A DNA stretch of 49,696 nucleotides from Alphaproteobacteria bacterium (GTDB lineage Bacteria; Pseudomonadota; Alphaproteobacteria; Elsterales; Elsteraceae). The notes under the pieces were generated by a model. That model was not told the DNA's origin. It ran no database searches and saw only the letters and a list, made by a program, of their open reading frames with translations. Made by a program: the position numbers and the translations under genes. Positions 1 to 49,696 of this stretch are shown here, in pieces; positions within the stretch are counted from its first letter, which is position 1, and every line of letters begins with the position of its first letter. The DNA lies in contig RDXE01000048.1 of assembly GCA_004292755.1 (NCBI GenBank), forward strand, positions 1 to 49,696, read 5' to 3'.

Positions 1-1724
1 GTCCTGCTTCCAATCAAAGGCGGCAAGGAACCCAAATCAGCACCTAGGAGGCCCACCCCAAATTCTGCCGCTTGATCTATTTTGATATTTACAGTTGATG
101 ACAAGGTGATTAACTCGGAAATAATGACGATCCGGGTCAATAAATCTATTTCACCAGCTTTCGCAGCGTCTTCAAGTTCTTGCACTGCCCTGTATGTGTG
201 TCCTAAACGGTACAAAGCTTGCGCTCTAAGCGCAGTGCGAATAGCACCGGCGACGAGTGTGTCGTTTGAATTTATGTTGTTCTCCTTGAACACTTGCTCT
301 GGCTCAACCTCTAGTCTTTCAGTAATTGCCTTCGCCTCGGCAAAATCAATCGCCGCTGCACTCAAATAGTCAGAAAGCCTAGTCTCGAATTTATTTATGT
401 ACCAGTTCTTTTTAGGTTCCAACCCTTCGATCGCCAGCCGACTCAGCAACGCCCCCTCGGCGACGCGGCCATCCAGGAGGTACCGAAGGCCGTGGGTTCT
501 TTGTTCGTCCCGGGTGTAGAAGCTGCGCAGGAAATCGAGGATCGATGCCAAGGGTGTGGCGCGCGCCGTGCGGCTGCCTTGGCGCAGGCGGTAGTAATGG
601 GCAAACACGCGGTCGGTTACGGTGTACAGGGTCTCGCGGCTGTCCAGGGCAGAGCGACCGCGAACGATGTCGGCGCGTTGCAGGTCGGCCATTGCACGGG
701 CGATCTGGTTCTGCCCATCGGCGCCGACACGCTGGGCCAACTCCGTCTGCGAGGCAGGTTCACCACCGCGGATCAAAGCATCCAGCAGACCGCGCACCAA
801 TGGGCCTAGGTCTTCGATCCGACGGCGGTAATACTCAGCCAAACGGTCGGCCAGCGCGTCCATGGTCGCTGACACCGACAAGGCATCCTCGGTCTCGATC
901 ACCTCACCCAGCAATTGCGCCAGCCGCGGCGTGCCGCCGATGAACTCCGCCACAGCGCGCGCCTTCGCCTCCTGAGGGGCGTCGAGCGGCGGTTTGCCCT
1001 CGCTCTCACGTTTGCGGTTAAAGTACGTGATGCAGTCTTCGGTGGTCCAAGGCGTCAAACGCACAGTCTCAAACGCCTGGAACAGCGGGCGGTCATAGTC
1101 CATATCCACTGTGCCGGTGGCCGTTGCCAGCAGCATCAGCCGATTTCCTGACCGGAACAACCATTCGCGCAAGCGTTGCTCATCCTCCTGTTCTGCAAAC
1201 AACGTTGCCAAGAGTGTATCGAAATTTTCAACGGCAACAACCACCAGCCCCTGACCATTGGGGAGGCTATGGTCCAGTGCCTCCTCCAGCTTTTCGGCGG
1301 CTTCTGTCCAGCGTCGCGCCGCCTCTCCGGGTTTCGGCCATTGGAATTTGGCCTCTTCGAAAGCAGCGTCACTGTCCTGTTGTTTGAGCAGGACTGTTAT
1401 GTAGGTAAGCAGAGCATAGGGACTTTTCTGCAGGTTATGCTGTTCTTCTGGCAGCAACAAGAAACGCACCGGACCGTCGCCGTGGTCGTGTTGACCTAAG
1501 GCGATCTCAACCCGTCGCATCATGAAGGACTTGCCAAAGCCGCGCGATCCATACAGCACAACGTGCTGTAACGTTCCCGGCGACGCAGCGCGGGAGCGGC
1601 TGATTGCCCCCATGATGCGCTGGAACTCAGCCTCACGCCCAGTTGACACCGCGACGATGTCGCTGTCGCTCATCTCGTGGGTCATGAAAGTGCGGACGAT
1701 GGCCGGGCGGGATTGGATGCTCAT
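1..1724 (-). CDS. P-loop ATPase with C-terminal winged-helix and helical region, 3' end cut by window
   Basis: An uninterrupted minus-strand frame runs from ATG at 1724 to the left edge of the window, about 574 codons with no stop, so the C-terminus lies outside. The ATG overlaps the TGA of the ATPase gene upstream (ATGA), which implies translational coupling. Residues 59-66 are a Walker A loop (GSRGFGKS). Residues 160-169 look like the Walker B strand, but it ends VENFD where an acidic pair DE is usual. A region near residues 330-400 resembles a winged helix, followed by helices with a TPR-like look. Codons become AT-rich (ATA, AGA, CTA) from about position 430 leftwards, unlike the rest of the gene. 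The family resembles AAA/STAND-type ATPases with a DNA-binding-like tail. The function is unknown; a role in stress, defence or regulation is only inference. Confidence 0.8.
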   Translation of the reverse strand, partial: MSIQSRPAIVRTFMTHEMSDSDIVAVSTGREAEFQRIMGAISRSRAASPGTLQHVVLYGSRGFGKSFMMRRVEIALGQHDHGDGPVRFLLLPEEQHNLQKSPYALLTYITVLLKQQDSDAAFEEAKFQWPKPGEAARRWTEAAEKLEEALDHSLPNGQGLVVVAVENFDTLLATLFAEQEDEQRLREWLFRSGNRLMLLATATGTVDMDYDRPLFQAFETVRLTPWTTEDCITYFNRKRESEGKPPLDAPQEAKARAVAEFIGGTPRLAQLLGEVIETEDALSVSATMDALADRLAEYYRRRIEDLGPLVRGLLDALIRGGEPASQTELAQRVGADGQNQIARAMADLQRADIVRGRSALDSRETLYTVTDRVFAHYYRLRQGSRTARATPLASILDFLRSFYTRDEQRTHGLRYLLDGRVAEGALLSRLAIEGLEPKKNWYINKFETRLSDYLSAAAIDFAEAKAITERLEVEPEQVFKENNINSNDTLVAGAIRTALRAQALYRLGHTYRAVQELEDAAKAGEIDLLTRIVIISELITLSSTVNIKIDQAAEFGVGLLGADLGSLPPLIGSR

Positions 1725-2866
1725 ACCAGCCCCCTTTGCATCCACCATGCATGCGCGAGCCGGGAGGCCGGTTTCCATCTGCGTTGAAAGGTTGCATCCA
1801 CCGTAGAGGTGATGAACCCGTCCTCCTTAAGCATGTCGAGCACTTCCGCGCGATCCGAGGGGTCGGCGCCAGGAAGGCTGTTCACCAGACACGGTTCCTC
1901 CGCGGCCATCACCGCCCTCAGAATTGGGATTACAATCTCCCGATACTGATTCCCTGGCAGATCAGCATAGGCTTTGAACCGATTATCGAACTGTCTAAAA
2001 AAGTCATTATGCAAATACGGCCGCACGTTATTTGCAAAGATGGTGGCGAAATCCTCTGACGGTCTTGGCTCTGTCACGCCGACCTCCAACAACGCTTTCA
2101 CAAGGAAGCAGGGATAAAGAACCCCAGACTCCCTCAGCAGCGCATCGGTGTGGGTCGAAGTCCATGCCGTCGAATTGGTTGCTGCGCAAATGAACTCGCG
2201 AGCTTCAGTCTCAGTCAACTCAGGTACGTCAAAATCCTGGAGGTCGTTCAGGTGTTCATGGTTAAGACTATGTTGTCGCGCAAGCCGTTGCATACCGATT
2301 GACCCGGTCAGCAGCATCTTGACGCCGGCGCCACGCCACTCCCGCATCGAAGCCAGCAGGCGATTGGCCTTGTCTGGGCCATGCCGTTTGACTAGATTGT
2401 CCATAAGCATGGAGAACTCGTCGACAATCAGGATCGGCAGGGGTTCAGCCCGTGTTCTATCCAGGATCGCGGTCGACACGCCCTGCCAGTAGGCATCCAA
2501 CGTCGCCTCGTCAAATGGTGTACCTTTGGTGAGTGAATCGAGAAGCGATGTCAGGGGACCTTTAGCGACCTTCTGTAGTAGCCCTTGGAACAAGCGCTTT
2601 TCCTTAGGCAACTCGGTCATCCACTTGGTCATGAAATCCGACAGCGAGTTAAGTCCTTGGCCGTCGAAGGAGACGTAGGGAACCTTCTGTCTCTTCAGTT
2701 CTTCAATGGCGCACTCGCGGAAGGTTGATTTACCGATGCGACGCAGCCCGAACATCTTAACGCCGTTGCTGCTTTGCATGGCTTCATGCAGGCGTTGCTC
2801 CAGAGCGGGGCGGGCAAATCGCTGCTCGCCCGTGACCGCGGTCCCATAGTGGATTTTCAGCCTCAT
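1721..2866 (-). CDS. AAA-family (archaeal-ATPase-like) ATP-binding protein, first gene of a two-ATPase operon
   Basis: This 381-residue cytoplasmic ATPase has a Walker A loop at residues 40-48 (GLRRIGKST), a Walker B strand ILIVDEF with D149/E150, and a sensor-1-like strand LLTGS near residues 185-189. The C-terminal third could hold a winged helix. The domain order resembles the ATPase_2/archaeal ATPase group within AAA+. I chose the ATG at 2866 because GGCGGG lies just upstream of it. A longer frame opening at 2944 would begin inside the -35 box. The stop codon overlaps the start of the next ATPase (ATGA), so the two products are probably made together and may act as a pair. No nuclease, protease or transmembrane effector is visible in this gene. 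The biological role is not known to me. Confidence 0.82.
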   Translation of the reverse strand: MRLKIHYGTAVTGEQRFARPALEQRLHEAMQSSNGVKMFGLRRIGKSTFRECAIEELKRQKVPYVSFDGQGLNSLSDFMTKWMTELPKEKRLFQGLLQKVAKGPLTSLLDSLTKGTPFDEATLDAYWQGVSTAILDRTRAEPLPILIVDEFSMLMDNLVKRHGPDKANRLLASMREWRGAGVKMLLTGSIGMQRLARQHSLNHEHLNDLQDFDVPELTETEAREFICAATNSTAWTSTHTDALLRESGVLYPCFLVKALLEVGVTEPRPSEDFATIFANNVRPYLHNDFFRQFDNRFKAYADLPGNQYREIVIPILRAVMAAEEPCLVNSLPGADPSDRAEVLDMLKEDGFITSTVDATFQRRWKPASRLAHAWWMQRGLV

Positions 2867-2883
2867 CGCACCACCCGCCTTCC

Positions 2884-2969
2884 CAGATATCTGTCGATCC
2901 AGATATCTGTGAATACGTATACCTACCCGCCCGCGGCCTGTCAAGCATCTGCGGACGCAGATATCTGCG
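2884..2969 (-). repeat. Three copies of the palindrome CAGATATCTG around the ATPase promoter (probable operator array)
   Basis: Identical 10-base palindromes lie at 2884-2893, 2900-2909 and 2958-2967. The last is extended to a 14-base perfect palindrome (2956-2969). An additional half-site ATCTGCG at 2947-2953 forms a second inverted repeat with CGCAGAT at 2956-2962. One copy sits upstream of the -35 box and two lie at or just downstream of the expected transcription start. That is the arrangement expected of a repressor that bridges a promoter. No repressor gene is adjacent inside the window, so the protein that binds here is unknown. Confidence 0.7.
2916..2944 (-). promoter_or_regulatory. 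Sigma-70-type promoter of the ATPase operon
   Basis: Reading the minus strand, TTGACA (2944-2939) is followed by a 17-base spacer and TATACG (2921-2916). This is a near-consensus housekeeping promoter. The expected start point near 2909 falls on a CAGATATCTG palindrome. A leader of roughly 40 bases would precede the ATG at 2866. Confidence 0.6.
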
Positions 2970-3071
2970 GTCTCATATAGCTAAGACAGCCGCCCATGGT
3001 TTCCCACGCCTTGCCACCCAGCCCCAGCAACCCCACCCTCGCCTCTTCCGATCTTGCGCCTTGAGGGTTTC

Positions 3072-5165
3072 ATGTCCGAACAGCCGCCGCTCCCCGTCCC
3101 CGCCCCCGTGGCGCCACGGCGGCCCGTCGTGATCGAGCAACATGGTCAGCGGCGCGAGGATGCCTATGGGTGGCTGCGCTCGGCTGTGTGGCAGCAGGCG
3201 GCCCGTGATCCCAGTTGCCTGGAACCTGAGATTCGCGCCCATCTGGAGGCGGAGAATGCCTGGACCGCGCACTGGTTCGCCCCCCATCAGCCCCTGGTAC
3301 AAACCCTCAGCGCGGAGTTGAAGGCACGGCTGAAGCCCGATGAGGCAAGCGTGCCGGTGCCCGATGGGCCGTGGCGGTATGGCACGCGCTACCAGCCAGG
3401 CGGCCAACACCCGTTGTGGCACCGCCTGCCGCGGGAGGGGGGTGCCGAAACCCTGATCCTCGACGGCGATGCTGAGGCCAAGGGCCACCCCTTCTTCCGC
3501 GTTGCTGCTGGCGCACCCTGCCCGCACCATCGCCTGTTCGCCTATGCCGTCGATGTCACCGGTGGGGAGCGCTACAGCATCCGCGTGCGCGACATCGCAA
3601 CGGGACAGGACCTTGCCGACCGGATTGAGGACGCCCAGGGCGATTTTGTGTGGGCGGCCGATGGTACCAGCCTGCTATACACCGAACTGGATGAGGAGCA
3701 CCGTCCGAGGCGGGTGCGGCTGCACCGCCTGGGTGCCCCACCAGCTGATGCCGCGGTGGTCTATCATGAGCCGGACCCTGGATTCTTCGTTTCCATCGGG
3801 CGAACGGCTGATCGGCGCTGGGCGCTGATCACACCCCATGATCACGAAACCTCGGAAGTGTGGGTGCTGCCGCTGGCTGAGCTGAGCCGCGCGCCCGAGT
3901 GTTTGGCGCCGCGCCACGCCGGTGTTGAGTACAGCGTGGAGGCATGGGGCGATCACTGGGTGATCATCACCAATCGCGACCAGGCGGAAGACTTCCAGGT
4001 GATGACCGCCCCCCTGGCCGCACGTGACCCAGCGCTGTGGCAGGGGTTGGTGCCGCACCGACCGGGCTGCCTCATTCTGGGGCAGAGTGTTGGGCTGCAT
4101 CACCATGTCCGCATCGAGCGGGAGGCTGGACTGCCACGCTTCGTGGTGCGCACCCGCGATCACGCCGAGCGGCGGATCGCCTTTGAGGAGGCGGCCTATA
4201 GCCTCGGCCTAGATGGTCTGATGGAATATGACCAGCCCGTGCTGCGCTTCACCTACTCCTCCCTCGCAACACCGCAGCGAGTATTTGAGGAAGATTTGGT
4301 CAGCGGTGAGCGTCGCCTGTTGAAAGAACAGGTCATCCCATCGGGCCATGATCCAGCGCGCTATCGCGTGGAGCGGCTGTTCGCTCCGGCACCCGATGGC
4401 GAATTGGTCCCCGTGACCGTGCTGACCCAGGCGGACCATCCCCTTGACGGTTCGCGCCCCCTATTGCTGTACGCCTACGGGGCCTATGGCCACGCAATGC
4501 CCGCCAGTTTTAGTCCACACCGCTTCTCCCTGGTGGATCGCGGCTTTGCCTATGCCATTGCCCACATCCGCGGCGGCACCGATTGCGGCTGGCGCTGGTA
4601 CACCAATGGCAAGCGAGCAGCAAAACCCAACAGCTTCACCGATTTCCTGGCTGCGGCCGACACGCTGATCGCCAAAGGCGTCACCAGTGCGGGCCGTATC
4701 GTTGCCCAAGGCGGCAGTGCTGGGGGGATGGTGATGGGGGCAATCACCAATCTCCGCCCCGCCCTGTTCGCGGGCGTGATCGCGGAGGTGCCATTCGTTG
4801 ACGTGCTGAACACGATGTCCGATGCCAGCCTGCCGCTGACGCCGCCGGAATGGCCGGAATGGGGCAATCCGATCACCAGTGTGGAGGATTTCCACACTAT
4901 CCGCGCCTACAGCCCGTACGAGAATGTCCGCCCCGGTCGCCATCCGGCGGTCTTTGCGCTGGCGGGCTTGTCTGATCCGCGCGTGACATATTGGGAGCCT
5001 GCCAAATGGATCGCAGGATTACGGCATAGCAATACCGCTGACACACCGATTTTGCTGAAAACCAACATGACTGCCGGGCATGGCGGCGCTGCCGGTCGGT
5101 ATGACAGGTTGGAGGAAATGGCAGAAACCATCTGCTTCGCTGTGATCATGACCAAGCATGCGTGA
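3072..5165 (+). CDS. ptrB: Oligopeptidase B (prolyl oligopeptidase family, S9A)
   Basis: A 697-residue cytoplasmic serine peptidase. It has an N-terminal beta-propeller (about residues 70-420) that limits access to short peptides, and a C-terminal alpha/beta hydrolase domain. The catalytic serine is S549 in GGSAGG. The likely triad partners are D635 (LSDPRV) and H670 (TAGHGG). The stretch around DASLPLTPPEWPEWG is characteristic of oligopeptidase B, which cleaves short peptides after Arg or Lys. The length fits the family. The ATG at 3072 follows GAGGGTTTC, a usable ribosome site. The gene is divergent from the ATPase operon and the two share a 205-base intergenic region. It probably stands alone; the next gene begins 175 bases on. 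Confidence 0.93.
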   Translation: MSEQPPLPVPAPVAPRRPVVIEQHGQRREDAYGWLRSAVWQQAARDPSCLEPEIRAHLEAENAWTAHWFAPHQPLVQTLSAELKARLKPDEASVPVPDGPWRYGTRYQPGGQHPLWHRLPREGGAETLILDGDAEAKGHPFFRVAAGAPCPHHRLFAYAVDVTGGERYSIRVRDIATGQDLADRIEDAQGDFVWAADGTSLLYTELDEEHRPRRVRLHRLGAPPADAAVVYHEPDPGFFVSIGRTADRRWALITPHDHETSEVWVLPLAELSRAPECLAPRHAGVEYSVEAWGDHWVIITNRDQAEDFQVMTAPLAARDPALWQGLVPHRPGCLILGQSVGLHHHVRIEREAGLPRFVVRTRDHAERRIAFEEAAYSLGLDGLMEYDQPVLRFTYSSLATPQRVFEEDLVSGERRLLKEQVIPSGHDPARYRVERLFAPAPDGELVPVTVLTQADHPLDGSRPLLLYAYGAYGHAMPASFSPHRFSLVDRGFAYAIAHIRGGTDCGWRWYTNGKRAAKPNSFTDFLAAADTLIAKGVTSAGRIVAQGGSAGGMVMGAITNLRPALFAGVIAEVPFVDVLNTMSDASLPLTPPEWPEWGNPITSVEDFHTIRAYSPYENVRPGRHPAVFALAGLSDPRVTYWEPAKWIAGLRHSNTADTPILLKTNMTAGHGGAAGRYDRLEEMAETICFAVIMTKHA

Positions 5166-5340
5166 GGGACTAAGGCAAACCAGAAATGCGAACAGGACCA
5201 TGGTTTGTGATTGCAGGTGTGGTGGTGAATAGGGTTATCTTTTGCGACCGGGACAGCCGCCTAGCGTCTGCTGACGGCATCGGCATGAGTCCAGGTGCAG
5301 CATGGTCTGCATCTGTCGGATAGGATCGGGGCAACGGGGA

Positions 5341-6831
5341 ATGTCCGGACAACTGATCACAATTGACGCCATGGACATGGGCTTGAAAGGGGTTTTCAAG
5401 CCAGACACGCCGCGGGCGGGGAAACTCAGTTGGACGGTGCCTACGTCGAAGGGCCCCCAACAGGTTTCCATCAGCTATAAGGTTGAGCCGAAGGGGACTG
5501 GCTTCGTTCTGCAATTGAAGTACCGCGCCACCCTTGCCGGTGGGCGCGCGCAGGACATGGATTATCCCGTCACCGTTGAGACGGAGACTGACATCGACGG
5601 TGTGTGCGGCTGGTATTTTATCTGCCCGGTCACCCGGGCACCGGCGCGTAAGCTGAAGCTGCCACCCGGCAAGACCCACTTCACCGCCGATGAAACCTCG
5701 CTGGTGCGCGAACGCATGTTCGAGGTGACGGCGCGCGACGCTGAAAAGCGCATGGAGGCAGAAAAGCGCGCCAACGATGCCAAGGCGGCGATTGAGGCCA
5801 AGCTGAAGGCGGCGCAGGCCGCCGCGGCTGCCCGCGTCGCCCAGGCCACCCAAGCCAGCGGCGGCTCAGCCGGCACCAAGTCTCAATCCAGCGGGCAGGC
5901 GGCAAAGGCCGCCCCCACTCCGTCAGACCCCTTGCGGCAATTTGCCATCGCGATCCGCGCGGGACTTGAGGAGCGTGGGGTCAACCTCGCGGATCCATCG
6001 TTGGACCCGTTCCAACGCTTCGGTATCCAGATGTACATTCTGGGTGGCGCCATCGGCCTTGCCAATGCGGGTAAGCTGCCACGGGCCAGCATTCAAGCCG
6101 CCGTCACGGCAGCAGTGGAGAGTGCTGGTATGTCCGCGGCACGGGTGCCAGACATGGTGAGTCGTCAGGAAGAGTACCTGACGGTTCCAAAATACACACT
6201 TATGATGCAGCTGGGCGAAGACGGTCTTCATTCTCATCTGCGCAACGATCCGTCGCTGTCGGCCAAGGTGGCTGACGCCATGTCCAAATGGCAGTCCAAG
6301 GCGGAAATTCGCAACGCCGTCAACTTGATGTGTTTCTTGTTTACAGACATCGTCTCCTCCGTCCAATACACCCAGGCGGAGGGTGATCATGCCATGTTTA
6401 ACTTGGTCGATACTCACAACGCGATCGTCCGCACTGCTTTGCGCATGAACAAGGGCAAGGAAGTGAAGCACACCGGCGATGGCATCATGGCTGCGTTTGA
6501 TCTGTCGTCCGACGCCATTAAGTTCGCGATCCAGTGCCAGCGGGATATTGAAGATCACAATCGCAAGTCCGGTGTCGCACCTTTGAAGATCCGCATCGGC
6601 ATCAATGCTGGTGAGGCGAAGGTTGAGAACAACGACTATTTTGGTACCGGGGTGCAATTGGCTGCGCGCGTTACAGCGGCCTGCGGTGCCGATGAAATCC
6701 TGGTGTCCAAGGCAACGCGCGATCTGGCGGCTGGCGATAAGTCGATCCAGTACTTCAACGCGCGGGAAATCCAGGCCAAGGGCTTCCCAGATCCAATCCC
6801 TGTGGTGTCGGTGCAATGGCAGGACCAGTGA
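5341..6831 (+). CDS. Class III adenylate/guanylate cyclase with an uncharacterised N-terminal region
   Basis: A 496-residue protein that should make a cyclic nucleotide from NTP. The C-terminal catalytic domain (about residues 325-495) shows the metal-binding FTDIVSS (D336), substrate lysine and second metal site KHTGDG (K376, D380), and DYFG with the base-contacting D432. The usual transition-state pair Asn/Arg reads Q439...R443 (VQLAAR), so the Asn is replaced by Gln. Residues 1-120 form a probable beta-rich domain I do not recognise. Residues 125-175 are a charged Ala/Lys/Glu coiled coil, followed by a helical stretch. There are no membrane segments. The start ATG 5341 is preceded by GGGG and gives the compact form. 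The stop overlaps the next gene (GTGA). Confidence 0.85.
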
Positions 6832-7199
6832 TCAACCGCCCCGACGTGGTGGCGGAAGTTACCGCAGCGTTCGAGCGTTATGAACACGCGCTGGTCACCA
6901 ATGATGTCGCCGTGCTGGACGAGCTGTTCTGGAACAGCCCGCACACCATTCGCTACGGCGTTGGCGAACAACTCTACGGCTATGATGACATTGCGGCGTT
7001 TCGCGCAGCCCGGCCCTCCGCTGGCTTGGCCCGCACCGTTCATCGCACGGTGATCACCACCTTTGGCGAGGATATGGCGACCACCAACCTGGAGTTTGTC
7101 CGCAACGGCAAGCTTGGCCGCCAAAGCCAAACCTGGATGCGCTTGCCGGAGGGTTGGCGAGTGATCTCCGCCCATGTCAGCCTGACGGCTGGGGCATAA
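6828..7199 (+). CDS. HpxZ/AtzH-like protein (DUF3225, SnoaL-like fold)
   Basis: A small protein of 123 residues opening [14 protein letters not shown], the typical start of the HpxZ family, which is linked to oxalurate and urea-derivative catabolism. The SnoaL-type cone fold is suggested by [11 protein letters not shown] and the closing beta strands [21 protein letters not shown] chose the GTG at 6828 because AGGA sits seven bases upstream and because it forms a GTGA overlap with the cyclase stop. An ATG at 6816 is an alternative. No allophanate or oxalurate hydrolase lies beside it, so the catabolic role is uncertain. The glyoxalase-like gene follows six bases later, probably in one transcript. 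Confidence 0.72.
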
Positions 7200-7205
7200 G
7201 CGACC

Positions 7206-7829
7206 GTGGCGGAACTGGACCATCTGGTTGTCGCCGCCCGCAGCCTGCCCGAGGGGCGCGCGTGGCTGGAGCAGCGCTTGGGGGTGCCGATGAGCCCCGG
7301 CGGCCAGCACCTGCCAATGGGCACCCACAATGCCCTGCTCTCATTGGGCCCGTCATGCTACCTCGAAGTGATCTCCATCGATCCAAGCCTGCCGACACCG
7401 ACACGGCCGCGATGGTTCGCGCTGGATGATCCCGCGATGCAGGCGCGCTTGGCCGTCGCGCCCGCTTTGGTGCATTGGGTCGTCCGCACTGAGGACCTAG
7501 CGGGCGATGCGGCGCTGCTGAAGGGGAGCGGACCAGCGCTGCCGATGCGCCGCGGTGACTTTGCCTGGCACATCACCGTGCCCGACGATGGCAGCCTGCC
7601 AGAGGACGGCGTCAGCCCGACCTTGATCCAGTGGGCCACTGCCGACCATCCCTGCCAGCGCCTGCCGGACCCCGGTGTCCGCTTGGACCAACTGCAGCTC
7701 AGCCACCCGGATGCCGAACGAATCAGCGGCGGCCTCACTCACATTGGACTGGGTGCCATTGCGGTCTCAGTCGGCCCGCACCGGATGAGTGCTCAACTGC
7801 GGGTGGCGGGACAAAGCGTCACGCTCTAG
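7206..7829 (+). CDS. Glyoxalase-like (VOC superfamily) protein
   Basis: A 207-residue protein starting [16 protein letters not shown], matching the first strand of glyoxalase-like domains of the Glyoxalase_3 type. The pattern [15 protein letters not shown] is also typical: a strand with the metal-ligand Glu. The length suits a two-module vicinal-oxygen-chelate protein, but the substrate cannot be read from sequence. It starts at GTG 7206, directly after the HpxZ-like gene, so the two are probably co-transcribed. Its last codons overlap the 3' end of the convergent TusA-like gene by 11 bases. Confidence 0.75.
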
Positions 7830-8073
7830 CCGCCGCCTGATCGCTGCGCGCCAAAGTCACTTCTGTCAAACCATCGCCGACGGGCTTCACTGACAAAACG
7901 AGGTAGCCCTGCTCGCGCGCACTGGCTGGCACATTCTCTGCTGATTCGGCTGATCCCAGGACTACCGTCAGCGTCCGTCCTGGTTCCAAACGCTCCAGCG
8001 CCAGCTTCGTGCGCACAAACGTCATCGGACAAACCTCATGACGCAGGTCGAGACTGTTAGTGCCTGTGGTCAA
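7819..8073 (-). CDS. TusA/SirA-family sulfur carrier protein
   Basis: An 84-residue protein with the family signature near the N-terminus, [19 protein letters not shown]. It contains the conserved CPM motif, whose cysteine (C15) would carry persulfide sulfur. The length and the two-layer alpha/beta pattern fit TusA-like proteins, used in tRNA thiolation or sulfur trafficking. It is divergent from the MucR-type gene, with 88 bases between starts, and overlaps the glyoxalase-like gene tail to tail. Which sulfur pathway it serves cannot be decided, since no other sulfur-relay gene is nearby. Confidence 0.82.
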
Positions 8074-8100
8074 GTCTTGGTGCTCCTGTTCTAAAGTCTG

Positions 8101-8130
8101 TTGTTGTCAGCACTCCGCGTCATATATAAG
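8101..8130 (+). promoter_or_regulatory. Possible promoter of the MucR-type gene
   Basis: TTGTTG (8101-8106) and TATAAG (8125-8130) are separated by 18 bases in an AT-rich patch (CATATATAAG) that stands out from the GC-rich surroundings. The MucR-type start codon is 31 bases downstream. MucR proteins bind AT-rich DNA and often repress themselves, so autoregulation here is plausible but not shown. Confidence 0.35.
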
Positions 8131-8161
8131 CATTACGCAACCATCGAGTAGGACCTCACGC

Positions 8162-8584
8162 ATGACAGACACGGTCTCCGCCGCAGACATGCAGGCACTA
8201 ACGGCACAAATCGTCGCTGCCTATGTCGCCCGCAACAAGGTCGAAGTCAGCCAGCTTCCTGGCTTGATCCAGACGATTCATCGCTCTCTTTCCTCGGTCG
8301 GAACACCGGTGGAAGCGCCTGTCGAGAAGCCGGTTCCGGCTGTCCCGGTGCGCAAGTCGGTCACGGCTGACTACATCATCTGCCTGGAAGACGGCAAAAA
8401 GCTGAAGATGTTGAAGCGGCATCTGATGACCGCGTTCAACATGACGCCGGAACAGTACCGCGAAAAGTGGGACCTGCCAGCCGATTACCCCATGGTCGCA
8501 CCCAGCTACGCGGCCCAGCGCTCCGAACTTGCCAAGACCATTGGTCTCGGCACGTCGCGGTCGCGGCGCAACGGCGGGGAATAG
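8162..8584 (+). CDS. Ros/MucR-family transcriptional regulator
   Basis: A 140-residue regulator of the Ros/MucR family, which controls surface polysaccharides, motility and virulence in alphaproteobacteria. The N-terminal half (residues 1-50) is the oligomerisation region. The C-terminal half has the family core [17 protein letters not shown] followed by [14 protein letters not shown]. In this copy the second zinc ligand of the C2H2 knuckle is Asp instead of Cys (CLED), which recalls the zinc-independent members of the family. I chose ATG 8162 because the protein then begins at the usual family start. The next gene, Fur, is 240 bases downstream. Confidence 0.9.
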
Positions 8585-8706
8585 CCACCCTGCCAGCGCG
8601 GTCGGCGGGGACCGCGTTGACTCAGCACTGCCAGCCGATCAGACGACTGATCGTTCGGGTATGACAATGCTGGGGTAGGATTCTGTCGGGCGGTTGCCTA
8701 TAAGGG

Positions 8707-8733
8707 GGCGGCGTTCGGGTGCCGAACGCCGCC
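8707..8733. terminator. Strong 12-bp hairpin between the mucR-type gene and fur
   Basis: GGCGGCGTTCGG (8707-8718) pairs perfectly with CCGAACGCCGCC (8722-8733) around a three-base loop. No T-run follows, so intrinsic termination is doubtful. It could stop mucR transcription together with Rho, or it could sit in the fur leader. The remaining sequence up to fur is also rich in short inverted repeats. Confidence 0.4.
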
Positions 8734-8824
8734 GCCCGGGCGCTGCCGGGCAACGACGGGCCACTGGTGTGCTGCTGGGCTCTGCCCAAGGCTGCGACCA
8801 ACAGTGGCTGCGGGAACAGGATCA

Positions 8825-9256
8825 ATGCCGACGCCGTCGCGCCTCGAACTTCTGTGCATTGAGCGCGGACTGAAAATGACCGACCAGCGTCGGGTGATTG
8901 CCCGCGTGCTGTCGGACGCGACCGACCACCCCGATGTGGAGGCCGTCTATCGCCGCGCCATTGAGATCGATCCCAAGATCAGCATCGCGACTGTGTACCG
9001 CACGGTTCGGCTGTTTGAGGAAGCAGAAATTCTGGAACGGCATGACTTTCGCGATGGCCGCTCCCGGTACGAGCAGTTGCGCGACGAACATCACGACCAT
9101 CTGATCGATTTGATCAGCGGCAAGGTGATTGAGTTCCATAATTCCGAGATTGAGGAGTTGCAGCGCCGCGTCGCAGAGGCTTTGGGCTATCGGCTGGTGG
9201 ATCACCGTCTGGAACTCTACGCTGTCCCCCTTGACCAAACGGATCCAAAAGCGTGA
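8825..9256 (+). CDS. fur: Fur-family transcriptional regulator (iron/manganese response)
   Basis: A 143-residue Fur-type regulator. The winged-helix DNA-binding domain (about residues 5-80) includes MTDQRRVIARVL and the recognition-helix stretch ISIATVYRTVRLFEEAGI-like. The dimerisation domain carries the metal-binding histidines in DEHHDHLIDL and ends LGYRLVDHRLELYAVPL. It lacks the CxxC zinc site of gammaproteobacterial Fur, as expected for the alphaproteobacterial branch, where some members sense Mn (Mur). The HxR signature of Irr is absent, so I call it Fur rather than Irr. ATG 8825 is chosen because it opens at the family start. The stop overlaps the olsB-like start as GTGA, so the regulator is translated together with lipid genes. 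Confidence 0.9.
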   Translation: MPTPSRLELLCIERGLKMTDQRRVIARVLSDATDHPDVEAVYRRAIEIDPKISIATVYRTVRLFEEAEILERHDFRDGRSRYEQLRDEHHDHLIDLISGKVIEFHNSEIEELQRRVAEALGYRLVDHRLELYAVPLDQTDPKA

Positions 9257-10089
9257 CCGAGCGGTTTGCCCCTGTTCCAGGTCTCGACGGCGAGTTGGTG
9301 TCCGGCGACTTGATCGTTCGTCTCGCCCGCACGGAAGACGAGGTTCTGGCCTCCCAACACCTGCGCTATCGCGTCTTCTACGAAGAGATGGCTGCCCGCC
9401 CTTCGGCGGAAATGGCAGCTACTCGACGTGATTTTGACGCCTATGACGGCGTGTGCGACCATTTGCTCGTGATTGACCAACGGCACGGCGATGGCCCTTC
9501 TGGGGTGGTTGGCACCTATCGGCTGATCAGGCGCAGCGCTGCTGACCAGTGCGGTGGATTTTACACCGCCGATGAGTACGACATTTCGGCTTTGAAATCA
9601 TACTCCGGCGAGGTGTTGGAGTTGGGGCGCTCCTGCGTGGACGACCAGCACCGCACCCGCCCAACCATGCAGATTCTCTGGCGCGGCATCGCCGCCTATG
9701 TGTTTCACCATCACATCGAGGTGATGTTTGGCTGCGCCAGCCTGCCGGGCACCGACCCCGCGGCGCTGGCTGAACCCCTGTCTTATCTGCATCACCACCA
9801 TTTGGCACCACCGGACCTGCGCCCACGCGCGCTTGAGGCACGCTACAGCCGGATGGACTTAATGGCGGTCGACCAAATCTCGGCCAAAGCCGCATTCAAC
9901 AGCCTGCCGCCGTTGATCAAGGGCTATCTGCGCCTGGGGGGATTTGTTGGCGATGGTGCCGTGATTGACCATCAGTTCAACACCACCGACGTGTGCGTGA
10001 TTGTGAAGACTGATCTGGTCACCTCCAAATACTACTCCCACTACAGCCGCACTGCCCGCGATGGCTCTGGCGAGGAGGCGGGGGCCTGA
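9253..10089 (+). CDS. olsB: OlsB-like ornithine N-alpha-acyltransferase (GNAT fold)
   Basis: A 278-residue GNAT-type acyltransferase of the hemolysin-like/OlsB family. OlsB joins 3-hydroxyacyl-ACP to ornithine, making lyso-ornithine lipid, the first step of ornithine lipid synthesis at the inner membrane. Family marks are LRYRVFYEEM (residues 37-46), a DYDGVCDHL-like stretch at residues 61-71 and LELGRSCV (122-129). It is followed two bases later by a PlsC-type acyltransferase, the classic olsB-olsA order, which strengthens the assignment. The GTG start at 9253 overlaps the fur stop. Part of the GNAT/hemolysin family makes other lipids, so the amino-acid substrate is inferred. Confidence 0.85.
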   Translation: MTERFAPVPGLDGELVSGDLIVRLARTEDEVLASQHLRYRVFYEEMAARPSAEMAATRRDFDAYDGVCDHLLVIDQRHGDGPSGVVGTYRLIRRSAADQCGGFYTADEYDISALKSYSGEVLELGRSCVDDQHRTRPTMQILWRGIAAYVFHHHIEVMFGCASLPGTDPAALAEPLSYLHHHHLAPPDLRPRALEARYSRMDLMAVDQISAKAAFNSLPPLIKGYLRLGGFVGDGAVIDHQFNTTDVCVIVKTDLVTSKYYSHYSRTARDGSGEEAGA

Positions 10090-10091
10090 CC

Positions 10092-10898
10092 ATGCAGCCG
10101 GTGTTGACCATCCGGCCGTGGCTTGCCGTGCTGCGGCTTGGAGCGTTTGGTCTGATCACAGTATTGGCCGCACCCGTCCAACTTTTGCTGATTGCCCTTC
10201 GCAGCACCGCAGCAGAGCGGCTGCCCGTGTGGTATCACACCCAAGTGTTGAAGCTGATTGGCTTCCGAGTCGTCGTCACCGGCACGCCGACGCGTGCGCG
10301 GCCGGCACTGCTGGTGTGCAATCACACCTCCTACATGGACATTATGGTGCTTGGCTCGGTCATGCCGCTCACCTTCATTGCCAAGTCCGAGGTTGCGACC
10401 TGGCCGGGTTTCGGCCTACTGGCCAAGCTGCAGCGGACGGTGTTTGTTGACCGTCGGCGCAGCTCCACCGGCACCCAGCGGGATGTCATTGCCGAGCGCA
10501 TCACTGCTGGCGAAGCCTTGATGCTGTTTCCCGAGGGTACGACGAACGACGGCAACCGCGTGCTGCCCTTCAAAAGCGCGTTGTTCGCCGTTGCCGAATC
10601 GGGTGGGGCTGACCTGCCAGTCCAGCCGATCTCACTCGCCTACACCCGTCTGGATGGCATCCCCCTGGGCCGGGCGTTCCGCCCGTTCATCGCGTGGTTT
10701 GGCGATATGGACCTGGGTCCCCACCTCTGGCAACTGCTTGGCATGGGCGTGATTACAGCCGAGGTTCACTTTCACCCCCCCGTCACTCTGACCGCGGTGG
10801 GCGGGCGTAAGCCCCTGGCGAAACACTGTGAATCGACTGTGGCCCAGGGGGTGGAGGCTCTGCTGAGCGGTCGTGCCCTGCCCGCTGCCAGTGCTTGA
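10092..10898 (+). CDS. olsA: OlsA/PlsC-type 1-acyl-sn-glycerol-3-phosphate acyltransferase
   Basis: A 268-residue membrane-associated acyltransferase. It has a hydrophobic N-terminal segment (residues 12-36), the catalytic HX4D motif (H78-D83, NHTSYMD), and the acceptor-binding FPEGT near residues 146-150. PlsC enzymes make phosphatidic acid, and the OlsA branch also acylates lyso-ornithine lipid. The position directly after the olsB-like gene, with a two-base gap, argues for the second ornithine-lipid step. A general PlsC role remains possible. It ends 162 bases before miaB, where a new transcript probably starts. Confidence 0.85.
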   Translation: MQPVLTIRPWLAVLRLGAFGLITVLAAPVQLLLIALRSTAAERLPVWYHTQVLKLIGFRVVVTGTPTRARPALLVCNHTSYMDIMVLGSVMPLTFIAKSEVATWPGFGLLAKLQRTVFVDRRRSSTGTQRDVIAERITAGEALMLFPEGTTNDGNRVLPFKSALFAVAESGGADLPVQPISLAYTRLDGIPLGRAFRPFIAWFGDMDLGPHLWQLLGMGVITAEVHFHPPVTLTAVGGRKPLAKHCESTVAQGVEALLSGRALPAASA

Positions 10899-11060
10899 GC
10901 CAAGCGTAAGGGCGCGACGCTTGGCGCGTAGCCGAGGCCATGCGACCTTGCAACCAACGGCATTGGTCTGTAGAGTTCGGGGCGTGATGAGAGAGCCAGC
11001 CTGTCTCCGCCCAAGCAGTCACCCGATGGCCGTTCTGCCCTCGGTACCGGCGGAGGTTTC

Positions 11061-12413
11061 GTGAGCAAGAAGTCGCTCTTCATCAAGACCTATGGCTGCC
11101 AGATGAATGTGTATGACAGTGCGCGTATGGCCGACGTGCTGTCACCGCTTGGCTATCGTCTGGTGGAAAGTGCGGACCAGGCCGATATGGTGGTGTTGAA
11201 CACCTGCCATATCCGTGAAAAAGCCACCGAGAAGGTCTTCTCTGAGCTTGGCCGGTTGCGGCCGCTGAAGGATCGTCCGGAAGGGGCTATCCTCGCTGTT
11301 GCTGGCTGTGTTGCCCAGGCGGAGGGGGAGGAAATCCTCGCCCGCGCACCGTTCGTGGACATTGTCGTCGGCCCCCAGGCCTATCACCGCCTGCCCCAAT
11401 TGGTCGCCGAGGCGACGCGGGCCGCGGGTGGCGTGCTGGACACGGAGTTTCCGATCGACGCGAAGTTCGACCTGCTGCCGGAGCCGACCGAGGCTCAGGC
11501 CGTTTCCGCCTTCCTTACCATTCAAGAGGGCTGCGACAAGTTCTGCTCCTTCTGCGTGGTGCCCTATACCCGCGGGGCAGAATTCTCCCGTCCCGTGGCT
11601 GCCGTGGTGGCGGAGGCCGAGCGTCTGGTGGCCCTGGGTGCGCGGGAGTTGACGCTGCTGGGCCAGAACGTCAACGCCTACCATGGCGACGGGCCTGACG
11701 GCGTGGTCTGGGGCCTTGGGCAGTTGCTGCGTCGGCTGGCGGAGGTGCCGGGCCTGCATCGCCTGCGCTACACCACATCCCACCCGGGCGATGTCGATGA
11801 GGCCTTGATTGCCGCCCATCGCGAGGTGCCGCAGGTGATGCCGTTCCTGCACCTGCCGGTGCAATCCGGGTCTGATCGGCTGCTGAAGGCGATGAATCGC
11901 CGCCATACGGCGGATGACTACCGCCGCTTGGTTGACCGATTGCGCGCCGCCCGGCCCGACTTGGCGTTGTCGTCAGATTTCATCGTTGGCTATCCGGGAG
12001 AGAGCGACGCCGACCATCAGGCGTCCCTGACGCTGATCCGGGAGATTGGCTTTGCCCAGGCCTACTCCTTCAAGTACAGCGCGCGTCCGGGCACGCCTGC
12101 GGCGCTGGAGGCGAACCGCGTCCCCGACGCCGTTGCAGACCAGCGGCTGCAGGAGGTGCAAGCTCTCTTGCTGGAGCAGATGCGCGCCTTCAACCGCGCC
12201 ACCGTTGGCACCACCCAGCGCGTGCTGTTTGAGAAGCCGGGGCGGCACCCAGGCCAGATCGTTGGGCGCACACCCTATCTGCAGGCCGTCCATGTTGAGG
12301 CACCGCTGAGCCGTCTTGGCCGTGAAGCGGACGTCTGGATTGATGCTGTCGCCACCCACAGCCTAGCCGGTCGTTTGTGTCAGCAGGACCCGGAGACGGA
12401 GGCTGCTGCCTGA
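11061..12413 (+). CDS. miaB: tRNA-2-methylthio-N6-dimethylallyladenosine synthase MiaB
   Basis: A 450-residue radical-SAM methylthiotransferase that converts i6A37 to ms2i6A37 in tRNAs reading UNN codons. The N-terminal domain holds C13, C49 and C83, which bind the auxiliary [4Fe-4S] cluster (YGCQMN start). The radical-SAM CxxxCxxC is C158/C162/C165 in [14 protein letters not shown] domain closes the protein (about residues 380-445). The start is GTG 11061, with GGAGG four to five bases upstream. It opens a housekeeping run (phoH, ybeY, corC, lnt) with the same order as in many alphaproteobacteria. Its TGA overlaps by one base with a possible early phoH ATG. Confidence 0.96.
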
Positions 12414-12454
12414 TGCCATCCGGCGATCCGCCCACCGATCAGGAGGTCGTCACG

Positions 12455-13408
12455 ATGTACCTGGAAATCAGTGACAACAGCGTCCTACCCATCTTGTTCG
12501 GAGAGCATGATCGCAACATCGCCAGGATCGAGCAGCTGCTTGGCGTCTCGATCCGCTCCCGCGGTGGGCAGATTGAGATCCGCGGGCCTGGGGATAGCCC
12601 GCAGACCGCGAAAGTAGCGCTCGAGCGGCTCTATCGCGCCATTCGCAAGGGCCAACCGATCGACCAAGGCGAAGTTGAAAGCGCCGTGCGCATGGCCGAG
12701 GTGCCGGACGACACGAGCAATGATGATGGTTTGGCCATCCGCACGCGGCTGAAAACCATCAAGCCACGCTCCCCCACCCAGGTGGGCTATATCCGCGCGC
12801 TGAAAACCCATGAGCTGGTGTTTGGCCTCGGGCCCGCCGGGACTGGCAAAACCTATATTGCCGTGGCGCAGGCGGTGGCCTTGCTCACCTCCGGCAAGGT
12901 GACCCGGATCATCTTGTCGCGCCCCGCAGTGGAAGCGGGTGAGCGGCTGGGTTTCTTGCCGGGCGACATGCGGGAGAAGATCGACCCCTATCTCCGCCCC
13001 CTTTACGATGCCCTGTACGACATGCTGCCGGCAGAATTGGTGGCAAAGCATCTGACCACCGGCACCATCGAGATTGCCCCGCTGGCCTTCATGCGCGGGC
13101 GCACGCTGGCGAATTCCTACATCATTTTGGACGAGGCGCAGAACACCACGCCCACCCAGATGAAAATGTTCCTCACCCGTCTGGGGGAGAACAGTCGCAT
13201 GGCCATCACTGGTGATCTGTCGCAGATCGACCTGCCGATGGGCGCAAAATCTGGTCTGCGCGATGCAGCCGACACCTTGGCCGGTGTGGATGGAGTGGCC
13301 TTTGTGCGCTTCACCGATGCAGATGTCGTAAGACACCCTCTGGTCACACGCATCGTTCGCGCTTATAACGCTCTTGACGCCCGACTGACGCCCCCGCCAG
13401 CCGAGTGA
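12455..13408 (+). CDS. phoH: PhoH-family ATPase
   Basis: A 317-residue PhoH-like ATPase with a KH-like N-terminal part, Walker A GPAGTGKT (residues 126-133) and Walker B ILDEAQN (224-230). PhoH/YbeZ works with YbeY in RNA and ribosome maturation, and ybeY follows 13 bases later. I chose ATG 12455 because AGGAGG stands eight bases upstream. An in-frame ATG at 12413 that overlaps the miaB stop is possible but has no such site. The length matches the usual 310-350 residues. It probably belongs to the miaB-lnt operon. Confidence 0.94.
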   Translation: MYLEISDNSVLPILFGEHDRNIARIEQLLGVSIRSRGGQIEIRGPGDSPQTAKVALERLYRAIRKGQPIDQGEVESAVRMAEVPDDTSNDDGLAIRTRLKTIKPRSPTQVGYIRALKTHELVFGLGPAGTGKTYIAVAQAVALLTSGKVTRIILSRPAVEAGERLGFLPGDMREKIDPYLRPLYDALYDMLPAELVAKHLTTGTIEIAPLAFMRGRTLANSYIILDEAQNTTPTQMKMFLTRLGENSRMAITGDLSQIDLPMGAKSGLRDAADTLAGVDGVAFVRFTDADVVRHPLVTRIVRAYNALDARLTPPPAE

Positions 13409-13421
13409 TCGAGAGGACTTG

Positions 13422-14024
13422 ATGAGCGACGACCATAGTAGCGGCGGTCCCCAACCGTCGCCGACGCCCCAGCCGGGGGAGCTGTTCACCCTGGCACCCG
13501 TCGGACCCACTGAAGGGACCGATTTGGAGATCGACCTTGCGGTTGATCACCCGGACTGGACCGAGATCACCGATCTCGAGGCGCTGGTCCATCGCAGCAT
13601 CGCTGCCGCGCTGACAGGCGCGGGCTTGGGCGACGCGGCGGGCACGATTGCAGTATGCCTGTCCGATGATGCCCGCGTGCGCGACGTTAATCGCGCTTGG
13701 CGCGGACAGGACAAGCCAACCAACGTGCTGTCCTTTCCCTCCGACGACCCGCGCCTGCCACGGCTGACCGGCGCTCCGCCCCCCCACATCGGCGATTTGA
13801 TCCTGGCCTTTGAGACCACGGATCGTGAGGCGCGGCGCGACGGCAAGTCGCTGGTCGCGCACCTGACCCACCTCCTGGTCCACGGCACCCTGCACTTGGT
13901 CGGTTTCGACCATGAGGTGGATGCAGAGGCCGAGGTGATGGAGGGGCTGGAGCGTCATGTGCTCGCCTCCCTCGGCATTGCTGACCCCTATCATGAGGAC
14001 GCCGTGCTGGAGGCCGCCCAATGA
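13422..14024 (+). CDS. ybeY: Endoribonuclease YbeY (rRNA maturation factor)
   Basis: A 200-residue metal-dependent RNase needed for 16S rRNA 3' processing and 70S quality control. The zinc-binding signature lies at H154, H158 and H164 (HGTLHLVGFDH). The N-terminal 40 residues are a Pro-rich extension not found in the shortest members. ATG 13422 follows GAGAGGAC. Its stop overlaps the corC start (ATGA), typical of the tight ybeZ-ybeY-corC arrangement, which suggests coupled translation. Confidence 0.95.
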   Translation: MSDDHSSGGPQPSPTPQPGELFTLAPVGPTEGTDLEIDLAVDHPDWTEITDLEALVHRSIAAALTGAGLGDAAGTIAVCLSDDARVRDVNRAWRGQDKPTNVLSFPSDDPRLPRLTGAPPPHIGDLILAFETTDREARRDGKSLVAHLTHLLVHGTLHLVGFDHEVDAEAEVMEGLERHVLASLGIADPYHEDAVLEAAQ

Positions 14025-14899
14025 GCGATACGTCTGGCCCACGCGCCGGGGACGGCTTGTTTGGTCGCTTAAAGGGTCTGTTCCAGCACCGGGGCGGCGA
14101 CACTGTGCGCGAAACCATTGAGGAATTGATCGCCGATGATCGGCGTTCAGCTGACCCTTTGGAGGCTGGTGAACGATCCTTGCTGCAAAACATCCTGCGC
14201 CTGCGCGATGTGCGGGTGGAGGATGTGATGGTGCCGCGCGGGCGGATCATTGCGATTGAGTCAACCACGCCCTTCTCTGACGTCGTCGGTGTGTTCGCGG
14301 ACCAAGCCCATTCCCGTCTGCCCGTCTACCGCGATGGGCTGGATGATGTGATCGGCATGTTGCACGTGAAGGACGTGCTGCAGGCCCACCGCCGCGGCAC
14401 CTCACCCGGTCTCGACCGGTTGATGCGCAAGGTGTTGTTTGTGCCGCCCAGCATGTCGGTGGTCGATTGCCTGCGCGATATGCGACTGAAGCGCCTGCAT
14501 CTGGCGATTGTCGTCGATGAGTATGGCGGCACCGATGGTCTGGTGACCATTGAGGATTTGGTTGAACAGATTGTCGGCGACATTCTGGATGAGCATGACG
14601 AGGAGGAGGTGACCGCCCTCGAAACGCGTCCAGATGGCACCCTCGTCGCCGATGCCGCAATCCCGCTGGATGCTCTTGAAGCGCGCCTTGGTCGGTTCCT
14701 CACCGGCGAGGAGCGCGACGCCGTTGAAACCCTGGGCGGGCTGGTCGCGCGGCTGGCCGGGCGCTTGCCCGAACCGGGAGCGGTGATCGCTCATCCGGCA
14801 GGGGTGGAGTTTGAGGTGCTGGCCGGGGATGCCCGGCGGATTTCCCGCGTACGCGTGCGCAATCTGCCCATCTCAGCCGTCGTCACGGTCGACCCGTAA
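14021..14899 (+). CDS. corC: Hemolysin-family/CorC protein with paired CBS domains
   Basis: A 292-residue cytoplasmic protein. Two CBS domains (about residues 66-195, starting VMVPRGRI) are followed by the CorC_HlyC domain (about 205-285), the module attached to Mg/Co efflux or transporter-associated proteins. There are no membrane spans, unlike the long CNNM-like members. It overlaps ybeY by four bases and lnt begins 27 bases later. The role in divalent-cation homeostasis is a family inference. The same gene order is widespread in Proteobacteria. Confidence 0.92.
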   Translation: MSDTSGPRAGDGLFGRLKGLFQHRGGDTVRETIEELIADDRRSADPLEAGERSLLQNILRLRDVRVEDVMVPRGRIIAIESTTPFSDVVGVFADQAHSRLPVYRDGLDDVIGMLHVKDVLQAHRRGTSPGLDRLMRKVLFVPPSMSVVDCLRDMRLKRLHLAIVVDEYGGTDGLVTIEDLVEQIVGDILDEHDEEEVTALETRPDGTLVADAAIPLDALEARLGRFLTGEERDAVETLGGLVARLAGRLPEPGAVIAHPAGVEFEVLAGDARRISRVRVRNLPISAVVTVDP

Positions 14900-14925
14900 G
14901 CGACTCTGAAGAGGATAGCCTGGAC

Positions 14926-16515
14926 ATGACGACTGTGGCACGACCCATCCGCAGTCGCCGGTTGGCGCTGCTTGCGCTTGCCGATCTGGTTGGGTGGCGC
15001 CGCTGGCTGCTCGCCTTCGCTCTGGGCGCCTTGCTCACCACGGCCTTGCCGCCTGTTCATCTGCTGCCTGCTGCAATCCCAGCACTGGTTGGTCTGCTGC
15101 TGCTCTGCCGTGGGGTCAGCCTGCGCCGAGGCCTGATCACCGGCTGGTGGTTTGGGTTCGGCCATCACACCGCTGGCCTCTACTGGATTGCCAACGCCCT
15201 GTTGGTGGAGGTGGAGCGGTTCTGGTGGCTGCTGCCAGCTGCGCTGTTTGGATTGCCGGCAGTGCTCGCGGTGTTCACCGCCCTCGCCGTTGCTGTTGGC
15301 GCGCGGCGCACCGATGCGAGCCAGCCGCTGCTGTTCACGGTCGCCTGGACAGTGGCGGAACTGGCCCGCGGCACCCTGTTCACTGGGTTCCCCTGGAATC
15401 TGTTGGCCTATGGCTGGGTTGACCCATGGGGGCTGTTCACTGCGCCGATGCAGATGGCTGCCGTGCTGGGCGCCTATGGGTTGACCCTGGTGACCGTGTT
15501 GGCGGCCAGCCTGCCCGTCCTTGCCGTTACCCTGGAGCGTCGGCGCTGGATCGGCCCGATGGCAGCCCTCGGCCTCGTGGCCGCGCTGTTCGCGGGTGGC
15601 GCTGTGCGCTTGACCGAGGCCCTCAGCCTGCATGCCTGGGAGGCAATGGTGCCTGGTGTTTGGCTGCGCCTCGTTCAGCCCGCCATTCCGCAAAGCTTGA
15701 AATGGGATCAAGCCGCTCGGGTGGCGAATTTCCGCAAGCATCTGGAGTTGAGTGCCCAACCTGCAGGGATCGCCCCGACTGCGATCCTGTGGGCAGAAAC
15801 GGCCACGCCGTTTTTTCTGGAGCACGCGGCCGATGCTCGCGCGGCCCTGGGCGCCCTGAATTTGGAGGCCGTCTGGCTGATTGGCACGCCACGGCTGGAG
15901 GTCACACCCGAAGGGCCGCGCTATGGCAATGGCATGGTGGTGCTGGATGCCTCGGCCCAAAGTGTGCTGGGCACCTACGACAAGGCGCACCTCGTCCCAT
16001 TTGGAGAGTATGTGCCGCTACGCCGCTGGCTGCCAATAGAGCGAATCGCTGGCGGTACTGGCGGAGAGTTCACCCCCGGCCCTGGACCCAGGTCGTTGCG
16101 AATCGCTGGTTTACCCGCGGTCGGGCCACTCATTTGTTATGAGGTGATATTTCCCGGTGCAGTTGTAGACCGCCGGGACCGTCCGGACTGGTTGCTGAAC
16201 CTAACTAACGATGCTTGGTATGGCTACAGCGCCGGACCATTTCAGCATTGGGCTATCTCTCGTCTCCGCGCCATAGAGGAAGGATTGCCACTGGTTCGCG
16301 TCGCAAATACGGGAATCAGCGGGATTATCGATCCCTTTGGCCGTGTCGTTGCCAGTCTGTCATTGGAAGAGGAAGGGGTAGTGGACGGGCCGCTACCGCG
16401 CGCCATACCTGTAGGGACGCTCTATTCTAGGTTAAATCAGTTGCCTGTTTCTGGTTTGGTTGTAGGGCTCTTTCTGGTCTCTGTCCTGCTGCACCGCCGA
16501 AAGGTACACGTATAA
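14926..16515 (+). CDS. lnt: Apolipoprotein N-acyltransferase Lnt
   Basis: A 529-residue inner-membrane enzyme that N-acylates the lipid-bearing cysteine of apolipoproteins, the last step of lipoprotein maturation. About six to seven hydrophobic helices fill residues 25-230. The periplasmic nitrilase-like domain (about 245-500) has the triad E291 (WAETATP), K353 (YDKAHLVPFGEY) and C404 (ICYEVIFPG). A final hydrophobic helix lies near residues 505-522. The length is normal. It is the last gene of the miaB-lnt run. About 100 bases separate it from a PraR-like regulator, which often follows lnt in this class. Confidence 0.96.
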   Translation: MTTVARPIRSRRLALLALADLVGWRRWLLAFALGALLTTALPPVHLLPAAIPALVGLLLLCRGVSLRRGLITGWWFGFGHHTAGLYWIANALLVEVERFWWLLPAALFGLPAVLAVFTALAVAVGARRTDASQPLLFTVAWTVAELARGTLFTGFPWNLLAYGWVDPWGLFTAPMQMAAVLGAYGLTLVTVLAASLPVLAVTLERRRWIGPMAALGLVAALFAGGAVRLTEALSLHAWEAMVPGVWLRLVQPAIPQSLKWDQAARVANFRKHLELSAQPAGIAPTAILWAETATPFFLEHAADARAALGALNLEAVWLIGTPRLEVTPEGPRYGNGMVVLDASAQSVLGTYDKAHLVPFGEYVPLRRWLPIERIAGGTGGEFTPGPGPRSLRIAGLPAVGPLICYEVIFPGAVVDRRDRPDWLLNLTNDAWYGYSAGPFQHWAISRLRAIEEGLPLVRVANTGISGIIDPFGRVVASLSLEEEGVVDGPLPRAIPVGTLYSRLNQLPVSGLVVGLFLVSVLLHRRKVHV

Positions 16516-16550
16516 GACGTAGCATTCCAAAATTCCTCCCGATTACCACA

Positions 16551-16579
16551 TTGACGCCATTCTTCGGCGACGATACCAC
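16551..16579 (+). promoter_or_regulatory. Weak candidate promoter for the first Cro/C1-type regulator
   Basis: TTGACG (16551-16556), a 17-base spacer and TACCAC (16574-16579) lie 31 bases before the ATG at 16611. The -35 box is good and the -10 box is poor. It would fit a start of transcription after the AT-richer gap following lnt. Confidence 0.3.
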
Positions 16580-16610
16580 TTCATCGACAGTGGTTCGGTG
16601 TGAGGCGGCA

Positions 16611-17090
16611 ATGTCGGAAGAAAAGAAGGTGTTCAGAGGTGGGCGCGGTCGGACCGGCGAGCCGGAATCGGAAAAGCGTCGGCTTCAGAAGATCGATGTC
16701 CACGTTGGCAGCCGCATTCGCTTGAAGCGCACGCTGCTCGGGCTCAGCCAGGAAAAGCTTGGGGAGATGCTGGGTCTTACGTTCCAGCAAGTCCAAAAGT
16801 ACGAGCGGGGTGCAAATCGAGTTGGTGCAGCACGGCTTTTCAAGCTCTCCGAAGTGATGGAGGTGCCGGTTTCCTTCTTTTTTGACGATATGCCAGCCGA
16901 TCTTCGGATCAAGAAGGCTGGCTTGTCGGAAGAAGGTGCTGGTTTCGATGGAGAATTGAGCCGTCGTGAGATACTGGAACTTGCGCGCGCATTCGACAGA
17001 ATTGACGACGAGCGGGTGCGCCGTCGGGTGGTAGACCTGACCAAGAGCTTGGCCAACTACACGATGCCAGATCCCTCGGTTGAACGCTAA
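16611..17090 (+). CDS. PraR-like helix-turn-helix regulator
   Basis: A 159-residue Cro/C1-type DNA-binding protein. The HTH spans about residues 34-88 (VGSRIRLKRTLLGLSQEKL, then FQQVQKYERGANRVG). This sequence and the place after lnt match PraR of Rhizobium and relatives, which controls quorum sensing, attachment and biofilm. The C-terminal half is helical and ends near the stop at 17090. ATG 16611 is chosen because GAGG stands nine bases upstream; a longer start at 16551 would cover the possible promoter. In many relatives metK follows, but here a second HTH gene takes that place. Confidence 0.85.
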   Translation: MSEEKKVFRGGRGRTGEPESEKRRLQKIDVHVGSRIRLKRTLLGLSQEKLGEMLGLTFQQVQKYERGANRVGAARLFKLSEVMEVPVSFFFDDMPADLRIKKAGLSEEGAGFDGELSRREILELARAFDRIDDERVRRRVVDLTKSLANYTMPDPSVER

Positions 17091-17247
17091 ACCTTTTATA
17101 TGATAAGTCGCTCCGCACCGAAAAAAGTGACTTTCGGTTGCGAAGTTCAGGGTTGCATATACTTGACGTTGACGGGGGGTATCCCGCTTAATAGTGGCAA
17201 GGCGCGGTCATTCAGCGCGTCAGCCACTCATTCTAGCGGAGCGGTCG

Positions 17248-17688
17248 GTGGAAGACTTACCCGAACCCGTCGACCTCGTCATCGGCAAAGCGCTGCGCAA
17301 GCGGCGCATGCAGATGGGCTATAGCCAGGGTGATCTTGGTGTCAAGGTCAAGCTTGGGTTTCAGCAGGTGCGCAAATACGAGCGCGGCGAGAGTTCGATC
17401 TCGGTGCCGAAGTTGTTGCAGTTCTGTGAAACCCTGCAAGTGCCCATCGGCTACTTTTTCAAGGATCTCGGCCACAGCACAGCGCCGCTGCCCACGCTCA
17501 CCGGGCGCGACGCTGCGGAAATGCAGCAGCTGTTCGATGCCCTGCACAATCCGGACGTTCGCCGCGCCCTCTTGGAGTTGGCCCGCGCCCTGGTGCGTGT
17601 CGATAGCGTCACGCCCACGGTTGAGCCGCCTGTCACGCGCAGCGAGAGCGGCGTCAAACGTCCGCTGCCGGAACCAGCAACACCCTAG
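17248..17688 (+). CDS. Second Cro/C1-type HTH regulator, paralogue of the preceding gene
   Basis: A 146-residue regulator with an HTH at about residues 9-72 (LVIGKALRKRRMQMGYSQGDL, then LGFQQVRKYERGESS). It shares the rare FQQV-KYERG pattern with the gene before it, which suggests duplication. GTG 17248 is chosen because AGCGGAG lies six to seven bases upstream and the protein then begins just before the HTH. The tail (residues 110-146) is Pro/Ser/Glu rich and probably disordered. It ends in a CTAG shared with the stop codon of the convergent MscS gene. Targets are unknown. Confidence 0.82.
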   Translation: MEDLPEPVDLVIGKALRKRRMQMGYSQGDLGVKVKLGFQQVRKYERGESSISVPKLLQFCETLQVPIGYFFKDLGHSTAPLPTLTGRDAAEMQQLFDALHNPDVRRALLELARALVRVDSVTPTVEPPVTRSESGVKRPLPEPATP

Positions 17689-19820
17689 CCCGCTGCTGCC
17701 GCGCCGCTGGCGATGTGGTCCGCAGAATCGCTACGGACCAACACCGCATTGGTTGCCAGCGGAATACCGGCATCGCGCAGAGCGGCCAGCACCCGCTTCA
17801 GCGCTTCGCGCTGCACCCAACTGGCTCGCGCTGGGCGCGTTGTGATCTTTAGGCGCACGATCATGGCGGAATCATCCACGTCCGCCAGTCCTTGCAGCTT
17901 CAAGGGCAGCAGGATTTCGGGGCCAAGCTCGCCATCCTCTTGCATGGCTTGGCCAACCTTCTTCACCAGTTTGCGGGTTCGCTCCAAATCAGCTTCGCGA
18001 TCCAGGCGCAGGTTAAACTTCACTGTGGCCCAGTCGCGGCTGGCATTGGTGACCGATTGAATTTGTCCAAACGGAACGGTGTGGACCAAACCCGACTGAT
18101 GGCGCAATTGGACGGAGCGCACGGAGATACGCTCCACTGTTCCCTTCAAGCGCCCGGTGTCGATGTACTCGCCCACTCTGAACGCATCATCGGCAATGAA
18201 GAAAATGCCGGAAACGATATCCCGCACCAAGGCCTGGCTGCCGAAACTGATTGCCAAACCCAAAATGCCAAAGCCCGCAAGCAAGGGGGCGATGTCGACG
18301 CCCAGTCGGGACAGCACCACCAGGAGGGTCAAACCCAGCACAGCTCCCAGGACAAACGACCGGATCAAGGGCAGAACCGTGCCCAGACGGCTGGTGGTGG
18401 TTTGTTCATGATCGTCTTCCTCGCCCGGCACAGTTGCCGCGCGCCGAGGGGCATAGGCATCAAACAACGCCGTGAGGAATGACCAGACCACCCACCCAGC
18501 CAGCACCAGGGCACCCACCAGCAGCAGGTTGCGCAGAGCAGCCGCCAGCTCGGAAGACATCAGACCCGCCAGGAAGAACTGCCAGATGCCCGCCAGCGCT
18601 ATCAGCGACACGATCCACCCGCAGGCGGCACCCAGCTGACCAGACACAGTGATGATCGCCTGCTGCAATGGATTTGGCGTGGGCCCAACCAATCGACCGG
18701 AGGCCTCACGGGCCACAGTGGCCAACATGCCTGCCAACACCGGCGCCAACACCACGACCAACTGCGTCCGCGCCGCGGCTACGCCCCAGGCGGGGCCATC
18801 CGGCGCCACGGCTGCAACCCGACCGATCGACCAGATGCCAACGGCGCTGGCTGCCAGCAGCCACGGCAGGGCATGCGCCAGCAGGCGTCGAAGCCGTCCC
18901 GTCGCCCCCATCATCGCCAACGCCGCAATCTCCCGGCGCCCGGTAAAGAACCACCACACCTTGAACACGGTGATCAGGGAGCCGTGCAGCATGAACCAGC
19001 CTGCAGCCAACGCAGGTTCGGCACCGACAGCACGCAACCACTCCAGCACAGCCAGAATGACCGCCCCATAGGCGCCATAGACCACCAGCACCCGGAAGTG
19101 CCAATGCGGCCGCGCAATGGGCAGCAAGCTTCTCCCGTTGGCCCCAGGCGTCAGGGCCAATCGCCCCACCACGAAATAGACGGCTGCTGCGACTGCGGCG
19201 CTGCCCACGGCGGACGCTGCACTTCGCGTTGCATCAGCCGTCGGCAGTATCCAGTCCAAGCTGAAGGAGAACAGAGTGGCGGCCAGGAGCAGGATGCCAC
19301 CATCAATCACCAGACGCCGCATGGCCGGACCAAGGCGGGCCAACAAATCAGCATCGGGCGCAAGATGCCGCTGGCGTCGCCGGTCCTGCGCGCCGCTCAC
19401 CCACAATCCGCCAATCAGCACCAGCAGGCCCGGCACCAGCGCGGCGACCACAAACAGCGGCGACTGGCTGTTGGCAAACGACATCGACACGGCCGACGGC
19501 AACGCTGGCAGATGGGTCATTGCCTCGATGCCGCGGTCAAGTCCCTGCGAGAACAGCGCTGACACACTGGGTGGAGCCGTCACCGTGAGGGGCCGCGGCT
19601 CCGCTGTGCTCGCCCCGGGGCTTGAGGTGCCAGAAGCAGATGGGCGGACGACAACGCTACGCCCCTCAGCCGCAAGGCTACGCACCAACCCAGCGACACC
19701 GTCGGGCGATTGACCGTCCGACCACTCTATAACCACAGGCGGCTGCTGGGCCAAAACCAATGATGGAAAACACCAGCCGCCTAGAAAGATCAAAGCCAAT
19801 AGAAACCGCTGCATTGCCAC
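17685..19820 (-). CDS. MscS-family mechanosensitive channel, large form
   Basis: A 711-residue membrane protein. A signal peptide (residues 1-24, ending LVLAQ) is followed by a Ser/Ala-rich periplasmic part, around ten predicted membrane helices, the MscS pore helix and the beta domain. The pore helix region is SRLGVDIAPLLAGFGILGLA, followed by the MscS core FGSQALVRDIVSGIFFIADD. The cytoplasmic cage (about residues 560-700) is intact. It should open under membrane tension and release solutes on osmotic downshock, like YbiO/MscK-type channels. It is convergent with the HTH gene, sharing the CTAG stop. The upstream neighbour is rppH, on the same strand with a 69-base gap. Confidence 0.9.
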   Translation of the reverse strand: MAMQRFLLALIFLGGWCFPSLVLAQQPPVVIEWSDGQSPDGVAGLVRSLAAEGRSVVVRPSASGTSSPGASTAEPRPLTVTAPPSVSALFSQGLDRGIEAMTHLPALPSAVSMSFANSQSPLFVVAALVPGLLVLIGGLWVSGAQDRRRQRHLAPDADLLARLGPAMRRLVIDGGILLLAATLFSFSLDWILPTADATRSAASAVGSAAVAAAVYFVVGRLALTPGANGRSLLPIARPHWHFRVLVVYGAYGAVILAVLEWLRAVGAEPALAAGWFMLHGSLITVFKVWWFFTGRREIAALAMMGATGRLRRLLAHALPWLLAASAVGIWSIGRVAAVAPDGPAWGVAAARTQLVVVLAPVLAGMLATVAREASGRLVGPTPNPLQQAIITVSGQLGAACGWIVSLIALAGIWQFFLAGLMSSELAAALRNLLLVGALVLAGWVVWSFLTALFDAYAPRRAATVPGEEDDHEQTTTSRLGTVLPLIRSFVLGAVLGLTLLVVLSRLGVDIAPLLAGFGILGLAISFGSQALVRDIVSGIFFIADDAFRVGEYIDTGRLKGTVERISVRSVQLRHQSGLVHTVPFGQIQSVTNASRDWATVKFNLRLDREADLERTRKLVKKVGQAMQEDGELGPEILLPLKLQGLADVDDSAMIVRLKITTRPARASWVQREALKRVLAALRDAGIPLATNAVLVRSDSADHIASGAAAAG

Positions 19821-19889
19821 CCCCCTTCCCGCTTGCTCGCGCGAGGACCCTGCAGCGCGACACGGGCACTGTCTTCAGCCAACCCGCGG

Positions 19890-20399
19890 TCAGCTATGCG
19901 CGGACGGGCTGTCAGTCACCGTTCGAATGATCGGCAGAAAGTGCTGAACCACGGTGTGATACAGTGGCTGCTTCCACGCGATGATCAAGTCGGGGACAAT
20001 ACCAACGTCAACCCAGCGCCAGTCTCGGAACTCAGCATCGGCCTTGCCAAGGTCAATCTCATCCTCGGGCCCGGTGAAGCGCGCCAGGAACCAGCGCTGC
20101 GACTGGCCGCGCCATTTGCCCTTCCAGCGTCCGGCGGCCACCTCTGCTGGAAAGTCATAGGTCAACCAGCCAGGCACTTCAGCCAACCGCTCGACACTCG
20201 TGATGCCCGTTTCTTCTTCGAGTTCGCGATAGGCGGCCTCTTCGGGCGACTCACCATGGGAAAGCCCACCCTGGGGCATTTGCCACGCCCCAGGGGCGTC
20301 GCTGCGCTCAGCAACAAAGGCAAGGCCCGCGCCATTCACCACCATGACACCAGCACCCAGACGATAGCCTTTGGGGGGTGAGTCAGCTGCGGCGATCAT
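19890..20399 (-). CDS. rppH: RNA pyrophosphohydrolase RppH (Nudix)
   Basis: A 169-residue Nudix hydrolase that removes pyrophosphate from mRNA 5' ends and so starts decay. The Nudix box occupies residues 45-66 (G45, E50, R58-E-L-E-E-E63, G65). The start YRLGAGVMVVN and the W-Q-M-P-Q-G-G motif are typical of RppH. ATG 20399 overlaps the stop of the deacetylase gene upstream (ATGA). That arrangement, divergent deacetylase then rppH, is common in alphaproteobacteria, where envC and ctpA usually precede it; they are absent here. Confidence 0.93.
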   Translation of the reverse strand: MIAAADSPPKGYRLGAGVMVVNGAGLAFVAERSDAPGAWQMPQGGLSHGESPEEAAYRELEEETGITSVERLAEVPGWLTYDFPAEVAAGRWKGKWRGQSQRWFLARFTGPEDEIDLGKADAEFRDWRWVDVGIVPDLIIAWKQPLYHTVVQHFLPIIRTVTDSPSAHS

Positions 20400-21544
20400 G
20401 GTTCTGGCTGACGATTGGCGATGGCAGACACCGGCGCAAGTCGAATGCCCCGCCGCGGCAGCAGGCCAGTCCACCGCACCACGCGGTCAATCGCAATCTC
20501 GTTGACGGAGACAACCACCAGCGCCGCGCCGCCGCCACGCGCAACCGCCTCGGCATCGAACAGGCGCTGATCGATGCTGCGTGGATTGGCGTCATGGGCG
20601 ATCGCGACGGTTCCAAGAGCGCGTGGCACTCCCAAATCGCGCGCCACCCGACCGGTGACCGATCCCGCAGCCGTGCGCGGATCCACCACCATCAGACCCC
20701 GGCGGCTCAACACCTCCATCATCGGCAACAAGGCGCGCATGGAGGTGGCAAACCGCCCCCCCTCCTCCGCCACGACGCCGATGGCACCGGGAGCGCGGCT
20801 CAACACCCAAGACAGCCGGTCAAGGTTCTCCGCCGGAGACAGACTGCTGAGCAGGGTGTAGGGGCCCGGATCGACGCGTGGAAACTCCAACGGCTCCATC
20901 GGAACCGCCAGCAACACCTCGTGTCCATGCTCGCGCGCGCCACCCACCAACTCGGGCAGGTTCGGCGCATAGGGGGAGAAGGCGAGGCTCACCTCCGGCG
21001 GCAGCCGATCCAGCGCTGCGGACAACTCGGCCCGCTCCAGGCCTAAGCCAGTGACCAACACCGCGATCAGCGGCTGGTCGTCCATCGCCTCAAAGGGATG
21101 GGCGTAAATTTGGAAGGGCCGCTCTCCCAGTGGGCCAACCCGCGGCAGCGGGCCATGGGGTCCCACCTCGATCATGCTGGGGATGGGCGCTGGCGCCAGC
21201 GCCACCCGCTGCATCGCTGGCAGAGGCGGGGGCGGTTCTGGGGCAGCGACGGGCGCTGCAGGCGCCGCCACAGGCGCGACAGATGCTGATGGAGGCTCTG
21301 GGGCTGGAGCAGGCTCGGCAGGCTCCGCACCCATCAGGGCCAGAATGACCATCGGCACCCGCACTGGCCATTCCGCCCGGGTTTTGTCGGCATTGATTGC
21401 CAACCAGCTGACCAGAGTGACGACAATGCCGAAAAACACCACCCATGCGATGACAAGCGCGATGGTGTCGCGTGGCAAGCCGTTGCCCCCCCGGCGAGGG
21501 CCGCCAGACATCGGTTCGTCCGCGCTTAATGCTTCCGCAGCCAT
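20396..21544 (-). CDS. Divergent polysaccharide deacetylase family protein (DUF610), membrane anchored
   Basis: A 382-residue envelope protein. A single membrane helix (residues 28-50) anchors it, with a short cytoplasmic head. An Ala/Pro-rich linker (about 75-125) reaches the periplasmic divergent polysaccharide deacetylase domain (about 160-382). Within it IAVLVTGLGL opens the fold and VPMEPLEFPRVDPGPYTLL is typical. The family lacks the usual NodB metal motifs and is placed near EnvC/CtpA in many genomes, hinting at peptidoglycan-related work; the activity is unproven. ATG 21544 is chosen because AGGTGAGC precedes it. It is coupled to rppH by ATGA. Confidence 0.85.
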   Translation of the reverse strand: MAAEALSADEPMSGGPRRGGNGLPRDTIALVIAWVVFFGIVVTLVSWLAINADKTRAEWPVRVPMVILALMGAEPAEPAPAPEPPSASVAPVAAPAAPVAAPEPPPPLPAMQRVALAPAPIPSMIEVGPHGPLPRVGPLGERPFQIYAHPFEAMDDQPLIAVLVTGLGLERAELSAALDRLPPEVSLAFSPYAPNLPELVGGAREHGHEVLLAVPMEPLEFPRVDPGPYTLLSSLSPAENLDRLSWVLSRAPGAIGVVAEEGGRFATSMRALLPMMEVLSRRGLMVVDPRTAAGSVTGRVARDLGVPRALGTVAIAHDANPRSIDQRLFDAEAVARGGGAALVVVSVNEIAIDRVVRWTGLLPRRGIRLAPVSAIANRQPEP

Positions 21545-21631
21545 GCTCACCTGACTCCCGGCCCTAACTCCCGGTCCTTTGGCAGCATACACCGCTTATT
21601 GCCCGAAGTCGTTAACCAAGCTTCGTCCTGG

Positions 21632-23317
21632 CTAGGATCGATTCAAACTGGCGGCACTCACTTGCAGGGCATCGGCCACGTTGGACGGTGGGCCGAACAC
21701 CGGACCGACACCAAGATCGCAGCCGACATCCGCCAACCGCTCGCGGTCGGCATTGCTCAACACCCCCAACGCCAGCACGGTCAGCCCAAGGTCCTGGGCC
21801 AGACCAACCAAGCCACGGCACACCGTCTGCGCCCGCCGACTGTCCCGCATGGAGCGAACCATCGCAGGGTCCAGTTTGACGAAATCGACGGGTGCGTCAG
21901 CAATCAGGGTGAAGTCCACCCCCGGTCGGCCCAACCCATCGACGGCAATCCGCGCCCCGATGGTGCGGATTGCCATCAGCGTGTGCAGCACGTCCCGCTG
22001 TGTCAGCACCCTGGCTGGTACTGACAGCACCAGTTGGTGATGCCCAAGACCGTGCAGATGCAAGGCATCGGCAACGGCCGCCAAAAGCCGGGTGCGTCCG
22101 CTGTCCCCAACCTGCCCGGCCCCAATGTCCAGGACCAGCATCACATCGCGGGTTGAGGGAACGGTCTGCCCGAATTCCCCCACGGCAGCCTCAATCGTCC
22201 AGCTGCCGATGGTGCTGAGCATGGAGGCCGCTTCGGCAACGGGTAGCAACTCGTCTGCACCCACAATGCCGAGGTCAGGGTCATGCCACTCCGGCATGGC
22301 CTCCACGCCAATCACTTGCGAGGTGGCGATGCGGGCGATTGGACGGAAGCGCACGCTGAACCGCTCACGCGCGTGCACGGCACGCAACGAGCGCTCGATG
22401 CCAGCGGCACGCGCCACTCGCTCAGCGGTGTCCTGCTGGAACGGCACCAGTTTCCCGGTGGCCCCGCGCCGCTGGCTGTCGGTGGCCGCCAGCACTGCGG
22501 CCCGGGTCAACGCCTCCGCACTGCCCCCATCGACAGGATAGATTGCCATGCCGATGGTGGCACTGGCGTGATAGCGCACGCCGGAGATGGTCACCGGCAC
22601 CTGCAAATTATCCCGGATCATGGCGATGCGGTCGATGTCCGGGCAGACCACCAGAAACCGGTCAGGTGCCACAAAACCAACCCGGTCATAGCCCACTGCC
22701 GCCGTCAATCGCCGCCCATGCTCAGCCATGAAGGCGGCCAGCGCCAGCTCGGTCAACGGCGCAGACAAGGCACCCAGATGGTCAAACTGCACCGCCAGCA
22801 CCACTGGAAACGGGGCCGTCCCCTCCTCTGCGAGGCGCACCAACTCTGCCAACCGCCGGATCAGGGAGGGTTGGGTGAGCAGACCTACGGCCGGGTCGCG
22901 CTCCGCTTCGCGCACGCGGGCGTCCGCTTCGGCTCTTCGGTCGGTCAGATTGTCTTGCACCGAGATGTAGCCAATCAGCGTGCCATCGGTCGCGCGCAGG
23001 TGTGACACGCACCATCCCATCAGGAACGGTGTGCCATCCTTGCGGTAATTGACCGTTGAGCCCTGCCACACCCGACCCGAATCCAACGTCTCCTTCAAGG
23101 AGCGCATGGCGCCGCGATCGGTTGCCGGGCCTTGCAGCAGGCGCGGCGAGTTGCCCAGCAACTCCGCCTCCGCAAAGCCGGTCAGCCGACACAACGCCGG
23201 GTTGGCATAGAGAATCCGAGGGCCAGGGGCGACCAGGTCCGCGTCGGTCACCATCACCGGCAGGGGCATGGTGTCGAAACACATACCAAGATCGACCAAA
23301 GGGAATGCCGAAACCAC
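21632..23317 (-). CDS. LOV-like PAS protein with degenerate GGDEF and EAL domains
   Basis: A 561-residue cytoplasmic signalling protein. The N-terminal domain is LOV-like: residues 55-63 read GNSPRLLQG where light-sensing LOV domains have GRNCRFLQG, so the adduct cysteine is a proline. It continues with NYRKDGTPF and GYISVQDNLTDRR, as in LOV. The middle domain has the GGDEF fold, but the signature reads APDRF. The last domain is EAL-like, with EAM for EAL, VDGLGRP for DDFGTG, and most metal ligands changed. It is probably a receptor or scaffold instead of a c-di-GMP enzyme. GTG 23317 is chosen because AGAGGAAG lies seven bases upstream; 23413 is an alternative. It is divergent from the MBL gene. 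Confidence 0.82.
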   Translation of the reverse strand: MVSAFPLVDLGMCFDTMPLPVMVTDADLVAPGPRILYANPALCRLTGFAEAELLGNSPRLLQGPATDRGAMRSLKETLDSGRVWQGSTVNYRKDGTPFLMGWCVSHLRATDGTLIGYISVQDNLTDRRAEADARVREAERDPAVGLLTQPSLIRRLAELVRLAEEGTAPFPVVLAVQFDHLGALSAPLTELALAAFMAEHGRRLTAAVGYDRVGFVAPDRFLVVCPDIDRIAMIRDNLQVPVTISGVRYHASATIGMAIYPVDGGSAEALTRAAVLAATDSQRRGATGKLVPFQQDTAERVARAAGIERSLRAVHARERFSVRFRPIARIATSQVIGVEAMPEWHDPDLGIVGADELLPVAEAASMLSTIGSWTIEAAVGEFGQTVPSTRDVMLVLDIGAGQVGDSGRTRLLAAVADALHLHGLGHHQLVLSVPARVLTQRDVLHTLMAIRTIGARIAVDGLGRPGVDFTLIADAPVDFVKLDPAMVRSMRDSRRAQTVCRGLVGLAQDLGLTVLALGVLSNADRERLADVGCDLGVGPVFGPPSNVADALQVSAASLNRS

Positions 23318-23449
23318 GCGTCCGCTTCCTCTCCCGCCCACGGTTCTCTGACCGCTGTCTTCCGCAAGGGCGCACGCTATATCGTGCCCCGGCGCTTTTC
23401 GCGCCAGGGACAAAAGCGCGCATTACCGCTAGACTGATCGACTGGAACA

Positions 23450-24535
23450 ATGTGTGCAATAATGGACCTGCTTACAGACCCCAGCGCTGAGCGCTTACCA
23501 CAGCCGGGCGAAGCCTTGCCGCTGCGCCCCGGCCTGCATTGGGTGCGCATGCCTCTGCCATTTCGGCTGAACCACATCAACCTATGGCTGATTGCAGAGG
23601 ACGAGCGCTGGGCGCTGGTGGACACAGGGTTCGGCATTGATGCCACCCTGGCGCTGTGGGAGCAGGTGCTGGAACACATCACCCTGTCGCGCATCATCGT
23701 CACCCACTTCCACCCAGACCATGTTGGCTGCGCGGCTTGGCTGAGTGCCCGCACCGGCGCATCGGTGTGGATGAGCGAGGCAGAGTTCCTAACCACCCGT
23801 GCTGTCCGGTTTGAGCCTGAGGCAGCCGAGCGGCAGCGCCGGTTGGATTTCTGGTGCCGCCACGGTCTGGATGCCACGCGTCGTGCGGCTTTGGCCGCTC
23901 TGCCACGGGGGTATGACCGCGGTGTGCCCAGCGTGCCGGATCGCTTCCAGCGCCTGAGGGATGGCGACCAGCTACAGATTGGCACGGGACGCTGGCGGGT
24001 CTGTCTGGTCAGCGGCCACGCGCCAGGCCAAGCGCTGTTGGTCAATGACGAGGAGCGGATGCTGATCGCCGCCGATCAGGTGTTGGAGCGCATCTCCCCC
24101 AACGTCGCAGTCTGGCCGCACGAACCCGCTGGCGACCCGCTGGCGGACTACTTGCGCGGTTTGGACCGGTTGGAGCCGCTGGACGCCAGCACACTGGTGC
24201 TGCCATCCCACGGGCGACCCTTTGTTGGCCTGCACGCACGCTGCGCCGCCCTGCGACGGCACCATGCCGAGCGTCTGACAACACTGCTAGCCGCCCTGTC
24301 CAGTCCCGCGACGGCGGTGGAGCTGATGCCCGTGCTGTTTTCGCGCGACCTGGATTTGCATGAGTTGGGCTTCGCCATTGGCGAAACCCTGGCCCATCTC
24401 GCCCGCTTGGAAGCCACGGGCTGGATTGCGCGGGAGGAGACGGCGCAAGCAATCCGCTTCCGCCGTCTCAACACTCCCCTGTCTGACGCCGATATCTGGC
24501 GGCTGGTTAGCCCACCATATACTGGCCGCCATTGA
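23450..24535 (+). CDS. MBL-fold metallo-hydrolase
   Basis: A 361-residue protein of the metallo-beta-lactamase superfamily. The zinc motif HFHPDH lies at residues 86-91, with later ligands in VSGHAPGQ and LPSHGRPF. After the fold comes a helical C-terminal domain of about 90 residues resembling the winged-helix tail of the LACTB2/RNase-like hydrolases that act on thioesters or nucleic acids. The substrate cannot be told. The start is ATG 23450; ATG 23462 is also possible. Its 3' end overlaps the convergent phaB-like gene by 29 bases. Confidence 0.85.
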   Translation: MCAIMDLLTDPSAERLPQPGEALPLRPGLHWVRMPLPFRLNHINLWLIAEDERWALVDTGFGIDATLALWEQVLEHITLSRIIVTHFHPDHVGCAAWLSARTGASVWMSEAEFLTTRAVRFEPEAAERQRRLDFWCRHGLDATRRAALAALPRGYDRGVPSVPDRFQRLRDGDQLQIGTGRWRVCLVSGHAPGQALLVNDEERMLIAADQVLERISPNVAVWPHEPAGDPLADYLRGLDRLEPLDASTLVLPSHGRPFVGLHARCAALRRHHAERLTTLLAALSSPATAVELMPVLFSRDLDLHELGFAIGETLAHLARLEATGWIAREETAQAIRFRRLNTPLSDADIWRLVSPPYTGRH

Positions 24536-25232
24536 TGGAAATCGTGGCGCCGGTGATGAAGGCAGCCTCGTCGGCGACCAAGTACAAGACCGTCCGTGCA
24601 ATCTCGGCTGGCAGGCCCATGCGGCCAATCGGGATCTGCGCGATGATTTTGTCCAGCACCGGCTGGGCGATCGCGCCGGTCATCTCCGTCAACACATAGC
24701 CGGGGGCAATGCAGTTGACAGTGATGCCCTTGGACGCACCTTCCAGCGCCAGCGCCTTGGTGAAGCCAATCATGCCCGCCTTCGCAGCGGCATAATTCAC
24801 TTGGCCCAGCTGACCTTTCTGACCATTGACCGATGACAAGTTGACGATCCGGCCAAAGCCGCGGGTGCGCATCCCTTCGATCACTGCCCGGCACATGCCG
24901 TAGCAGGACTTCAGATTGGTGGCGATCACTTCATCCCACTGCTCTTCGGTCATCTTGTGGAAGAAGCCGTCGCGGGTGATGCCTGCATTGTTGACCAACA
25001 CCTCAACTGGACCCAAGGCAGCTTCCACCCGCGCGATGCCCTCGCGGCAGGCGGCAACGCTGCCGACGTCCCACTTTTCCACATGGATGCCGGTTTCATC
25101 CTTGAACTTCTGGGCCGCAGCGTCGTTGCCTGCATAGCTGGCGGCGACGGTGTAGCCAGCTGCCTTCAAGGCGGTTGAAATCGCAGCCCCAATTCCGCGC
25201 GTGCCGCCGGTGACCACTGCTACCCGAGCCAT
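24507..25232 (-). CDS. phaB: Acetoacetyl-CoA reductase PhaB (NADPH-type SDR)
   Basis: A 241-residue short-chain dehydrogenase. The cofactor loop is GGTRGIG (residues 9-15), and the catalytic residues are S134, Y147 and K151 within SSVNGQKGQLGQVNYAAAK. The SVNGQKGQ segment is diagnostic of PhaB, which reduces acetoacetyl-CoA to (R)-3-hydroxybutyryl-CoA for polyhydroxybutyrate storage. ATG 25232 follows GGGGAGG. No phaA or phaC gene is adjacent. The coding tail overlaps the MBL gene on the other strand. Length and motifs are complete, so an active enzyme is expected. Confidence 0.93.
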   Translation of the reverse strand: MARVAVVTGGTRGIGAAISTALKAAGYTVAASYAGNDAAAQKFKDETGIHVEKWDVGSVAACREGIARVEAALGPVEVLVNNAGITRDGFFHKMTEEQWDEVIATNLKSCYGMCRAVIEGMRTRGFGRIVNLSSVNGQKGQLGQVNYAAAKAGMIGFTKALALEGASKGITVNCIAPGYVLTEMTGAIAQPVLDKIIAQIPIGRMGLPAEIARTVLYLVADEAAFITGATISINGGQYMVG

Positions 25233-25434
25233 GATGCCTCCCCATGCCAAGCTGGGCCGGAGCTGCCGCGACACCGCGATCTCCAGTCCCGAATTGCTGC
25301 GGCGCACCAGCCAATCGCTTGATTTGGCACGGCAACCGCCTTCGCGGACCAAAGCATGTCAGCGCGGTGATTGCCAGTGTTGGCGGCGCGACGCGCTGTC
25401 ACGGCAACTGTTGCGGGGAGCGCAAATCCGTGCG

Positions 25435-26184
25435 TCAGGCTGCGTCTTCTACCAATTGCAAGGCCGCGTCATGGGTGACGGTGGTTCCAACATCTTCGCC
25501 CAAACAGATGCGACGAATCGCACCCGGCTTGTCGAAATTAAACAGATGGACTGGCAGGCGATGATCGCGTGCCAACAACATGGCCGACTGGTCCATCACC
25601 CGCAGATCCTGCCGGATGACATCATCGAAGGAAATGGTGGAGAACCGCTTGGCGGCCGGGTCGCGCTTGGGATCAGCCGTGAACACTCCATCGACCCCGT
25701 GCTTGGCAGCAAGAATGGCGTCACAGCGCAATTCCAGCGCGCGTTGCACCGAGGGATAGTCCGTCGTGACATAGGGCTGCCCGATGCCGCCGACCAAGAC
25801 CACAATCGAACCCTTGTCCAGATGCCGGTTGGCACGCAGGCGAATGTAGGGTTCCGCCATCTGATTGATCGCGATTGACGACATCACCCGCACGTCGGTT
25901 GGGGTTTTGGCGTTGATGGCTGCCCGCATCATCACCCCGTTGATGACAGTGGCGAGCATGCCCATATTGTCGGCCTCGGCGCGCTCAATATTCCAGGCGC
26001 TGGCAACATTGCCCCGGAAGATATTCCCACCGCCGACCATAATCGCCACGGCCACACCCAAGTCGATCGCGCCCACTACTTGATCGACGATATGCTCAAT
26101 TGCGATCCGATCAAAGATTTGGGAGCCCGTGCCCGCCATCGCAGCACCGCTCAATTTGACCATGATGCGCCGATATCTGGACAT
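25435..26184 (-). CDS. pyrH: Divergent uridylate kinase (UMP kinase) PyrH-like protein
   Basis: A 249-residue amino-acid-kinase-fold protein close to UMP kinase (UMP + ATP to UDP). Conserved parts are VKLSG at the phosphate loop, IMVGGGNIFRG, DNMGMLATVING and TTDYPSVQRALE. It departs from housekeeping PyrH: KLSGAAM stands for KLSGEAL, and the following segment (GTGSQIFDR) is altered. The neighbours are also unusual, since pyrH normally lies between tsf and frr. It may be a second, specialised paralogue. ATG 26184 follows GGGAGAG; the flippase gene is divergent. Confidence 0.8.
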   Translation of the reverse strand: MSRYRRIMVKLSGAAMAGTGSQIFDRIAIEHIVDQVVGAIDLGVAVAIMVGGGNIFRGNVASAWNIERAEADNMGMLATVINGVMMRAAINAKTPTDVRVMSSIAINQMAEPYIRLRANRHLDKGSIVVLVGGIGQPYVTTDYPSVQRALELRCDAILAAKHGVDGVFTADPKRDPAAKRFSTISFDDVIRQDLRVMDQSAMLLARDHRLPVHLFNFDKPGAIRRICLGEDVGTTVTHDAALQLVEDAA

Positions 26185-26373
26185 TCTGGACTCTCCCTTG
26201 CTCGGCCCCGCCAGATCCTGTCCAACGAAGCGTGGTCGCACGAAAACGCCGCGGCCTCCCATGGGGGATCGTGGGTCGGCCGGGGATGGACGGGCGCCAA
26301 GTGGTGGGTCAAGTATGGCGCCACCCAGGGGCCGGGGAAAGCCCCCCAGAGCGACTACCCCAGAGACCCCCCT

Positions 26374-27666
26374 ATGCGCGCGATCTTGTTAACCCTTTTC
26401 ACCACTGGCGGTTTGCAGGCGATCAATCTGATCGGCAGCATCCTGGCAGCCCGGTTGCTGCTGCCCGAAGGCCGAGGCGAATTCGCAGCTGCCATGCTGT
26501 GGCCAACCACGATCGCCTATCTGGTGGTGATCGGCTTGAACGACGCCGTGATGTTTTTCAGCGCCAATGGCCGCCTGCCTGCGCGGCGTGTGTTCGCCAA
26601 CGCGCTGTGGCTTGGCGTCGCGGTGTCGCTGATCGGCATCGGTCTGGGGTGGTGGGTGGCCCTGCCGCTTGCCTATGACGGCATGCGGTCGGAGGTGGTG
26701 GAGGCGGCCCGCCTGCTGCTGCTGATCATTCCCTGCCACATCCTGGGCATGGTGTTTCAAGAGATGTTGCGCGGGCATATGCGCCTGGGTGTGTGGAATG
26801 CCCTCCGCCTCAGCCTGGGGGGAGTGTATGTGCTCGCTGTGGCGGGGGTCTGGTTGCTGTTTGACATCGCAACCGTCACCAGCTTCGCCGTCGCGTGGTT
26901 GGTTGCCCACATCATCCCGACGCTGGTGGCGGCTGCCCTGTGTGTTGCCGCCGGGTGGGGTGGCTGGCGGCCGGATCGCCCGGCTTCCACCGAGTTGGTC
27001 AGCTATGGCTTGAAGATCCACACCTCCAACGTGGTGGGCATGATGAATGGCCGCGTTGACCAGATGCTGATCCAGCAGAATCTGGCTCCGGCAGCCCTTG
27101 GTCTCTACGTGGTCGCAGTCAATCTGGCGCAATTGACAGCCACCCTGGCCAACTCGGTTGCGATGATCGCGTTCCCGCGCGCCTGCGCGGCCGATGTCGA
27201 CAGCCGTCCTGCCGTGATCGGCCTTTATCTGCGCTTAACCCTTGGCTTGATGCTGGCGACCACTGGTGGCCTCGCGCTGTTGGCGCCCCTCGCCCTTAGC
27301 CTGCTGTGGGGGCCGGCCTTCGCCGAAGCGTCGGACCTTGTGCGGGTGCTGCTGCTGGGGGTGATACCCCTGGCGTTGAAGGACTTCGCAGTGCTGACCT
27401 TCAAGGCCTATGACCGCGCCCTCGCGCTCAACCAAGCCGAAGTGGCAAGCCTGATTCTGAACGGTGTGCTGTTGTGGTGGCTGGTACCAGCCCATGGCCT
27501 GATGGGGGCCGCGATTGCCTATGTGGTGACCCGCTGGGCCGCCGCCCTCTATCTGGGCTGGCTGGTCCGCTCCACGCTGGGCCTCAGCCTATCCGCCCTG
27601 CTGCGCCCAACCCGCGCCGACTGGCATCGCCTCACCGCTGGCCTCGCCACATTGCGCCAGCGATAG
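26374..27666 (+). CDS. Flippase-like membrane protein (polysaccharide export, MATE/Wzx-type fold)
   Basis: A 430-residue polytopic protein with about 12 hydrophobic helices, starting at the membrane segment LLTLFTTGGLQAINLIGS. Its layout resembles oligosaccharide flippases (Wzx/MVF). No glycosyltransferases, polymerase or other assembly genes are adjacent, so the cargo is unknown. No clear ribosome site precedes ATG 26374; the reading frame is open further upstream, and the start was chosen because the first membrane segment follows at once. The gene after it is a short exported YHYH protein. Confidence 0.78.
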   Translation: MRAILLTLFTTGGLQAINLIGSILAARLLLPEGRGEFAAAMLWPTTIAYLVVIGLNDAVMFFSANGRLPARRVFANALWLGVAVSLIGIGLGWWVALPLAYDGMRSEVVEAARLLLLIIPCHILGMVFQEMLRGHMRLGVWNALRLSLGGVYVLAVAGVWLLFDIATVTSFAVAWLVAHIIPTLVAAALCVAAGWGGWRPDRPASTELVSYGLKIHTSNVVGMMNGRVDQMLIQQNLAPAALGLYVVAVNLAQLTATLANSVAMIAFPRACAADVDSRPAVIGLYLRLTLGLMLATTGGLALLAPLALSLLWGPAFAEASDLVRVLLLGVIPLALKDFAVLTFKAYDRALALNQAEVASLILNGVLLWWLVPAHGLMGAAIAYVVTRWAAALYLGWLVRSTLGLSLSALLRPTRADWHRLTAGLATLRQR

Positions 27667-27725
27667 GCTTGGGGATGCGGCATGACCTTGGTCCGTATCG
27701 CCTGTATCAACTGGGGGAGAGTGCG

Positions 27726-28592
27726 ATGGCAGCGCAAGGGATCGCCGTTGGGTTTGGGATCGCAGTGGCGGCACTGTCGCTGGCAGCCAGCGCCCATCCG
27801 CAATTGACCGCCGCCCCGCTGCCGTTGGGCGATGGGAAAATCAGTCGTGAGCCAGTCGCGGGGTCGGTGGTGGCGTGCAATGCGCGCTTTCCCGGTGGTG
27901 GTGGCGCCCATCGTACTGGCACCTGGGTGCGCGATGGATTTTGGTACCCTGCGGAGAAGCCGACTGTTCAAGGGGCGGACACATGGTCACCCGAACTTGC
28001 GATCCGGCGCGAGGGGCCGTGGCGCGTGATCCGCACCAATGGTCTGCCCGCCCATGCAACCGGTCACTTCCCGATCACGCCCGGCACCCCTGCCTTCGCC
28101 TATGACCGCAATCCCAATCGCTTGCAGGCACGGGAGGTTGAGCTGCGCCTGCCTGCCGACCCGGTGATCACCGATACCGCCAACTGCGTGCCGATGGGAC
28201 TGATTGGGGTGACAGTCACTGGTGTTGCCTTGTTCAACGCCTTCGATCTGCATGGGCGCGATGCGGCCGCCTATGAGATTCAAGACGTCTGCGCGGGCCA
28301 TCCGGAACGCTCAGGCCGCTACCATTATCACACTTGGTCGCCTTGCATGGTGCCCGCCAATCATCCTGCCGATGCACCAGTTGGCTGGATGATTGACGGT
28401 GTCCCGATTCTGGGACCGCGTTTCGCGGATGGCAGGCTGGTGACCAACGCTGATCTGGATGCTTGTCATGGCCGCCATGGCCCCGTGCTCGTCGATGGGC
28501 GGGTGGAAGAGCGCTACCACTATCGCTTCACAGCGGAGTATCCCTACACGGTTGGCTGCTTCCGTGGCGCCCCACCCGCGGCCCAACGTTAA
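27726..28592 (+). CDS. Secreted YHYH-domain protein
   Basis: A 288-residue exported protein with a signal peptide (residues 1-23, ending ASAHP). It contains the YHYH domain marks: RYHYHTWSPC, GWMIDGVPILG and RYHYRFTAEYPY. Six or more cysteines (for example in VVACNARF, TANCVPMG, VCAGHP, SPCMV, VGCF) suggest disulfides. The domain occurs in many environmental bacteria without assigned activity. A metal site built from the histidine pairs is an inference. ATG 27726 follows GGGGGAGAG. It lies 60 bases after the flippase and may share its transcript. Confidence 0.82.
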   Translation: MAAQGIAVGFGIAVAALSLAASAHPQLTAAPLPLGDGKISREPVAGSVVACNARFPGGGGAHRTGTWVRDGFWYPAEKPTVQGADTWSPELAIRREGPWRVIRTNGLPAHATGHFPITPGTPAFAYDRNPNRLQAREVELRLPADPVITDTANCVPMGLIGVTVTGVALFNAFDLHGRDAAAYEIQDVCAGHPERSGRYHYHTWSPCMVPANHPADAPVGWMIDGVPILGPRFADGRLVTNADLDACHGRHGPVLVDGRVEERYHYRFTAEYPYTVGCFRGAPPAAQR

Positions 28593-28637
28593 TCCGCGAC
28601 GGCAGGCCAAGCACCAGCCGCCCGTGGCCTTGCTGCC

Positions 28638-29804
28638 TCACCCAAAGCTGGGCGGGTCCTGGCGGAACGGGCTGCCGTCGCTGAGGGCTGCTTGTTCGGC
28701 TGCCACGTAGGCGCGCTCTTTGATCAGGTAGGTTGCAACCGCCTGGCGGAATCCAGGGTCGAGCAGCCAGTGCAGCGAGCGCGTTTCTGTTGGCAGATAG
28801 CCGCGTGCCAGCTTGTGCTCCCCCTGAGCACCGGCTTCCACTCGAGCAAGGCCGCGTTCGATGGCGAACTCGATGGCTTGGTAGTAGCAGCACTCGAAAT
28901 GCAGAAATGGCCGGTGCTCGAGTGCACCCCAATTGCGGCCATAAAGCGCATCGGCGCCAATCAAGTTGAGCGCACCAGCGATCGGGCGCCCGCGATCCTC
29001 CGCCAGCACCAACAGCACGCGGTCGGCCATCCGCTCGCTCAAGTGAGAGAAGAACGCACGCGTCAGATAGGGTTGACCCCATTTCCGGTCTGAGGTGGAG
29101 CGGTAGCAACGATAGAACGCGTCCCAATGGCGTTCTTCAATGGCAGGTCCAGTCAGGCGGAGGATGGTCAAACCGCTGTCCTGTGCCTCGCGCCGTTCTT
29201 TGCGAATGCTTTTGCGCTTGCGGCTGGCAAGATCGATCAGAAAATCCTCAAAGCTGCGATAACCGCGGTTCTCCCAATGGAATTGATAGCCTGTGCGCAC
29301 CAACCAGCCATGGGGGGCGAGCGCAGTTGCCGTCGCCGCCGGGGCGAAGGTCATGTGGATTGAGGAGACAGCCATCCGCTCGGCTATCTCCACCAGACCG
29401 CGGGCCAGACGGCGGGGCATGTCCTCATCAACGCCGGGCAGCATCAACAGCCGTGGCCCCGGCACTGGAGTAAAGGGCACTGCCACCTGCAGCTTGGGAT
29501 AATAGCGCCCACCCGCCCGTCGATAGGCATCGGCCCAGGCGTGGTCAAACACATACTCGCCATAGGAATGCAGCTTGGCGTAGGCGGGGATGGCTGCCAC
29601 CATCCGCTCGCCCTGCCAGGCGGTGATTGGCCGCGGCAGCCACCCCGTCTCATCGCCAACGGACTGGCTGTCCTCAAGCGCGGACAGAAAGCCATGGCTG
29701 ACGAAGGGGTTATCGTCACCGGCACAGGCGTCCCATAGGGCCGCCGGAATCTCCGAAACGGTTGCGGTCTGCTTCAGGATCAGCGGATCGCCGCCGTCGG
29801 CCAT
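28638..29804 (-). CDS. FemAB-like GNAT-type acyltransferase (DUF482 / peptidogalycan biosynthesis family)
   Basis: A 388-residue cytoplasmic protein with the double GNAT layout of the PF04339 family. Typical segments are WLPRPITAWQGERMVAAIPAY, the EYVFDHAWADAY stretch, PYLTRAFFSHL and the late ALYGRNWGALE...LHFECCYYQAIE-type region. The family is annotated as peptidoglycan- or glycan-related acyltransferase, but no reaction has been firmly shown to my knowledge. ATG 29804 is chosen because it gives the usual start; a longer opening would overlap ridA. It is downstream of ridA on the same strand with a four-base gap, so the two probably form an operon. Confidence 0.82.
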   Translation of the reverse strand: MADGGDPLILKQTATVSEIPAALWDACAGDDNPFVSHGFLSALEDSQSVGDETGWLPRPITAWQGERMVAAIPAYAKLHSYGEYVFDHAWADAYRRAGGRYYPKLQVAVPFTPVPGPRLLMLPGVDEDMPRRLARGLVEIAERMAVSSIHMTFAPAATATALAPHGWLVRTGYQFHWENRGYRSFEDFLIDLASRKRKSIRKERREAQDSGLTILRLTGPAIEERHWDAFYRCYRSTSDRKWGQPYLTRAFFSHLSERMADRVLLVLAEDRGRPIAGALNLIGADALYGRNWGALEHRPFLHFECCYYQAIEFAIERGLARVEAGAQGEHKLARGYLPTETRSLHWLLDPGFRQAVATYLIKERAYVAAEQAALSDGSPFRQDPPSFG

Positions 29805-29808
29805 CGCC

Positions 29809-30273
29809 TCACTCGATCTCGAAGATCGCTTCGACTTCAACTGCCACGCCGAATGGCAGTGAGCCTGCCCCGACAGCTGAGCGTGCGTGGCGTCCCCGTT
29901 CGCCCAACACGGCAACCAGCAGGTCTGACGCACCGTTGATCACGGCAGGATGCTCCCCAAACTCAGGCGTGGCATTCACGAAGCCCAGCACCTTGACGCA
30001 CCGGCGCACCCGATCCAGATCGCCAATCGCCGCCTTCACTTGTGCCAAAATGTTTAAGGCACACAGCTTGGCCGCCTCCTGCGCCGTCGCGACATCCATG
30101 GTGGCGCCAACCTTGCCGACAAACAGGCGCTGTCCATCCTTCACCGGCACCTGCCCTGCTGTGAACAGCAGCGATCCGGTGATCACTGTCGGCACATAGC
30201 TGGCGGCGGGTGCTGGTGCCGATGGCAACTCCAATCCCAATTCTTGCAACCGTGCCTCAGTCATCCCTGCCAT
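29809..30273 (-). CDS. RidA/YjgF-family protein (reactive imine deaminase)
   Basis: A 154-residue protein of the RidA family, which speeds release of ammonia from reactive enamine/imine intermediates. Family parts are the beginning RLQELGLELP, LLFTAGQVPV, the DRVRRCVKVLGFVNATPEF stretch and SLPFGVAVEVEAIFE. The conserved Arg of true RidA proteins appears to be represented near RHARSAVGA. This is the longer YjgF subgroup common in alphaproteobacteria. The start 30273 has AAGGGGG upstream. It is followed by the FemAB-like gene. Confidence 0.9.
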   Translation of the reverse strand: MAGMTEARLQELGLELPSAPAPAASYVPTVITGSLLFTAGQVPVKDGQRLFVGKVGATMDVATAQEAAKLCALNILAQVKAAIGDLDRVRRCVKVLGFVNATPEFGEHPAVINGASDLLVAVLGERGRHARSAVGAGSLPFGVAVEVEAIFEIE

Positions 30274-30357
30274 CGGTGGCCCCCTTGAACCCGTCGCCCC
30301 CTGCGACGCGCTGCCACGCTACCTGCTTCGCTGCAAAATCGGAAGCAGCCTTGCCGC

Positions 30358-30371
30358 GTGCGCATGCGCAC
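30358..30371. repeat. Perfect 14-base palindrome upstream of tatA
   Basis: GTGCGCATGCGCAC reads the same on both strands and lies 112 bases before tatA, between the divergent ridA and tatA starts. It could be a regulator site or a stem in a leader. A single copy in this window gives no further support. Confidence 0.35.
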
Positions 30372-30482
30372 ACGCTCAACGCTCGGTCAGCAACACTTAC
30401 TCTGGCGGGTTGCCTTTCTAGCCGGGGTGGCGTTTAACTTGCCCGCAACGGCCAGCGGCGCTGGCGGACTGGGAGTAAGACG

Positions 30483-30671
30483 ATGGGCAGTTTCAGCCTG
30501 ATGCACTGGCTGGTCGTCCTGGCGATCGTGGTGGTGCTGTTTGGGGCCGGTAAAATCCCGCGCCTGATGGGTGATCTCGCCCAGGGGATCACGGCCTTCC
30601 GCAAAGGCATGAAAGACACTGATCAGGCCGAGGCACCAAAACCGGTCGAGACCCAGCAGCCAAAAGCCTAG
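30483..30671 (+). CDS. tatA: Twin-arginine translocase subunit TatA
   Basis: A 62-residue inner-membrane protein: one membrane helix (residues 6-21) followed by the TatA signature [17 protein letters not shown] and an acidic tail ([13 protein letters not shown]). TatA forms the pore-like assembly of the Tat export system for folded proteins. It starts at ATG 30483 behind GGGAGTAAGACG. tatB and tatC are not present beside it, so either they lie elsewhere or this is an extra copy. Its stop overlaps the flavoprotein start by one base. Confidence 0.92.
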
Positions 30672-32110
30672 TGGTCGATCCGACCGCCCACTCCAGCGCT
30701 GGTCGGCTGGTGCTGGAGGGTGATGGTGCCGACACCGCATCGACTGATGCCCACGCCCCGGTACTGATCATTGGTGCCGGTGCCTGTGGACTGGTCGCCG
30801 CCCTCGCTGCGACTGATGCTGGAGCCGACGTGGTGGTGTTGGAGCGGGATGCGACGCCCGCAGGCTCCACGGCACTCTCGTCAGGGTTCATTCCGGCAGC
30901 CGGCACCCGCCAACAGGCGGCCGCCGGCGTGGTGGACACACCCCAAGCCTTTGCTGCCGACATTCAGGCCAAAGCCAAAGGGCGGGCCAACCCAGCGATT
31001 GTCGCCACTGTTGCTGCGGTCGCTGCGCCAACGCTTGCGTGGCTGGAAGATCAGCACGGCTTGCAGTTCGAGTTGCTACAAGGCTTCCTCTACCCTGGCC
31101 ATGGGTTGGAGCGGATGCACGCAGTGCCAGAGCGCACGGGTGCTGGCCTGATCGCACGGTTGGAGCGGGCGGCAACAGCCGCGGGGATCACCATCCTGCC
31201 CAACGCAACAGTCAGCGCCTTGCGCCACCGCGCCGATGGCCGGATCACCGCTGTTGAGGTCACCCGCCCCTCCGGTGCGGTGGAGCGGATTGGTTGCGAT
31301 CGCTTGATCCTGGCCTGCAACGGCTATGGCGGCAATCCGGAGCTGGTCGCCCGCTGGCTGCCAGAGATGCGCACCGCGCTCTATGCCGGGCATACCGGCA
31401 ATCGCGGCGATGCCGTGCTGTGGGGCCTGGGGCTTGGCGCGGCAACGGGCGACTTGAGCGGCTATCAAGGCCATGGCTCGCTGGCCCATCCCCATGGCCT
31501 ATTGATCACTTGGGCGCTGATGACGGAAGGCGGCATTCAGGTCAATCGCTGGGGCGAACGGTTCTCCAACGAACACCAGGGGTATTCCGAGGCGGCAACG
31601 TCAGTCTTGGCGCAACCCGATGGCGTTGCCATCGCCGTGTTCGACCATCGGCTGCTTGCCTTCGCCCGCCAGTTTGAGGATTTCCGCCAGGCCGAGGCGC
31701 TGGGCGCCATCCGCGGTGGCGGCTCGCTGGCGGAACTGGCAACGGCCTTCGACCTGCCGTTGGAGCGTCTTGCCGCCACGCTGCAGGACAGCGCCGCCGC
31801 CGCCGCTGGCGCACCCGACCGGTTTGGGCGCGACTTCACCACCCGCCCAGCCCTGGCACCGCCCTATTTTGGCATCCGCGTCACTGGCGCCCTGTTCCAC
31901 ACCCAGGGCGGACTGGAGATCGATGCGACGGCGCGGGTGCTGCGCCCCGATGGCTCCCGCCTGCCAAACCTCTGGGCCGGTGGAGGTGCCGCACGCGGCG
32001 TGTCTGGGCCAGCAGTGGATGGCTATCTGTCCGGCAACGGACTGTTGACTGCGGTCACACTGGGCCGGATCGCTGGACTGGCGGCGGCACAGTCTGCGTC
32101 AGATCCGTAG
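30671..32110 (+). CDS. FAD-dependent oxidoreductase (fumarate reductase/ketosteroid dehydrogenase-like)
   Basis: A 479-residue flavoprotein. The N-terminal dinucleotide-binding loop is IIGAGACGLVAA (about residues 33-44), then the GSTALSSGFIPAAG loop and, at the C-terminus, LPNLWAGGGAARGVSGP with GYLSGNGLLTAVTLGRIAG. This is the fumarate-reductase flavoprotein/FAD_binding_2 family. The substrate is unknown. No Tat signal (RR motif) or signal peptide is seen in this start, so the tatA link looks like an operon rather than a cargo relation. The GTG start at 30671 overlaps the tatA stop by one base. No clear ribosome site supports it, so an internal start is possible. Confidence 0.82.
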   Translation: MVDPTAHSSAGRLVLEGDGADTASTDAHAPVLIIGAGACGLVAALAATDAGADVVVLERDATPAGSTALSSGFIPAAGTRQQAAAGVVDTPQAFAADIQAKAKGRANPAIVATVAAVAAPTLAWLEDQHGLQFELLQGFLYPGHGLERMHAVPERTGAGLIARLERAATAAGITILPNATVSALRHRADGRITAVEVTRPSGAVERIGCDRLILACNGYGGNPELVARWLPEMRTALYAGHTGNRGDAVLWGLGLGAATGDLSGYQGHGSLAHPHGLLITWALMTEGGIQVNRWGERFSNEHQGYSEAATSVLAQPDGVAIAVFDHRLLAFARQFEDFRQAEALGAIRGGGSLAELATAFDLPLERLAATLQDSAAAAAGAPDRFGRDFTTRPALAPPYFGIRVTGALFHTQGGLEIDATARVLRPDGSRLPNLWAGGGAARGVSGPAVDGYLSGNGLLTAVTLGRIAGLAAAQSASDP

Positions 32111-32116
32111 ATTTAT

Positions 32117-32145
32117 TTGACACCAACCCTGTTTCATTGAATACT
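32117..32145 (+). promoter_or_regulatory. Promoter of the lytic transglycosylase gene
   Basis: TTGACA (32117-32122), a 17-base spacer and AATACT (32140-32145) form a near-consensus sigma-70 promoter right after the flavoprotein stop. Transcription would start near 32152, giving a leader of about 140 bases with a stem ACCCGGC (32199-32205) / GCCGGGT (32213-32219) and further G/C-rich inverted pieces. Confidence 0.55.
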
Positions 32146-32291
32146 CCCCCTGTCGAGCACGTGTTTACTCGGCAGTATTTTCCGATGATGCAGTCTTTAC
32201 CCGGCGGTTTTTGCCGGGTAGGGTCCCCACCGGGAAAAACCTGCCGGGCGACGTGGCATCGAATACCGTCCTTGTTCGAGAGAGTTGCCCC

Positions 32292-33251
32292 ATGGCCCGT
32301 CCTTCACCATCCAGTCTCGCGCCGCAGCAGTCGCAGCGGGTTGCCGGGTATGAGATCGATGGCTCGGTTCTGCAGGGCATTCGCAAAGCAGCGGCGAAAA
32401 CCGGTGTCGATTTCGGTTACCTGATGGCGCAGGCCGCCCAGGAAAGCTCCTTCCAGCCGGAAGCGCGGGCTGGCACCTCCTCTGCCACTGGGCTCTATCA
32501 GTTCCTCGACAGTACTTGGCTGCAGATGGTGCGGCAGCACGGCAGTAAATACGGCTTAGGCGATCTGGCGCAGCAAATCCGGGCCGATGGGCGGGTTGCT
32601 GATCCAACAGTGCGCCAGCAAATCCTGAACCTGCGGCGCGACCCGCATCTGTCTGCCGTCCTCGGGGCGGAGTTTGCACTGGGCAACAAAGCCCATCTGG
32701 AGCAGGCGCTGGACCGTCGCGCCACATCGGCCGATCTCTATCTGGCCCACTTCCTAGGGGCTGGTGGCGCCACCCGGTTCCTGCGCGCGGTGGAGCAGAA
32801 CGGCAATACGCCTGCGGCGGCGCTGCTACCCGATGCCGCGCAAGCCAATCGCGCGGTGTTCTATGATCGCGAGACTGGCCGCCCGCGCACCGTGCGGGAG
32901 GTCTATGACCGGTTTGCCCGCTCCATTGACGCCAAGTCGACCCAGTTTGCGGCACTGGCTGAGTCGCCGGGGCAGTCCAGCGGCGCGCCGCGCTCACCGT
33001 CGGTGGTGCGCCTGGGGTCAGTTACCGGGGCGCCGCTGGCCGTGCCACCCGGTGGCGGGTTGTCTGGCGATGGGAACGATGCCGCAGGTCCGACTGGTGC
33101 CTTCCTGTCGATCCTCGCCCTGGCCGCTCTGGATGGGTTTGGCAGCGAGGAAATGAAACGCGCCCTGGGGCTTGATGGCTACAACATCAATGGCTCAAAG
33201 GACGACGACAAGGAAAAAGAAAAGCAGAAGCCAGTCGATAAGCTGGTCTAG
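32292..33251 (+). CDS. Soluble lytic transglycosylase-like protein (SLT domain), no signal peptide
   Basis: A 319-residue protein with a transglycosylase SLT-type domain: catalytic Glu E51 in QAAQESSFQP and GLYQFLDSTW. Such domains cut peptidoglycan glycan strands. The rest (about 75-220) has helical repeats, including the ADLYLAHFLGAGGATRFL stretch common to these proteins in Rhodospirillales. After residue 220 comes a disordered linker and a charged C-terminus with KDDDKEKEKQK. No signal peptide is visible, so it may be exported with the flagellar machinery or act inside a macromolecular complex. ATG 32292 has only a weak ribosome site (GAGAG). Confidence 0.85.
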   Translation: MARPSPSSLAPQQSQRVAGYEIDGSVLQGIRKAAAKTGVDFGYLMAQAAQESSFQPEARAGTSSATGLYQFLDSTWLQMVRQHGSKYGLGDLAQQIRADGRVADPTVRQQILNLRRDPHLSAVLGAEFALGNKAHLEQALDRRATSADLYLAHFLGAGGATRFLRAVEQNGNTPAAALLPDAAQANRAVFYDRETGRPRTVREVYDRFARSIDAKSTQFAALAESPGQSSGAPRSPSVVRLGSVTGAPLAVPPGGGLSGDGNDAAGPTGAFLSILALAALDGFGSEEMKRALGLDGYNINGSKDDDKEKEKQKPVDKLV

Positions 33252-33324
33252 CCCCGCCCCATCCACTGGTCGGGTCATCTCCAGTTGGCGCGAGCAGCCA
33301 GCTGGGCAGGGGTTGAAAACGGAA

Positions 33325-33364
33325 AACGCCGCCGACAAGGGGGAGGCCCTTGTCTGGCGGCGTT
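33325..33364 (+). terminator. Likely terminator after the lytic transglycosylase gene
   Basis: Bases 33325-33364 form a long hairpin: AACGCCGCC then GACAAGGG, a GGAGG loop, CCCTTGTC, one unpaired T and GGCGGCGTT. The pairing is 17 bases with one bulge. No strong T-run follows, so Rho or the stem alone may act. Confidence 0.6.
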
Positions 33365-33430
33365 GTCAGTTTCAGCGTGATGGACCGGCGAGGGTCAGAG
33401 GCGAACGACTGATTTCAGCGCTGGGCATTG

Positions 33431-33458
33431 GCCGGTGCCTCACAGCTGAGGCACCGGC
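33431..33458 (-). terminator. Likely terminator of carD
   Basis: GCCGGTGCCTCA (33431-33442) and TGAGGCACCGGC (33447-33458) form a perfect 12-base stem with a four-base loop. It begins 12 bases beyond the carD stop codon on the minus strand. Confidence 0.6.
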
Positions 33459-33469
33459 GCATCCCGGCG

Positions 33470-33970
33470 TTACGCCGCCTGAAGAATTTCTTCCAGTTTC
33501 TTGGTCGCAGACTCTTCGTCGATCTGTTCGACGGCGGACAGCTCGCGCACCAACCGGTCCAACGCCGCTTGGTAGATTTGACGCTCGCTGTATGACTGAT
33601 CGGCCTGTCCGGTTGCCCGGTGCAGGTCGCGCACAACCTCAGCGATGGAGGCGGGGTCACCGCTGTTGATTTTGGCCTCGTATTCCTGCGCGCGGCGCGA
33701 CCACATGGCCCGCTTCACACGGCTTTTGCCCTTCAGCTTCGCCAGGGCATCCGACATTTGCGCCGGGCTGGACAGCCGACGGAGACCCGCGGATTGGGCC
33801 TTTTTGACCGGCAGACGCAATGTCATCCGGTCTTTCTCAAAGGTGATCACGAACACTTGGAGTTCGTAGCCAGAAATCGACTGTGTCTCGATTGCCTGGA
33901 TTTTGCCGACACCGTGAGACGGGTAGACGACATGATCACCAGCATTGAATTCAGGATTGTCCTTCGGCAT
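33470..33970 (-). CDS. carD: CarD-family transcriptional regulator
   Basis: A 166-residue protein. The N-terminal RNA-polymerase-binding CarD_CdnL_TRCF domain spans residues 1-70 (FNAGDHVVYPSHGVGKI). A helical C-terminal DNA-binding domain follows (RAMWSRRAQEYEAKI onwards). CarD-type proteins contact the RNAP beta subunit and stabilise open complexes, and are usually essential. ATG 33970 is chosen because GGGAAGG lies five bases upstream; a longer frame reaching 34168 has no site. A ferredoxin gene lies upstream on the same strand, 361 bases away. Confidence 0.94.
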   Translation of the reverse strand: MPKDNPEFNAGDHVVYPSHGVGKIQAIETQSISGYELQVFVITFEKDRMTLRLPVKKAQSAGLRRLSSPAQMSDALAKLKGKSRVKRAMWSRRAQEYEAKINSGDPASIAEVVRDLHRATGQADQSYSERQIYQAALDRLVRELSAVEQIDEESATKKLEEILQAA

Positions 33971-34331
33971 GGGCCTTCCCATCCAATGACGCACGCAGAG
34001 GTACCGCAACGAAATCCCTTCTCTCCCAAACCTGCCTGATTGGGGAGCGATGGACCTGCAACGGTGTCGGATCAGGGGCGCCCTGCTGCCGTGATGGCAC
34101 CAGGGAGAAGTCCGTGCGCACGAGACCTCGTAGTCGTCCCTCAAACCGTCAGGTGTGCAACATATCACACATGGTAGGGGGGTGGTAGACGAATCTGCTG
34201 AGTTTGGAGTCGCCCCGAGTCCTCTCAGGTTCGGGCGACTCTAATTCGCGCGCTGTCGGGCAGTCGGATGGTCGCAGAGTGAGTCAAGACACACGACAAA
34301 GAGTCAAGGCTGGCATGCAAGAACTGCGTGA
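33971..34331. other. Intergenic region between carD and the ferredoxin gene (361 bases)
   Basis: No convincing gene is seen. It holds a hairpin GAGTCGCCC (34207-34215) / GGGCGACTC (34233-34241) that could terminate the ferredoxin transcript. Near the carD start side there is an imperfect inverted repeat GTGTG-N8-CACAC (34153-34170), possibly a regulator site, and a carD promoter probably lies close to it. Confidence 0.5.
34207..34241 (-). terminator. Hairpin downstream of the ferredoxin gene
   Basis: GAGTCGCCC pairs with GGGCGACTC, with two more pairs continued inside past one bulged C. It starts about 90 bases after the ferredoxin stop on the minus strand and lacks a clear T-run. Confidence 0.4.
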
Positions 34332-34670
34332 TCAGTCAGGAGTTCCCGGATTGGAGGAGAAGTGATCCTTCAGCTTATTGGGAACGCCTTTCCATTCATC
34401 TGCATCAGCTGGTGGCGTTCCTTTGCGCGTGATGTTCGGCCACTGGGTCGAATAGTCCCGATTCAACTGCAAAAATGCCTCACCCTGAGGGTCGCTATCG
34501 GGCAAGATCGCTTCGGCAGGGCACTCTGGCTCACACACACCACAATCGATGCACTCGTCCGGGTGGATCACCAGCATGTTCTCGCCAACATAGAAGCAAT
34601 CGACGGGGCAAACCTCGACGCAGTCCATATACTTGCAGCGGATGCAGGACTCGGTGACAACGTAGGGCAT
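34332..34670 (-). CDS. fdxA: Seven-iron ferredoxin FdxA ([3Fe-4S][4Fe-4S])
   Basis: A 112-residue ferredoxin of the Azotobacter FdI type, an electron carrier in the cytoplasm. Cysteines C9, C17 and C50 would bind the [3Fe-4S] cluster, and C21, C40, C43 and C46 the [4Fe-4S] cluster, at the same spacing as in the family with an offset of one. The C-terminal extension [21 protein letters not shown] is typical. It starts at ATG 34670 after AGGAGAGAG. It stands alone. The neighbour is divergent, a DUF938 protein 157 bases away. Confidence 0.95.
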
Positions 34671-34826
34671 CGATCTCTCTCCTTACACAGCGTCGGGTCT
34701 TTGCCGATGCCGCTTTCCTCACGCCGACTGGGCCTTGGCCCAAACGGCGGTATCGGATATCACGGCCACCTTGCCAGCGGCAATGTGCAGGCCCGCCGCG
34801 GTGCCATGCCGTGAGGAGCACGCCGG

Positions 34827-35429
34827 ATGTCCGATCCACGCCTTTATGCCCCTGCCGTTCAACGCAATCGCGAGCCCCTGCGCGATGTGCTGGCGGAGGT
34901 TCTGCCAGCCAGTGGACTGGTGCTGGAAGTCGCCTCCGGTACGGGGGAGCATGCTGTGTTCTTCGCTGAGGCGTTCCCAGGCCTCACCTTCCAGCCGACG
35001 GATGCAGACGCGGAGGCGCGTGCCTCCATCGACGCCTGGGTTGCACTGACGGGACAGGGCAATCTGCGCCCCGCCCTCGCCCTCGACGCCGCAGCGGCCG
35101 AATGGCCAATCACCGCAGCCGATGCGGTGATGTGCATCAACATGATTCACATCGCACCCTGGGCTGCGTGCCTTGGCTTGATGGCCGGAGCAGCACGCTG
35201 CCTCAGCCCTAGCAGCCCCCTGATCCTCTATGGCCCCTATCGACGCGATGGACAGCACACCGCCCCCAGCAATGTGGAGTTTGATCGCTCCCTCAAAGCC
35301 CGGAACAGCGCATGGGGCGTGCGGGACCTGGAAGCAGTCGCCGCCGCCGCCGCCGCGGTTGGGTTCGCGCCACCCATCATCACCGCGATGCCAGCGAACA
35401 ACTTCACGCTGGTGTTCCGCCGCAGCTGA
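34827..35429 (+). CDS. DUF938 SAM-dependent methyltransferase-like protein
   Basis: A 200-residue protein of the DUF938 family with a methyltransferase fold: ASGTGEHAVFFA is the SAM-binding motif, LYAPAVQRNREPLRDVL the family start, and the closing part PANNFTLVFRR a terminal strand. The substrate is unknown; the family occurs widely in proteobacteria. The start ATG 34827 is behind the weak site GAGGAGCACGCCGG. It is convergent with dps, and two hairpins mark the junction. Confidence 0.85.
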   Translation: MSDPRLYAPAVQRNREPLRDVLAEVLPASGLVLEVASGTGEHAVFFAEAFPGLTFQPTDADAEARASIDAWVALTGQGNLRPALALDAAAAEWPITAADAVMCINMIHIAPWAACLGLMAGAARCLSPSSPLILYGPYRRDGQHTAPSNVEFDRSLKARNSAWGVRDLEAVAAAAAAVGFAPPIITAMPANNFTLVFRRS

Positions 35430-35446
35430 CCGACCGGCAGCGGTGG

Positions 35447-35480
35447 GACGAAGCGCTCAGGGTGCCCCAAGCGCTTCGTC
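35447..35480. terminator. Terminator hairpin between the DUF938 and dps genes
   Basis: GACGAAGCGCT (35447-35457) pairs perfectly with AGCGCTTCGTC (35470-35480). It lies 18 bases after the DUF938 stop and is probably used by both convergent transcripts. Confidence 0.55.
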
Positions 35481-35493
35481 GCTGGCGGGTCTG

Positions 35494-35523
35494 AGGCACA
35501 GGGGATGGATCACGCCTGTGCCT
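35494..35523. terminator. Second hairpin at the dps 3' end
   Basis: AGGCACAGG (35494-35502) pairs with CCTGTGCCT (35515-35523). It reaches into the dps stop codon, so it may serve the minus-strand transcript or back up the first hairpin. Confidence 0.45.
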
Positions 35524-35962
35524 ATGCCAGGATGGCGCCCAGCATCCAGGCGGCCTTTTCATGCTCCTGCACCCGCTCGGTCGCCATGTCTTCGCTACCG
35601 GGGTCACCCGCCGCATCGGCTGCGGCAATCACCTCGTAAGCCACCTTGGCAACTGCCAAGTGGTCATCGCGCAGAGCACGCACCATTGCCATTTGGTCCA
35701 CCACGGCGCCATCGGCTGTGACAACGGAAAGTTCACCCAGTTGCGCCAGACCGGCGGGTGCATCGGCGCCAAGCGCGCGCAACCGCTCCGCCAGCCCATC
35801 CGCAGCCTCGTAAAGGCCGTCATACTGCTCCTCAAACAAGCTGTGCAGCTGAGGGAACAGGGAGCCCCGGACGTTCCAGTGATAGCCGTGGGTTTTCAGC
35901 GCCAGCACATAGGTGCTGGCCATCAAGCGGGACAAGGTGTCAGTCACGGGGACGGTTGACAT
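35522..35962 (-). CDS. dps: Dps-family DNA-protecting ferritin-like protein
   Basis: A 146-residue member of the Dps family, a dodecamer that stores iron and consumes hydrogen peroxide in the cytoplasm. Ferroxidase residues are in KTHGYHWNVRG (His) and EEQYDGLYEAAD (Asp/Glu), and the length fits. ATG 35962 is chosen because GGAGGCTGCA precedes it. Upstream there is a promoter and a near-consensus Irr operator, so repression under low iron is likely. A longer frame to 36022 covers this promoter and was rejected. Confidence 0.94.
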   Translation of the reverse strand: MSTVPVTDTLSRLMASTYVLALKTHGYHWNVRGSLFPQLHSLFEEQYDGLYEAADGLAERLRALGADAPAGLAQLGELSVVTADGAVVDQMAMVRALRDDHLAVAKVAYEVIAAADAAGDPGSEDMATERVQEHEKAAWMLGAILA

Positions 35963-35987
35963 TGCAGCCTCCAGCAGTGCGTCATTG

Positions 35988-36004
35988 TTTAGAATAATTC
36001 CAAT
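35988..36004 (-). promoter_or_regulatory. Likely Irr-type (ICE) operator in front of dps
   Basis: TTTAGAATAATTCCAAT matches the iron control element TTTAGAA-N3-TTCTAAA at 12 of 14 fixed bases. It overlaps the -10 region and start of the dps promoter (minus strand TTGCCA at 36029-36024, 16-base spacer, TATATT at 36007-36002). Irr proteins repress iron-storage genes by such sites when iron is low. The ICE consensus is from memory, so this is a well-founded prediction, not a proof. Confidence 0.55.
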
Positions 36005-36096
36005 ATAGCCAGAACCGGCCAATTGGCAAGGGGGATATGACGACCCTTGACGATTTTTCCATACTCGCCTGATGGTTTTGTTAGCCGGAGGTACCC

Positions 36097-36453
36097 ATGC
36101 CGACTGACCCTGATCCCACCCTACCAGCCCAATGGGGCACTGGCACTGCCCCCACCCTCAACGCCCTGCGCACTGAAATCGACCGCGTCGACGCCGCCCT
36201 GGTGACCTTGCTGGCCGAGCGCGCGCGCTACACCCGGGACGCGGCCCGCTTCAAAGCCAGCCTCGCCGAAGTGTCCGCCCCCGCCCGCGTGGATCAGGTG
36301 CTGGACCGGGTGCGCAGCCGGGCAGTCGCAGCGGGCCTTCCACTCCCCATTGCGGAGGCGGTGTGGCGCGCCTTGATCACGGCCTCAATCGAAGATCAAC
36401 GCGCCTGGTACCTCGCCCATGCCCCGGCGCCAGGGGAACGCGACCAGGGCTAA
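36097..36453 (+). CDS. Chorismate mutase, AroQ type
   Basis: A 118-residue all-helical chorismate mutase, which turns chorismate into prephenate for Phe/Tyr synthesis. Typical are LRTEIDRVDAALVTLLAERA at the N-terminus with the first active-site Arg, KAS in the middle helix, and VWRALITASIEDQRAWY at the end. The N-terminus (residues 1-20) is Pro-rich. Located alone, not fused to other aromatic-synthesis enzymes. The next gene starts 73 bases later in the same direction. Confidence 0.88.
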   Translation: MPTDPDPTLPAQWGTGTAPTLNALRTEIDRVDAALVTLLAERARYTRDAARFKASLAEVSAPARVDQVLDRVRSRAVAAGLPLPIAEAVWRALITASIEDQRAWYLAHAPAPGERDQG

Positions 36454-36525
36454 CCATCCCAACTCCTCGCGACCAAATTTCCGCCCCGCTCGGCACTCAA
36501 GATCAGACGGTGGCGGAGACTTCAG

Positions 36526-37377
36526 ATGATCGCGTCCAACCAATCCCTGGGTGCACCGGCGCCAGCCGAAGCTGCGGATCGCCCGACCCAGACCAGCACC
36601 CATGAGGGTGATCGCCTGCCGGGATTTGAGCCTGGGGCCGGTCCGATCGATCGTCAAATCCGCCGCGCCTTGAAGGCTGCTGTGCCGGAAGCAGAATTGA
36701 CTGTCACCCAGGCAGCGCGCGAAGCCATCCATGAAGACATGCCTAGCGCCCATCGCGCCGCACTTGCGGCCGCGCTGCCAGCGGCCTGGGCCGCTGTCTC
36801 CCGCCTGCAAGATTGGTCAGCCGCCCGGCTGCAGGATTTGGCAGATCGGGAACTGCGGGTTGGCGCGCTCTACCGGGCGCTCACCACGGCAGCGGGCGAA
36901 CGGCGCGCGGCACTGACCGACCGCTTGGATGTGCTGTATGCGGACCTCAACCGCTTCGCGCACGAGGTGCGGATCGGCATCGATCACCATCATCAGGCTG
37001 TGGCGGCCGTGTTCAGCCACGCGCTGCGCCCATGCCCAACCAGCCTGGGGGCGCCAAGCCTTGCCTCCGCTGCCAATCAGTTGGCAGCCCGCTGGATCAC
37101 CCAAGCGGAGCAGACCGGCAGCACCAGCCCGCTGCCCGCGGGGCTGCGCTCCGTCGCGGCCGATGTGCTGCGCCGCACCGATAGCCTGTTCCGGTTTGAC
37201 TTTACCGTACCGGAGGGGCGCGGCATCGGCGCGGTGCGCGCGGCCCTTGCCCGCTTGGCTGCCGGTCATGGCCACAGCCAGGACCTTCGCCTCTTTGCCG
37301 ACGTGGTCACAGCGCAGCGCGATGCCGCTGCTTTGAGCCGTCGGATTGGACTTGGGGAGAGTGACGCGATGGACTGA
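36526..37377 (+). CDS. Conserved-looking helical protein of unknown function
   Basis: A 283-residue hydrophilic protein that I do not recognise. The first 45 residues are Pro/Gly/Ser rich and probably unstructured. The rest is Ala/Arg/Leu rich and strongly helical, for example QDWSAARLQDLADRELRVG and TDRLDVLYADLNRFAHEVR. There is no membrane segment or known motif; HHHQAVAAVFSHAL could be a metal site but is weak. ATG 36526 follows GGCGGAGAC. It lies after chorismate mutase and may share its transcript. Codon use is normal for the window, so it looks real. Confidence 0.7.
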   Translation: MIASNQSLGAPAPAEAADRPTQTSTHEGDRLPGFEPGAGPIDRQIRRALKAAVPEAELTVTQAAREAIHEDMPSAHRAALAAALPAAWAAVSRLQDWSAARLQDLADRELRVGALYRALTTAAGERRAALTDRLDVLYADLNRFAHEVRIGIDHHHQAVAAVFSHALRPCPTSLGAPSLASAANQLAARWITQAEQTGSTSPLPAGLRSVAADVLRRTDSLFRFDFTVPEGRGIGAVRAALARLAAGHGHSQDLRLFADVVTAQRDAAALSRRIGLGESDAMD

Positions 37378-37582
37378 CCGTCGAGGCGCCAGGGACACCA
37401 GCGTTTCGATCAGACCACGAACCCCAAACCCCTCGCAGCCGGGGGCCGGGTGGGTCAAAGCACCTGCCACTGCCGCCCACTCGTACAAACTCCAGCCATT
37501 GATACGGACACCGCCACCACCACCGTCCGTCCGCTGGGGTGCCTCCGGCTGCGAACCCTTGAGCAAGCCTGCCGGTCGTGCG

Positions 37583-38092
37583 CTACGCCTCGCCCTCCTC
37601 GGGCAAGGCAAAAGCGCCAACCAACAGCAGCGTGACACCGCCTGCATGATCGGCTAGCGGCAGCACCAGCCGTTCCCAGGTCATTTCGACATCACCGCTG
37701 GGCTGCGCCCCGCCCGGCAGCGGCACCGTGAAGCGCGCACGGTGGCGGCGACACGTCGGCTGACCCGCCGCGAGCGTGGCCAGATACTCCTCCCGCAAGC
37801 GGGCATACTGATCGGGCGGCAGCTCGGCCAGATCATGCCCGGTCCACTCGCGGCCAAAAGCCTCCACAAATCCGGTCCCGTAAAGGCGATAGCGAAAACG
37901 CTCTCCCTCCAGGCATTCAATGAGCAACAGATTGCCCAGCCACGGTGCCAGGGCGATCGGGTCCAGCAAGGTGCGGTCGGGAATCGCACCGTCGGTCCTC
38001 CGGTCCTGCCAGTGGCGCAGCAAGGCTCGCAGCTTGGAGTGCGCCAGGGCGTCGATCTCGGCTGCCATCAATGGGGTGGGGGCGCTGGTCAT
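37583..38092 (-). CDS. PAS-domain protein (PAS_5 type)
   Basis: A 169-residue cytoplasmic protein built from one PAS domain of the kind found singly in alphaproteobacteria. Features are the helix LRALLRHWQDRRTDGAIPDR, WLGNLLLIECLEGERFRYRLYG, and WERLVLPLADHAGGVTLLLVG as the last strand. The family often senses small ligands, but the ligand and the partner are unknown. It starts at ATG 38092. The pentapeptide gene lies upstream on the same strand, 335 bases away. Confidence 0.83.
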   Translation of the reverse strand: MTSAPTPLMAAEIDALAHSKLRALLRHWQDRRTDGAIPDRTLLDPIALAPWLGNLLLIECLEGERFRYRLYGTGFVEAFGREWTGHDLAELPPDQYARLREEYLATLAAGQPTCRRHRARFTVPLPGGAQPSGDVEMTWERLVLPLADHAGGVTLLLVGAFALPEEGEA

Positions 38093-38427
38093 CGCGCCCT
38101 AAGCCCTACACTGGATCAGGGATTCCTGCCACCTGTGTGAACAGCCGAGGCGTCGCTGTCGCAGCGTCCGGGAAGCTGACGCGATAGTGCGACATGGTTG
38201 TCCACAGATCGTCATCATATCGACACCGCACGGGAGTATCACCCCGCCAGCCGCTCCAGGTGTGAGGCCGTCATGCGCCGTTTAAAGCAGATCGTTTTCG
38301 CCGTGCGCCGTCTCGCCGCTGAACGCGCAGATAAAAGGCGCTTCCAGCGCTGGCACCGCGCCCGCCACACCCGCTAGGCCCCCCTGCCCTCGTTCGCTCT
38401 GCTTGGTCGTGCAGATGCGCGCCCGCG
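38093..38427. other. Intergenic region between the pentapeptide-repeat and PAS genes (335 bases)
   Basis: Apart from one possible small plus-strand gene (38273-38377) no gene is seen. The region should contain the promoter of the PAS gene near 38100-38200 and the end of the pentapeptide transcript. No clear terminator hairpin or operator repeat was found. Confidence 0.4.
38273..38377 (+). CDS. Possible small basic protein, 34 residues
   Basis: ATG 38273 to TAG 38377 encodes a highly basic helical peptide: MRRLKQIVFAVRRLAAERAD then KRRFQRWHRARHTR. GTGAGG stands five bases before the ATG. It resembles many unannotated arginine-rich mini-proteins, but its existence rests only on the ribosome site, its codon choice and the composition. 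It could be chance in this GC-rich DNA. Confidence 0.35.
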   Translation: MRRLKQIVFAVRRLAAERADKRRFQRWHRARHTR

Positions 38428-39738
38428 CTAAGCCGCGGGCAGCGATAGCCCGCGCGCGCCATCGGTATGGGTGGACGCCATGACCGCACCCTTCAGAAAC
38501 GCCCCATAGCAATAGGTGTTGGTCATCTGCGCATCGGTGAGGTCGGCCGAGGCAAGGTTGGCCTCGGTCAAATCACACAGCTCCAAATCTGCATGGGCGA
38601 GGTTAACCCGCGACAGATTCGCCCGCACGAAGGAGGTTTGCGTCAACCGGCTCCAGATATCGACCGGTGAGTCGCGATACACCTCCAGCGCACCCAGGTT
38701 TGCCCCCTCCAGATCCGCATCGTCGAAGCGGGCGCGAATCATTGTGCAGGCACGCAAATCCGCACCGGCGAGAACCGCCCGGCGCGCCGAGGCGCCAGAG
38801 AAATCCGCCATCGCCAGCAGAGCCTTGGAGAACCGCACCCCATCCACCACAGCCAAGCGGAACACCGCGGCCGTCAGGTCCATGTTGGTGAAGTCGATGC
38901 CGCGCAGGTCCATCATCGAGAAATCGATGCGTTCCCCCTCCCGACCCAGGCTTTCCACCCAGCGGCGATGCCGTTCCAGCATCTGCGGCAGGCGAGCGGC
39001 CAAATCCTCCTCCACCCGCGGGAACACCGCATTGGTGGTGTCGCAGCCGAAGAATTGGGACGGGTCGTAGACGGCCGTGACGAAGTTCGCGTGCCGCAAC
39101 TTCGCACCTTGAAAGCGTGCCCCGACGAGATCTGCGCCGAACAAGCGGGCACCTGTCAGATTCGCTTTCTGCAGATTGGCACCGCGCAGATTGGCGCCGG
39201 TCAAATCCGTAAAGCCAAGATCGCTTTCGGTCAGATCGGCGTGGTCGAGAATCGCCCCGCGCAAATCGGTCGCCTGCAGCAGCGCCGGATCCCGCCGCCG
39301 CCGTTTGGAGGCACGCGGCGTCAGCAAGCGGATGGTGCCGTCCCGAAAGCCGCCACCGGCTGCCTGGATCACCAGCTTGCCACGCTCCATCGCGGCCTCA
39401 GCCAGATTGGCACCACCAAGGTCGGCCGAGCGCAGGCATGACCCGCGGAGATCAGCGCGGGTGAAATCGGCCTTGCGCAGGGACGCACCGCGCAAGTCAG
39501 CTCCATACAGATTGGCATACCGCAGCTTGATGCCGCTGAGGTCCGCATTCACGAAACAGCAGCCCACCAGCGACACACCCGTCAAATCCAACCCGGACAG
39601 GTCCAATCCGCTAAAATCACAGGCCAGGAAGGCGTGACGCTGCGCAAAGGCAACGCCTTTGTTCGCCCGTTCCACCTCCTTCAGCAGTGCGGTAGCACTT
39701 GCCTGGTCGAAGGTGCGATCTTGGATTGGCACCGCCAT
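38428..39738 (-). CDS. Pentapeptide-repeat protein
   Basis: A 436-residue protein with two blocks of pentapeptide repeats A(D/N)LXX: about residues 40-120 and 170-250, with a third block about 330-420 (for example DFSGLDLSG, ANLYGADLRGASL, DLTEANLASADL). The repeats fold into a four-sided right-handed beta-helix that can mimic DNA, as in gyrase-protecting Qnr/MfpA. Between them there are non-repeat inserts with a charged region around residue 270. Starts at ATG 39738, four bases after the small gene upstream; probably an operon. No Qnr-like function can be claimed. Confidence 0.87.
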   Translation of the reverse strand: MAVPIQDRTFDQASATALLKEVERANKGVAFAQRHAFLACDFSGLDLSGLDLTGVSLVGCCFVNADLSGIKLRYANLYGADLRGASLRKADFTRADLRGSCLRSADLGGANLAEAAMERGKLVIQAAGGGFRDGTIRLLTPRASKRRRRDPALLQATDLRGAILDHADLTESDLGFTDLTGANLRGANLQKANLTGARLFGADLVGARFQGAKLRHANFVTAVYDPSQFFGCDTTNAVFPRVEEDLAARLPQMLERHRRWVESLGREGERIDFSMMDLRGIDFTNMDLTAAVFRLAVVDGVRFSKALLAMADFSGASARRAVLAGADLRACTMIRARFDDADLEGANLGALEVYRDSPVDIWSRLTQTSFVRANLSRVNLAHADLELCDLTEANLASADLTDAQMTNTYCYGAFLKGAVMASTHTDGARGLSLPAA

Positions 39739-39742
39739 GGCG

Positions 39743-40039
39743 CTACCCCGCGATCTTCATTGCGGTGACCACGGTGGTTTGCGGGTCCTTGGCGATACCC
39801 TGAACTTCCAACGGCACGCCCAACTCCTTGATGGTGGAGCGACCATTGGCCTTCATCAGGGCTTCGATCTTTTCCCGCAGCTTTTGCGCCGTGGTGGCCT
39901 TGTCGCCATGGGCCATCGCCTTGTGGTCACCGCCCGCGGTGGCCATGCGGATCTCGACCACATTGCCACCGTCCGACGTGATCCTGGCAAGGATGTCGAC
40001 GACTGTGCCCGAAACCGTGCGCTGCTCAACTCCGGCCAC
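39743..40039 (-). CDS. Small protein of unknown function before the pentapeptide gene
   Basis: A 98-residue protein, beginning VAGVEQRTVSGTVVDILARI, with alternating strands and a helix (TTAQKLREKIEALMKANG) that looks like a compact alpha/beta domain. I do not recognise a family. GTG 40039 is chosen because AGAGGA lies ten bases upstream. A TTG 39 bases further out is the alternative. The stop is four bases before the pentapeptide ATG, so these two are likely translated from one message. Confidence 0.65.
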   Translation of the reverse strand: MAGVEQRTVSGTVVDILARITSDGGNVVEIRMATAGGDHKAMAHGDKATTAQKLREKIEALMKANGRSTIKELGVPLEVQGIAKDPQTTVVTAMKIAG

Positions 40040-40126
40040 GCCGACCGTTCCTCTCGCAAAGACGATGAACGATAGCAAGACCCCCGCCCGCTGCCCAGCG
40101 GGATTGCGAGGCCTAGACCGATTGGC

Positions 40127-40903
40127 TCACGTCGCCACTGTTAGCGCGCGCGGCCGCCACCCTTTTCGATTGAAGTCAAACGGGCGTCCACGCGGATTTG
40201 ACAGGAACCGGACACCGTCAAGCACCATATCCCGCGCATCATGATTGTGACCGAAGCACCACAGACGCAGCTTGCCCTGTCCTGCCTGCCACACCGATGC
40301 CATCCGGCTGTTGCCGTAAAGGTTGAGGAAGGTGGTGTCCCGCGGATAAATGCCGGGTGAGGTGAGTTCGAGGCGCGGCGGCGTGTGGGTGACTGCGACA
40401 ATCGCCCGCACAGTTGGATCGGCAGCAAAGGCGGCCACCTCGGCCGTCATGGCAGCGGCATCGGCCAGCGCCTGGGCGCGGATGTCCTCATAGGGGTCAT
40501 GCCCCACAATCTCGGCATAGGCGCGACGGCTGAGGGCGCCAGGAATCTCTGGCTCAGCGATCTCGTAATCCCACCAGCCATTGCGGCCGACGAACGCCAC
40601 ACCGTCGAGGACGATGGGGGCATCGCTCAACAGATGCACCTGCTGCGGCCGACCGGCCTGGATGGCAGCGCGTGTCGGACCAAGCCGCCGCTCGCGCAGG
40701 AAATGCTCGTGATTGCCATCGACGTACAGCACCAGTGGATAGGCCGCTGCCATCGCCTCCATGCCCGCCAGGGCTGCCTCAGCGCCGTCGGCAATGTCGC
40801 CGGCGAAGACCAGGACGTCGCTGGTGCGCCAGTGCTCCCAATTGAGGGACGGCCCGTCGGGCCAACAATCCAGATGAATGTCGCTGGCAAGGTCAAACTG
40901 CAT
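40127..40903 (-). CDS. Calcineurin-like metallophosphoesterase
   Basis: A 258-residue member of the calcineurin-like phosphoesterase superfamily. Metal motifs are DIHLD, FAGDIADG, DGNHEHF, VTHTPPRLEL and CFGHNHDARD. Such enzymes cleave phosphodiesters or phosphomonoesters, and the substrate is open. ATG 40903 is chosen because AGGG lies about nine bases upstream and the protein then begins with the first beta strand. It is divergent from the small membrane protein. Confidence 0.9.
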   Translation of the reverse strand: MQFDLASDIHLDCWPDGPSLNWEHWRTSDVLVFAGDIADGAEAALAGMEAMAAAYPLVLYVDGNHEHFLRERRLGPTRAAIQAGRPQQVHLLSDAPIVLDGVAFVGRNGWWDYEIAEPEIPGALSRRAYAEIVGHDPYEDIRAQALADAAAMTAEVAAFAADPTVRAIVAVTHTPPRLELTSPGIYPRDTTFLNLYGNSRMASVWQAGQGKLRLWCFGHNHDARDMVLDGVRFLSNPRGRPFDFNRKGWRPRALTVAT

Positions 40904-41021
40904 GGCGAGACCCTGGCGCACCGGTCCCCCCGGCGTCCAGAGGGTAAGACATCGAGCTTTTGTTGCAGGATTGACGCTTGCGCTGGCAACCCGCCGCGGG
41001 TCCGGGCATGATGCGGCCACG

Positions 41022-41444
41022 ATGACCGATCACAGCGATGCCATCCCCCCTCCGCCAGCGGGAGGACCGTCACCGCAGGTGGCGCCGGACCCCCGTCGGC
41101 CTCTCGCACTGCCCCCCGTTCCCGTGGCGCCAGTGCCCGCCGATCAGTTGCGGTATATGCCGCAGTTGGCCAGTGTACAGCCGCCAAAGCCGGCCGTACC
41201 ACCAGCTGTACGGACATATCTTCGACTGATCACGGGTGGGTTGACCGTGATTGCGCTTGGCTCGTTCCTTTTGGCCGCATTGATCATTTTCTGGCTGATG
41301 GACCCGCCAACCGATGTCAGCATGACCCAAATCGGACCCGATGCCCATCTCGACACTGTGACGGCCGTTGTCACCATCCTTGCTGGTATGGCATTGGGCG
41401 GCATGATTGTTGGCTTGGTCGCGTGGTTGACTGCAAAGGCGTAG
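41022..41444 (+). CDS. Small membrane protein with Pro-rich N-terminus
   Basis: A 140-residue protein of unknown function. A cytoplasmic, disordered head rich in Pro and Ala (residues 1-60) is followed by two membrane helices (about 72-92 and 113-136). There is a short loop with PTDVSMTQIGPDAHLDTVT between them. It precedes the cyclic-nucleotide-binding gene by three bases, so the two form an operon. ATG 41022 gives the shortest form; its ribosome site is poor. Confidence 0.72.
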   Translation: MTDHSDAIPPPPAGGPSPQVAPDPRRPLALPPVPVAPVPADQLRYMPQLASVQPPKPAVPPAVRTYLRLITGGLTVIALGSFLLAALIIFWLMDPPTDVSMTQIGPDAHLDTVTAVVTILAGMALGGMIVGLVAWLTAKA

Positions 41445-41447
41445 CGC

Positions 41448-41864
41448 ATGGATCGCAATAGTCTCTTGACCGAACTTGCCGCAGCGGATCGCCAAAGCCA
41501 AGGCGGCAAGAAGGTTCTGGATCGCCGGGTGTACGCCGCAGGTGCCGTGATCTTCCAGGAAGGCAGGCCTGGATCGGACGCGTTCATCGTGGAAAGCGGT
41601 GCCGTCGAAATCTCCCGCACCAGTGGCGACCGCAAGGTTGTTCTGGGCACAATTCCCGCCAAGGGCATTTTTGGCGAGATGGCGTTGATCGATGACAAAC
41701 CGCGCCTAGCCACGGCCACGGCCGTTGGACCAACGGTGTGCATCGTGATTCCAAAAGCTCAGATCAATGAAATGATGGCGGCGTCCCCGCCCTTTATCCG
41801 CGCCGTGGTGAAGATCCTGATCGCGAACATCCGCTCCATGGCAGAGACGATGAATCAGGAGTAG
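41448..41864 (+). CDS. Single-domain cyclic-nucleotide-binding protein
   Basis: A 138-residue protein made of one cNMP-binding domain (about residues 20-115) and a C-terminal helix. The phosphate-binding cassette reads FGEMALIDDKPRLATATA, with the Glu and Arg that bind the cyclic phosphate. There is no DNA-binding domain, so it acts through protein contacts, probably as a cAMP/cGMP sensor. A class III cyclase (5341-6831) is in the same window but far off. It is translated together with the small membrane protein and convergent with the FecR-type gene. Confidence 0.88.
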   Translation: MDRNSLLTELAAADRQSQGGKKVLDRRVYAAGAVIFQEGRPGSDAFIVESGAVEISRTSGDRKVVLGTIPAKGIFGEMALIDDKPRLATATAVGPTVCIVIPKAQINEMMAASPPFIRAVVKILIANIRSMAETMNQE

Positions 41865-41885
41865 CGTGAGACCTGGGTGGGAGGG

Positions 41886-41911
41886 TGCCAGCCCGTCATG
41901 TCGGGCTGGCA
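41886..41911. terminator. Bidirectional terminator hairpin between the cNMP and FecR genes
   Basis: TGCCAGCCCG (41886-41895) and CGGGCTGGCA (41902-41911) form a 10-base perfect stem with a six-base loop. It begins 22 bases after the cNMP-gene stop and overlaps the FecR stop codon, so it may end both transcripts. Confidence 0.55.
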
Positions 41912-43131
41912 GTAAACACCCGCGGAAGGTCTGCTGGCGGTTGCAGATCATTGGTGCGATTCTCAGGTGTCGCAGGTTGTTGCGCCGGGGTTTGTTGAGC
42001 CGGAGCCGCATTGGCTGGCTGTCCAGAGGTCGCTGGTGTCGTTGGAACGACTGCTTGTATCTGCTGTTGGACAGCTTGCAGCTGTTGCGGGGTCAATACC
42101 TGGCTAAGCCCAGACACCACCTGCTGTTGAGCCGCTTGAATTGATTGCTGGTTCGCACTCGCTTGGGCTGCCGCGAACGTTGTAACAACCTGTTGGGCAT
42201 TCGGCACGCTCTGACCAAGCTGAACTGCCAATTGTTGCTGTTGCTGTGTAAGCGGTTGACCCGTCAACAACCCGGCGATGGCTGCGGTTTGGACAGCAGG
42301 CGGCACGCCAACGCCACCACCAGCCTGTGGAGGTGGCGTTGGCTGGGATGATTGCGTCGGCTGCGCTTGGACCGCCCTCTGCTGAGATGCAGGCTGAGCA
42401 TTCGCTTGCGCAATCACGCTGGCCGTGTTGCCAGTTGGCGGTTGCGGCGGCGGCGGGGCATTGCCAAGTGTGCCGGTCACTGCTTGGACCACAGTTGCGG
42501 CGACAAACGCGGGCACCTGGGTCGGCGGCAGCGGAGCCGACTGCGCGCTACTGATCACAGTGCTTTGCCCGCCACCGAAGCCAACGGTGCCGCCGCCGGT
42601 TGTCACCTCAAACTGCCCGGTCCCCCCAACGATGACCGTTGGTTGAAGAGGATCGCTTGGAACAATTCCGCTAACCACCGAACCACGGATGCCGATGGTA
42701 GCAATGGGCGTGCGCAGCGTAATGCTGCTGTTGGCGACGGGCGCACCGGAGGTCATCCGGAACAATCCGCGCTGAATGGAGATTGCCTTCTCGCGTTGAC
42801 CCGACTGTGGATCAAAGACGAACCGATCAATGGTTGCTACGCCGTTTGGTCCGAGCTCCAATACACCGCCATCCCGGAAAGTGATGACAGCGCGAGACTC
42901 ACTTCCTGTGGTGATTTGTTCATCAAAAACCACGACATCGTTCAGAGCCAACTGCGTCAGACTTTGTGATGGCTTCCGGGAACGCACCGTTTGCTCGATG
43001 ATCGACGCATAGCCGATGACTGACGCTGGTGCAGCCGCAAGAGGAGGAGGTGTCTGCGCGTAGAGCGGCGCGCCTGAGAAAGCCGCGGCAATAAGCAACA
43101 AGCCGATTAGCGACAGTCGAAGTTTGATCAT
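41896..43131 (-). CDS. Secreted FecR-domain protein with Gln/Pro/Ala-rich tail
   Basis: A 411-residue protein with a signal peptide (residues 1-25, ending APLYAQ). The FecR domain follows (about 70-190), with marks VVFDEQITTGSESRAVITFRD and TPIATIGIRGSVV. The C-terminal 200 residues are low-complexity, with blocks such as QQQQLAVQLGQ and LQAVQQQIQAV. In classical systems FecR relays a signal from an outer-membrane receptor to a FecI sigma factor, but neither gene is adjacent. ATG 43131 is chosen because it gives the signal peptide. The upstream 555 bases hold no clear gene. Confidence 0.82.
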   Translation of the reverse strand: MIKLRLSLIGLLLIAAAFSGAPLYAQTPPPLAAAPASVIGYASIIEQTVRSRKPSQSLTQLALNDVVVFDEQITTGSESRAVITFRDGGVLELGPNGVATIDRFVFDPQSGQREKAISIQRGLFRMTSGAPVANSSITLRTPIATIGIRGSVVSGIVPSDPLQPTVIVGGTGQFEVTTGGGTVGFGGGQSTVISSAQSAPLPPTQVPAFVAATVVQAVTGTLGNAPPPPQPPTGNTASVIAQANAQPASQQRAVQAQPTQSSQPTPPPQAGGGVGVPPAVQTAAIAGLLTGQPLTQQQQQLAVQLGQSVPNAQQVVTTFAAAQASANQQSIQAAQQQVVSGLSQVLTPQQLQAVQQQIQAVVPTTPATSGQPANAAPAQQTPAQQPATPENRTNDLQPPADLPRVFTASPT

Positions 43132-43686
43132 TGTAGCACCGGTCGGAGGATAACCAAGGGCCGCCAAACCTTGTCCGTTTGCTCCGATAGCTGTCAAGTA
43201 AATGGAGGCGATCACCACTTAAACCGTTGATACCTAGTCTTTTGATCCGTCAATTTAGCGAAAATTTTATCTGGTTTTGGTTTGTTTGGGTGCATCCGCC
43301 CTTGCCCCTACTTTCTGAGGCAGAGGCCGTGCGCGATGGAATGCGGCAACCGAGTCCGGATGACCCGCTCTGGCTTCCCGCTGCGCCGAACCCGCATCCG
43401 GGCATTGAGGGTTGGTAGGCGAACGCGCCGCCGCTACAACCGCCCCCTCAATGGCCGACGGTGTCTTGCGCGTATTGACCGCCAACCTCAACCCGCAGCA
43501 GTGCGGCCTCGCGGCGTTCACCGCAGGCCGAGGGGCATCTGAGCCAGGTCAGCCGAGCACCTGTCTTTGGGAGTGGACGGTGTGGATTGGTGTGGTCGAG
43601 AGCGCGAAAGCCAGACCACACCGCACTGTGCCGTTAAAGGATAGGATCGGCCAAAGTCACGAACGTTGAAGGAATGCCCGCCGGGC
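43132..43686. other. Intergenic region between the FecR and SapC genes (555 bases)
   Basis: Neither strand shows a gene that I trust. A hairpin GGTGTGGTC (43589-43597) / GACCACACC (43614-43622) may terminate the SapC transcript. On the minus strand TTGACA is present near 43195 and TTGACG near 43250, and either could belong to the FecR promoter; the -10 boxes are unclear. Confidence 0.4.
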
Positions 43687-44418
43687 CTAGCCAAACCACT
43701 CCGGGCCGAGGAGGGAGGGGTCTGTCTGTGGCTGCGGCTTAGCCAATGCTGCAAGCACAGTCTGCATCGGCCAGGAAGCAGCAGCCATGTAGGCCATCGA
43801 CAAAGCACCCGCGCGATGCAGTGCCTGCAGCTTGTCGCCGTCGAGGGCGGCGAGATCGGCGGGATCGATCATACTCAGCCCTTGGAGTTGATGGCGGGTC
43901 CCATCGGCTTTGGTGATCACGAGGTCTTTGGCCAACAGACCAGCCTCGGCCACGGCAGCCAACAGGCCCTGCGCCTCCGCCTCACCGCGCGCCAAGGCGG
44001 TGAGCACCGTCGTCACCCGCTCCACTTCGGGAGCGGTGCCGCCTGTTTCCGTCAGAATCGGAAGGTGAGCTGAGTCCGATACACAGACGCTGCCGATATC
44101 AACCATCAACGTCGCCCCCTCTTGTCCCATCTGAAGGGCAAAGGGGTAGCAGCGCAGCAGGGCTGGCTGGTAGCCTGCAACCCACTTGCCGTCGGTCCCA
44201 ATGAAGAGGTTGCGCTCACCCAAGCCCGAGATCACACCAAGCGTGATGCGGTTGCCGCTGCGCAAAAACCCTACCGGCATGTGCGCGATGGCATATACCA
44301 ACTCACCCGGAGCGATGGGAATGAAGCTGAGATTGGCTGCAAAGATAGCAACCCGCGGTGGGGTCCATCGAAGCGTGGCATGGGCGGATTTCGACAGAGG
44401 GACCAGAGACTGATACAT
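43687..44418 (-). CDS. SapC-family surface-layer-associated protein
   Basis: A 243-residue cytoplasmic protein of the SapC family, named for a gene of the Campylobacter surface-array locus. The core GLGERNLFIGTDGKWVAGYQPALLRCYPF is the family hallmark (written here for its G-E-R-N-L-F and W-x-A-x-Y-x-P motif; residues 86-114). The N-terminal SAHATLRWTPPRVAIFAANL is also typical. Its exact role in surface-layer formation is not clear. ATG 44418 is chosen because AAGGCG lies five bases upstream. It follows the methyltransferase gene by 11 bases, so both are in one message. Confidence 0.85.
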   Translation of the reverse strand: MYQSLVPLSKSAHATLRWTPPRVAIFAANLSFIPIAPGELVYAIAHMPVGFLRSGNRITLGVISGLGERNLFIGTDGKWVAGYQPALLRCYPFALQMGQEGATLMVDIGSVCVSDSAHLPILTETGGTAPEVERVTTVLTALARGEAEAQGLLAAVAEAGLLAKDLVITKADGTRHQLQGLSMIDPADLAALDGDKLQALHRAGALSMAYMAAASWPMQTVLAALAKPQPQTDPSLLGPEWFG

Positions 44419-44429
44419 GACTCGCCTTT

Positions 44430-45959
44430 CTAGATGACCCCGTTGGCCTTCAAACGCGGCAATCGAGCGGCAACGAATTCCTGCATGCTGCGGGTCAGTT
44501 CGGCCAGACTTTCGGTCTCGTCCGAAATCACAACCCCATGCTTCTTCAGTCGCTGACCGATCCGCTGCAAGACTGACCAACCGAACTTGGCTGCCGATGG
44601 GATTTGCACTTTTGGATCATCCTGAAGGGCGGCGAGATAAAGCTGATCCACCAAGCTCATCTGCTCAGCCGAGCCAATGGCTGGGTTGGCAAAATATTCG
44701 ATTGTGCGCCCTGCCAGCATCCGTTTCAGCAGCATCTGATTGAATGCCTTGGCAGGCTTGGTGTTTTCGTTGAGTGGCGTCATCGGGTGGACTTGACCAG
44801 AGTGAACCAGCATCACCACCGCCTCCAGTGCTGCTGCCTGCGGAATTTGAATCTCCGACAGCAACTCGCGCAACGAGGCTGGGCGCGCGACTAAGCGACG
44901 ATACAGCGCACCATATACCTCGGGATTACCATTCACCTCGCCAATCGTGCTGGCAAACTTAGTTGTGAAGCGCGCCTCGGGAACCATGGCCAGCAGCCGC
45001 ATGTCTGCCAGGGCGGTGCTAACCTCGTGGCTCGAGGCGGCTTGGACGCCACGGGCGTAGATGTCGCGCCGAAAGTTCTTGGCGCTGGCAAAGTCCCGCA
45101 AGGTTTCCCGCCAAGCAGGGTCTTGCGCTGCACGGATTTGGGGCAGCATTCCCGGCGGAACCGAGAAGCCGTCGATGTTTTCCACCAGCGTGGCCGACGC
45201 GACGAAGGTCAAGCGGGCCTCGGCAAGATCGGCCATCACGTCGGCGGCGAAGCGCGGCGCCCAGCTCTGGTTCAAGTACTCATGGGCCTGATAGGCAGCA
45301 TCGAGACTGCGAGCCGTGGCAATTCTTGTCGCGAGGGAGGGGTTTCCGGTCAGGTAGACTGCCCCCGCCTCCCGCAGACCGTCAGCAAACGCAAGGGCAT
45401 GTGCCACTTGTTGATCAGATCGGCCAGGATGACGGGCCGCATGTTGGTTGATCAGCCACTGCATTGGCGCCATTGGGCCCCAACCAGGCAGTGCATTGTA
45501 GGTGATGAGAGCCAGACCACCGACATCGAGAAAGCGATCCAGGAATTGATGCACCGCCTCGCGCACCGGCGGGGCAACCCAGCTGTAAATGCCATGGGCC
45601 GTAATGACATCAAATTTTGGGATATCACCACTGCCGCCAGCCACCGCTTGTTCAAAGCTGAGATCGGAAAAGCGAACATTGGCCAAACCCGCAGCCTCTG
45701 CCATGGCTTGGGCGGTGGCAATATGACTTGGGTTAAAATCAAATCCCCAGAACTCTGAGCTTGGATTGGCCGCAGCCAAGGCCAAGGTCGTGAAGCCATA
45801 ACCACATCCAAGTTCGCAATAGCGAATTCGCCGACCATACGCCATCGGCAAAGTGCCATTGGCAAGGGCAGCGAAATGCAGATGTCCTGGCGCCAGTTCG
45901 CGGTAGAAGCCTGTGGTGTAGGGAATGTCGGTCACATAGCCACGAGACCACGCCTGCAT
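44430..45959 (-). CDS. SAM-dependent methyltransferase with regulatory domain (PF10119 type)
   Basis: A 509-residue protein. The N-terminal class I methyltransferase domain includes CELGCGYGFTTLALA (motif I) and FDVITAHGIYSWV. The middle region (about 220-310) matches the methyltransferase regulatory domain, with LVENIDGFSVPPGMLPQIR and FRRDIYARG. Then comes a helical C-terminal region of about 190 residues. These proteins often occur near surface-polysaccharide or S-layer genes. ATG 45959 is chosen because GGAGG stands nine bases upstream; a GTG at 45968 abuts the ribosome site. It lies between SapC and the S-layer-like protein, after its terminator. Confidence 0.87.
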   Translation of the reverse strand: MQAWSRGYVTDIPYTTGFYRELAPGHLHFAALANGTLPMAYGRRIRYCELGCGYGFTTLALAAANPSSEFWGFDFNPSHIATAQAMAEAAGLANVRFSDLSFEQAVAGGSGDIPKFDVITAHGIYSWVAPPVREAVHQFLDRFLDVGGLALITYNALPGWGPMAPMQWLINQHAARHPGRSDQQVAHALAFADGLREAGAVYLTGNPSLATRIATARSLDAAYQAHEYLNQSWAPRFAADVMADLAEARLTFVASATLVENIDGFSVPPGMLPQIRAAQDPAWRETLRDFASAKNFRRDIYARGVQAASSHEVSTALADMRLLAMVPEARFTTKFASTIGEVNGNPEVYGALYRRLVARPASLRELLSEIQIPQAAALEAVVMLVHSGQVHPMTPLNENTKPAKAFNQMLLKRMLAGRTIEYFANPAIGSAEQMSLVDQLYLAALQDDPKVQIPSAAKFGWSVLQRIGQRLKKHGVVISDETESLAELTRSMQEFVAARLPRLKANGVI

Positions 45960-45987
45960 GTCACCCACCCTCCAGAACCATCCTCAC

Positions 45988-46020
45988 AAAAAAGAAGGAG
46001 AGAGGCCGAAGCCTCTCTCC
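45988..46020 (-). terminator. Strong intrinsic terminator of the S-layer-like gene
   Basis: On the minus strand the stem GGAGAGAGGC / GCCTCTCTCC (10 perfect pairs, positions 46020-45997) has a TTCG tetraloop and a T-rich tail (TTCTTTTTT, 45996-45988). It begins about 30 bases after the stop at 46051. This is the clearest Rho-independent terminator in the window and suits a very highly expressed gene. Confidence 0.85.
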
Positions 46021-46050
46021 CCCAATCACCCAACTGCGTGTCGCTGAGGA

Positions 46051-48540
46051 TCAGACGACCACGAAGTTGCCGTTCGTGCCGCCAACCAGGCTGGCGAGCG
46101 AGACGCCCGACAGGGTCGCGACAAGGTTGATTTCGGTGTTGGCGACAGCGGTGTCACCACCACCAACAGCGTAGTAGACGCCGACGTCGGTACCGTTGCT
46201 GACCAGGAAGACCAGCGTGTCAGCCGCGTTGGCGAGGGTGATCGTGCCGGAACCAGCACCGGTCACCAGGGCGTTCAACACCGAGTCACCGTTGGTGGAG
46301 AGCGAACCAGACACGTTCTCGACCGTGATCAAGAACACGAACTGGCCAGCGGCACCCGTCAGGTTGCCCGAGGTGCCAACCGTGACGACCGAGGTGGTGG
46401 CGAGGTCGCCAGCCGTGACGGCCGTGTTGTTGGCCTTCAGGTAGGCAGTGCCGAAGGTCAAAGCGTCGCCGCCGATACCGACGGTGAAGTCAGTGACCAC
46501 GTCACGGTTCGCAGTTGCTGTCGCATCGACGATGATCCGGTCACGACCCGCGCCGGAGGTGATGGTGTCGATACCGTTACCAGCGGTGATGCTGTCGTTA
46601 CCGGCGCCACCGAGGATAGCGTCAGCCTGCGGGGTGCCCGTGATGGTGTCATTGCCAGCGCCACCGGTGACCTTCAGGCCATTGGTGGTGGCAGCGGTAC
46701 CAACGAAGGTCAACGTGCCAGTCATGGCCGAGCCGTCGATCACCGAGTTCACGTTGATCGCCAGCGCGCCGGTGGTCAGGCTCGCATTGCCCGCACCCGT
46801 CAACGTCATGGAGGTGAGGGCGGTCAAGCCCGTCATCGCCGTGAACGTGGTGTTGTCGGTCATGCTGATGTTGAAGGTTTCAACACCAGCCGCAGTCAGG
46901 TCAGCCAAGGTGATGGTGTTCTTGGTGCTGCTGTCGTCGTTGACGTTGATGGTCAACGTGTCGAGCTGACCGACGTTGGTCGCGTTGGTGACGTTGATCA
47001 CCGGCGCAGCCGCTTGTGAGCCCAGAATGGTCACCGCACCGGCCTGGGTGGCCGACACGCTGTTCAGGGTCACGGCGTCGTTGGTCGAAATCGCGGCCAG
47101 TTGCAGGCCGGTGATGCCGGTGATCTGGCTGACAGTGAAGGCATCGCCGCCGTCGTCGCCGTCGTCGGTGATGCGCAGGATTTCGAAGTTGGTGAACCGG
47201 GCGCCGATTGCGGCAGTCAGAGCCGCAGCGTCCGACAACGAAATCACGTCGGTACCAGCACCACCGGAGACAGTTGCCGAGGTGTTGACGAGGTTGCCGA
47301 TGCCGATGGTGTCGTTACCAGCACCACCAGTGACGGAGGCATTCGCAACACCCGTGGTGACGTTGAAGCCACCAGCGGTCATGGCGGAGCCATCAACGGT
47401 GGTGATGTTCGCTGCCAAGGCGGCGCCGGACAGGTTGATTGTCGCGGAGCCCTTGAGGGTCAGCGTGGAGTTCGCAGCGTAATCGTTTGCGTCCAGGCTG
47501 GCCGTCAGGTTGGAGGCCGCGTTGATGGTGAGGCCGGTCAGCGCTGTTCCCGTGTCCAGGTCGATGGTGCCAAGGGTGTTGGCGGTCGAACCCGTGGTCG
47601 TGATGGTGATTGCCGCAGCACCAGTGGCGTTGCGGGTCAGGTTCGGCGTACCAGAGGTGCCAACACCGTCCACAACGATGGCTGCGGCGGTGGTTGCCGA
47701 TGCCATGGTGAAGGTGGTCGCACCCATGGTCGTAGTACCATCACCCTGCAGGGTGAGAGACGTGCCAGCAGCGAGGTTCAAAAAGCTGACTGCGTCGGTC
47801 GAGGTGCGGTTGATAACCGAGGTCTCGCCATTGACCGATGCGAAGTCGTAGCTGCCCGCGGTGCCGCCGGTCTCACGGATGCTGAACACTTCGACGCCGG
47901 TGATTGTCGCTGCCGGCAGAGCGCCAGCTGCGTTGTTGTCAGCCGTCAGCACCATGGTGTCGGTGCCTGCGCCGCCGTTGATCACGTCAGCCGCGCTCAG
48001 GGTCGCGGTGGTAGCCGTGCCCAGATAGCCGTTGATGGTGTCGTTGCCGGAGGTGCCGGTGATGTTGTCTGGATTGGTGGTCAGCGTGAAGGTCGAGCCG
48101 GTCGAAAGGCCAGTGATGGCAGTCCCATCGGTCTTCTGAGCAGCGCGGCCTTCAGTGGCACCGAACAGCAGGTAGTGCTGCATGGCCGACGAGAACGCCT
48201 TGCCCGTGCCAACCGCAGCCGCAACGTCGGCGTGGGTGGACAGGTAGCGGGCGGAGTCGAAGCCGAACAGGGCGGCGTTCGGGGCGCGGTTTTCAGTCAC
48301 GCCGAAGGTCAGGTAGTGCTGGAACGGATTCAGCAGAGTGCCGTTCTGGAACGCACGAACCAGGTCGTCGTTCTGCAGCACGTATTCACGCGCATTGAAA
48401 GTCGAGTTCGGGTTGCGCAGTTCGCGAGCGCCGAACAGGCTGTAGTGCTGCGACGCAGTCGCGAAGGTACCGCGACCGACGGCGGCGAGCACGTCTGCAT
48501 TGTTCGAGAGATAGTAGGTATCGTTAAACGTCAGAGCCAT
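46051..48540 (-). CDS. Large RTX/S-layer-like surface protein
   Basis: An 829-residue acidic protein without any cysteine, very rich in Thr, Ala, Asn and Gly, as in S-layer and type I-secreted proteins. Residues 1-135 hold three degenerate copies of a 45-residue repeat (YYLSNNADVLAAVG...HYSLFGARE, then REYVLQNDDL...HYLTFGVTE, then RYLSTHADVAAAVG...HYLLFGATEGR). The middle 480 residues are a low-complexity beta-rich region. RTX calcium repeats (GGAGNDTITG, GGAGNDSITAG) appear around residues 622-667. The C-terminus is aliphatic (NFVVV), fitting type I export. ATG 48540 follows CCAGGAGACAAGACA. No secretion ATPase is adjacent. Confidence 0.88.
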   Translation of the reverse strand: MALTFNDTYYLSNNADVLAAVGRGTFATASQHYSLFGARELRNPNSTFNAREYVLQNDDLVRAFQNGTLLNPFQHYLTFGVTENRAPNAALFGFDSARYLSTHADVAAAVGTGKAFSSAMQHYLLFGATEGRAAQKTDGTAITGLSTGSTFTLTTNPDNITGTSGNDTINGYLGTATTATLSAADVINGGAGTDTMVLTADNNAAGALPAATITGVEVFSIRETGGTAGSYDFASVNGETSVINRTSTDAVSFLNLAAGTSLTLQGDGTTTMGATTFTMASATTAAAIVVDGVGTSGTPNLTRNATGAAAITITTTGSTANTLGTIDLDTGTALTGLTINAASNLTASLDANDYAANSTLTLKGSATINLSGAALAANITTVDGSAMTAGGFNVTTGVANASVTGGAGNDTIGIGNLVNTSATVSGGAGTDVISLSDAAALTAAIGARFTNFEILRITDDGDDGGDAFTVSQITGITGLQLAAISTNDAVTLNSVSATQAGAVTILGSQAAAPVINVTNATNVGQLDTLTINVNDDSSTKNTITLADLTAAGVETFNISMTDNTTFTAMTGLTALTSMTLTGAGNASLTTGALAINVNSVIDGSAMTGTLTFVGTAATTNGLKVTGGAGNDTITGTPQADAILGGAGNDSITAGNGIDTITSGAGRDRIIVDATATANRDVVTDFTVGIGGDALTFGTAYLKANNTAVTAGDLATTSVVTVGTSGNLTGAAGQFVFLITVENVSGSLSTNGDSVLNALVTGAGSGTITLANAADTLVFLVSNGTDVGVYYAVGGGDTAVANTEINLVATLSGVSLASLVGGTNGNFVVV

Positions 48541-48896
48541 TGTCTTGTCTCCTGGCTTGCGTTCCGCCTCGACAGTCCGAGCAACCCGGTCGGTCGAAGG
48601 AATGCGATTGTTTTACAGTACCAGCCGCGGGTCCGCCGAAGCGGCCGGGCAAAGTGTTTCGTCGTAACCTCTCGGCCTCCGAGGAAGCCTTTGCCACAAA
48701 CCGCCGGACTATCGACCCATCCTCGCGGATGGGGAAAACCCGTCCGCTAGTGACTGAACCGACCTCCCGGTCGTCCACACCCCCGAACCCGTTGTCAAAG
48801 CAACAGGCCCCAGGGTTCGTGACCTTCCACGGCCGGGCGAGAACGCGAGGGTGCTGCACACGCCGAACCATGACCTTCCGGCCACCGGCGGCCTCT
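48541..48896. other. Upstream region of the S-layer-like gene (356 bases)
   Basis: This must contain the promoter and leader of the surface-protein gene. The ribosome site AGGAGA lies eight bases before the ATG. No clear -35/-10 pair or large palindrome was found. No gene is seen; a long open frame on the plus strand across this area and the gene is a composition artefact. Confidence 0.4.
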
Positions 48897-49268
48897 CTAG
48901 CACCCTCCGCCGCCGCCCTCAAGCCGCTTGTGACCAATTTGCTGTACCTGTGGCAGTGACACCACAGAGCCAGCGGCTTCTGGGCCAGCGCAGCCGTCCA
49001 GAAGTGCGAAAAACACCCCCTCCTCCACACCAAGGGCAGTCGCAAATTGCGACACCCGGTCCCGCGGCAGAGCCGCCCGACCGGTCTCGATCTGGGCAAG
49101 GAAGGTGTAGTGCGTCAGGCCGATTCGCTCAGCCAGCGCCCGCTGGGTCAATCCAGCCTGCTGCCGCAACGCCTTCAGCCCCTCCCCCACCGCGATGCGG
49201 CGAAGGCGGGCATCGGCTGCCGAGGCAGGACGATCGGACGACCGAATGGGCACAGAGCGATCAACCAT
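48897..49268 (-). CDS. Cro/C1-type HTH transcriptional regulator
   Basis: A 123-residue regulator with one HTH (about residues 25-85): GEGLKALRQQAGLTQRALAE then ERIGLTHYTFLAQIETGRAALP. The tail is short and ends in a Gly run (LEGGGGGC). It lies directly upstream of the S-layer-like gene on the same strand, 356 bases away, so it may control that gene, though this is only inference from position. ATG 49268 is chosen because a longer frame begins with sequence unlike any regulator. Confidence 0.82.
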   Translation of the reverse strand: MVDRSVPIRSSDRPASAADARLRRIAVGEGLKALRQQAGLTQRALAERIGLTHYTFLAQIETGRAALPRDRVSQFATALGVEEGVFFALLDGCAGPEAAGSVVSLPQVQQIGHKRLEGGGGGC

Positions 49269-49459
49269 CGGAACCCCCCGGGGCAGGCTGCTGGGTGTAC
49301 TTCCAGTGCGACAGCGATGCGGAAACCCCGCCATCCTGACCGCTTGGAAGGCCCGTTGCCCCCGTGGGTTCCTTTGTACTCGACTGCCCGTCCGTTGACA
49401 AGCGTGAGTTTCTGACAAGCTCAAAATTCCTGTCCTCACGCAAATTGTCGGTGGCGGCG

Positions 49460-49666
49460 TCAGGCGGTGCCAGCTTGGCTCTCGCTCACCGCGCGCACAT
49501 GGGCCAGATGCGCCTCCATGAAGCGCACAGCACTTTGGTCGCCCAACACAGCCGCCAAGGCGCGCACATAGGCGTTGGCCATGGCAGAGAGAATCGTGTC
49601 GGTGGGGTGGCCTGCCTGTTCGGCCGCGACCGCGGCTTGCATCAGCGCCTTCTCGAAGTATTCCAC
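49460..49666 (-). CDS. Small helical protein of unknown function
   Basis: A 68-residue protein, MEYFEKALMQAAVAAEQAGH in front and helical to the end, without a family I can name. It could be a partial gene family of regulators or chaperones, but no motif supports that. It begins at ATG 49666, only 30 bases from the right edge. A gene of similar size next to HTH regulators is common in these genomes. Ordinary codon use suggests that it is real. Confidence 0.55.
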   Translation of the reverse strand: MEYFEKALMQAAVAAEQAGHPTDTILSAMANAYVRALAAVLGDQSAVRFMEAHLAHVRAVSESQAGTA

Positions 49667-49696
49667 CGAGATTTCATGGATGGTGGCGGCCGCCCC

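Follow-up and report, generated by a model that had tools for sequence, protein, structure and literature searches.

Three copies of the palindrome CAGATATCTG lie across one promoter in the window (the whole 49,696-nucleotide stretch of DNA analyzed here). We consider it probable (at about 0.7) that they form the core sequences of an operator set for the autoregulatory repression of a horizontally spread cassette of two ATPase genes, A and B, and that a winged-helix AAA+ product of this cassette, more likely B, binds them.

Palindromes at the promoter of gene A

The copies that the initial annotation had placed at positions 2884, 2900, and 2958 were recovered as exact matches (Table 1); the last forms the core of a 14-base palindrome, as claimed, and the centre-to-centre distances of 16 and 58 bp agree with those given there. 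The 4.21-Mb genome contains five exact copies of CAGATATCTG, three of which are those found in the window within 84 bp. The 160 nt upstream of gene A hold three copies, compared to a mean of 0.001 and a maximum of one in dinucleotide-shuffled sequences. The two copies outside the window are located at C2:115910, in intergenic DNA, and at C41:66551; the latter lies within a coding sequence and was judged to be a chance occurrence.

The sites are located between a divergently transcribed prolyl oligopeptidase gene and a minus-strand operon. Reading the sequence by eye, we found a minus-strand promoter with the hexamers TTGACA and TATACG separated by 17 nt, followed by the ATG of gene A at 2866. 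An automatic consensus promoter scan reported nothing at the gene A promoter because it accepts only -10 hexamers with T as their sixth base. Relative to the TTGACA/TATACG promoter, one site is situated upstream of the -35 box and two around the predicted start point, in line with the initial annotation; transcription is expected to begin near 2909-2908. This arrangement, initially read as one that suits a repressor, is kept at gene A in 13 loci from three classes, and by its position over the promoter it is that of a repressor operator.

Table 1. Features of the cassette, its promoter and the divergent gene (window coordinates).
Feature	Position	Strand	Remarks
Gene B	1..1724	-	first 574 codons, truncated at the contig end; Pfam AAA_16
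Gene A	1721..2866	-	381 aa; AAA+/ATPase_2-type ATPase with C-terminal winged helix
Overlapping operator unit	2872..2905	-	centred on the palindrome 2884-2893; 2 mismatches to the 34-bp consensus
Palindrome CAGATATCTG	2884..2893	.	exact match; 16 bp downstream of the 2900 copy
Downstream 34-bp operator TATACGTATTCACAGATATCTGGATCGACAGATA	2888..2921	-	1 mismatch to the consensus
Palindrome CAGATATCTG	2900..2909	.	exact match; at the predicted start point
-10 box TATACG	2916..2921	-	17-nt spacer; doubles as left half-site of the downstream operator
-35 box TTGACA	2939..2944	-	from the sequence; L028 and L031 have TTG at this position
Upstream 34-bp operator TATATGAGACCGCAGATATCTGCGTCCGCAGATG	2946..2979	-	centred on the palindrome 2958-2967; 2 mismatches to the consensus
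14-base palindrome CGCAGATATCTGCG	2956..2969	.	from the sequence; core CAGATATCTG at 2958-2967 (exact match)
Prolyl oligopeptidase gene	3072-5165	+	divergent; Pfam Peptidase_S9

A symmetric 34-bp operator

The full element is a symmetric 34-bp sequence, TATCYG-N6-CAGATATCTG-N6-CRGATA, in which half-sites lie at -16, 0, and +16. In the columns around 31 sites, of which those sharing one array are not independent, TATCY is conserved on the left and CRGATA on the right, symmetrically about the centre (e.g., A at -11 in 30, T at -10 in 29, and T at +20 in 29 of the 31). These flanking half-sites are absent from the initial annotation. The palindromes at 2884 and 2900 are neighbours in such an array, which accounts for their 16-bp distance; as judged from the column pattern, the operator design itself includes the 16-bp step.

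The downstream operator TATACGTATTCACAGATATCTGGATCGACAGATA is composed of a half-site at the -10 box, the central palindrome at 2900-2909, and a right half that falls within the next palindrome, and it runs from the -10 box over the start point into the ribosome-binding region; the overlapping unit extends towards the ribosome-binding site. The left half of the downstream operator coincides with the -10 hexamer (TATACG in the window, TATCCT in L028, TATTCT in L030, TATCCG in L031), and its right half often enters the ribosome-binding site (CAGATAGGAG in L027, L033, and L035). The upstream operator TATATGAGACCGCAGATATCTGCGTCCGCAGATG stops one base short of the -35 box, and its own half-site, CAGATG, stands directly before it.

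A search of 12 genomes that allowed up to three mismatches to the 34-bp pattern detected 17 sites in 11 of them, and 16 of the 17 were located at cassette promoters (one Accumulibacter genome in this search carries two cassettes); the reversed control pattern yielded no site in the same genomes. Clustering at other promoters across the genome, which the initial annotation had proposed to look for, was not borne out: the operator is almost private to a single promoter, a finding that fits autoregulation. The one operator away from a cassette promoter is found in the window's genome (G000 C2:115898-115931; L050, about 3899-3932) as a solitary full 34-bp element; its vicinity lacks cassette genes but contains an apparent truncated gene, and it is possibly a relic or a second target. 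A viral contig (L036) with two CAGATATCTG copies was set aside as it does not encode such an ATPase pair; its genes specify a large ATPase/replication-like protein and a resolvase-like protein.

Conservation and spacing of the sites

Gene A has homologues in one genome of the same genus, in one genome of another family of the class, and at 12 loci of named genomes (including Accumulibacter, Contendobacter, a Rhodanobacteraceae MAG, Alloyangia, and Pararhodospirillum); two of the found loci are repeats of others, and 13 distinct loci, the window included, were compared. The gene A copies of the other loci are 30-51% identical to that of the window, and operons with the same element upstream of gene A occur in Alpha-, Beta-, and Gammaproteobacteria. 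A GATATC-type palindrome precedes gene A in all 13 loci, and each has at least one core site (at most one mismatch) within 160 nt upstream, with the reservation that the homologues share ancestry and are thus not fully independent. These regions contain 24 such core sites, compared to a shuffle mean of 0.09, and not one of the 9140 windows taken from other parts of the loci possesses two. In L029, there is one clear core site only.

The operator is usually present in two copies per promoter, often 57-58 bp apart; the spacing of the palindrome pair is exactly 58 bp in six and 57 bp in two of the 13 loci. The sequence between the copies is not conserved, whereas its length is. When the six loci spaced at 58 bp were compared in pairs, identity averaged 0.83 for the upstream and 0.93 for the downstream palindrome, 0.68 and 0.69 for the two outer halves of the downstream operator, and 0.38 for the spacer. 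The observed spacings of 58, 57, 51, 49, and 47 bp fix no single helical phase. We therefore do not claim the looping by helical phase that had been suggested as worth testing: 58 and 47 bp are about one turn apart, yet 49 and 51 bp occur as well.

Self-match within the 130 nt upstream of gene A in the 13 loci is highest of all lags at 16 (0.358 vs. 0.257 in shuffles) and second-highest at 58. Eight more distant relatives possess other site sequences; here, lag 16 ranks first and lag 32 second (reached in 0 of 500 shuffles), in a set that includes loci where the period was first spotted by eye and hence is not a clean test. A universal 16-bp period fails in the relative on the Moraxella plasmid pNP7-2 (L060), the promoter of which has palindromes at 27-bp steps, and a Segatella plasmid relative is too AT-rich to judge the period. 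In the wider family, a palindrome array at the promoter seems to be general, and the 16-bp step seems to be common, not universal. The window's genome contains a distant two-ATPase relative (L019; G000 C41:598-1350) with a same-genus counterpart (L020); in both, gene A is preceded by different palindromic sites, which follow one another at roughly 16-bp steps.

The two ATPases

Genes A and B overlap by ATGA (1724-1721). The gene A product matches ATPase_2 and AAA_14 of Pfam, both below threshold, and its AlphaFold model (pLDDT 88) consists of an AAA+ domain plus a winged helix. The best Foldseek match of this model was 2qen (a Pyrococcus ATPase), followed by Cdc6/Orc1 on DNA and, at lower ranks, by NLR resistosomes, CED-4, and Avs4. 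Gene B encodes an AAA_16 ATPase and a winged helix, followed in full-length homologues by a TPR region; the model of its N-terminal part (pLDDT 72) has the same overall plan as that of A and matched Cdc6/Orc1-DNA complexes first. The winged helix of gene B homologues scores 22.8 bits against HTH_IclR (cut-off 22) and matches MarR_2 below the cut-off. Sequence searches of the PDB returned short RecA Walker matches only for gene A and TPR proteins only for gene B, and none of the curated NCBIfam models matches the window proteins. There is no conserved third gene in the homologous operons, and their neighbours vary.

Two further observations concern gene B. In L034 (7200-10523), its TPR repeats are near-identical to one another, as in rapidly changing sensor proteins. 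Contig C61 (L049, 47256 downward) opens inside the C-terminal half of a second gene B; its first 47 nt equal window gene B exactly (window 1-523 region), followed by about 45% protein identity. C61 represents either an orphan 3' module or a second cassette whose 5' part has collapsed.

Proposed autoregulation and alternative readings

Palindromic sites overlap the promoter of their own operon and are kept with this operon in its relatives (13 loci; 11 of 12 genomes), and we infer that the operon also encodes the protein that binds them. The element accompanies the cassette and occurs almost nowhere else, so that a cassette-encoded binder is to be expected, and since no third gene is conserved, the regulator would be A or B, provided that it travels with the cassette. 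Winged helices are present in both models; we prefer B because the putative recognition helix of A is rich in acidic residues. The winged helix of B could, by analogy with NLRs, serve another role within the protein. In the mechanism that we propose, the cassette's winged-helix AAA+ protein, more likely B than A, would bind both operator copies, one directly upstream of the -35 box and one over the -10 box, start point, and ribosome-binding region, probably in a cooperative fashion. The bound protein would block RNA polymerase, and perhaps ribosomes too, and would thereby hold the level of the ATPase pair low; the ATP or ligand state of the ATPase may set the switch.

A single conserved copy directly upstream of the -35 box is in a position common for activators, and the sites might accordingly bind an activator or dual regulator whose upstream copy recruits RNA polymerase and whose downstream copies only tune expression. 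We regard this as quite improbable: the -35 hexamer TTGACA is the consensus and should not need help, and the better conserved palindrome (0.93 vs. 0.83) is the one over the -10 box and start point, which suits repression. The operon lacks a regulator-only gene, as would be expected if a host-encoded regulator that these bacteria happen to share bound the sites. We give this little credence, since hardly any copies of the operator occur away from this promoter in 12 genomes of three classes, the operon resides in unrelated neighbourhoods, and distant relatives have other palindromes at the same place.

Even less credit goes to the idea that Orc1/Cdc6-like ATPases load at the array for assembly or replication, with transcription control being secondary. 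The folds of both proteins resemble DNA-bound Cdc6/Orc1, and a fixed site array beside the gene is reminiscent of archaeal origins, but the overlap of the sites with the -10 box and the ribosome-binding region is precise, the operon has no conserved replication gene, and the same fold search also returned NLR and apoptosome ATPases. The element is short, so that a chance cluster or simple repeat without function might be thought of; its probability is practically nil, since site counts are far outside chance, the sites are conserved while the spacer diverges, and conservation across classes refutes it. Beyond plain autorepression, the NLR/Orc-like ATPase pair might be its own transcription switch, with B oligomerizing over half-sites placed 16 bp apart, the nucleotide or ligand state of the oligomer coupling threat sensing to an expression burst, and the palindrome sequence evolving per lineage; this is speculative, and we deem it rather unlikely.

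Comparison with known systems

In ParA/SopA-type partition (F plasmid, type Ia), a DNA-binding ATPase represses its own two-gene operon via repeated promoter sites. Cooperative ParA assembly at type Ia promoters is described in PMC8465637. The autorepression of a two-gene operon through repeated sites across its promoter that we propose would be alike, but the ATPases studied here are AAA+/STAND-like, not deviant-Walker ParA proteins, and their operator is a symmetric 34-bp element used twice. No partition gene or centromere was seen at the cassette, and the Pfam matches of A, B, and their homologues (AAA+/ATPase_2, AAA_16) include neither the ParA nor the ParB of a partition operon. Type II toxin-antitoxin systems likewise have two-gene operons with palindromes over their own promoter; here, however, both proteins are large ATPases, and neither is like a toxin or an antitoxin.

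As with archaeal Orc1/Cdc6 proteins and their origin recognition boxes, an AAA+ plus winged helix fold is found with symmetric sites near the gene, but the sites studied here overlap a bacterial promoter and ribosome-binding region, and the comparison is one of fold, not of origin features. At the sequence level, the signature of an Orc1/Cdc6 initiator was missing, with no Orc/Cdc6 match in Pfam or in the PDB sequence search. The cassette resembles bacterial conflict systems of the STAND/NLR-like type (Kaur et al., 2020; PMC7159879) in combining an NTPase with TPR repeats highly alike within one protein and in its sporadic, horizontally spread occurrence with relatives near defence genes (QatD); it differs in having two tandem ATPases and no recognizable effector domain. 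The domains of such proteins (AAA_16, HTH, and TPR_12) were found in gene B homologues, some below the Pfam cut-off, and the fold matches to NLRs, CED-4, and Avs4 together with one gene B relative annotated as NACHT lend further support.

The operator offers a functional handle on an uncharacterized, apparently horizontally spread ATPase pair that curated NCBIfam does not name, and it can be used as a marker for finding the cassette. With essentially one target for a 34-bp operator, the binder, its nucleotide dependence, and the inducing signal are directly testable; if the bound protein is the STAND-like one, a sensor would control its own dose at the promoter. Literature searches for the operator yielded no paper, the 10-mer matches being unrelated titles.

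Distribution and apparent mobility of the cassette

The cassette occurs sporadically: at the threshold used, 3 of the 385 genomes of the class contain it. Gene A of the window is 50% identical to that of the gammaproteobacterial L025 but only 32% to the same-genus copy, and such greater closeness across classes than within the genus points to horizontal transfer. The two-gene cassette thus appears to move between classes. One copy adjoins a tyrosine integrase and an apparent tRNA 3' end, one is near a serine recombinase, and another is truncated near an IS110 transposase gene. Searches of viral, plasmid, and phage sequences with gene A gave no match, and further genome searches for the cassette gave no new relatives.

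A conflict or defence role for the cassette is plausible. PADLOC matches of the window proteins are weak (E 0.0009-0.04), and no effector domain was found in the cassette proteins. The distant ATPase-pair relative on the Moraxella plasmid is located downstream of a protein kinase gene and of QatD, a component of the Qat anti-phage system. The second Accumulibacter cassette (L035, 5005-7382) is cut short, with an IS110-type transposase gene 0.6 kb downstream, and the first 143 residues of its gene A product are 98% like those of L027.

Follow-up and report, generated by a model that had tools for sequence, protein, structure and literature searches.

The dps locus and its promoter

The window analysed here is the whole stretch of DNA, 49,696 nt in length, and its dps gene lies on the minus strand behind a promoter-like pair of boxes that is overlapped by a palindrome of the ICE/Irr-box type. 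The features that bear on the argument are the following:

35522-35962, minus strand: dps, 146 aa, ATG start (Pfam Ferritin, 97.5 bits)
35968-35972, minus strand: GGAGG, likely ribosome binding site of dps (direct reading of the sequence)
35988-36004, no strand assigned: ICE/Irr-box palindrome TTTAGAATAATTCCAAT, 12 of 14 fixed bases (consensus match, and kept in relatives)
35995, minus strand: predicted dps transcription start, within the ICE (from the promoter match, unmapped)
36002-36007, minus strand: TATATT, −10 box of the dps promoter (consensus match only)
36024-36029, minus strand: TTGCCA, −35 box of the dps promoter (consensus match only)
36097-36453, plus strand: chorismate mutase-like gene, divergent from dps (profile search; rejected as ICE target)
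8804-9256, plus strand: Fur-family gene, Fur/Mur-like (profile search; context only)

Dps proteins store iron, which they oxidize, and protect DNA, and their genes are commonly treated as targets of control by peroxide and starvation. The product of the window gene scored over the cut-off of the Pfam ferritin model (PF00210, 97.5 bits) and matched three NCBIfam Dps equivalogs, each under its curated cut-off, which indicates a member of the Dps family rather than of those named subgroups. It is 73% identical to the product of a same-genus relative (G008).

The palindrome TTTAGAATAATTCCAAT differs at two positions from the ICE consensus, which we take to read TTTAGAANNNTTCTAAA; both mismatches are located in the half touching the −10 box, with which the ICE has three bases in common. 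A promoter scan of 35900-36120 returned TTGCCA-16-TATATT, with 10 of 12 consensus matches (shuffle mean, 0.2), as the sole promoter-like pair, on the minus strand and directed toward dps. Read along that strand, the order is TTGCCA, 16 bp, TATATT, ICE, GGAGG and the dps ATG at 35962, and the centre of the ICE lies at about −1 relative to the predicted start. An earlier note on this DNA had described a 12 of 14 match to the ICE in the dps start region, accompanied by TATATT and TTGCCA boxes. Both observations held: the match, at 35988-36004, overlies the −10 box and the predicted start, and the two boxes form a promoter-like pair (10/12) with a 16-bp spacer. The ICE or Irr-box, and its name, are described in passages of PMC7762939 and PMC3413700.

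Irr and the distribution of the palindrome

Within the entire window the ICE at 35988-36004 was the only match at three or fewer mismatches. Shuffled windows held a mean of 0.13 matches at this level, with at least one match in 13 of 100 shuffles. A first-order Markov model built on the dinucleotides of the window and a genome size of 4.21 Mb gave an expectation of 0.4 sites per genome at two or fewer mismatches and 10.8 at three or fewer, against 4 and 13 sites, respectively, in a genome-wide scan; thus, only the stricter level is informative. Sites weaker than this are indistinguishable from noise by sequence alone, and a site as good as the dps ICE is unusual. The four genomic sites with two or fewer mismatches comprise the dps site, one in the intergenic region between irr and a rubrerythrin gene, and two ICE-like sequences inside open reading frames (C65:22037-22053 and C85:3595-3611, 2 mismatches each), which are probably due to chance. 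No recognizable iron genes were found near the nine 3-mismatch sites, as judged from the start of the neighbouring protein sequences. The two-mismatch threshold misses real-looking sites, as G008 has 11 of 14 fixed bases both at dps and at rubrerythrin.

Conservation was followed in nine genomes of the family, three without a dps match and one with a remote match only. All five family genomes with dps (the window's own, G008, G002, G003 and G004) carry an ICE directly before the gene, with 11 or 12 of the 14 fixed bases matched (only 11 in G008), at the same position and between flanks that diverge. G003, which is the same as an Elstera litoralis record over 3,408 identical bases, belongs to the same family as the window genome. 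Among 80 named dps loci, mostly of the Caulobacterales, only L029, L030 and L031 reached 11/14; they duplicate G008, G004 and G003 and are counted once in the family five. A chance resemblance of an A+T-rich promoter to the ICE could draw on the 13 of 100 shuffled windows with a match and on the location of two of the four best genomic sites inside reading frames, but recurrence at one place in five family genomes with diverged flanks, and the class-wide association of the ICE with irr described below, make this explanation very improbable.

The same family comparison bears on the gene that diverges from dps. This chorismate mutase-like gene begins 93 bp from the ICE and has a weak match to isochorismate lyase (59.1 bits, cut-off 126). 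Isochorismate lyase is an enzyme of some siderophore pathways. The proximity of the gene and its weak match would both suit an ICE that serves this neighbour and not dps. The gene adjoins dps in G008. It was not found next to dps in the Elstera-genus loci, although the ICE is kept there, and hence the palindrome goes with dps. Given also that the only promoter-like pair at the site faces dps, we rejected the divergent gene as the ICE target, and the probability that it is the true one appears to be minute.

The genome holds three Fur-family genes. The earlier note had tied its reading of the site to the presence of irr, and irr was found at C1:45206-45625, unlinked to dps, with 211.5 bits against the IrrA model NF045678 (cut-off 150) and 188.8 against the Irr model (cut-off 170). 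The translation of 139 aa contains the HHH (HXH) haem motif and zero cysteines, and the cysteine-containing haem regulatory motif of the Bradyrhizobium-type Irr is absent from it. By the account in passages of the review PMC7762939, an Irr with the former motif and no cysteine would be likelier to lose DNA binding with haem, as in Rhizobium leguminosarum, than to undergo the cysteine-dependent degradation of Bradyrhizobium.

The second family member is the Fur-type gene that the earlier note had correctly reported in the window. Its product is nearer to Fur than to Irr (Fur model, 101.8 bits, cut-off 146; IrrA, 37.5 bits, cut-off 150) and was rejected as an Irr. An OlsB-like gene (9253-10089), which matches L-ornithine N(alpha)-acyltransferase (OlsB) profiles slightly under their cut-offs, begins at the end of this fur gene, as if co-transcribed. 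The third gene, on contig C48, is nearest to Zur and scores under the cut-off of the Zur model. As Fur-family operators look alike, and Fur-like and Zur-like proteins are encoded beside Irr, the true ligand of the palindrome could be another member of the family, either the Fur/Mur-like protein of the window or a peroxide sensor.

A class-wide comparison bears on this alternative. The sample contained 289 alphaproteobacterial genomes, 154 of them with an Irr over the cut-off and 113 with dps at E<=1e-15, and yielded 120 dps upstream stretches (119 of 122 dps places, the window's own being excluded, plus G008). G008 was kept apart, as were four cases with intermediate Irr scores (ICE of 14/14 in one, 11 in two and 8 in one). 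An ICE of at least 12/14 preceded dps in 25 of 78 cases in irr-bearing genomes versus 0 of 37 in irr-less genomes (Fisher 1.8e-5), the irr-less set including 21 upstreams from genomes with weak, below-cut-off Irr matches, like other Fur-family proteins. Counted per family, the figures were 17 of 44 and 0 of 28 (Fisher 9e-5). At a threshold of at least 11 the ICE was present in 36/78 and 4/37 dps upstreams, respectively, and the reversed motif reached at least 12 in 0/78 and 1/37. The irr-less upstreams are higher in A+T than the irr-bearing ones, so that chance matches should go up there, not down. The association is common but not general, as 53 of the 78 irr-bearing dps upstreams have no ICE of at least 12/14. 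Since the palindrome tracks irr, with none of the 37 irr-less upstreams at 12/14 or more, we consider a different Fur-family ligand to be quite improbable.

Some of the Irr matches over the cut-off contain internal in-frame stops, with one TAG each in G071, G073, G190, G285 and G293, and a TGA and a TAA in G043. These may be pseudogenes, sequence errors or frame effects.

The irr–rubrerythrin module and two positions of the ICE

The only other intergenic site in the genome with a score equal to that at dps (12/14) lies at C1:45756-45772, between irr and the downstream rubrerythrin gene (C1:45889-46308; Pfam Rubrerythrin, 106.5 bits). This irr–rubrerythrin stretch (C1:45206-46308, or L017:4207-5309) is outside the window, and its ICE is placed 4 bp before a TTGACA box. 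The arrangement is widespread: rubrerythrin follows irr within the examined stretch at 35 of 41 irr loci (own locus included), and at 25 of these 35 it is preceded by an ICE of at least 11 (reversed motif, 2/35). Of 29 loci with an ICE of at least 10, 20 have precisely 3 bp between the ICE and TTGA[CT], and in four no TTGA[CT] was found near the ICE. Within the family, an ICE of 11–14 precedes rubrerythrin in G008, G001, G005 and G006. In three Elstera-genus genomes (L331, L332 and L333) the irr–rubrerythrin ICE is absent (best 8/14) while the dps ICE is kept, and rubrerythrin was not found in the irr stretch of G007.

At the dps genes of other alphaproteobacteria the ICE has a second slot that immediately precedes the −35 box, some 50 bp ahead of the start. 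Positions were compared at 41 loci with an ICE of at least 11 and an irr gene or an intermediate Irr score, using relocated ICEs (200 trials) as the control. In 10 of these loci the ICE centre lay at −3 to +1 relative to the best predicted start (2.06 expected, maximum of 7 in 200 trials) and in nine at −53 to −46 (1.05 expected, maximum of 4), whereas 21 loci fell into neither narrow class and one had no promoter. Looser layout labels, given to 51 Dps proteins at an ICE of at least 10, placed 25 over the start region, 14 upstream and four as unclear, with eight lacking an ICE; near ties (G190, G208, G060 and G222) are resolved toward the upstream label, and several overlapping labels are based on weak promoters (G008, G011 and G074). 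The overlapping layout came from 16 families and the upstream layout from 10, with one family in both.

On a tree of the 51 Dps proteins the two labels are interspersed and require seven changes, but the tree is a quick and weakly supported one with 18 open forks and several long branches, and its strongly supported branches force only three changes (the upstream group versus all other groups). Position 1 of the ICE is a T in 5 of 25 overlapping versus 10 of 14 upstream loci (Fisher 0.002), with the reservation that these bases themselves contributed to the assignment of the layouts. The rarity of this T in the overlapping layout would be consistent with a trade-off between the demands of the −10 box and those of the operator.

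These two positions raise the question of the sign of control. Passages of PMC7762939 state that Irr represses or activates according to the location of the ICE, and PMC2864753, in the passages available, records a 1.57-fold rise of rubrerythrin RNA in iron-starved, Irr-encoding Pelagibacter, whose rubrerythrin promoter lies outside this analysis. An ICE in the upstream slot, some 50 bp before the dps start, could mean activation. We put forward, tentatively and with more doubt than confidence, that the effect of Irr on dps is reversed between some alphaproteobacteria and others, and that Irr drives the dps and rubrerythrin genes of one genome oppositely. The ICE would then have shifted repeatedly between two places, the start point, where it is an operator, and a position some 50 bp farther upstream, just ahead of the −35 box. 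A start-point ICE would turn dps off at low iron and an upstream ICE would turn it on, and the same Irr would provide rubrerythrin (upstream slot, beside irr) at low iron and Dps (operator slot) at high iron. If the position of the ICE sets the sign, the control of dps has flipped repeatedly. As the evidence on the upstream layout is mixed, with R. sphaeroides ccpA (below) pointing the other way, repression of dps is likely here, and a flip of sign is a testable idea only.

Proposed control of dps and comparison with known systems

Irr very probably binds the palindrome at the dps start, an ordinary type of control in these bacteria. We think it probable that the site acts as an operator through which Irr silences dps when iron or haem is scarce and from which haem releases it. 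With iron or haem low, Irr would cover both the −10 box and the start point and block access of RNA polymerase to dps; when haem is plentiful, Irr would leave the DNA and dps would be made, so that the supply of the iron-oxidizing Dps would coincide with an abundance of free iron. The overlap of the ICE with the −10 box and +1 fits repression, and repression by Irr at low iron or haem is the best reading of the locus, with repression itself being likely. From the site, its overlap with the promoter, the irr gene, conservation and co-occurrence, all of which are observed, we infer the binding of Irr, its sign and its response to haem at dps. The proposal of the earlier note, that dps is likely to be controlled by iron via Irr, thus gains support from an irr gene in the genome, conservation in the family and co-occurrence with irr across the class.

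Irr might also bind here while a stress sigma factor or peroxide mainly governs dps and iron has a minor part. The EcfG-type promoter motif GGAAC-N16-18-CGTT was not found in the 361 bases upstream of the window dps, and a promoter of this type was rejected there; among irr-bearing dps upstreams the motif was present in 1 of the 36 with an ICE of at least 11 and in 5 of the 42 without. In favour of other signals, Brucella dps depends on RpoE1 (PMC12279742), H2O2 leads to degradation of Irr in Bradyrhizobium (passages of PMC4902296), and oxidants lower the amount of Irr in Dinoroseobacter shibae (PMC8007024). On balance, we regard a minor role for iron at this dps as unlikely.

Control of dps by Irr, as preferred here, would provide a likely Irr operator for this gene both in a lineage that has received little study and across 17 of the sampled alphaproteobacterial families. 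The two ICE slots, together with the module of irr, ICE, 3 bp, TTGAC and rubrerythrin, offer clean material for testing what makes Irr repress one gene and activate another, and whether moving one 17-bp site by about 50 bp can reverse the sign of control in the course of evolution. Among the titles and abstract openings listed in a literature search, none reported direct Irr binding to dps.

The nearest parallel for the gene itself is Brucella abortus, in which dps declines while Irr increases in iron-poor host macrophages, according to passages of PMC5587712. Here, as in that species, dps would be tied to Irr under iron limitation; those passages give no direct binding of Irr to dps, and 'dps' is absent from the main text of a Brucella Irr DAP-seq study (PMC10374146). 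The nearest parallel for the layout is the repression by Irr of mbfA and bfr in Bradyrhizobium japonicum (passages of PMC4902296) and of mbfA in Rhodobacter sphaeroides, where the start was mapped inside the Irr-box, although in the latter Irr binds mbfA yet has no major role in its iron response (passages of PMC3413700). As in these systems, the ICE lies over the start of a ferritin-like iron-handling gene; unlike them, the predicted target here is dps. At R. sphaeroides ccpA the Irr-box precedes the start by about 40 nt, and loss of irr leaves expression under iron limitation somewhat raised rather than lowered (passages of PMC3413700). The ccpA layout is like that of rubrerythrin and of those dps genes whose ICE occupies the upstream slot, and differs from the overlapping ICE at the dps gene of the window.
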